This document shows, in pieces, positions 1 through 40,232 of a stretch of DNA of 40,232 bases; position 1 is the stretch's first letter, and every line of letters starts with the position of its first letter. A program made the translations under genes and the position numbers. This DNA comes from an uncultured Lutibacter sp. Lineage in GTDB: Bacteria > Bacteroidota > Bacteroidia > Flavobacteriales > Flavobacteriaceae. The DNA is taken from assembly GCA_947311835.1 (NCBI GenBank), contig CAMZLV010000011.1, forward strand, positions 1-40,232. Direction: 5' to 3'. The notes beneath the pieces were generated by a model. It made no database searches. It saw only the letters and a list, made by a program, of their open reading frames with translations, and was not told where the DNA came from.

Positions 1-137
1 GAAGTTTTTTTATCAGAAAACTCAATGTTTAATTTGTATTGAAAAGCTTCAATTTCTTCAGAGTAAGTTTGTGTTTTGTTTTGATTACAACCAATAACTG
101 AAAATGTAATTAGCAGTAAAAAAATGTAGGTTTTCAT
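1..137 (-). CDS. Lipoprotein, N-terminal fragment cut by window edge; probably DUF1684 family
   Basis: Minus-strand ATG at 137 gives MKTYIFLLLITFSVIGCNQNKTQTYSEEIEAFQYKLNIEFSDKKT; lipobox VIGC; open to the window edge. Confidence 0.6.
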   Translation of the reverse strand, partial: MKTYIFLLLITFSVIGCNQNKTQTYSEEIEAFQYKLNIEFSDKKT

Positions 138-159
138 TTGTGATTTAATTTTTAAATTA

Positions 160-3100
160 CTACATATTTCGTCTATACTGTCCTCCAACGCTAAACAAAG
201 CATTGGTTATTTGACCTAAAGAGCAAACTTTAGAAGCTTCCATCAATTGCTCAAAAATATTTTCATTATTGATCGATTTTTCTTGCAATAGTTTTAGTTG
301 TTCCGCTACTTTATTGGTATTTCCTTTATTGAGGTTTTGTACCACTTCAATTTGATATTTTTTCTCTTCTTCTGTAGCACGAATAACTTCTTTTGGTATT
401 TCGGTTGGAGATCCTTTAGAACTTAAAAACGTATTTACACCAATAATTGGAAATTCGCCTGTATGTTTTAAGGTTTCATAATACAAACTTTCTTCTTGTA
501 TTTTGCTGCGCTGATACATCGTTTCCATAGCGCCTAAAACACCTCCACGTTCTGTAATTCTATCAAATTCTATATAGATGGCTTCTTCTACTAAGTCAGT
601 CAATTCTTCTATAATAAATGCGCCTTGAATCGGATTTTCGTTTTTTGCTAATCCTAATTCTTTGTTGATGATTAATTGAATTGCCATCGCTCTACGAACA
701 CTCTCTTCAGTTGGAGTAGTAATGGCTTCGTCATACGCATTGGTATGTAGTGAATTGCAATTATCGTAAATAGCATATAAGGCTTGAAGAGAAGTTCTAA
801 TATCATTAAAATCAATTTCTTGTGCGTGTAATGAGCGTCCTGAAGTTTGAATATGATATTTTAACATTTGCGCTCTTTCGTTTGCACCGTATTTATTTTT
901 CATTGCTTTTGCCCAAATTCTACGTGCAACACGACCAATTACCGAATACTCAGGATCAATTCCATTTGAGAAGAAAAACGAAAGGTTTGGTCCAAATTTA
1001 TTGATGTCCATACCACGAGAAAGGTAGTATTCTACATAAGTAAATCCGTTAGAAAGCGTAAATGCTAATTGTGAAATCGGATTTGCTCCAGCCTCAGCAA
1101 TATGATAACCTGAAATAGAAACTGAATAAAAATTACGAATACCATTTTCAATAAAATATTCTTGCACATCTCCCATTAATCGTAAGGCAAATTCTGTAGA
1201 AAAAATACACGTATTTTGCGCTTGATCTTCTTTTAAAATATCTGCTTGTACGGTACCGCGAACTTTAGCAATGGTTTCGTATTTAATTTTGGTGTAAATT
1301 TCTTGAGGTAGCACTTCATCACCTGTAACGCCAAGTAACATCAGTCCTAAACCGTTATTTCCTTCTGGTAAATCACCTTGGTACGATGGTCTTACAACAC
1401 CTTTTTTAGCGTAAATTGCTTTTATTTTGACTTCAACATCCTTTTTTAATTCATTCTCAACAATATATTTTTCACATTCTTGATCAATGGCTGCATTCAT
1501 AAAAAATCCAAGTAACATTGGCGCAGGACCATTGATAGTCATAGAAACAGAAGTCATCGGATTGGTCAATTCAAAACCTGAATACAACTTTTTAAGGTCG
1601 TCTAAACAGCAAATTGAAACTCCAGCATTTCCGATTTTACCATAAATATCTGGTCGAATGTTTGGGTCGTTTCCATATAGCGTAACGCTGTCAAAAGCAG
1701 TTGATAAACGCTTGGCATCCATTCCCGCGCTAACGTAGTGAAAACGTCTGTTAGTACGTTCTGGACCTCCTTCACCTGCAAACATACGTGTTGGGTCTTC
1801 TCCTGTGCGTTTAAACGGATAAATTCCTGCTGCAAACGGGAATTTTCCCGGAAGATTTTCGGTTAATGTCCAATACAGAATATCTCCCCAAGCCTCGTAT
1901 TTTGGCAGCGAAATTTTTGGTATTTCTAATTGCGATAACGAAGTTGTATGTGTTTTTATGTTTATTTCTTTATCTCTAACTTTAAATGTATAAACTTCGT
2001 TTTTGTAACGCTCCATCGTGTCTTTCCAAGTTAAAATAGTTTGCCAATGATGTGGATTTAAGTCCATTTTTACACGAGCAAATTCTTTTAAGAGGAGATT
2101 TAAAAACGCATCGTTCTCGACTGCGCTCGAACTGACATTTAACTTGTCATTCTGAGTCAAACGAAGAATCTCATCTTCATTTAAACCGTTTTCTGTTAAA
2201 AAGTTTTCTTTTTTGGTAGTTTTACTATTTGCTACCGAAAGGATGGTTTTATAAATACCAAATAATTTTTGAGCAATTTCTTTTTGTTTTTGAACTTCTG
2301 AAAAATAATTGCGATTAATTTCGGTAATTTCGGATAAATAACGCGTTCTATTTGGCGGAATAATGAACTGTTTTTGGCTCATTTCCGAAGTGATTTCAAA
2401 GGAACTCTTTAGATTACTATCGCTAAATTTTTTATTAATTTCATTAACTATAGCACGATACAAACTATTCATTCCAGGATCGTTAAACTGGCTAGCGATT
2501 GTTCCGTAAACTGGCATATCATCCATAGGCGTATCCCAAAGATTATGATTGCGCAAATATTGTTTTTTTACATCACGAAGTGCATCTAAAGCACCTCTTT
2601 TGTCAAATTTGTTTAGTGCAATTAAATCGGCAAAATCAAGCATATCAATTTTTTCTAACTGCGTTGCTGCACCATATTCAGGAGTCATTACGTACAACGA
2701 CAAATCAGAATGTTCGGTAATTTCGGTATCGCTTTGACCAATACCAGAAGTTTCTAAAATTATCAAGTCATAATTGGCAACTTGCAATACTTCAATTGCG
2801 TGCGCTACGTGTTTGGATAAGGCTAAATTAGATTGTCTTGTAGCAAGCGAACGCATATAAACGCGATCGTTTTTAATGGCATTCATTCTAATTCTATCGC
2901 CAAGCAATGCACCACCAGTTTTTCTTTTGGAAGGGTCTACCGATACAATTGCAATTTCTTTTTCAGGAAAATCTAATAAAAATCTGCGCACCAATTCGTC
3001 AACTAATGAGGATTTTCCCGCTCCACCAGTTCCAGTAATGCCTAAAACAGGAATATTATTTTTAACTGGTTTAAACGTTTTTTCAAAGACTTCTAGTTTA

Positions 3101-3624
3101 TTTTCGGCAAGTGAAATATATCTTGCTATTGCATTTACATCTTTTTCTTTTATTTTTTCTTGTTTAGGAATGCTTAAATCGGCAACATTAAAATCGCATT
3201 TTTCAATCATATCGTTAATCATACCTTGTAAACCCATTTCACGACCATCATCTGGAGAATAAATACGTGTGATGCCATAATCCATCAAATCTTTAATTTC
3301 CGAAGGAAGGATAACACCACCACCACCACCAAAAATTTTGATTTGTGGTGCACCTTTTTCTTGTAGCAAATCGTGCATATATTTAAAATACTCGTTGTGT
3401 CCACCTTGATAGGAAGTCATTGCAATAGCATTTGCATCCTCTTGAATAGCAGTGTTTACTACTTCTTCAACACTTCTATCATGACCTAAATGAATAACTT
3501 CAACTCCTGTAGATTGAATGATTCTACGCATAATGTTGATAGCAGCATCGTGTCCATCAAAAAGAGAAGCAGCAGTTACAATTCGTATTTTATTTTTTGG
3601 TTTATATGGTGTGATTTGTTCCAT
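160..3624 (-). CDS. icmF: Fused isobutyryl-CoA mutase IcmF / methylmalonyl-CoA mutase family (B12-binding + MeaB-like GTPase + mutase)
   Basis: 1154 aa; N-terminal B12-binding domain ([15 protein letters not shown]), Walker [16 protein letters not shown]-terminal mutase large domain. Confidence 0.92.
2111..2174. repeat. Dispersed flavobacterial palindromic repeat inside icmF
   Basis: tcgttctcgactgcgctcgaactgacatttaacttgtcattctgagtcaaacgaagaatctca; same core words as intergenic repeats elsewhere in the window. Confidence 0.7.
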
Positions 3625-3748
3625 TTATTGTGTGTAAATTTGATGTGCAATTTACGTAATTAAATTAGATTTTGTGAAAGGAGAATAACTAATATAGCTG
3701 ATTCTAGTTTCTTCATAAAGGATAGTATAATAACTTTTAGTCATAACT

Positions 3749-3780
3749 TTTGGTTATTACAATAGTATTTTTTATATTTG
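3749..3780 (+). promoter_or_regulatory. Bacteroidota-type promoter (TTTG-N20-TATATTTG)
   Basis: TTTG 3749-3752, TATATTTG 3773-3780, 18 nt before ATG 3799. Confidence 0.6.
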
Positions 3781-3798
3781 AATGCTAATTTTTATAAG

Positions 3799-4917
3799 AT
3801 GTACCACAGAACGCTTGCCAGTATTTTTAATAAAAACACCAGAGGAAAAGCAGTTGTAATTGTAGGGGCTCGGCAAGTTGGAAAAACCACACTTATAAAA
3901 AATGCTTTAAAAAATAAAGAGTTTTTGTTTTTAGATGCCGATGATCCAACAGTTAGAAGGTTATTAACACATCCTAATACAGCACAAATTCAAAATATTT
4001 TAGGTGCTTTTAAAATTGTTTTTATTGATGAAGCTCAACGGATTGAAGATATTGGCTTAACGCTAAAGATTATTACCGATCAGTTTCCTCATATACAACT
4101 TTACGTATCAGGTTCTTCCTCTTTTGAATTAGGCAATAAACTAAATGAACCGTTAACAGGTAGAAAATGGGAGTATGAGTTATTTCCAATTTCTTGGGAA
4201 GAATACGAATCAAAAGTTGGCTATGTAATAGCAGAGCAAAATTTAGAAAACAGATTGCTGTTTGGTATGTATCCTGAAGTTTTAAACGATAAAGGAAACG
4301 AAAGAAATGTATTAAAAAACTTAGCAAGCAGTTATTTATATAGAGATATATTAGCTTTTTCGGATATTAGAAAGCCTGAAGTCCTCGATAATTTACTCTT
4401 GGCATTAGCGCTTCAAATAGGGAATGAAGTAAACTATAATGAATTGGCACAAACTGTTGGCGTAAATAAAAATACCATTCAAAAATACATTACTATTCTT
4501 GAAAAAGCATATATTGTTTTTAGATTAAATAGTTTTAGTAGAAACTTGAGAAATGAAATAAAACGCAATAGAAAAATATATTTTTATGATAATGGTATCC
4601 GTAATATGATTATTGGCAATTTTAATTCGCTTGAACTACGAAATGACAAAGGTGCTTTGTGGGAAAACTTCTTAATAGCTGAGCGTTTAAAACAAAATAG
4701 TTATAAAAGCACATTTGCAAGAATGTATTTTTGGCGTACCAAACAGCAACAAGAAGTTGATTTTGTTGAAGAAAAAAATGGAAAAATTTACGGTACTGAA
4801 TTCAAATGGAAAATAAGAAAACAGCAGAAATTACCGACAACTTTTGTAAAAACATATCATGCCAAAACACAAGTTATTGATAAGGATAATTTTAGAGATT
4901 TTGTTATAATAACATAG
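3799..4917 (+). CDS. ATP-binding protein, AAA_14 / DUF4143 family
   Basis: Walker A GARQVGKTTL, IDEAQRI, C-terminal DUF4143-like region (RTKQQQEVDFVEEKNGKIYGTEFKW); start moved from 3778 because that ATG overlaps the promoter. Confidence 0.85.
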   Translation: MYHRTLASIFNKNTRGKAVVIVGARQVGKTTLIKNALKNKEFLFLDADDPTVRRLLTHPNTAQIQNILGAFKIVFIDEAQRIEDIGLTLKIITDQFPHIQLYVSGSSSFELGNKLNEPLTGRKWEYELFPISWEEYESKVGYVIAEQNLENRLLFGMYPEVLNDKGNERNVLKNLASSYLYRDILAFSDIRKPEVLDNLLLALALQIGNEVNYNELAQTVGVNKNTIQKYITILEKAYIVFRLNSFSRNLRNEIKRNRKIYFYDNGIRNMIIGNFNSLELRNDKGALWENFLIAERLKQNSYKSTFARMYFWRTKQQQEVDFVEEKNGKIYGTEFKWKIRKQQKLPTTFVKTYHAKTQVIDKDNFRDFVIIT

Positions 4918-4977
4918 ACATTGCTCGTTTTTCTTTTTTGATACAAATAGGATAAATACTAATTTTTAATATAAAAT

Positions 4978-6003
4978 ATGAACCGATTTTTATTTCTAGC
5001 ATTCTTTTTAATTTTCTCATGCAAACAAACAAATGTTAAGAGAAAAAGTGTCTCAAATTTTAAAAGCGATATGACTATATCCTTCGGTTCGTGTAACAAT
5101 CAAAGGATACAAAATGTACTGTTCGATGAAATTTTAAAGAACAAACCTGAAGTATTTATTTGGGGAGGCGATGTAATTTATTCTGATACTGATGATGTTA
5201 AAATATTAGAAGAAAACTATCATAAATTTGAGTCTGATACAGTTTATCAAAATTTTAAATCAAAAACCAAAGTTATTGGTACTTGGGATGATCATGACTA
5301 TGCGTTAAATGACGGAGGATTTGAAAATCCTATCAAAAAAGAAGCACAACAATTGTTTTTAGATTTTTTAGATGTTCCTACGAATGATGTTAGACGAAAT
5401 AGGGAAGGAGTTTACTATTCTGAACTGCTAAAAAAAGATAGTTTTACAGTAAAAATTATAGTATTAGATACGCGTTATTTTAGAACAAAACTGACAAAAG
5501 ATGGTACAGGAAAAAAGCGTTATGTCCCAAACCAATATGGCGAAGGAACAATGCTTGGAGCGCAGCAGTGGCAATGGCTAGAAAATGAATTGGCAACTTC
5601 AAAAGCAAATTTCAACATTATTGTGAGTAGCATACAATTTTTATCAAATCAACACGGTTTTGAAACTTGGGGAACGATGCCGCACGAAGTAGACAAATTA
5701 GAGCGCTTAATTGTAAAAAATAAAACAAAAAACACAATTATTTTATCAGGAGATAGGCATATTGCTGAAATTTCTAGTAAAAATATTGGCGCATATCATA
5801 CATCTTTAATTGATTTTACTTCAAGTGGAATGACGCATGCTTATGCGAGTTTTCATGGTGAAAACAATCCGTATAGAGTTACAGATGTGGTTTCTGAAAT
5901 TAATTTTGGTTTGTTAAAATTTGACTTTGATAACAATACTGTTTTGTTTGAAATAAGAGGGAAAAACAATAATCTTTTAGAATCGTTTGTGCAGCGTTAT
6001 TAG
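4978..6003 (+). CDS. PhoD-like alkaline phosphatase / phosphodiesterase lipoprotein
   Basis: Lipobox IFSC; SFGSCNNQ, WGGDVIYSD, GTWDDHDYALND, LSGDRHIAEIS motifs. Confidence 0.88.
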   Translation: MNRFLFLAFFLIFSCKQTNVKRKSVSNFKSDMTISFGSCNNQRIQNVLFDEILKNKPEVFIWGGDVIYSDTDDVKILEENYHKFESDTVYQNFKSKTKVIGTWDDHDYALNDGGFENPIKKEAQQLFLDFLDVPTNDVRRNREGVYYSELLKKDSFTVKIIVLDTRYFRTKLTKDGTGKKRYVPNQYGEGTMLGAQQWQWLENELATSKANFNIIVSSIQFLSNQHGFETWGTMPHEVDKLERLIVKNKTKNTIILSGDRHIAEISSKNIGAYHTSLIDFTSSGMTHAYASFHGENNPYRVTDVVSEINFGLLKFDFDNNTVLFEIRGKNNNLLESFVQRY

Positions 6004-6082
6004 TGTTTTTTATGATGTAAATACCTTTTATTAGTAAGGTTTTGTTATTTCTGAAAATAAATAAACTAAATGTACTGTTGTT

Positions 6083-6152
6083 TAGATTCTTCACTACCGT
6101 TCAGAATGACACAAAAGTGTTTAGAATTACGGAAAGCAATTTGTACTTGTCA
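6083..6152. repeat. 70-bp direct repeat, copy 1 (upstream of mazEF)
   Basis: 65/70 identical to 6863-6932. Confidence 0.9.
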
Positions 6153-6292
6153 TATTGAGCATAGCGAAATATCTCATTAGTATATGAATATTATATTTTA
6201 CAAGTATTCAACCCTTTTCTTAGGCCGTACTCACTTTAATTAGGAAAATACGTTTTTTTGTAATAACTTTGTACATACAAAAAGTAATAAAA

Positions 6293-6538
6293 ATGGAAGT
6301 ATCAGTTATAAAAATAGGAAATTCTAAAGGAATACGTTTTAGCAAAACAATTTTAGAAAAATACAATATTAAGGATAAGGTACACTTAATTCTTGAAAAA
6401 GGAAAAATAATCATACAGCCAATAGCAACACCAAGAAAAGGATGGGAAGAAGCATTTGAAAAAATGAATCAAAACGGTGATGATAGATTGTTGTTTGAGG
6501 ATGTTTTTGAAGATGAAACTCTTGAAGAATGGAATTAA
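6293..6538 (+). CDS. mazE: AbrB/MazE-family antitoxin
   Basis: MEVSVIKIGNSKGIRFSKTILEKYNIKDKV, AbrB/MazE N-terminal fold; ATG 6293 preferred over TTG 6269, which overlaps TAACTTTG. Confidence 0.82.
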   Translation: MEVSVIKIGNSKGIRFSKTILEKYNIKDKVHLILEKGKIIIQPIATPRKGWEEAFEKMNQNGDDRLLFEDVFEDETLEEWN

Positions 6539-6852
6539 ACCAATACGACATTGTTCTAGTCAATCTAAATCCAACAATTGGTACCGAAATAAAAAAAACA
6601 AGACCTTGTATTATTATTTCACCAGATGAGATGAACAAACACTTGAGAACCATCGTGATTGCACCTATGACCACAAGTTCAAAGAACTATCCTACACGAA
6701 TTGAAATTAATCACAACAATAAAAAAGGTTGGATAGTAATTGATCAAATACGAACAGTTGATAAGCAAAGAATCATTAAAGTGCTTGGTACAATGACGAT
6801 ATCTGAAATCAAAGAAGTAAAATTGGTGCTTAAAGAAACTTTTGTGGATTAA
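6529..6852 (+). CDS. mazF: MazF/PemK-family endoribonuclease toxin
   Basis: QYDIVLVNLNPTIGTEIKKTRPCIIISPDEMN; overlaps the mazE end by 10 nt. Confidence 0.9.
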   Translation: MELNQYDIVLVNLNPTIGTEIKKTRPCIIISPDEMNKHLRTIVIAPMTTSSKNYPTRIEINHNNKKGWIVIDQIRTVDKQRIIKVLGTMTISEIKEVKLVLKETFVD

Positions 6853-6862
6853 ATTTGTTTAA

Positions 6863-6932
6863 TAGATGCTTCACTATCGTTCAGAATGACACAAAAGTGT
6901 TTAGAATTATGAAAAGCGATTTGTACTTGTCA
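6863..6932. repeat. 70-bp direct repeat, copy 2 (downstream of mazEF)
   Basis: 65/70 identical to 6083-6152. Confidence 0.9.
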
Positions 6933-6983
6933 AAATCAGAAATAAAGCAATAAACTTGTGCAATTAAATTTTACATTATATCG

Positions 6984-7513
6984 TTATTTTTTTAATCCTA
7001 AATCTTTAGCTAATTCTTTATAAATATCAGCATTCAAATATAAAATTTGACAATCGTTACATTTATTTTTAGTTTCTTTAGCAAAAATTATATTTTCTTC
7101 AATTGCTTTTTTAGGGTAGTATGTTGACCAAAAACATAAAATGGAATACTTTGTTTTATGAATAGACTCATTTAAACCGACATACGTCTTTAAAAAATCA
7201 GTATTTGAAATACTGTCTATTTCAAGTTCGTCAAGTTTATTAACGCTATTTAAATTACCAACAGAGCATTCTCCTTTAGTGGTTTTTAGAATATTAGCAT
7301 TTTGATCAATAATTTTAATTCCAATATTTTGTAAAGAAAACTTTTGTCTTTATATGTTTTTTTTAATAAATCTTTGTTTAAATAAAAAGTATTGTCCTGT
7401 TGTATGCCGTAAGAGTTGCCAATATTTATGGTTTCTTTTAAAGAGTATTTGCCAACTGTATAGTTGTTACAAGTTGCTAAACTAATAAGTGTTATAAATG
7501 CGAATATTTTCAT
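6984..7513 (-). pseudogene. Frameshifted lipoprotein of unknown function, possibly thioredoxin-like
   Basis: ORF from 7513 (MKIFAFITLISLATCNNY...TYKDK) continues in another frame as KFSLQNIGIKIIDQNANILKTTKGEC...LGLKK* to 6984; one A missing in the run at about 7341-7348. Confidence 0.75.
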
Positions 7514-7817
7514 TTTTTTTTCTTGTATTTTCTAATTAAGCCAAAAGCAAGTATAGTTAAAAAACCAATTATTAAATATTTTATAAATTCATCCATAATT
7601 ATATATATTAAAAGTTATTTTAGTTAACGTATAACTACATATCAATATTAAGGTGAATAAACCTAAAAAACAAGGTTTTTTTTTTTACAAATTATTGACA
7701 GTAAATAAGTTACATTCAAATTTCAGTCATTTTAACACAACAAAAGTGAAAAAATATTTTCTGAAATTCTTTGAAAACGGCAGATAATTGTTTTATTTTC
7801 AATGTAATTGCTTTTTT

Positions 7818-8144
7818 TTACAGATAATTCAAAAAATTACGGCTTTTACGCGTAAGTAAATAATTTGGGTTGTCTTCGTTTTTATACGCTTCGCGCTCAA
7901 AAGAAATGTTTTTGTAGGCTTTATGCCAGTTTTTATACTGTAATAATCGTATTAAAAACTCTATAAAATACCAAACAAAAAAGAACAGCCAAAACAATTC
8001 TATTTGTTGCTTTAAATGTATCTTTTCGTGGTTTATAAGGGTTGTGTTATTTTTTAAGTCAGTACTTTTTAAAAAGATAAAAGGATATATGGTAAGTCCT
8101 ATATATTTTTTTGGAATTATATGTTTGAAAATGAGTATCATCAC
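7818..8144 (-). CDS. Small membrane protein with HExxH-like HEKIH motif, unknown function
   Basis: LINHEKIHLKQQIELFWLFFFVWYFIEFLIRLL...FEREAYKNE. Confidence 0.65.
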   Translation of the reverse strand: MMILIFKHIIPKKYIGLTIYPFIFLKSTDLKNNTTLINHEKIHLKQQIELFWLFFFVWYFIEFLIRLLQYKNWHKAYKNISFEREAYKNEDNPNYLLTRKSRNFLNYL

Positions 8145-8210
8145 GATAAAGATAACAAATAGTAAGCCAAATTTAAGTTGAGGTCTTTGTTTTTATTAAT
8201 TGTAATCAAA

Positions 8211-8513
8211 TCTATTGTCAAGTGTCTAAAAGAGCAACGGTCTAACGTCTTGTTAAAATGTCATAAATCGTCACATCTACCGTCAAGTGTCTAATAGTTC
8301 AACGGTCTAGCGTCTTATAAAAAATGTCATAAATCGTCATATCTACCGTCAAGTGTCTAACAGAGCAACGGTCTAACGTCTTGTTAAATCGTCATAAATA
8401 GTCACGTCTACCGTCAAGTGTCTAATAGTTCAACGGTCTAGCGTCTTATAAAAAATGTCATAAATCGTCACGTCTACCGTCAAGTATCTAACAGAGCAAC
8501 GGTCTAACGTCTT
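8211..8513. repeat. Tandem array of 65/66-bp units alternating between types A and B
   Basis: Units start at 8211, 8276, 8342, 8407 and 8473 (last partial), each beginning TCTAccGTCAAGT. Confidence 0.95.
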
Positions 8514-8604
8514 AAGAAGTTCTTTCACCAACTCCTTTTTCTTGGTATGATTATTGATGCTTTAAAGTGATTAATTATTGTAAAAACAATTAAACTTAAA
8601 TAAA

Positions 8605-9126
8605 ATGAGATTTATAAAATTACTACCATTAACATTACTGTTTTTCGCAGTTTCTTGTTCAACGGTTCGCGTTTCAACAGATTATGATACCAAGATTGAT
8701 TTTAATCAATATAAAACATTCGCGTTTTACAAAAAAGGAATAGATAAAGTAGATATTTCAGATTTAGATAAACGTAGAATTTTACGCGCTATTGAGTCAG
8801 AAATGTTGGCAAAGGGAATGAAAAAATCTAAAAATCCGGATGTAATCGTAAATATTTTTGCAAAGTCAGCAAAACGTGTGCAAGTTTATAATGACTATAA
8901 TTATTTTTGGCGTCCTTGGTATTACGGTCCTAATTTTGGAACAAGAATATCACAATATAATGAAGGAACGCTATTTATTGATTTGATAGATAATAAAAAG
9001 AAAGAATTGGTGTGGCAAGGTATAGGAAGTGGCGCATTGGTTATGAACAATCCAACCAAAAAAGATGTGCGAATAAAAGAGTTTGTTGCCAAAATCATGG
9101 CAAAATATCCACCATTTTCTAAATAA
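8605..9126 (+). CDS. DUF4136 domain lipoprotein
   Basis: Lipobox AVSC; STVRVSTDYDTKIDFNQYKTFAFYK. Confidence 0.8.
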   Translation: MRFIKLLPLTLLFFAVSCSTVRVSTDYDTKIDFNQYKTFAFYKKGIDKVDISDLDKRRILRAIESEMLAKGMKKSKNPDVIVNIFAKSAKRVQVYNDYNYFWRPWYYGPNFGTRISQYNEGTLFIDLIDNKKKELVWQGIGSGALVMNNPTKKDVRIKEFVAKIMAKYPPFSK

Positions 9127-9186
9127 AACTTCAGAAATATTTGATAGAAACGTTCCAATGTTTAGAGCGTTTCTTATTTTTGTATT

Positions 9187-9357
9187 ATGTCATATAACGA
9201 TTTACCCAAATTAGAATCCGAAGATTATTATACAAATGAGCAAGGCTATCGTGTTTTTACAGAAAAATATCACTTAAAAAGAGGATATTGCTGTAAAAAT
9301 GGTTGTAAACATTGTCCGTATGGATATGATAAAAAAACAGGGAAATTAAAGAAATAA
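9187..9357 (+). CDS. Small cysteine-rich protein, DUF5522-like
   Basis: 56 aa MSYNDLPKLESEDYYTNEQGYRVFTEKYHLKRGYCCKNGCKHCPYGYDKKTGKLKK; below the ORF-track cutoff. Confidence 0.8.
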   Translation: MSYNDLPKLESEDYYTNEQGYRVFTEKYHLKRGYCCKNGCKHCPYGYDKKTGKLKK

Positions 9358-9361
9358 ACAA

Positions 9362-10072
9362 ATGATAAAGAAAATTTTTGCAGTACTATTTATAGTGCAA
9401 TTTATGTCTTGTGCAGAATTAAATCAAGTGATTAATCAGTTGCCAAATGGCGGACTAACGAATGATCAAATAGCAGGAGGTTTGCGAGAGGCATTGGATA
9501 ACGGAATAAAAAATCAAGTAAATACCTTAGCCTTAAAAGATGGTTTTTATAAAAATGAATTGGTTAAAATCGTGTTGCCACAAGAGTTACAAAAAGTAGA
9601 TAAAGCACTGCGTTCAATAGGTTTGTCTAGTTTGGCAGATGAAGGGTTGAAAGTGCTTAATAGAGCAGCAGAAGATGCTGTTGGAGAAGCGATACCTGTT
9701 TTTGCAAATGCTATAAAAAACATGAGTTTTAACGATGCTAAAAATATTTTATTGGGCGATAATAATGCTGCAACGCTCTATTTACAAGGGCAAACTTCTA
9801 CTGATTTGTATCAAAAATTTCATCCAATAATTAATAATTCGTTTCAAAAAGTTGGAGCAGATGAAATATGGGAAAATCTGATAAATAGATATAATAAAAT
9901 ACCCTTTACCAAAAGTGTAAATCCAGATTTAACAAGTTATGTAACAGATGAGGCTTTAAAAGGCGTGTATAAAATGGTAGCAGTTGAAGAAAAAGATATT
10001 AGAACAAAAATTGGAAAGCGAACTTCCGACTTATTGCGAAAAGTATTTGCACTTCAAGATACTAAAAAATAG
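9362..10072 (+). CDS. DUF4197 domain protein
   Basis: Lipobox FMSC; GGLREALDNGIKNQVNTLALKDGFYKNELVKIVLP. Confidence 0.8.
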   Translation: MIKKIFAVLFIVQFMSCAELNQVINQLPNGGLTNDQIAGGLREALDNGIKNQVNTLALKDGFYKNELVKIVLPQELQKVDKALRSIGLSSLADEGLKVLNRAAEDAVGEAIPVFANAIKNMSFNDAKNILLGDNNAATLYLQGQTSTDLYQKFHPIINNSFQKVGADEIWENLINRYNKIPFTKSVNPDLTSYVTDEALKGVYKMVAVEEKDIRTKIGKRTSDLLRKVFALQDTKK

Positions 10073-10087
10073 GTTTTGAGTTTTGTT

Positions 10088-10891
10088 TTATTGCGAATTG
10101 CTAAGTGTGATTCTCAATTTTTTAAAATATTCAAAAGCGCCTAATAATCGAGAGCCATACCACGAAAAATATTCGCCATCAACTAAAACTATTTTGGTTT
10201 CAGGAAAGTTTTGTTTTAATTCTGAGATGTGTTTTTCTTTAAAAGGATAAGGTTCGCTTGATAAAAAGATAGCGTCAAGATTTTTATCGCCTAATTTTTC
10301 AATATTTATCTCAGGATAGCGCTCGAGGTTTTGAAAGCAATTTTCATATTTGTTTATCTTTAATAAATGATTGATAAAGGTATTATTTGCTGCAACCATC
10401 CACGGTTTTTTCCAAATAAAATAAGCGACATTTAGCGAGTTTGTGTTGCTGATAAATGTTTCTAATTCGTTTTTTGAATCTGTAATTTTATCAATTATTT
10501 CAGTAGCTTTTTTTTCGCAGTTAAAAAGTTGACCGTATTGAAACATCAATTCTAAAGCATCATCTAAAGTAAAAATATCAGAAACATGTGTTGGAGCGAT
10601 TTTTCTACATTGCGTTACAATTTCTTTGGTATTTTCCTCTTTATTACACAGTATTATTGTAGGTTTTAACGCCTTAATTCTATCAATATGAATGTTTTTA
10701 GTGCCTCCAACAACCGTTTTTGTTTTGGTTAAATGATTAGGGTGAATACAAAATTTAGTTACACCAACAAGGTGTTTTTCTAGACCTAAAGCAACCAATA
10801 ATTCGGTTTGACTTGGCACCAATGAAACGATTCGCAACGGACTTTTGGAAATAGTTATTGCGCTGTTGGTTTTGTCTATAACCGTTTTCAT
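10088..10891 (-). CDS. BtuF-like helical-backbone metal receptor / cobalamin-binding protein, no signal peptide
   Basis: RIVSLVPSQTELLVALGLEKHLVGVTKFCIHP. Confidence 0.8.
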   Translation of the reverse strand: MKTVIDKTNSAITISKSPLRIVSLVPSQTELLVALGLEKHLVGVTKFCIHPNHLTKTKTVVGGTKNIHIDRIKALKPTIILCNKEENTKEIVTQCRKIAPTHVSDIFTLDDALELMFQYGQLFNCEKKATEIIDKITDSKNELETFISNTNSLNVAYFIWKKPWMVAANNTFINHLLKINKYENCFQNLERYPEINIEKLGDKNLDAIFLSSEPYPFKEKHISELKQNFPETKIVLVDGEYFSWYGSRLLGAFEYFKKLRITLSNSQ

Positions 10892-10892
10892 T

Positions 10893-11711
10893 TTAACAAT
10901 TTGCTAAAATATGTTCCATTTCTTGCTGTAATTCTTTCGCTTTTTTTGCGGCTTTTTTAGCAAAATCGGTATCGTTTCCTGCATAAATAATTCCTCGAGA
11001 AGAGTTGATTAATAAACCGACATCTTTTGTTAATCCGTATTTACAAACATCTTGTAAATTTCCGCCTTGTGCGCCAATTCCAGGAACTAGCAAAAAATGA
11101 TTCGGAACAATTTCTCGGATACTTTTAAAATAAGAAGCCTTCGTTGCGCCGACTACAAACATCAAATTAGTGCTGTTTTTCCAAGTCAATGCTTTTTGTA
11201 AAACTTCTTTGTAAAGTTCGTTACCGTTGACTTTCATTCCTTGAAAATCGAGTCCACCTTTATTAGAAGTTAGGGCTAAAAGTATGGTAAACTTATTTTC
11301 AAAAGCCAAAAAAGGCTCTACAGAATCACTTCCCATATAAGGCGCAACCGTAACTGAATTGAAATTTAAATCTTCAAAAAAAGCTTTGGCATACATTGTC
11401 GAAGTATTACCAATATCTCCGCGTTTTGCATCAGCAATAGTAAATATTTCAGGATAATTTGCATTTAAATATTCAATCGTTTTTTCTAATGATTTCCAAC
11501 CTTTTAAACCGTATGCTTCATAAAAAGCTGTGTTTGGTTTGTATGCAACAGCAAGATGATGAGTAGCGTCTATAATTTGTTTGTTAAATTCAAAAATAGG
11601 ATCTTCAAATTCTAATAAATGCGAAGGGATTTTAGTAATATCAACATCTAAACCAATACATAAAAATGATTTTTTTTTATTGATTTGATAAATAAGTTCT
11701 TTTTTTGTCAT
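10893..11711 (-). CDS. pyrF: Orotidine 5'-phosphate decarboxylase
   Basis: [33 protein letters not shown]. Confidence 0.92.
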
Positions 11712-11791
11712 TTTAGATGATAAATGCGTTTGGCAAATGTAATCATTTTGTTAGATTAACTTATATTTGTATAAATAAAAAACACAATCAA

Positions 11792-12550
11792 ATGAGAAGC
11801 AAAATTGTAGCAGGAAACTGGAAAATGAACAAAAACTTGAGTGAATCAATAGCGTTAACTCGCGAAATAATAACAAATGTAGCAGGTAAATTGGCTGCCG
11901 ATGTGCGTGTAATTATTGCGCCTACTTTTGTGAGTCTTTCAGATGTTAGTAAGATTGTAAAAGATACAAATGTAGAAGTTGCGGCTCAGAATATGCATTT
12001 TGCTGAAAACGGTGCTTTTACAGGTGAAATTTCTGCAAATATGTTACAAGATATTGGTATTTCTACTGTTATTTTAGGGCATTCAGAGCGTAGAGCATAT
12101 TTTGGAGAAACAGATGAATTACTTGTAAAAAAAGTAAATACAGCATTAAAAAATCAGTTAGAAATTATTTTTTGTTTTGGTGAAGAATTGGCAGATAGAA
12201 AGTCTGAAAATTATTTTACTATTGTTGAAAATCAATTAAAAAACGCTCTTTTTCATTTATCTGAAAAAGAATGGAACGGCATAATATTGGCTTACGAGCC
12301 AGTTTGGGCGATTGGTACTGGCGAAACGGCTAGTCCTGAACAAGCGCAAGAAATGCATGCTTTTATTCGTAAAATAGTTGCCGAAAAATATGGAGATAAT
12401 TTGGCAAATTCTATTTCAATTTTATATGGAGGAAGTGTGAAACCTACAAATGCACAAGAAATTTTTTCAAAACCTGACGTTGATGGTGGATTGATTGGAG
12501 GCGCAGCTTTAAAGGCTGAAGATTTTACGGCAATTATTAAAGCGATATAA
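11792..12550 (+). CDS. tpiA: Triosephosphate isomerase
   Basis: MRSKIVAGNWKMNKN, ILGHSERR, AYEPVWAIGTG, LYGGSVKP; start set at 11792. Confidence 0.96.
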   Translation: MRSKIVAGNWKMNKNLSESIALTREIITNVAGKLAADVRVIIAPTFVSLSDVSKIVKDTNVEVAAQNMHFAENGAFTGEISANMLQDIGISTVILGHSERRAYFGETDELLVKKVNTALKNQLEIIFCFGEELADRKSENYFTIVENQLKNALFHLSEKEWNGIILAYEPVWAIGTGETASPEQAQEMHAFIRKIVAEKYGDNLANSISILYGGSVKPTNAQEIFSKPDVDGGLIGGAALKAEDFTAIIKAI

Positions 12551-12555
12551 GTTAT

Positions 12556-13389
12556 ATGGACAATATTTATATAGAATACACTTTTAAAGTAAGTTCTAAA
12601 GAACCAGCAACCGAAATATTGATTGCTGAATTAGGAAATATTGGTTTTGAAAGTTTTGTTGAAAACGAAGATGGAGTAGTGGCATACATTCAAAAAAACG
12701 ATTGGAATCCAACTGATTTAAATGCTGTTTTTGTTTTAACTTCGGATGAGTTTGATATTGAATATCAGCACGTAGAAATTGAGCAAACCAACTGGAATAG
12801 CGAATGGGAAAAGAATTTTGAACCAATAGAAGTAGATGGTTTGGTAAGTGTTCGTGCGCCATTTCATACAAATAAAAGTTTAAAATACGATATCGTTATT
12901 GAGCCAAAAATGAGTTTTGGAACAGGTCATCATGAAACTACACATTTGATGATTCAGCATTTGTTACAACTCAATTTAGCCAATAAAAAAGTGTTGGATA
13001 TGGGGTGTGGAACAGGGATTTTAGCCATATTCGCTGAACTAAAAGGCGCAAAACCTATTGATGCTATTGATATTGATAATTGGTGTTATGAAAATTCGAT
13101 TGAAAATGTTGAGCGAAATAAATGTAGTAATATAATAGTTTTTGAAGGAGATGCATCACTGCTAATTAATAAAAAATACGATGTAATTATTGCAAATATC
13201 AATAGAAATATTTTACTTGCTGATATTAAAACATATACCAATTGTTTAGAGGATAATGGTGTTTTATTGCTTAGCGGATTTTATCAAGAAGATATTCCTA
13301 TAATTGATAAAGAAGTGTCAGAATACGGTTTAAAATTGGATACAATTTTAGAGAAAAACAATTGGGTTGCTTTAAAATATACAAAATAA
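12556..13389 (+). CDS. prmA: Ribosomal protein L11 methyltransferase
   Basis: MSFGTGHHETTHLM, VLDMGCGTGILAIFA, IIANINRNIL. Confidence 0.93.
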   Translation: MDNIYIEYTFKVSSKEPATEILIAELGNIGFESFVENEDGVVAYIQKNDWNPTDLNAVFVLTSDEFDIEYQHVEIEQTNWNSEWEKNFEPIEVDGLVSVRAPFHTNKSLKYDIVIEPKMSFGTGHHETTHLMIQHLLQLNLANKKVLDMGCGTGILAIFAELKGAKPIDAIDIDNWCYENSIENVERNKCSNIIVFEGDASLLINKKYDVIIANINRNILLADIKTYTNCLEDNGVLLLSGFYQEDIPIIDKEVSEYGLKLDTILEKNNWVALKYTK

Positions 13390-13416
13390 AAATACTTTTT
13401 GAGAGTTTACTAATTA

Positions 13417-13695
13417 ATGATGAGTACAAAAGAAAAAATACAAGAAGACGTTGATGTGCTGGAGCAAGAGACAAGAAAATATGAAATCGTATTACATAAT
13501 GATGATGTAAATACGTTTGACTTTGTGATAGACTCTTTAATTGATGTATGTGAACATACTTTAGAACAAGCAGAACAATGTACGATTCTTGTGCATTACA
13601 AAGGAAAATGTACTGTTAAAACAGGTGAATTTGATTATTTAAAACCGCGTTGTTCAAAATTACTTTCCTTAGGTCTTTCAGCAGAAATAGTTTAA
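13417..13695 (+). CDS. clpS: ATP-dependent Clp protease adaptor ClpS
   Basis: YEIVLHNDDVNTFDFVIDSL, GLSAEIV terminus. Confidence 0.9.
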   Translation: MMSTKEKIQEDVDVLEQETRKYEIVLHNDDVNTFDFVIDSLIDVCEHTLEQAEQCTILVHYKGKCTVKTGEFDYLKPRCSKLLSLGLSAEIV

Positions 13696-13840
13696 ATTAT
13701 TTTAGGAGTTAAGTTTGTTAAAATCTTACTAAAACGAGTTTTCGATACAATTTGTAAAAAATGTGATCGTTTTATAACTAAATGTTAAAATAATAACAAT
13801 GGCAAAAAATTACGTATTAATAATTTAAAATACAGTAATT

Positions 13841-13975
13841 ATGAAATCGTATAACAAAATTTCACATAGAACAACGTTTATAGTTGTTTGGCTAGCAATT
13901 GGAATCATTTCTTCTGCCATAGCAATAACATTTGTAGTTGGATTGAGAACAATTTTTCAGCAGATATTTGTTTAA
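13841..13975 (+). CDS. Small single-TM protein
   Basis: 44 aa MKSYNKISHRTTFIVVWLAIGIISSAIAITFVVGLRTIFQQIFV. Confidence 0.4.
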   Translation: MKSYNKISHRTTFIVVWLAIGIISSAIAITFVVGLRTIFQQIFV

Positions 13976-13998
13976 TCAGAGAAGTATCTAAAAAATAA

Positions 13999-14031
13999 AA
14001 TCCCAAACATATTTTATATGTTTGGGATTAA
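13999..14031 (-). terminator. Hairpin terminator downstream of tRNA-Arg
   Basis: aatcccaaacat...atgtttgggatt; T-rich tract on the minus strand. Confidence 0.75.
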
Positions 14032-14034
14032 TAG

Positions 14035-14108
14035 TGACCTCGATAGGATTCAAACCTATAACCTTCTGAGCCGTAATCAGATGCGCTATTCAGTTGCGCC
14101 ACGAGGCC
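14035..14108 (-). tRNA. tRNA-Arg (ACG)
   Basis: GGCCTCG/CGAGGTC acceptor stem, anticodon loop TTACGGC, T arm TAGGTTTGAATCCTA. Confidence 0.95.
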
Positions 14109-14209
14109 ATTTTGAGGATGCAAAGATACTTTTTTTTATGGATATTGGAAAAGAAATATATTATATTTCATTGTTATTAGAGTAAAAATATGAGTTTTTT
14201 TTAAAAATC

Positions 14210-15010
14210 TTAATTTTTGTTGTACCCAAACTCTCTTGTCATAAGAGATTTTTTCCACCAGTTTTCACGATTGATAATTATTTTGTCTTCAATAGTTGAT
14301 TTGTAGATGTCTAAGATGGAATACCGAAAGTTGTTTTTTATGTAGTTAAATTCTAGTTCTTTTAACTTTATATTTCCGCCGTGACCATTTTTAATATATT
14401 GAGACCATCTACCGTGTAACATGTCGTTTCCGTAAGCAGACCCAACATACATTTTTCCATTTTTGGTGTCAGTAATTAAATAAACCCCTTTTTGATTTTC
14501 TAAAGCAGTTTTCCAAACATTTTTGTTTATTACTCTTTTTAAATCTTGCCAAGATAAATTTATATTATCGTATCCAGGAAAAATATCATTGTCAAAAGTA
14601 TCTTCTAATATTTGAAGAACTTTGCAACTATCAATAACGCTAGTTGCTTTTCGAACCATATTTTGGGCATTATTCTTAAATTCAATTACTATTCGACCAA
14701 AGTATTTTTCAAATTCCTTAATTGTTTCAAATTCATAGCCAACAGCATTATATCTGTTCAAATCTTTTGTAATTATACTAATATCAAATAAAAGCCATTT
14801 ATCACCTTCTATTTTAACAAATCCTATAGTGGTTTGACCTTGATAAAAAGATTTTCTTTTAGAGTAATTCCAAAATTGCCAGTGTAAAAGTTCGTTTTTA
14901 TTTTCTTTAAAAACAGTGATAGGATCTTTTTGGCCATTAGATTTATTAAACCTAATTTTCACATTATTAAGATTGTCTAGTTTTAATATATCATTAAGGT
15001 TTATTGACAT
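14210..15010 (-). CDS. GIY-YIG nuclease family protein
   Basis: KGVYLITDTKNGKMYVGSAYGNDMLHGRWSQY in C-terminal half. Confidence 0.8.
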   Translation of the reverse strand: MSINLNDILKLDNLNNVKIRFNKSNGQKDPITVFKENKNELLHWQFWNYSKRKSFYQGQTTIGFVKIEGDKWLLFDISIITKDLNRYNAVGYEFETIKEFEKYFGRIVIEFKNNAQNMVRKATSVIDSCKVLQILEDTFDNDIFPGYDNINLSWQDLKRVINKNVWKTALENQKGVYLITDTKNGKMYVGSAYGNDMLHGRWSQYIKNGHGGNIKLKELEFNYIKNNFRYSILDIYKSTIEDKIIINRENWWKKSLMTREFGYNKN

Positions 15011-15042
15011 TTTATATTAATATAGAAAAAGAAAATATCTTT

Positions 15043-15273
15043 TTATGATTTTATTTCTGATTTAAAAGTTTCAATAATTGGTAGTGCGTTTTCTAAATAA
15101 TTATTTAATACAAATAGTTCTATAGAATCAATAGGAACTGCAAAACCTGCTAAATGAGCTGAATTTACAGAGTCTTTAATTAGTGAAGGGATTTTCTCTT
15201 GTTCCAATAACGATTTAAGACGGTTAACAAATATTGCGTTTCCACTAAATATTTTGGTATAATCTGATGTCAT
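15043..15273 (-). CDS. DUF2007 domain protein
   Basis: MTSDYTKIFSGNAIFVNRLKSLLEQEKIPSLIKD; start trimmed from 15336. Confidence 0.75.
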   Translation of the reverse strand: MTSDYTKIFSGNAIFVNRLKSLLEQEKIPSLIKDSVNSAHLAGFAVPIDSIELFVLNNYLENALPIIETFKSEIKS

Positions 15274-15278
15274 AATTT

Positions 15279-15467
15279 TTAGTTTAAAGTGTTTTTGGTA
15301 ATATAGTATCTCCAGCCTATAATTGCTAATTGCCATTTTTGTGCCTTAGCCATATCCAAACGTTTTTTTGTAAAAGATGGAAGTACAACTTTATTGATTT
15401 TAGCAATTATTTTAAAAAAAAGGATTTTCACTATTTTATAATTTATTCCAAATATACTAAAAACCAA
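15279..15467 (-). CDS. Conserved small protein of unknown function
   Basis: KVVLPSFTKKRLDMAKAQKWQLAIIGWRYYITKNTLN; true start uncertain. Confidence 0.55.
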   Translation of the reverse strand: MVFSIFGINYKIVKILFFKIIAKINKVVLPSFTKKRLDMAKAQKWQLAIIGWRYYITKNTLN

Positions 15468-15496
15468 CTTATTTTATGGTAAATAAGTTGGTTTTA
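15461..15496. terminator. Hairpin terminator
   Basis: aaaccaacttattttatggtaaataagttggtttt. Confidence 0.65.
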
Positions 15497-15501
15497 AAAA
15501 T

Positions 15502-16836
15502 TTATTTAGATGATTTATCCATCATTTTTTTTGCCAAATCTGCGCCAATTAATGACTGTAATAGATTGCTATTTCCACCATTTTTACTGCCTTCTATATA
15601 GGTTTGCGGTAGTTTTAAATCTTTTAATTGTTGTGCAACACCAACAGCAGTTTTGTATTCCCATTCTGCACGTTCTTGAGGTGTCAAACCAGCACTTACT
15701 AATTTTGCATTTTCATAGTATTGTGCCTCTGCAGCCACTTTTTTACTCTTTGCTTTAAACTGTTCTACTTCAAATTGCTTTTTCTCTTTTATCAAGTTAA
15801 ACTCAGCAACTTTAGCCTCAGTTTCTGCAGCGATTGTTTGTTGTATTTGCTCTTTTTCAAGTCTTGCACGTTCTTTTGCTTTTTCAGCTTCACCTTTTGC
15901 CTTTTCTTTTTGCGCTCTATAAAACTCGCGTTCTGCTTGTTGTTTTTCCAATTGCGTTTGTGCTACTTCTTCTTTTTGTAATTGTAACCTTTTGTCAAAA
16001 GTAGGTTCCCAATCTATTTCATTTACAACAGCTTGTACAACTGTTAATCCGTAAGAGCCTAAAGAGTTTCCTTTTACGCGTACAGGCTCACCATTTGCCT
16101 CTCTTTTTATTCTAAATCTCTTTTGACGACTACGTTTGTTGGTTACTGTTCTTACTATTGTACTGTCGCCTATAACGTCTGGTTTTTCAGTATATATGTA
16201 TTCTTCTAAAACGTACATTCCTCTTTCTAATTGATCTTGAAAATATCTGTCAAAATCGGCTGCTTGTCCTGAAATGTAATCTTGTGCAGCCATCAATTTA
16301 CAGGTGTTTTTAATTGATTGATCAATATTTGGTATTATACGTGAACGTATTAAGTTCTTTTCTGTCTTATTTCTGTCGGCAACCGATAAAAATTGTGACT
16401 CGTCAGAAGTGTTAATACTGATGACTATAGATGTTGCAATTTTCCCTTTTACAGCATCGTTAAATTCCCAATGACGAGCAGCATCTACATATGCATATTT
16501 ACTTTGGTCGCCAAGTTCATTATCACTATTTGGAATTACATATTTAATTGGCATTTCAAATTGAATTGGTATCAAGCGTCCCCACATTTTGGTGTGTATT
16601 CCTTGTGTAAATACCGCTTTTTGTCCTCCCCAAGGATATTGTACTGCATATGCTGTTCCTGGTTCTGCGTAAAAAAACATTCCTGAAATCACGCTCATAA
16701 TAATTCCAATCAGAATCATTTGTACGCTCCTTTTTTGTGTAAACCAGTTTAGTAGTTTATTTGTTTTAATAAATGGTTTAAGTACGAGGGTTAGTATACC
16801 CATAATTGTTAATAATATTCCTAAAGTTGTTAGCAT
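15502..16836 (-). CDS. SPFH/Band 7 (prohibitin-like) protein
   Basis: N-terminal TM segments, SPFH-like domain, long EKAKERARLEKEQ coiled coil. Confidence 0.85.
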   Translation of the reverse strand: MLTTLGILLTIMGILTLVLKPFIKTNKLLNWFTQKRSVQMILIGIIMSVISGMFFYAEPGTAYAVQYPWGGQKAVFTQGIHTKMWGRLIPIQFEMPIKYVIPNSDNELGDQSKYAYVDAARHWEFNDAVKGKIATSIVISINTSDESQFLSVADRNKTEKNLIRSRIIPNIDQSIKNTCKLMAAQDYISGQAADFDRYFQDQLERGMYVLEEYIYTEKPDVIGDSTIVRTVTNKRSRQKRFRIKREANGEPVRVKGNSLGSYGLTVVQAVVNEIDWEPTFDKRLQLQKEEVAQTQLEKQQAEREFYRAQKEKAKGEAEKAKERARLEKEQIQQTIAAETEAKVAEFNLIKEKKQFEVEQFKAKSKKVAAEAQYYENAKLVSAGLTPQERAEWEYKTAVGVAQQLKDLKLPQTYIEGSKNGGNSNLLQSLIGADLAKKMMDKSSK

Positions 16837-17236
16837 AGTTGTAAAATTTATTTAATTAATAATAATATTTGGATGAAACATCCGATAATTGCTGATAGCA
16901 CTTTTAATATAATCAATATCATAATTGTATTTTTTTTTAGTTAAAAGTTTATCAATTTCGAAATTGTTTTATCAATATATAACCATTCACTCTATGCTTC
17001 CAAATAATTTATCGTGAATTATTCAATTTAATTATCAATATATAAGTATAAAAGTATATATGGTTTTAATATGTAATTAATATTACGTTATTTGTGTTTT
17101 GTTTTGAAATCAAACAATCGTATTTACAACTTATATGTAATGTCGTAAAGCCGTTTTTTTTACTTTTTTGTAAAAGTAAAGGGAATTTGATTAATTTTTA
17201 CACGTTTTTTATTGTTTTAATTTTTTTAAAAATAAA

Positions 17237-17273
17237 AAAGCGTCCTTTTTAACTATTTAAAAAGGACGCTTTA
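17237..17273. terminator. Hairpin terminator
   Basis: aaagcgtccttttt aactattt aaaaaggacgcttt. Confidence 0.8.
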
Positions 17274-17291
17274 TATCAAAGTAATTTAGAA

Positions 17292-18794
17292 TTATTTTTC
17301 TTTTTTTGTTGTAATTAGAATAACACCATCTTTTGCACTTTTACCGTATTTTTCGATTGCTTTGTCTCCTTTAATGACATTGATACTGTCTATTAAATTA
17401 GCATCTAATTTAGAGATGTCTTTTTTAGACGCTTTATTTCCATCAATAAAATAAAGGATATTCTCACTTTCAATATTGCTTACAATTAATTTTTTATCAT
17501 CATTATCATCATCATTGTTTTTAATAGTCACAATTGTTGATGAAGTTTTAGTTTCTTCATTATTATCTTCTGTTATTATTATAAATTCCGTGTTATTTTC
17601 ATTTTTAATGATATGATTATTTCCGTTTTCTGTAATAATAATTCTTTTTTCTTTTTGCTTTCCTATTTTGATACTCTCTCCATTGTTTTTGATAGTAATA
17701 ACAATTGGTTCTATAGGATCTGTATTTGAACTTACATTGTATTTGGATGTCGCATTTTTTGATGCTACAGTTATATTAATTGCTCTAATATCCCCTTTTT
17801 TAGTGCGTTTTATTTTGTTAAACTTTGCGGTAACGCCTGTTTTTGATAATTCTTTTGTGATTTTGTCAAAATCGGTTGTTGTTGATTCTTTTGTAATTTG
17901 ATAACTGATCGTTTCGTCTTCACCAAGTATGTGTATTACTTTGCTGTTTTGTGCGATAACTTTGGTGTTAAATGTAAAGATAAATGCAATCATTAATGGT
18001 AAAATTAATGTGTATTTCCATTGGTTTGTACTCTTTGAGCGATTTTTGTGTAACATAATTATTCGTTTTTTGATTAATGAATTGTAAAAATTATTGGTCA
18101 ATGCCAATTGATTTTTTGATATACTTGTTTTTAATAATAGTCGTTGGTATTCGATTTCGTTTTTTGTTTTTTGTTGCGTTATTTCATCTGCAATAAATTC
18201 TAAATTTTGTTGTATTTCTTTTTTATATAGCCAACTAATAGGATTGAACCAAAATGTAATTGTGAAAAGTTCTGTTAGTAAAATATCTATAGAATGTAAT
18301 TGTTTCACATGTGTTTTTTCATGTGTTATAACTTGCGTTAACTCTCCTTTTTTGAAATGTTTTGGGTTGTAAACGATGTAATTAAAGAACGAAAATGGAG
18401 AAGTGTTTTTCTCGGTTTCAATAAAATATAGTGAATCAATTTTTTTCTTGGTTGCTGTTGTGATTAGTTTGCTTAGTGACGATAAGTTTATAATAAGTCT
18501 ACTACTGAGGAATAAAATTCCTGCATAATAAATAAAACTTAAGATTTGAAACCAATTTACAGTATAAGCTTCTTTGGATGTTTGAACGGTATCTATTAAT
18601 TCCAATTTTACAGTTTCAATGGGAAGTTGATTTGTGTAAATAGGTACGTAGATTAACGGAACAAGTATTGTTGCGATGAGTCCAAATAATAGAAAATACC
18701 TGTTTGCTACAAAAAATGTTTCGCGTTGCAATAAAATTTTATAAAACACATAAAATAGAATTGTGATTGCTGATGCTTTTATAAGATACTCCAT
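17292..18794 (-). CDS. M56 family (BlaR1-like) metallopeptidase sensor with TonB-plug-like C-terminus
   Basis: VITHEKTHVKQLHSIDILLTEL; C-term ILYFIDGNKASKKDISKLDANLIDSINVIKGDKAIEKYGKSAKDGVILITTKK. Confidence 0.85.
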   Translation of the reverse strand: MEYLIKASAITILFYVFYKILLQRETFFVANRYFLLFGLIATILVPLIYVPIYTNQLPIETVKLELIDTVQTSKEAYTVNWFQILSFIYYAGILFLSSRLIINLSSLSKLITTATKKKIDSLYFIETEKNTSPFSFFNYIVYNPKHFKKGELTQVITHEKTHVKQLHSIDILLTELFTITFWFNPISWLYKKEIQQNLEFIADEITQQKTKNEIEYQRLLLKTSISKNQLALTNNFYNSLIKKRIIMLHKNRSKSTNQWKYTLILPLMIAFIFTFNTKVIAQNSKVIHILGEDETISYQITKESTTTDFDKITKELSKTGVTAKFNKIKRTKKGDIRAINITVASKNATSKYNVSSNTDPIEPIVITIKNNGESIKIGKQKEKRIIITENGNNHIIKNENNTEFIIITEDNNEETKTSSTIVTIKNNDDDNDDKKLIVSNIESENILYFIDGNKASKKDISKLDANLIDSINVIKGDKAIEKYGKSAKDGVILITTKKEK

Positions 18795-18802
18795 AATAAC
18801 TT

Positions 18803-19159
18803 CTATTTTTTATTTTCTATTAGTTCTATAATCTCTCTAAGTTCATCAACACTTATTTTTTCTTCTTCAGCAAAGAAGGAAACTACATTTTTATAGGAGT
18901 TCTCAAAATAATGGTCAATAGTTTTGCTCATATACCCTTTTCTGTATGCCTCTTTTGAAATAGTTGGTAAATATTGATGTGTTTTTCCGTAGGCTATATG
19001 CTTAACAAATCCTTTGGTTTCCATTTTTCTAATAGTAGTAGAAACGGTATTGTAGTGAAGTTTTTCTGGCAAAAGAGGCATAATTTCTTTTACAAATGCT
19101 TTCTTTAATTTCCATAAAGCATGCATAATTTCTTCTTCTTTGTTGGTTAGTTTTTCCAT
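18803..19159 (-). CDS. BlaI/MecI/CopY family transcriptional regulator
   Basis: LTNKEEEIMHALWKLKKAFVKEIMPLLPEKLHYNTVSTTIRKMETKGFV. Confidence 0.92.
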   Translation of the reverse strand: MEKLTNKEEEIMHALWKLKKAFVKEIMPLLPEKLHYNTVSTTIRKMETKGFVKHIAYGKTHQYLPTISKEAYRKGYMSKTIDHYFENSYKNVVSFFAEEEKISVDELREIIELIENKK

Positions 19160-19460
19160 AATTAGATTATTACTACGACAAACGTATAACTATTTTTATA
19201 GTTATACAACTATTTATGTAGTTTTTAGATATATTTAACATTTGACTATTCGTTGTGCTTTAAAAAAAAACAGGTCAGTTCGAGTGGTTTTTACGATTAA
19301 AAAGAGTGAAAATTGTATCGAGAACAGTGTTTTTGTTATTAAATTGACTTTTTGATATAAAAATTTCATTCTAATAGAAGCAAGAATTAAATTCTAAATA
19401 CAGAACAGGTATTTACTTTATAATTATAAGTAGTATCTTCGCAAAAAAATATAAATAAAA

Positions 19461-20435
19461 ATGAATAGCATTGCATTAATTTTAATTGGATTTGTTTTAC
19501 TAGTTGTTGGAGGAGAGTTTTTAGTACGTTCTTCAGTAGGATTGTCATTTAAACTAAATTTATCTAAATTAATAATAGGAATGACAGTTGTGTCATTTGC
19601 AACATCAGCGCCAGAATTATTAGTTAGTCTAAAAGCGGCGTTAGAAGGTTCTCCAGATTTGGCTTTAGGGAATGTAATAGGTTCTAACATCGCAAATATT
19701 GCTTTAGTGTTAGGCGTTACTGCAGTTATTGCTCCTTTAACTGTCGATAAAGATTTTTATAAAATGAATTGGCCAGCAATGATGTTATTATCATTCATGC
19801 TTTTTTTCTTTTTGATGAATGATGGTTTATTGAGTAGAGTAGAAGGTGTTATTCTCTTTTCGTTTTTAGTTATTTTTATTGTTATTATGATTGCTAAGGC
19901 AAGAAAAAATAAAACAGTTGAGGTAGAAGATGTTGATGAAACGCTACAAAAAGTAGGTTATCCTAAAATATTTTTATGGTTAGCAATAGGCGCAACGGCT
20001 CTTTATTTTGGTTCAGATTGGTTGGTGCAAGGCGCTAAAGAAATCGCTCAAAAAAATGGTATTAGTGAAGGCGTTATTGGAGCAACAGTAATAGCAATTG
20101 GCACAAGTGTGCCAGAATTAGCAGCCTCAGTAATTGCTGCGTTAAAAGGAGAAAAAGCATTGTCTTTAGGTAATTTAATCGGTTCTAATATTTTTAATAT
20201 AGGATCTGTATTAGGTTTGACCTCTATCATTACACCTATAAGAGTTTCTAATACAATTAACGAATTTGGTAAGAGCAGCGAAACCGTTTTATATTCTAAC
20301 ATGTATTGGATGTTAGCCGTTGCTGCAGTGTTGATTCCATTAATTTTTATTCCGAAGAAATATGAAATTGGTAGAGTTAAGGGATTATTATTGTTAGTGA
20401 GTTACGCTTACTTTATTTATACATCTTTCTTATAA
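19461..20435 (+). CDS. Calcium/sodium antiporter (CaCA family)
   Basis: Two repeated motifs: TSAPELLVSLKAALEGSPDLALGNVIGSNIANI and TSVPELAASVIAALKGEKALSLGNLIGSNIFNI. Confidence 0.93.
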   Translation: MNSIALILIGFVLLVVGGEFLVRSSVGLSFKLNLSKLIIGMTVVSFATSAPELLVSLKAALEGSPDLALGNVIGSNIANIALVLGVTAVIAPLTVDKDFYKMNWPAMMLLSFMLFFFLMNDGLLSRVEGVILFSFLVIFIVIMIAKARKNKTVEVEDVDETLQKVGYPKIFLWLAIGATALYFGSDWLVQGAKEIAQKNGISEGVIGATVIAIGTSVPELAASVIAALKGEKALSLGNLIGSNIFNIGSVLGLTSIITPIRVSNTINEFGKSSETVLYSNMYWMLAVAAVLIPLIFIPKKYEIGRVKGLLLLVSYAYFIYTSFL

Positions 20436-20453
20436 CCCTATTTTTTTTAGGGT
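20433..20453 (+). terminator. Hairpin terminator
   Basis: aaccctattttttttagggtt; a second related hairpin follows at about 20488-20508. Confidence 0.55.
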
Positions 20454-20563
20454 TAAATAAGTACTTACTCTTTATTTTTTAAATTGCACCCTAAAAAATA
20501 GAGGGTAAATTTTTTATTTGTGTTTAATTTACTATTTTTGCATAAAAATACAATAGTAAAGTT

Positions 20564-22750
20564 ATGTCAAAAATTAGATTTAGAGCACTAGCACAAGTAT
20601 CAGAAAGAAAACCGTTAAAAATTTCTGAAAAGAAAAGAAGATCATCATTATTTGGTGAAAATGTTTTTAATCAAGATACGATGCGTCAATTTTTAACCAA
20701 AGAAGCATTTATTGGAGTAAAAAGCGCAATGGAACACGGTTCAAAAATTGATAGAAAAATTGCCGATCAAGTAGCATCAGCAATGAAAGAATGGGCGCTT
20801 TCTAAAAACGCAACGCACTATACACATTGGTTTCAGCCATTAACAGGCGCAACTGCCGAAAAACACGATGCTTTTTTTGAAACAATAGGAGATGGCAAAG
20901 CTATTGAAAAATTTGGAGGCGGACAATTGGTACAGCAAGAACCAGACGCTTCAAGTTTTCCTAATGGAGGAATACGAAACACGTTTGAAGCAAGAGGTTA
21001 TACGGCTTGGGATCCTACGTCTCCTGCATTTTTATTAGGTACAACCTTGTGTATACCAACAATTTTTGTGTCCTATACAGGAGAAGCTTTAGATTACAAA
21101 ACACCATTGCTTAGAGCATTGACAGCTGTAGATAAAGCGGCAACAGATGTATGTAAATATTTTGACAAAAACATTACAAAAGTAACTGCATCATTAGGAT
21201 GGGAACAAGAATATTTTTTGATAGATAAATCATTAGCAAATTCAAGACCAGATATTGCATTAACAGGAAGAACTTTAATAGGACATTCATCTGCTAAAGG
21301 GCAGCAATTAGATGATCATTATTTTGGTACGATTCCTGCCAGAGCCTTATCTTATATGAGTGATTTGGAAAAAGAATGTATGTTGCTTGGAATTCCTGTT
21401 AAAACGCGTCATAATGAGGTTGCGCCATCTCAGTTTGAATTGGCTCCTATTTATGAAGAGTCTAATTTGGCAGTAGATCACAATTCATTATTAATGGATG
21501 TAATGAAAAAAGTTGCTGACAGACATAATTTTAAAGTACTACTACACGAAAAGCCATTTGCAGGAGTAAATGGATCTGGAAAACACAATAACTGGAGTTT
21601 AGCAACAAATACAGGAGAAAATTTATTAAGTCCAGGAAAAACACCAATGCGAAACTTACAGTTTTTAACGTTCTTTATAAACACGATTAAAGCCGTATAT
21701 AAACATGAAGAGTTGTTGAGAGCGTCAATAGCAAGTGCAAGTAACGATCATAGATTAGGAGCAAATGAAGCGCCTCCTGCAATTATATCTGTATTTATTG
21801 GTGAGCAACTTACCAATGTACTTAATAATTTAGAAAATGTAACCAAAGGAAAATTAACGCCAGAAGAAAGAACAGATTTAAAACTAAATGTTGTCGGTAA
21901 AATTCCAGATGTTTTATTAGATAATACTGATAGAAACAGAACATCGCCATTTGCATTTACAGGAAATAAATTTGAGTTTAGAGCCGTTGGTTCTACTGCC
22001 AATTGTGCAAATCCGATGACGGTATTAAATGCTATAATAGCAGAGCAATTAATTGATTTTAAAACCGAAGTAGATCATTTAGTTAAAGAAGAAGGACTAA
22101 AAAAAGACTCTGCTATATTTAATGTGCTACGAGAATATATTAAAGAATCACGACCTGTTTTGTTTGAAGGAAACGGATATGGTCAAGAGTGGGAAAATGA
22201 AGCGAAAAAGAGAAAATTAAGTAATAACAAAACAACGCCACAAGCCTTAAAAGCGAGAGTTTCAAAACAATCGATTGCTTTGTTTGAAAAATTAGACATA
22301 ATGAGCAAGATAGAAACAGAGGCTCGTTATGAAATTGAAGTTGAAGAATATACCTTAAGAATTCAAATAGAATCAAGAGTTTTAGGAGATATGGCACGAA
22401 ATCACATTGTGCCAACGGCTATAAAATATCAGAATCTATTAATAGAAAATGTAAAAGGTTTAAAAGAAATTTTTGGTGATGAATTCAAAACACACGCCAA
22501 AGAACAACTTAATTTAATTACTCAAATATCCAATCATATTGAAACAATAAATTCGAATATTGAAGGTATGATTAATATGCGTAAAAAAGTTAACAAAATA
22601 ACAGATAGCGAAAATAAAGCAATGGAATATTGTAATAAAGTTATTCCGTTTTTTGATACAATCAGATATCATTGTGATAAATTAGAGTTGCTAATTGATG
22701 ATGAAATTTGGCCATTAGCAAAATATAGAGAACTATTATTTATGAAATAA
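20564..22750 (+). CDS. glnN: Glutamine synthetase III
   Basis: 728 aa; THWFQPLTGATAEKHDAF, GGIRNTFEARGYTAWDPTSPAF, GVNGSGKHNNWSLAT. Confidence 0.93.
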   Translation: MSKIRFRALAQVSERKPLKISEKKRRSSLFGENVFNQDTMRQFLTKEAFIGVKSAMEHGSKIDRKIADQVASAMKEWALSKNATHYTHWFQPLTGATAEKHDAFFETIGDGKAIEKFGGGQLVQQEPDASSFPNGGIRNTFEARGYTAWDPTSPAFLLGTTLCIPTIFVSYTGEALDYKTPLLRALTAVDKAATDVCKYFDKNITKVTASLGWEQEYFLIDKSLANSRPDIALTGRTLIGHSSAKGQQLDDHYFGTIPARALSYMSDLEKECMLLGIPVKTRHNEVAPSQFELAPIYEESNLAVDHNSLLMDVMKKVADRHNFKVLLHEKPFAGVNGSGKHNNWSLATNTGENLLSPGKTPMRNLQFLTFFINTIKAVYKHEELLRASIASASNDHRLGANEAPPAIISVFIGEQLTNVLNNLENVTKGKLTPEERTDLKLNVVGKIPDVLLDNTDRNRTSPFAFTGNKFEFRAVGSTANCANPMTVLNAIIAEQLIDFKTEVDHLVKEEGLKKDSAIFNVLREYIKESRPVLFEGNGYGQEWENEAKKRKLSNNKTTPQALKARVSKQSIALFEKLDIMSKIETEARYEIEVEEYTLRIQIESRVLGDMARNHIVPTAIKYQNLLIENVKGLKEIFGDEFKTHAKEQLNLITQISNHIETINSNIEGMINMRKKVNKITDSENKAMEYCNKVIPFFDTIRYHCDKLELLIDDEIWPLAKYRELLFMK

Positions 22751-22755
22751 AAAAT

Positions 22756-22883
22756 AGGCTGTCTAAAAAGTGTCATGCTGCTTAAAATGAAGAATCTTTA
22801 AAATGATAATTTTTTTATTATTAATCGATTGAGATTTTTCGACTGCGCTCAAAATGACAATACTAAAACTTTTTAGATGGTCT
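22756..22883. repeat. MITE-like imperfect inverted-repeat element, copy 1
   Basis: aggctgtctaaaaag ... ctttttagatggtct (12/15 paired as inverted ends) with inner inverted tcat...atct arms. Confidence 0.65.
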
Positions 22884-22888
22884 CTTTT

Positions 22889-22920
22889 TTTGTTTTTAGA
22901 AAACTTAAAAACTACCTTTG
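22889..22920 (+). promoter_or_regulatory. Bacteroidota-type promoter for purM (TTTG-N20-TACCTTTG)
   Basis: TTTG 22889-22892, TACCTTTG 22913-22920, 20 nt before ATG 22941. Confidence 0.6.
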
Positions 22921-22940
22921 CAGTAACAACACAAGAACTA

Positions 22941-24119
22941 ATGAGTCAAGAAATTTCTAAAAGATATGCGCAAAGAGGCGTATCAGCGTCAAAAGAAGAT
23001 GTTCATAATGCCATTAAAAATATAGATAAAGGTCTGTTTCCGAAAGCATTTTGCAAAATTGTTCCAGATTATTTAACGGCAGATGATGCTTATTGCTTGG
23101 TAATGCATGCAGATGGTGCAGGAACAAAATCGTCATTAGCATATATGTATTGGAAAGAAACTGGCGATAGTTCTGTATGGAAAGGCATAGCGCAAGATGC
23201 GTTGATTATGAATATTGATGATTTAATATGTGTTGGCGCAACTAGTAATATTATGTTATCATCAACTATTGGAAGAAATAAAAATAAAATTCCAGGCGAA
23301 GTTATTTCTGCTATAATTAATGGTACTGAAGAGCTAATTTTTGATTTAAAAAAACACGGAGTAACCATACACTCTACAGGAGGTGAAACTGCAGATGTTG
23401 GTGATTTGGTTCGTACAATTATTGTTGATTCAACTGTAACTGCACGAATAAAACGTACAGATGTTATAGACAATGCAAATATTAAAGAAGGCGATGTAAT
23501 TGTTGGTTTGGCTTCTTTTGGTCAAGCAACTTATGAAAAAGCGTATAATGGCGGAATGGGAAGTAATGGATTAACTTCTGCACGTCATGATGTTTTTTCA
23601 AAATATTTAGCAACCAAATATCCTGAAAGTTTTGATGCATCAGTTCCTGATGATTTGGTGTACTCAGGAAATGTAAAACTTACTGATAGTGTTGAAAACG
23701 CACCAATTGATGCAGGAAAATTAGTGTTATCACCAACACGTACATATGCACCAATTATAAAAGAAATTTTATCAAAATACAGTTCAGATACCATTCACGG
23801 TATGGTACATTGTAGTGGAGGAGCGCAAACTAAAATTCTTCATTTTATTGATAATTTGCATATTGTAAAAGACAATATGTTTTCAATTCCTCCTTTATTT
23901 AAATTGATACAAGAACAATCAAAAACAGATTGGAAAGAAATGTATCAAGTCTTTAATTGTGGTCACAGAATGGAACTGTATGTAACTCCAGAAATTGCTA
24001 ATGATATAATTGCAATTTCAAAATCCTTTAATGTAGATGCTCAAATTATTGGAAAAGTAAAAGCATCAACAGAAAAAAAATTGACAATTACGAGTGAGTT
24101 TGGCGTTTTTGAGTATTAA
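22941..24119 (+). CDS. purM: Phosphoribosylformylglycinamidine cyclo-ligase (AIR synthase) family
   Basis: MSQEISKRYAQRGVSASKEDV; HADGAGTKSSLAYMYW; MNIDDLICVGA; start moved from 22854. Confidence 0.88.
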   Translation: MSQEISKRYAQRGVSASKEDVHNAIKNIDKGLFPKAFCKIVPDYLTADDAYCLVMHADGAGTKSSLAYMYWKETGDSSVWKGIAQDALIMNIDDLICVGATSNIMLSSTIGRNKNKIPGEVISAIINGTEELIFDLKKHGVTIHSTGGETADVGDLVRTIIVDSTVTARIKRTDVIDNANIKEGDVIVGLASFGQATYEKAYNGGMGSNGLTSARHDVFSKYLATKYPESFDASVPDDLVYSGNVKLTDSVENAPIDAGKLVLSPTRTYAPIIKEILSKYSSDTIHGMVHCSGGAQTKILHFIDNLHIVKDNMFSIPPLFKLIQEQSKTDWKEMYQVFNCGHRMELYVTPEIANDIIAISKSFNVDAQIIGKVKASTEKKLTITSEFGVFEY

Positions 24120-26392
24120 AAATAGACTCTAAACATAAAATTAGGCGTGATTCCTATAGCGTGTTTTTCAATTACCTTTATAGGATCGTCAATAGTGTTA
24201 TTTCCTGAAAATTCAGTACTAATATGGTTTTTATTATTGTATATATTTCGAATAGATAAGCCGATTTTTCCTTTGGTAGTACCGTTTTTAGTAAAAGAAA
24301 ACTTATAAGTTGATGAAAGGTCTAAACGATGATAGTACGGAAGTCTTTCAGTATTTATTCCGTCATAATAAGCGTTTCCATTATTATCTACATCAAGATC
24401 GGTAAGTGGTTTTCCTGACCTCCATTTCCAACCTAATGCCAGTTGAAAGTCATTAATTTTATATCCTAAAGATGCCGAAATAGCGTGTTTTATCTCCGTA
24501 TTTGCTGTGAAATACGTATTGTTGTTTAATCCGTTGTATTTGTTTTTTACGTCTAAAAAACCATAACTAATCCATGATTGTAAACGGTTGTTAAATTTCT
24601 TTTTTAGATAAAAATCAAAGCCAATAACTTTTTGTTTTCCTTTGTGAAATATATTGTCCGTTGGATTTAGAAAACCTAATGAAAGTGCAGTTATTCCGTT
24701 AATTTTTTTATAGTAGATATCAAAATCGGTAGTCCAATTGTTTTTTGAGTATGTTGCGCCACTTGATACTTGAACACTGTTTATTATGGGAAAATTATTT
24801 CCGTCAGCCAATCTCCACAGTTTTCGTTCTAATGATAAATCGCTTAAGATGGTTTCATCTATTTGGCTAATGTTTTGATTTTTTACTTCGCCTGTAAGTT
24901 GAATTTTTAAATTATCAGAAAGTTCTTTGTTTAAGATAATTCGTGGTTCAAAACGAATTTCATTCAATTTCGTATAATAGTTTGTCCGTATTCCAGCATA
25001 GATATCAAATAGTTTTGAATTTTTATATGAATAGCCTGAATAAATAGCATGTGTGTTAATCGTTGAGTTGTTTTTATCTAAAATATATAAGATGTCTTTT
25101 ACTTCTTTAAATAAAAATTCAACTTCTTTTTCAGAACTTTGATAGCCAATGTTTAAGGAGTTATTGTTATTAAGATTTATTAAAAAATCTGTAGCGAAAG
25201 TTAAATCAGAAATCGTATTTGTTTTAGAAAAATCAGAAATAAAGGTATTGTTTTGAGTAGTTATAAAATTATAGTTAAAGCGATAATTAGAAAGACTTAT
25301 ATACGTTTTTTGACTTGTATTTTCACTCCATTTTTTATTCCATTGTAGGTTGTATCCATCATTTTCAGAATCTAATATATCTTCATATTTTTCGTTTAAC
25401 GTATTGTCTGAAAAGTCGTTTTCTAAATCGTTATCAATATGGATTAAACTAAGATATAAGTTATTGTTTTTGTTTAAATTGTAATTTATTTTCAGATTAT
25501 AATCTTTAAAATAGAAATATTCGCCATCTATTTTTGTATGCTGAAATGCTTTTTGTTCGTACTTTTTAAACGTTTCTGTTTCATAAACATCTTCATAAGA
25601 CCTTCTAAATGATGCTTGTATGCTTAATTTGTTTTTTAAGATTGGTAGTTCTAAAAAAACATCTGTATTTATACCGTTAAAACCCAATTCTAATTGTGGT
25701 TTTTCTTCAATTTTAGTGCTTGTTGTAATGTCAATTACACTTGAAACTCTATCACCAAATTTAGCATTTGTTCCTTTGTTGTAAAAAGTTATTTTTTGTG
25801 CAATATTTGGGTTAAAAACAGAAACCATTCCAAATAAATGACCTGTATGGTAGATGGTTATATTGTCCCAAAGCACTCTATTTTGGTCTGAAGTTCCTCC
25901 TCTAACCGAAAAACTTGTGGCTGTTTCGTCTATACTTGTTACGCCTGGAAGTTGCTGTATGCTTTCAAGAATATCAGTTTCGGTTAATCCTGCTAAAAGT
26001 CCTAATTTATTTGGGTTTAATTGAAATGTAGCATCTTTGTTTTTTGATATTCCTTGTGTTAAATAACTTTTAACAATCACTTCTGCAATTTCTTCAACTT
26101 TGCCTAAAGTGAGGTAGTAATACGTATCACTTAATTTTTTAAATTGTATATCGGTAATTAATGAAATTTCAAAAAGAAGTTCATCCAATGTTCTTTGGTC
26201 TTTTTTAAGACTGATTTTTTTGTGAGTTATTAGTTCACTTGGATAGGAAAAATTAACATTAAAAGTCTTCTCTATATCTGAGAGAACATTCTCAAGACTT
26301 TCGTTTTCATAATAAATCTCTTTCGTGTTTTCTTGAGAAAATAGTGATATAGAAAAAAGCAAACTGAAAACTAAACGTAACACATATTTCAT
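24116..26392 (-). CDS. TonB-dependent receptor with N-terminal secretin/TonB (STN-like) domain
   Basis: Signal peptide, ENVLSDIEKTFNVNFSYPSELI...LDELLFEIS, plug TDILESIQQLPGVTSIDETATSFSVRGGTSDQNRVLWDNITIY, terminal Phe. Confidence 0.92.
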   Translation of the reverse strand: MKYVLRLVFSLLFSISLFSQENTKEIYYENESLENVLSDIEKTFNVNFSYPSELITHKKISLKKDQRTLDELLFEISLITDIQFKKLSDTYYYLTLGKVEEIAEVIVKSYLTQGISKNKDATFQLNPNKLGLLAGLTETDILESIQQLPGVTSIDETATSFSVRGGTSDQNRVLWDNITIYHTGHLFGMVSVFNPNIAQKITFYNKGTNAKFGDRVSSVIDITTSTKIEEKPQLELGFNGINTDVFLELPILKNKLSIQASFRRSYEDVYETETFKKYEQKAFQHTKIDGEYFYFKDYNLKINYNLNKNNNLYLSLIHIDNDLENDFSDNTLNEKYEDILDSENDGYNLQWNKKWSENTSQKTYISLSNYRFNYNFITTQNNTFISDFSKTNTISDLTFATDFLINLNNNNSLNIGYQSSEKEVEFLFKEVKDILYILDKNNSTINTHAIYSGYSYKNSKLFDIYAGIRTNYYTKLNEIRFEPRIILNKELSDNLKIQLTGEVKNQNISQIDETILSDLSLERKLWRLADGNNFPIINSVQVSSGATYSKNNWTTDFDIYYKKINGITALSLGFLNPTDNIFHKGKQKVIGFDFYLKKKFNNRLQSWISYGFLDVKNKYNGLNNNTYFTANTEIKHAISASLGYKINDFQLALGWKWRSGKPLTDLDVDNNGNAYYDGINTERLPYYHRLDLSSTYKFSFTKNGTTKGKIGLSIRNIYNNKNHISTEFSGNNTIDDPIKVIEKHAIGITPNFMFRVYF

Positions 26393-26403
26393 TTAGCAAT
26401 TTT

Positions 26404-27339
26404 TTATTTACTTAAAATAACGTTTTTATCGTTAATTTGGTATTTAATATTCATAGGTTTAAATACAGAAGCCAATGCTAACGGAAGTTTTTTATTATCA
26501 AAACTACCTGTAAAGTTTAAAGTATCGTCAATTGTAGTTTTGTCAAAAGTGATGTTATATTGTTTTTCTAACGCGTCAATTACTATTTTTAACGGTACAT
26601 CTTTAAAGGTGCTTTGTCCTGATATCCAATTAGGTGCAGTGTCGTTAAGAGTCCATTTTTTTTGAGTTTTGTCAATGGTTTTAACCGCTTTTCCAGGAGT
26701 TAAAATACTAACTATTTGTGTGTTTTTGTCAGAAACTCTAACCTTACCTTCGTAGCAAATTACATCAAAATAGCCGTCTTTTGAATTTACATTAAATTGT
26801 GTTCCTAATACGGTTACACTACCATTTTTAGTATTTACTGTAAATTTATTTCCTTTAGTTACCTTAAAATATGCTTCACCATCAAGAAATAATTCTCTTT
26901 TACTTTCCCAATCTTTTTTATTGTAAGTAAGTGTAGATTTTGCATTTAAAATAACAGTTGATCCATCTAGTAAAGCAAATTCTTTTTGTTCTCCAAAACC
27001 AGAATCAATACGAACATCATTAGAACCAAAATAGTTGTAAACGCTAAAAAACAACAAGAATGATGCTGCAATTGCAACTGCACGTTTTATATAAAGTGAT
27101 AGTACTTTACCTTTTTTAGGAGTTTCAACTGTAGTTTTATGAATTCCTTCTTTTATCTTTAAGAGCGTGTTGTCTAAAGGCGCTTCTAACTCTTGTATAA
27201 TATCAAAAGTTTTACGCATTTTTTTATACGCTAAAAAATCTTCATTTGATACCTTTTCTTTCAGTTCGATATCAGAAATTTTATCTGAAATCCAATCTGC
27301 TAAAAAGGAATTTTCATTATTATATGTAATTTTACTCAT
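26404..27339 (-). CDS. FecR-family anti-sigma factor
   Basis: RIDSGFGEQKEFALLDGSTVILNAKSTLTYNK, FTVNTKNGSVTVLGTQFNV. Confidence 0.93.
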   Translation of the reverse strand: MSKITYNNENSFLADWISDKISDIELKEKVSNEDFLAYKKMRKTFDIIQELEAPLDNTLLKIKEGIHKTTVETPKKGKVLSLYIKRAVAIAASFLLFFSVYNYFGSNDVRIDSGFGEQKEFALLDGSTVILNAKSTLTYNKKDWESKRELFLDGEAYFKVTKGNKFTVNTKNGSVTVLGTQFNVNSKDGYFDVICYEGKVRVSDKNTQIVSILTPGKAVKTIDKTQKKWTLNDTAPNWISGQSTFKDVPLKIVIDALEKQYNITFDKTTIDDTLNFTGSFDNKKLPLALASVFKPMNIKYQINDKNVILSK

Positions 27340-27354
27340 GTTTTTTCTCTTTTA

Positions 27355-27390
27355 CACTATTAAAACGATTAAGAAACAAAATACCCTACC
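27355..27390 (-). promoter_or_regulatory. 36-bp motif upstream of fecR (candidate ECF promoter, copy A)
   Basis: Minus strand GGTAGGGTATTTTGTTTCTTAATCGTTTTAATAGTG; 31/36 identical to copy B. Confidence 0.75.
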
Positions 27391-27401
27391 ATTTGATGTG
27401 A

Positions 27402-27917
27402 TTAAATAGTTCTTACTAATTTTTCTCTCATAATCACTAAAGCACTGTGCATTCTTTTTTCAACTGCTTTGACTGATATGTTTAATTCATCAGCAATTTG
27501 TTTGTATTTCTTTTTTTCTATTCTACTTAATAAAAAAACTTCTCTTTGTTTTTCAGAAAGACTTGCAATTATTTTTTCTACCTTTATTAAGTACTCTTCT
27601 TCAATCATTAAAAATTCAGGAGATTCACTCGTATTATAGTTAACAAAATTCTTTTGATGTTTGCGTACGGTGTTTTCGTGCTTTTTAATATCTAAAAAAG
27701 CATTGTTGGCTATAGTATATAGGTAACTTTTCACCTTACTATATACAACCTTACTGCAGTTGTTCCACAATTTAATAAACGTTTCTTGCAGTACGTCTTC
27801 TGCAGAAGCCATATCATTAAACTTAAAATATAAAAATCTTTTTAAATCTTTTGCATAGGTGTTAAAAACGCTGTCAAACACTTTGGTAGCACAAATATCT
27901 TTTACTTCTTCACTCAT
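27402..27917 (-). CDS. RNA polymerase sigma-70 factor, ECF subfamily
   Basis: LKRFLYFKFNDMASAEDVLQETFIKLWNN, region 4 LSEKQREVFLLSRIEKKKYKQIADELNISVKAVEKRMHSAL; start trimmed to ATG 27917. Confidence 0.92.
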   Translation of the reverse strand: MSEEVKDICATKVFDSVFNTYAKDLKRFLYFKFNDMASAEDVLQETFIKLWNNCSKVVYSKVKSYLYTIANNAFLDIKKHENTVRKHQKNFVNYNTSESPEFLMIEEEYLIKVEKIIASLSEKQREVFLLSRIEKKKYKQIADELNISVKAVEKRMHSALVIMREKLVRTI

Positions 27918-27937
27918 TTTTATAATAGGGTTTTGCA

Positions 27938-27945
27938 CAAATGTA
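27938..27945 (-). promoter_or_regulatory. TACATTTG -7 element upstream of the sigma gene
   Basis: Minus-strand TACATTTG, 20 nt before ATG 27917. Confidence 0.45.
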
Positions 27946-27964
27946 AAAAAAAAATACGTCTTAG

Positions 27965-28000
27965 GGTAGGGTGTTTTATTTCTTATTCGTTTTACTTGTG
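27965..28000 (+). promoter_or_regulatory. 36-bp motif upstream of TSP3 operon (candidate ECF promoter, copy B)
   Basis: GGTAGGGTGTTTTATTTCTTATTCGTTTTACTTGTG. Confidence 0.75.
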
Positions 28001-28039
28001 ATTGAACGATTGAATTATTAATTAAAAAACATATATATT

Positions 28040-29077
28040 ATGAAAACGACAAATCAAAAAACAATGAAAACAATGAAAAATTTTAAATTAGCAACAATTG
28101 CACTATTAGTAGCAGGAATGTCTTTAACATCTTGTAAATCGGATAACGAAAGTGGAGGAAACGAAGTAAATGAAGGTTCAACTGCCAAATTGGTAACAGA
28201 AATACTTCAAGACAAAACAACAAATGCAACAAACTTTACTACATCAAGTTTAGAATCAAATTTAAATTTAGATTTTGGATTTACTTTTAATTATCCTGTA
28301 ACTTTAATCTATAATAATGACTCACAAACAGTAATTTCTACTTCAGCACAATTATTAACTGTTGTTGAATCAATGACTGCAGCACAATATGTAAAGGATA
28401 TTCAATTTCCATTTTCAGTTTCAACACCAACAGGAAGAGGGTTAGAAACAATAAACACAGATTCAGATTTTAGTAACTTGATTAATCAGGTAGATACTGA
28501 TGGTGATGGCGAACCTAACTATACTGATACAGATGATGATGGCGATGGAGTTGCAGATACTGATGAAGATACAAATAATGATGGTGATGCAACAAACGAT
28601 GATACTGATGGAGACGGAACTCCAGATTATCAAGATACAGATGATGATAATGATGGTGTAGCTACAGCAGACGAAGATATTGATGGAAATGGTGATGCTA
28701 CAAATGATGATACAGATGGTGATGGAATACCAAACTACCAAGACACAGATGATGATGGTGATGGTGTAGATACTGCAAATGAAGATTATGATCAAAATGG
28801 AAACCCTTCCGATAATGATTCAGACGGAGACGGAACACCTGATTATTTAGATACTGATTCTGATAACGATGGTACAGATGACGGAAATGATTCAGATGCA
28901 AATGGTGATGGTGTAGATGATGCAGATGAAAATGGCGGCGGAGACACTGACGGTGGAGGAGACACTGATGGTGGAGGAGACACTGATGGTGGAGGAGACA
29001 CTGATGGAGGAGGAGATACTGATGGAGGCGGAGATACTGATGGTGGAGGAGATACTGATGGAGGTAGAGGGAAATAA
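28040..29077 (+). CDS. Lipoprotein with Asp-rich thrombospondin type-3-like calcium-binding repeats and GGGDTD tail
   Basis: Lipobox SLTSC; repeated DTDGDGTPDYQDTDDDNDGVATADEDIDGNGDATND units; start could be 28073. Confidence 0.85.
   Translation: MKTTNQKTMKTMKNFKLATIALLVAGMSLTSCKSDNESGGNEVNEGSTAKLVTEILQDKTTNATNFTTSSLESNLNLDFGFTFNYPVTLIYNNDSQTVISTSAQLLTVVESMTAAQYVKDIQFPFSVSTPTGRGLETINTDSDFSNLINQVDTDGDGEPNYTDTDDDGDGVADTDEDTNNDGDATNDDTDGDGTPDYQDTDDDNDGVATADEDIDGNGDATNDDTDGDGIPNYQDTDDDGDGVDTANEDYDQNGNPSDNDSDGDGTPDYLDTDSDNDGTDDGNDSDANGDGVDDADENGGGDTDGGGDTDGGGDTDGGGDTDGGGDTDGGGDTDGGGDTDGGRGK
28934..29059 (+). repeat. 18-bp tandem repeat x7 (GGGDTD)
   Basis: ggtggaggagacactgat-type units in frame. 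Confidence 0.95.
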
Positions 29078-29100
29078 TATTTAAAAAAGTATAAATTTAT

Positions 29101-29130
29101 AAAGGATGGTCATATATTTGACTGTCCTTT
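29101..29130 (+). terminator. Imperfect hairpin after TSP3 gene
   Basis: aaaggatggtca tatat ttgactgtccttt followed by T/A tract. Confidence 0.45.
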
Positions 29131-29150
29131 ATTTTAAATTAAAATAACAA

Positions 29151-29576
29151 ATGAAAAATTTACTATTTATTTTTTTAGTCCTATTTAGTTTTTCAATTAA
29201 TGCACAAGAATGGCATTCAAACATTGAAACTGCAAAAAAAATAGCAGCAGCAAAAAATCAGCATATTGTTTTAGTGTTTTCAGGATCAGATTGGTGTGGG
29301 CCTTGCAAAAAATTAGAACAACAAATATGGTCTTCGGAAGAGTTTAAAAACTATGCAAAAGACCATTTAGTAATGTTAAAAGCCGATTTTCCTAGAAGAA
29401 AGAAAAACAAATTATCTAAAGAACAACAAGAGCATAACAATATGTTGGCTGAAAAATACGATGCAAGATTTCCTTTGATAGTTACACTTAATTCAGAAGG
29501 AAAAGTTTTAGGACGTATCGGATACAAAAATTATACGCCAACCGAATATATTGAATATTTAAAAAGTATTGAGTAA
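29151..29576 (+). CDS. Exported thioredoxin-family protein
   Basis: Signal peptide; FSGSDWCGPCKKLEQQIWSS. Confidence 0.9.
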   Translation: MKNLLFIFLVLFSFSINAQEWHSNIETAKKIAAAKNQHIVLVFSGSDWCGPCKKLEQQIWSSEEFKNYAKDHLVMLKADFPRRKKNKLSKEQQEHNNMLAEKYDARFPLIVTLNSEGKVLGRIGYKNYTPTEYIEYLKSIE

Positions 29577-30565
29577 TGAAAAAAATAATTTTAATTTCTT
29601 TATTAATTAGTTTTATTTCTTGCCAACCACAACAACAGCCTCAAAAATATAAAGAAGTTGTAAAATTGATGGGAAGTCGTTTTGATATTACCGTTGTAGC
29701 ATCAAATAAAGAAGAAGCAAATCAATATATTGATGTAGCAATTGAAGAAATTAAAAGAATTGAAAACATTATTTCATCATGGAATCCAAACTCTCAAACA
29801 TCTTTAATCAATAAAAATGCAGGAATAAAACCTGTAAAAGTTGATGAAGAATTATTTAATTTAATAGAAAGAAGTTTGATGATTTCTAAATTGACCAATG
29901 GTGCATTTGATATAAGTTATGCATCAATGGATAAAATTTGGAAATTTGATGGTACTATGAAAACATTTCCTTCAGAAGAAGAAATCGCAAAATCAGTATT
30001 AAAAGTAGGTTTTGAAAATATTATTTTAGATAAAAAACAGCAAACAGTTTTTTTAAAATTAAAAGGAATGAAAATCGGTTTTGGTGCAATAGGAAAAGGA
30101 TACGCAGCAGATAAAACCAAAAAACTACTTATAGGCAAAGGTGTAAAAGCAGGTATAATTAACGCTTCTGGAGACATGAACACTTGGGGAAAGCAACCAA
30201 ATGGAGAAGATTGGATGGTAGGAATTACTAATCCGATGAATAAAAATAAGGTTTTTGCTTTATTGCCTATTTCTAATTCAGCAGTAGTAACTTCTGGAAA
30301 CTATGAAAAATATGTAAAATTTAACGGAAAACGTTATACACATATAATAAATCCAAAAACAGGTTATCCAAGTTCAGGGATTATAAGTGTTAGTGTATTT
30401 GCATCAAAAGCAGAATTAGCAGATGCTTTGGCAACATCAATTTTTGTTATGGGAAAAGAAACAGGATTAGATTTTATTAACCAATTAAATGGAGTAGAGT
30501 GCGTACTTGTAGATGATGCAGGTAAAATACACACTTCAAAAACCATTAAACTTAAAAACAACTAG
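29576..30565 (+). CDS. apbE: FAD:protein FMN transferase (ApbE), lipoprotein
   Basis: Lipobox FISC; LMGSRFDITVVA, NASGDMNTWGKQPNGEDWMVGITNP, YTHIINPKTGYP; start overlaps thioredoxin stop (TAATG). Confidence 0.93.
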   Translation: MKKIILISLLISFISCQPQQQPQKYKEVVKLMGSRFDITVVASNKEEANQYIDVAIEEIKRIENIISSWNPNSQTSLINKNAGIKPVKVDEELFNLIERSLMISKLTNGAFDISYASMDKIWKFDGTMKTFPSEEEIAKSVLKVGFENIILDKKQQTVFLKLKGMKIGFGAIGKGYAADKTKKLLIGKGVKAGIINASGDMNTWGKQPNGEDWMVGITNPMNKNKVFALLPISNSAVVTSGNYEKYVKFNGKRYTHIINPKTGYPSSGIISVSVFASKAELADALATSIFVMGKETGLDFINQLNGVECVLVDDAGKIHTSKTIKLKNN

Positions 30566-30566
30566 T

Positions 30567-30776
30567 ATGAAAAATATATTTGTTATCGCAATAATAGTAT
30601 TTACATTATTTTCTTGCGCTACGCTAAAAGAATATGAAAAAGTAAATATTAATGATCCAGATATGGTGCTAACTGCAAATAAAATTGAAAAATTTGAAAC
30701 AAATTTTCAATCATATAGAGAAGGTGCTTCTGGAGCAAATGGAGGTAAAACAGGTGGAGGTTGTGGATGTAATTAA
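30567..30776 (+). CDS. DUF4266 small lipoprotein
   Basis: MKNIFVIAIIVFTLFSCATLKEYEKVNINDPDMVLTANKIEKFETNFQSYREGASGANGGKTGGGCGCN. Confidence 0.88.
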   Translation: MKNIFVIAIIVFTLFSCATLKEYEKVNINDPDMVLTANKIEKFETNFQSYREGASGANGGKTGGGCGCN

Positions 30777-30785
30777 AGAATAAAA

Positions 30786-32240
30786 ATGAAAAAAATACAG
30801 ATATTTATATTATTAATAACTTCGTTTTCCGTTTTCGCACAACAAGAAAATACTGAAAATGAAACCTATAAAAAACGAGTTTTAGAAACTGCAGAAGTTG
30901 ATTTCTTAATGAGTTATTATGCGCAAACAGGAACGCATGCCTCAGTAACAGGAGGTATTGGAAACGAAAAATTATCCGATGTAACACCAACAATTATTAT
31001 TTCATTACCGCTAAACGATAATGATGTACTAACTGTAGATGCAGGAATTTCTGCTTACACATCAGCATCATCAAGTAATCTAAATCCCTTTGATTCTTCA
31101 GGAGCGTCAAGAAATGGAGGTGATGATGATGATGACAGAAGTTTACGAGCAGCAACACCAATAACAGGAAGTCCTTGGGTTGAATCTTCAGGTGCATCGC
31201 GTCAAGATGTTTGGTCAAACGGAATAATTAGTTATTCTCACAGTTCAGACGATAGAAATAGTGTTTGGAGTGCACACGTTGGAGTAGCAGCAGAATTTGA
31301 TTATACATCTTTTGGTTTTGGTGGAGGTTTTACAAAATTATTTAATGAACAAAACACAGAAATAGGAGTTAAAGGTCAAGTATATATGGATGCTTGGAAC
31401 CCAAGATATCCAACGGAATTAGATTCGTATATAGAAGCAGGAAATAATTTGTATAACGGTTTCTTTAGTGGACTTGATATTCTTAATCAAAACGGTGTTG
31501 CAATTAATAAGAATAGCGTAAATGCTTGGAAACCATTTAATACAACTTTGGTAACAGATAAGGCAAGAAATTCGTATTCTGTATCCGTTAGTTTTTCACA
31601 AATTTTAAGTAAAAAATCACAAATATCATTGTTTTTTGATGTTGTGAATCAGCAAGGATGGTTAGCAAACCCAACACAACGCGTATATTTTGGAGATAGA
31701 CCAAACTTTTATATTGGTACTGCATCAAGTATTCCTAATTATACTTCAACTTCTAATACAGATGTTTTTCATTTGGCAGATGACATAGAACGGATGCCAA
31801 GTTCGCGACTTAAAATACCAGTTGGAATGCGATTTAATTATTACGTCAATGAAATACTATCAATTAGAACCTATTATCGTTATTATACCGATGATTGGGG
31901 AATTGATTCGCACACAGCAAATGTAGAATTGCCAATCAAAATTTCTGAAAAATTCACGTTATATCCAACCTATAGATATTACCAACAAACAGCAGCAGAT
32001 TATTTTGCGCCATACGAACAAAACCTTTCAACTCAAGAGTTTTATACTTCTGATTATGACTTGTCTAAATTTGATAGCAATCAATACGGACTTGGTATAA
32101 AATATACAGATGTTTTTACAAAAGCCAAGATTTATACTTTTGGAATAAAAACGGTTGATTTACGCTACAATAATTATTCACGAAGCGATGGATTAAATTC
32201 AGGAATAATTTCATTCGGAATAAAATTTGTAAACGATTAA
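30786..32240 (+). CDS. DUF3570 domain protein (predicted outer-membrane beta barrel)
   Basis: Signal peptide; TPTIIISLPLNDNDVLTVDAGISAYTSASSSNLNPFDSSGAS...; DUF4266/ApbE neighbourhood. Confidence 0.85.
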   Translation: MKKIQIFILLITSFSVFAQQENTENETYKKRVLETAEVDFLMSYYAQTGTHASVTGGIGNEKLSDVTPTIIISLPLNDNDVLTVDAGISAYTSASSSNLNPFDSSGASRNGGDDDDDRSLRAATPITGSPWVESSGASRQDVWSNGIISYSHSSDDRNSVWSAHVGVAAEFDYTSFGFGGGFTKLFNEQNTEIGVKGQVYMDAWNPRYPTELDSYIEAGNNLYNGFFSGLDILNQNGVAINKNSVNAWKPFNTTLVTDKARNSYSVSVSFSQILSKKSQISLFFDVVNQQGWLANPTQRVYFGDRPNFYIGTASSIPNYTSTSNTDVFHLADDIERMPSSRLKIPVGMRFNYYVNEILSIRTYYRYYTDDWGIDSHTANVELPIKISEKFTLYPTYRYYQQTAADYFAPYEQNLSTQEFYTSDYDLSKFDSNQYGLGIKYTDVFTKAKIYTFGIKTVDLRYNNYSRSDGLNSGIISFGIKFVND

Positions 32241-32255
32241 TAAGTTTTATTTTAT

Positions 32256-32912
32256 CTAATTAATAGAAGCATATCGATGAAATTCAAGTTCATTGATATG
32301 CTTTAGTTTTTTACAAAAACCATCTTTCATGATATAAATATCTTTTGACAAGTCAATAATGTGCTTGTATAAATGGTCAGTTATAACGACTATTTTATAT
32401 TGACTTTCTTCAACTATTAACTGTTTTATTTTTTCAATATACAAAGGAGCAACATTTGAAAAAGGCTCATCAAGTAATACAATTTTAGAATTTGATTTTA
32501 AGCACAAATAAATTTCAACAATTCGTTTTTCTCCTCCTGATAATTCTTGAATTTTAGGATTCTTATATTTTTTAAAACCATCAAAGTACTTTTTAAAATC
32601 ATCAAAAGAAACATTATATAATTTAAAAGCCAATTTTATTTTCATACCGTTTAATAAAAAATGAAATTGCGGTAAATAAGAAATTTTACCAGACTTAAAA
32701 AGTGGTTTTATAATGTGTTTAGAATCAATCCGTATTGATTTAAATTTCGGTTTTAGTGTGCCGAAAATGATTTTTAATAAGGATGATTTTCCACAGCCAT
32801 TACTTCCAAGAATACCTGTAATAGCACCTTTTTCTGCTTTAAGGTAAACACTTGATAAAATAGGTTTAGCACCAAAATACAATTCAACTCCATCTATTTC
32901 TAGTCTATTCAT
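32256..32912 (-). CDS. ABC transporter ATP-binding protein (LptB/LivF-like signature)
   Basis: GILGSNGCGKSSLLKIIFG, ELSGGEKRIVEIYLCLKSNSKIVLLDEPFSNVAP. Confidence 0.9.
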   Translation of the reverse strand: MNRLEIDGVELYFGAKPILSSVYLKAEKGAITGILGSNGCGKSSLLKIIFGTLKPKFKSIRIDSKHIIKPLFKSGKISYLPQFHFLLNGMKIKLAFKLYNVSFDDFKKYFDGFKKYKNPKIQELSGGEKRIVEIYLCLKSNSKIVLLDEPFSNVAPLYIEKIKQLIVEESQYKIVVITDHLYKHIIDLSKDIYIMKDGFCKKLKHINELEFHRYASIN

Positions 32913-33187
32913 ACTATAATTTTAATGATTCCAAACAAGAAAAAATCAATGATAAATGAATACAAGAAAAGTCCAAATTTTGTAGCTCCTAAATTATAGT
33001 AAAAAAAGAATTTTTTATCTTTAGTATCATCGATATATTTAAAGGACCAAATTGCTGAAAAAATAAGAATTTTGGTCATAATAACAACAGGAAAAGCAAT
33101 GTTAAAAAACGCTAAACCAAGTGAGGCTATAAGTAGTAGCCCAAAAATATCTTTGTAAAAAGAAAAATAAAGTTGAAACTTTTTCAT
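32909..33187 (-). CDS. Small hydrophobic membrane protein, possible ABC partner
   Basis: MKKFQLYFSFYKDIFGLLLIASLGLAFFNIAFPVVIMTKILIF...; overlaps ABC gene by 4 nt. Confidence 0.65.
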   Translation of the reverse strand: MKKFQLYFSFYKDIFGLLLIASLGLAFFNIAFPVVIMTKILIFSAIWSFKYIDDTKDKKFFFYYNLGATKFGLFLYSFIIDFFLFGIIKIIV

Positions 33188-33282
33188 TATTTGTAAATAT
33201 ATTAAAATTAAATGCAATAAAAAAAACTACTTTTTTGTTTTGATATTTTTTTATCGTATTTTTCGAAATCAAATATATAAAC

Positions 33283-34563
33283 ATGAGACAATTTATCTTC
33301 CTTGTATTGATGCTGATTTCGATAAGTATTCAATCACAAAGCAAATTAACCGAAAAATTAATTGATGATGTAGAGCCAAAAGTTATTGAATGGAGGCGTT
33401 ATTTTCATGAAAATCCAGAACTGTCTAATCGAGAGTTTAATACAGCAAAAAAAATTGCAGCACATCTAAGAAGTCTTGGTTTAGAAGTGCAAACAGGAAT
33501 TGCACATACAGGAGTTGTTGGAATTTTAAAAGGTGATAAACCTGGAAAAGTAGTTGCATTAAGAGCTGATATTGATGCGCTTCCTGTAACAGAAAGAACA
33601 CCAATACCGTTTGCATCAAAGGTAAAAAGCACGTATAACGGCAAAGATACAGGTGTAATGCATGCTTGTGGTCATGATTCTCATATTGCAATTTTGATGG
33701 GAACGGCTGAAGTATTATCAAAAATAAAAAAAGATATTAAAGGTACTGTTAAATTTATTTTTCAACCTGCAGAAGAAGGTCCACCTAAAGGAGAAGTAGG
33801 AGGAGCAGGTCTAATGGTAGAAGAAGGTGTGTTAGAAAATCCAACAGTAGATGCCATTTTTGGATTGCATATAAGTTCTATTACTGATGTTGGTCATATT
33901 ACCTATAAAACCGAAGGTATTATGGCTGCCGCTCAATCATTTGAAATTGATGTTACAGGAAAACAAGCACATGGTTCACGTCCTTGGCATGGAATAGATC
34001 CTATAGTTATTTCAGCACAAATAATTAATGGTTTGCAAACAATAGTAAGTAGAGATACTGAGTTAACAAAGGCAGCAGCAGTAATTACTGTAGGTCTTAT
34101 TAATGGAGGAATTAGAAGTAATATAATTCCAGAAAAGGTTAAAATGATTGGTACAATTAGAACCTTAGATTATGATATGCAAAAAAAATTAAATGATGAG
34201 GTAAAAAGGCGTGTTCCTGCAATAGCAGAAGCGTTTGGAGGAAAAGCGACTATTACGATTGATTCTGGACTTCCAATAACCTATAATAATATTGAATTAA
34301 CAAACAAGATGGTTCCTTCTTTAGAAAAAGCGGCAGGAAAAGAAAACGTGCATATTATTGACGCAATTACAGGCGCCGAAGACTTTTCTTTCTATCAGAA
34401 AAAAATACCTGGAATGTACTTTTTCTTAGGTGCAAAACCCTTAGATGTAGCAGTAAAAGATGCGACAGGTCATCATACTCCAGATTTTTATTTAGATGAA
34501 AGTGGATTTAAAGTAGGAGTTAAGGCTTTTGTCAATTTAACTTTAGATTTTTTAAATAATTAA
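33283..34563 (+). CDS. M20 family amidohydrolase/peptidase
   Basis: RRYFHENPELSNREF, GVMHACGHDSHIAILMG, FIFQPAEEGPP, GAEDFSFYQ. Confidence 0.93.
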   Translation: MRQFIFLVLMLISISIQSQSKLTEKLIDDVEPKVIEWRRYFHENPELSNREFNTAKKIAAHLRSLGLEVQTGIAHTGVVGILKGDKPGKVVALRADIDALPVTERTPIPFASKVKSTYNGKDTGVMHACGHDSHIAILMGTAEVLSKIKKDIKGTVKFIFQPAEEGPPKGEVGGAGLMVEEGVLENPTVDAIFGLHISSITDVGHITYKTEGIMAAAQSFEIDVTGKQAHGSRPWHGIDPIVISAQIINGLQTIVSRDTELTKAAAVITVGLINGGIRSNIIPEKVKMIGTIRTLDYDMQKKLNDEVKRRVPAIAEAFGGKATITIDSGLPITYNNIELTNKMVPSLEKAAGKENVHIIDAITGAEDFSFYQKKIPGMYFFLGAKPLDVAVKDATGHHTPDFYLDESGFKVGVKAFVNLTLDFLNN

Positions 34564-34589
34564 TAAATACAATTTAGTGTTTAAAAAAG

Positions 34590-34716
34590 AGGTCATCTAA
34601 AAAGTCATTATCTTACCAATTTGAATACAGTCTAAAACACCAATCAACTGATTGTTAACGAATTGTCATTTTAAACGTTCTTCATTTTATTCAGAATAAC
34701 GCTTTTTAGACTGCTT
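34590..34716. repeat. MITE-like inverted-repeat element, copy 2
   Basis: aggtcatctaaaaag ... ctttttagactgctt (11/15 as inverted ends); same length class as 22756-22883. Confidence 0.6.
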
Positions 34717-34774
34717 TTTATTAATATATGAAAACTGATAATAAATTTGTAAATTTGCATTCCAATAAAAGAAG

Positions 34775-35851
34775 ATGTTAGATAAATTACACATAGTAAA
34801 ACAACGATTTGATGAAGTTTCAGACCTTATCATTCAACCAGATATTATTACAGATCAAAAGCGTTATGTAAGGCTTAATAAAGAATATAAAGATTTAAGT
34901 GCAATAGTAGAAAAAATAAAAACCTATGAATCTTTATTGGAAAATATAACTGAAGCAAAAGAAATTATTGCGGATGGTTCTGATGCAGAAATGGTAGAAA
35001 TGGCACAACTAGAAATTGAAGAAGCAAATGGTCTAATACCTAAATTGGAAGATGATATTAAGTTTATGCTTATTCCTAAAGATCCTGAAGATGCTAAAAA
35101 CGTAATTGTTGAAATACGAGCAGGAACTGGAGGAGATGAAGCAAGTATTTTTGCAGGAGATTTATACAGAATGTATACAAAATATGCATCTGACAAAAAA
35201 TGGAAAACCGAAATTGAAGATATAAGCGAAGGTACTGCAGGAGGTTTTAAAGAAATAATTTTTAGTATTTCTGGTGCCGATGTGTATGGTGATATGAAGT
35301 TTGAATCAGGAGTGCATCGTGTGCAACGTGTACCACAAACCGAAACACAAGGTCGTGTGCATACAAGTGCTGCAACAGTTATGGTACTTCCTGAAGCCGA
35401 AGAATTTGATATAGATTTAAAACAAAGTGATATTCGTGTAGATTATTTTTGTTCGTCAGGTCCAGGAGGTCAGTCGGTAAATACAACCTATTCTGCTGTG
35501 CGTTTGACACACGTTCCAACAGGAATTGTAGCGCAATGTCAAGATCAAAAATCACAACATAAAAATAAGGACAAAGCCATGAAAGTATTGCGTTCTCGTA
35601 TATACGAAATGGAATTGGCTAAAAAATTAGCTCTCGATGCTGCTAAAAGAAATACCTTAGTTTCAAGTGGTGACCGTTCGGCTAAAATTAGAACCTATAA
35701 CTATCCGCAAGGTCGTGTAACTGAACACAGAATTGGCTTGACAATCTATGACTTGCAAAATGTAATTAATGGCGATATTCACAAAATTATTGATGAATTG
35801 AAATTACATGAAAATACCGAAAAGTTAAAAGAATTGGGTGAGGTTTTATAG
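34775..35851 (+). CDS. prfA: Peptide chain release factor 1
   Basis: [42 protein letters not shown]. Confidence 0.96.
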
Positions 35852-35870
35852 AATTCAGATGCTATTAATA

Positions 35871-35901
35871 AAAAATCCTAAACTTACGTTTAGGATTTTT
35901 T
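35871..35901. terminator. Hairpin terminator
   Basis: aaaaatcctaaacttacgtttaggattttt. Confidence 0.85.
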
Positions 35902-35920
35902 ATGTTTTGAAGTTAGGAAT

Positions 35921-36673
35921 CTACTCAATATACCAATCTCTCAAACGTACTTCAATTTCAGAGTTCTCTTTATTCACAATTTCTTTAAATTTTTTAATTT
36001 CAGATAAACCATCAGCGCCTCTATAATGGTATGGATATACAATTGCTGGTTTAAAGTCTAAAACTGCGCTTGATGCTTCTTTAATATCCATCGTATATGG
36101 TAAATTCATACAGACAAAAGCAATATCTATTTTATACAAACTGCGTATTTCTTGTGTTCCAGAAGTGTCACCAGAAATATAAACTTTAGTATCATCAAGA
36201 TAAAGAAGGTAGCCATTACCACGACCTTTAGGATGATACGCATTTTTATTTTCAGGTAGATTGTACATCGCAACAGCTGAAATGAATAAGCCTAAACGGT
36301 GAATACCTTGTCGGTTGTTTAATACTTCTATTTGATTTTTATATTCGCTTGGTAATTTATCAGCAACTGCTTGAGGAACGATAAAAAGTGTGTTTTTAGT
36401 GCTAATCCCTTCAAGTGTTTTCAGATTTAAATGGTCTGGATGAATATCAGTAATTAAAATAATGTCAGGATTTGAACAGTTTTTATATTTTTTTAGATCT
36501 CCTGATGGATCTACATAAATAGTTTTACCCTCATATGTCAATATGATTGAAGCATGTGTTATAGGTTGTATAGTAAGAGTTCCATCTTTCGTTTGAATAC
36601 TATCTATAGCTATTAGTTGAGCATTTAATTGTGTGAAAAATAAACTCATTACTAAAAATGTAATTTTCTTCAT
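35921..36673 (-). CDS. Exported MBL-fold metallo-hydrolase
   Basis: ITHASIILTYEGKTIYVDP, ITDIHPDHLN, YISGDTSGT. Confidence 0.85.
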   Translation of the reverse strand: MKKITFLVMSLFFTQLNAQLIAIDSIQTKDGTLTIQPITHASIILTYEGKTIYVDPSGDLKKYKNCSNPDIILITDIHPDHLNLKTLEGISTKNTLFIVPQAVADKLPSEYKNQIEVLNNRQGIHRLGLFISAVAMYNLPENKNAYHPKGRGNGYLLYLDDTKVYISGDTSGTQEIRSLYKIDIAFVCMNLPYTMDIKEASSAVLDFKPAIVYPYHYRGADGLSEIKKFKEIVNKENSEIEVRLRDWYIE

Positions 36674-36737
36674 TTTTTGATGTTTAGTATTGATATATAC
36701 ATAAAGTGTACCAAAGTTAGCGATTGTTTTTTAAAAC

Positions 36738-36769
36738 AGAAAGTCCGAAACTTTCGTTTCGGACTTTCT
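36738..36769. terminator. Hairpin terminator after rplT
   Basis: agaaagtccgaaactttcgtttcggactttct. Confidence 0.85.
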
Positions 36770-36792
36770 ATTATAAGCAAGTGTTAAATACT

Positions 36793-37137
36793 CTATTTTA
36801 CTTTATCAACTACAGCCTTAAAAGCCTCTGGATGGTTCATTGCTAAATCGGCAAGTACCTTACGGTTCAATTCGATGTTATTAGCTTTTACTTTACCCAT
36901 AAATTGAGAATAAGACATTCCATATTGTCTAGCTCCAGCGTTAATACGTTGAATCCATAATGCACGGAAGTTTCTTTTGTTGTTTTTACGGTCTCTATAA
37001 GAATATAACATTCCTTTTTCAACCGCATTTTTTGCTACTGTGTAAACGTTTTTACGTCTTCCAAAGTAACCTTTTGCTTGCTTCAATATCTTTTTTCTTC
37101 TAGCTCTTGAAGCAACTGAATTTACTGATCTTGGCAT
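36793..37137 (-). CDS. rplT: 50S ribosomal protein L20
   Basis: [32 protein letters not shown]. Confidence 0.97.
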
Positions 37138-37229
37138 AATTTCAATGTTTTTGTTTTATAATGGGCAGATTAAATTTATTTCAATCATTTATACGAGCAC
37201 CATTACATGGTTAAACTAATTCCTAACTT

Positions 37230-37427
37230 CTATTTCAAAGTTAATTGTTGTAAGATGTTACTCTTGTCAGATTTGTGAACCAAACCATCATGAGTTAATC
37301 TTAACTTACGCTTTTTAGATTTTTTTGTCAATATATGACTCTTAAAAGCATGCTTTCTTTTGATTTTTCCAGAACCTGTAAGCTTAAAACGCTTTTTGGC
37401 ACTAGATTTTGTTTTCATTTTCGGCAT
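37230..37427 (-). CDS. rpmI: 50S ribosomal protein L35
   Basis: [36 protein letters not shown]. Confidence 0.97.
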
Positions 37428-37462
37428 TTCTTCTTGTTTTTAACTTGCTTAATATTGTTATA

Positions 37463-37509
37463 ATTTCGATAAACTCAATTTCCTTTAGTTACTGAGCGTA
37501 GTCGAAGTA
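37463..37509. repeat. Degenerate palindromic repeat between infC and rpmI
   Basis: atttcgataaactcaatttcctttagttactgagcgtagtcgaagtat. Confidence 0.55.
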
Positions 37510-38070
37510 TTATTTCTTTTTTGGTGCGATATACATAATCATTCGCTTACCTTCTAATTTTGGTAATTGTTCTACCTTACCATAGTCTTCAAGTTCTTGA
37601 GCCAATCTTAATAATAAGATTTGACCTTGATCTTTATAAATAATTGAACGACCTTTAAAAAATACAAACGCTTTTAATTTTGCACCTTCACTTAAAAACT
37701 TGATTGCGTGTTTCTTTTTAAACTCATAATCATGCTCATCTGTTTGTGGTCCAAAACGAATTTCTTTAACAACTACTTTTGTTGCTTTAGATTTTAACGC
37801 TTTTTCTCTTTTCTTTTGTTCGTATAAATATTTTTTATAATCTATAACTTTACATACAGGTGGTTTTGCTTTGGGAGAAATTTCTACCAAATCAAGTTCT
37901 TGTTCTTTAGCTATCGCTTTCGCTTTGTCTAAAGAATATACTCCTACTTCTACGTTGTCTCCAACTAGACGGACTTCGTCAACATACTTAATCTTATCAT
38001 TAATTCTATGTTGATCTTCTTTGATTACTCTCCAAGGCTTTCTTGCGCCTCTTCTTCTACGTATTGCTAT
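37510..38070 (-). CDS. infC: Translation initiation factor IF-3 with apparent AUA start
   Basis: Extended upstream: ATA GCA ATA CGT... = (M)[76 protein letters not shown] two codons upstream. Confidence 0.9.
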
Positions 38071-38096
38071 GACTTAAAAATTTAAATTAAACTTAT

Positions 38097-40031
38097 TTAT
38101 TCTAATGTACTCTTTATTTCGTTCTTTATTAAAGATATAAAATCTTCAATAGTATAGGTTCCTTTATCTCCTTCACCATGTTTTCTTACAGATATTGTGC
38201 CATCTTTTTCTTCGTTCTCGCCTACAATAATCATATAAGGTATTTTACTCATTTCTGCATCACGAATCTTTCTTCCAGTTTTCTCACTTCGTTCATCAAT
38301 CAGGGCGCGAATTTCGGAATTTTCTAAGACTTGTGAAACTTTTTCGGCATATTTTTGATATTTATCACTGATTGGTAGTAAAATAACCTGCTCAGGCGTT
38401 AGCCATAAAGGGAAGTTTCCTCCAGTATTTTCTAATAAAATAGCAATAAATCGTTCCATTGAGCCAAAAGGAGCACGATGAATCATTATAGGTCTGTGCA
38501 ATTGATTGTCTGAACCTTTATAATGTAAATCAAATCGCTCAGGTAAATTATAATCAACTTGAATTGTACCTAATTGCCAACTTCTACCTAATACATCCTT
38601 AACCATAAAATCTAATTTTGGTCCGTAAAAAGCAGCTTCACCATATTCTACAACGGTATTTAAGTTTTTTTCTTTAGCAGCATTTATAATTGCATTTTCA
38701 GCTTTTTCCCAATTTTCATCTGTTCCAATGTATTTCTCTTTGTTTTCTGGATCTCTAAGTGAAATTTGAGCAGTAAATTCTTTAAATCCTAATGCTTTAA
38801 ATACATATAGAACTAAGTCAATAACATTTTTAAACTCTTCATTTAACTGGTCAGGCGTACAAAAAATATGCGCATCATCTTGCGTGAAACATCTTACACG
38901 AGTCAAACCGTGTAATTCACCACTTTGCTCGTACCTATATACTGTACCAAATTCAGCAAATCGTTTTGGAAGTTCTTTATAAGAATACGGTTTAACTCTA
39001 TATATTTCACAGTGATGAGGGCAGTTCATTGGTTTTAATAAGAATTCCTCTTCATCTTTTGGTGTATGTATTGGTTGAAAACTATCTTCGCCATATTTTT
39101 CATAGTGACCTGAAGTTACATATAACTCCTTTTGTCCAATATGTGGTGTAATTACCATTTCGTAACCTGCTTTCTTTTGAGCGCGTTTTAAAAATTGCTC
39201 TAAACGATCACGTAAAGCGGCACCCTTTGGAAGCCATAAAGGTAAACCTTGCCCAACTCTTGATGAAAAAGCAAATAATTCTAATTCTTTCCCTAATTTT
39301 CTGTGATCTCGTTGTTTTGCTTCTTCTAAGCGTTCAAGGTATTCCGTTAACATTTTTTGCTTAGGGAATGAAACACCATATATACGTGTTAATTGTTTAT
39401 TGTTTTCGTCACCCCTCCAGTATGCTCCAGCAGCACTCATTATTTTAACAGCCTTTATTAGTCCAGTATGAGGTATATGTCCTCCACGACATAAATCAGT
39501 AAAATCAGCATGATCACAAAATGTAATTTCGCCATCATTTAGGTTTTCTATTAATTCAACCTTATATTCGTTGTTTTGTTCTTTATAATAGGATAAGGCA
39601 TCCGCTTTTGAAATCTCACGAAGTTTAAATTGATGTTTTCCACGTGCAAATTCGATCATTTTCGTTTCAATCTGCTTAAAGTCTTTTTCAGATATGGTTT
39701 CTTCCCCTAAATCAATGTCGTAATAAAATCCAGTATCAATAGCAGGGCCAATGGTTAATTTCACATTAGGATGATAAAATGTAATTGCTTGCGCCAATAA
39801 ATGAGCAGTTGAATGCCAAAAGGCTTTTTTACCTTCATCATCATTAAAGGTATAAAGAGTTAAGTTTCCATCAGTATTTAAAGGAGTGACTGTCTCTATA
39901 ATTGTATCGTTAAATTTTGCTGAAATAACACTTCTGGCTAATCCGTGGCTAATGCTTGTAGCAACATCAATAGGAGTGCTGCCTTTTTTATATTGTTTTA
40001 TAGAGCCGTCTGGCAAAGTAATATTGATCAT
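38097..40031 (-). CDS. thrS: Threonyl-tRNA synthetase
   Basis: [36 protein letters not shown]/catalytic/anticodon domains. Confidence 0.97.
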
Positions 40032-40232
40032 AATATCGTTTAATTAAAGTACAAAGATATCGAAAACTATTATTTAACCATAATATGAATAGTAAAAATA
40101 TATAGACAAAATTGATTATTTAATAGAAGACATTCTCCAGCGAGCATTTTTTGATGGGATATTGGAAGTTCAGCCGTCAAAATTGACATTTGATTATTAT
40201 AAAATAGCGCAAGAGAAGGGTAGAATTATAGA

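Follow-up and report, generated by a model that had tools for sequence, protein, structure and literature searches.

The window, by which we mean the whole 40,232-nucleotide stretch of uncultured Lutibacter DNA analysed here, contains a gene encoding an ECF sigma factor. On one side of this gene are fecR and a TonB-dependent receptor gene and on the other, divergently oriented, a lipoprotein gene followed by genes of a flavin redox operon. Which of these genes does the sigma factor control? The original prediction held that a 36-nt motif found upstream of both fecR and the divergent cluster is an ECF promoter, through which the sigma factor transcribes both sides of the locus but not its own gene.

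Gene content of the locus

The gene identities assigned to the two sides of the locus held up on domain searching. The minus strand carries a TonB-dependent receptor of 758 residues (24116–26392; Pfam FecR_C, 1.2e-07, and Plug, 9.8e-06), a FecR-type sigma regulator or anti-sigma factor of 311 residues (26404–27339; Pfam FecR, PF04773, 3.7e-20) and the ECF sigma factor of about 171 residues (27402–27917), which has regions 2 and 4 only (Pfam Sigma70_r2 and Sigma70_r4_2). The receptor has an N-terminal match to a FecR_C/STN-like signalling domain (residues 26–90) followed by the plug (residues 138–214). The fecR gene adjoins the sigma gene and encodes the sole FecR match in the organism's own assembly. 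An ECF sigma factor, an adjacent FecR and a receptor with an N-terminal signalling domain are all present, a layout that fits FecI/FecR/TonB-receptor signalling.

On the plus strand the first gene (28040–29077) encodes a TSP3-repeat lipoprotein with a cysteine after the signal peptide and a low-complexity Asp/Gly tail; its Pfam TSP_3 match is weak (22 bits, below the cut-off). It is followed by genes for a secreted thioredoxin-like protein (trx, 29151–29576; Pfam Thioredoxin_7, 5.8e-14), a lipoprotein form of the FAD:protein FMN transferase ApbE (29576–30565; Pfam ApbE, 2.5e-86), a small DUF4266 lipoprotein ending in CGCN (30567–30776; Pfam DUF4266, 7.9e-20) and a DUF3570 outer-membrane protein (30786–32240; Pfam DUF3570, 1.3e-39). 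The DUF4266 reading frame was called from 30513, and starting it at the ATG at 30567 yields a lipoprotein signal. The same four genes make up the ApbE/DUF3570/DUF4266/thioredoxin clusters described among DsbD systems by Meheust et al. 2021 (PMC8238504), in which DUF4266 has a C-terminal CXC and DUF3570 was shown experimentally, in Chlorobium luteolum, to be flavinylated at two [S/T]GA[S/T] sites. The window has the features of such a flavinylation cluster: a Trx-like protein, ApbE, a DUF4266 protein with CXC and a DUF3570 protein with two SGAS motifs (residues 105 and 135). A domain search of ten neighbouring genes found no DsbD; 316 flavinylation clusters lacking DsbD have been reported, and DsbD is not essential (PMC8238504).

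Two copies of a two-box motif

The motif occurs twice, at 27390–27355 on the minus strand and 27965–28000 on the plus strand, and the positions, orientations and identity (31 of 36) are as first described. In the first copy, the putative promoter of the fecR-TonB receptor unit (P1), the -35 box GGTAGGGT (27390–27383) is separated by a 15-nt spacer from the -10 box CGTTTTA (27367–27361). In the second, the putative promoter of the divergent lipoprotein gene (P2), the same boxes lie at 27965–27972 and 27988–27994, again with a 15-nt spacer. Although the copies are alike, as claimed, a single 36-nt element is not the best description of them. Between species the spacer changes, and hence we prefer two conserved boxes, GGTAGGGT and CGTTTTA.

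The claim that the window holds no further copy also stood. A 30-nt degenerate core allowing up to three mismatches gave two matches in the window and none in 100 shuffles, and GGTAGGGT occurs exactly twice where 0.19 occurrences are expected. A profile of the family motif, built from 78 training sites that include both window copies, scored these copies at 34.1 and 30.6, the next-best place in the window scoring 5.9. Pattern searches of the whole assembly, an 84% complete draft of 2,287,451 bases (2.29 Mb), returned the P1 and P2 places and no others, both with the 30-nt core and with the looser GTAGGGT-N14-16-YGTYNTA (reversed controls, 0 in each case). Scattering over unrelated sites, which was to have counted against the prediction, is thus not seen in this genome. 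One extra match of a looser pattern (G000:C30:2428) was discarded; it lies inside a coding region and does not match the profile.

Conservation of the motif in relatives

Scanning GTDB genomes with a receptor alignment yielded 46 loci, which according to the record titles all belong to Flavobacteriales. In these related loci the receptor is linked to sigma and fecR, and most have a homologous lipoprotein gene at the same position. Motifs were counted in the 43 loci, drawn from these 46 plus the window, that have sigma and fecR together. We used a strict two-box pattern, TAGGG followed after 16–17 nt by [C/T]GT, which is equivalent to a spacing of 15–16 nt after GGTAGGGT. Conservation in orthologous loci, the check proposed with the prediction, was evident: with the window included, the pattern was found upstream of fecR in 42 of the 43 loci (antisense, 0; shuffles, mean 0.13) and in 36 it preceded the divergent lipoprotein gene (antisense, 1; shuffles, mean 0.17). 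The motif is conserved across many marine flavobacteria.

Copies as similar as those of the window could arise by duplication, and the pair might then be a recent duplication of non-functional sequence, or chance similarity. The shuffles, however, gave no matches, and across many genera the boxes are kept at orthologous positions while the spacers have diverged, which refutes this explanation; we consider its remaining probability negligible. In a further set of paralogous sigma-fecR loci from the relatives the motif again stands in both places, its -35 box taking variant forms (GGTAGGAGT and GGTAGGAAT, for example); therefore it would be a family-wide promoter rather than a private repeat.

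A putative promoter of the sigma gene

The sigma gene was predicted to have a housekeeping-like box of its own, and it does: TACATTTG, a -7 box of the form TAnnTTTG, lies on the minus strand at 27945–27938. TAnnTTTG is the flavobacterial housekeeping box (PMC9723704). As the GTG at 27938, the listed start of the reading frame, overlaps this box, the sigma factor most likely starts at the ATG at 27917. TAnnTTTG is present upstream of the sigma gene in 38 of 41 loci, versus 10% of shuffles. As nearly all sigma genes carry this box, the prediction that the sigma factor does not drive its own gene holds, with one exception. Within the related-locus set, L128 (G191:C169:157-184) alone has an ECF motif pointing at the sigma gene, just upstream of its start at 209, and TAnnTTTG is absent there; hence autoregulation appears to have arisen in that locus.

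The housekeeping box and P2 stand back to back. Of 37 loci, 20 have a gap of exactly 23 nt between them; in the window it is 19 nt (27946–27964). This suggests that the promoter pair is constrained in spacing, and two polymerases may thus exclude each other at this place.

Covariation of the -10 box with sigma region 2.4

The two promoters of a locus agree in the first base of the -10 box in all 38 loci compared (30 T, 8 C), whereas permutation gave a mean of 25.4 and none of 10,000 permutations reached as high a value. This base tracks a residue of sigma region 2.4. Across 82 distinct sigmas, wherever the site is readable, Asp is always paired with CGT and Asn with TGT. The window sigma has Asp (D83 in the GTG numbering), and the twelfth Asp sigma, that of L156, has GGTAGGT...CGT at both places. 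By alignment, counted by hand, the position corresponds to Asp79 of Mycobacterium tuberculosis SigL; Lin et al. suggested that SigL residues 78–82, in a helix, could contact the bases immediately preceding the -10 element (PMC6372665). On the sigma tree the Asp sigmas group in a single branch (100/91 support) with one change, and when independent Asp/Asn-C/T switches were sought on this tree none was found. The many instances are therefore not independent evidence, and the agreement between P1 and P2 partly reflects shared ancestry. The base after GT also agrees between the promoters (31 of 38 loci; permutation mean, 14.6), an agreement that could not be traced to any one sigma residue of the specificity loop. 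The link between the Asp/Asn residue and the -10 base appears new.

These data bear on two other ways of reading the motif. Sequence conservation alone cannot separate a promoter from a transcription-factor binding site, but the motif is asymmetric and strand-specific. Its -35 and CGT-like -10 boxes are 15–16 nt apart, as in ECF-type promoters, and it sits just upstream of, and always directed towards, a nearby start codon. Moreover, its first -10 base follows the region 2.4 residue, and sigma and FecR are the only regulators common to the loci. We consider a transcription-factor site very improbable. Less improbable, but still improbable, is that the motif is read by another of the cell's ECF sigmas and the local sigma reads something else. 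Several genomes contain several paralogous sigma-FecR loci with similar motifs, and thus cross-talk is possible; on the other hand, variant boxes stay matched within loci, and the Lutibacter assembly has a single FecR match, and its two motif copies lie on either side of the one sigma gene. The comparative evidence therefore strongly supports the predicted role of the motif, that of an ECF promoter at which the adjacent sigma factor would act to drive the fecR-TonB receptor unit and the divergent gene. For the receptor transcription unit, conservation and covariation point to a putative sigma-dependent promoter.

The redox operon

The prediction that the sigma factor also drives the redox cluster requires division. 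In the window P2 directly precedes the lipoprotein gene only, and between that gene and trx lies a terminator- or attenuator-like hairpin of 14 pairs (29099–29132, plus strand) with a stability of -18 kcal/mol (z -4.4 against shuffles). Strong hairpins were found in 12 of 15 other lipoprotein-trx gaps. The gaps of L129 and L268 have no hairpin, whereas in L156 the whole gap folds into a long stem that fails the short-hairpin test. Given a hairpin in the window and in most relatives, simple co-transcription of the lipoprotein gene and trx is not favoured. We found no convincing separate promoter in the lipoprotein-trx gap of the window, the candidate TATATTTG being within the hairpin loop.

Support comes instead from relatives. 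With a 13-bit profile threshold and indels allowed there were 18 matches versus 10 in the reversed control, which is too noisy, and thus claims concerning the redox operon were limited to matches of about 22 bits or more. At that level (at least 22 bits, over 1.2 Mb) there were 26 matches versus 1 in reversed sequence. Four genomes have the motif immediately upstream of trx: G106 (L035, 26.1 bits), G059 (L037, 27.0 bits), G188 (L274, 24.4 bits) and G192 (L269, 22.2 bits). In G059 a second copy (25.7 bits) precedes the DUF4266 gene. This region is syntenic with the window, having an AIR-synthase-like gene upstream and a peptide-release-factor gene downstream, and the sigma module is absent from it. 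In G192 the lipoprotein gene is followed by a hairpin, then a second promoter and then trx. In G037 the motif (23.5 bits) stands before a gene for a Rieske protein, after which comes trx-apbE-DUF4266-DUF3570.

The association is not universal. Sigma module, motif and redox operon occur together in 11 loci, the window included, and a second group of loci has unrelated genes after the lipoprotein gene. Most DUF4266 clusters in the family are without the motif, and we therefore rejected the idea that this promoter governs every such cluster. As the genes next to the lipoprotein gene vary and most DUF4266 clusters lack the motif, the conserved core is sigma, fecR, receptor and lipoprotein, which the redox operon has joined in some lineages.

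It could be argued from the hairpins, the second group of loci and the motif-free DUF4266 clusters that the sigma factor drives the fecR-receptor unit and the lipoprotein gene only, the redox operon being a separately expressed neighbour. We think this unlikely, though it retains a real share of the probability. The motif directly precedes trx or DUF4266 in independent genomes, G192 has a second sigma promoter after its hairpin, L129 and L268 lack the hairpin, and the window gap offers no convincing promoter for separate expression. As relatives carry the motif before trx, DUF4266 or a Rieske-trx operon, membership of the redox operon in the sigma regulon is well supported by comparison among genomes, and that part of the prediction stands. 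Control is less direct than predicted, however, a hairpin standing after the lipoprotein gene of the window. This hairpin could disconnect the redox operon there; most probably the operon is reached by reduced read-through.

In a Yeosuana aromativorans locus (L036:11052-11519, the same as L132) the lipoprotein gene is missing or decayed, and two motif copies with hairpins remain between sigma and trx. In one genome, L269 and L270 together contain three identical 38-nt motif copies, which flank trx and lipoprotein genes that are nearly identical, indicating either recent duplication or assembly overlap between contigs.

Motif copies at other genes

The strongest single copy in G192 (31.5 bits) is found before an operon encoding a cytochrome c lipoprotein, YceI and a DUF5777 barrel, and G106 has a weaker copy (16.3 bits) before a similar operon. 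Motif copies before such an operon in two genomes are at L271:3169-3198 and L220:2320-2349, hinting that such a sigma factor also controls a cytochrome-type redox operon. A cytochrome/YceI/DUF5777 region in G186 is without the motif, and no DUF5777 gene was found in the 84% complete Lutibacter assembly.

Three close relatives have the motif before a gene for a small protein of 105–114 residues (L275:3975, L277:3025 and L281:2637) that adjoins a ribonuclease-Z-like gene; in L281 the protein has a type IX secretion tail. In G134, motif-like copies with AGTTGTAATAT -10 boxes (L222:3444 and L222:14943) lie near cytochrome-biogenesis-like genes.

Discussion

The locus shares with E. coli FecI/FecR/FecA an ECF sigma factor, a FecR regulator and a TonB receptor with an N-terminal signalling domain. 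E. coli fecIR also has its sigma gene on a housekeeping promoter and is not autoregulated, and a hairpin after the first structural gene, fecA, lets a reduced level of downstream genes through (PMC9249621). The systems differ in that E. coli fecR is co-transcribed with fecI, whereas the Lutibacter fecR would be driven by the sigma factor from P1, and in their output: a ferric-citrate ABC transporter in E. coli, a surface lipoprotein and a flavin redox operon here. In the Serratia HasI/HasS/HasR haem signalling system, as covered in the same source (PMC9249621), the sigma gene is likewise not autoregulated and the regulator hasS rises with sigma, but receptor, cargo and gene order differ and the passages concerned report no divergent lipoprotein. 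The SM6 motif of Flavobacterium psychrophilum, from flavobacterial ECF promoters, has the same CGT in its -10 box. SM6, however, controls type IX secretion genes, and the text of PMC9723704 includes neither GTAGGG nor TAGGG and mentions no FecR system. The text of Meheust et al. has no sigma factor or FecR (PMC8238504), and TonB-receptor sigma control is the element added here. In the open literature we found no paper on the motif or on an ECF sigma factor with flavinylation in Bacteroidetes. Redox cargo under FecI/FecR/TonB-receptor-type signalling appears new.

We put at roughly 85% the probability that P1 and P2 are promoters of the adjacent ECF sigma factor acting in surface signalling, with the redox operon in the same regulon. 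By analogy with the FecA/FecR/FecI family, a ligand at the outer-membrane receptor would signal via the receptor N-terminal domain to FecR, which would release or activate the sigma factor. From P1 the active sigma factor would transcribe fecR and the receptor gene, which amounts to feedback, and from P2 the gene of the divergent surface lipoprotein, while the sigma gene itself would be expressed from its TAnnTTTG promoter. The Trx-ApbE-DUF4266-DUF3570 operon would belong to the same regulon, reached in the window probably by reduced read-through past the hairpin and in several relatives from a promoter copy of its own. A broader proposal, which we offer tentatively and at somewhat less than even odds, is that in flavobacteria one receptor-FecR-sigma switch turns on operons for electron transfer at the outer membrane that differ in chemistry, namely the flavinylated DUF3570 system and, in some relatives, a cytochrome/YceI/DUF5777 operon, the CGT or TGT of the -10 box being set by Asp or Asn in region 2.4.

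The present analysis assigns a probable regulator and a promoter code to the extracellular DUF3570/DUF4266 flavin system, for which flavinylation has been shown. Identification of the receptor ligand, or activation of the sigma factor, would show when the flavin redox system is needed. The Asp/Asn-C/T correspondence gives a concrete test of the proposed contact upstream of the ECF -10 element, and the motif provides a way to read the regulons of the large flavobacterial sigma-FecR-receptor family from sequence alone. In Lutibacter and its relatives, a shared promoter signal would tie an outer-membrane sensing system to extracellular flavin-based redox genes.
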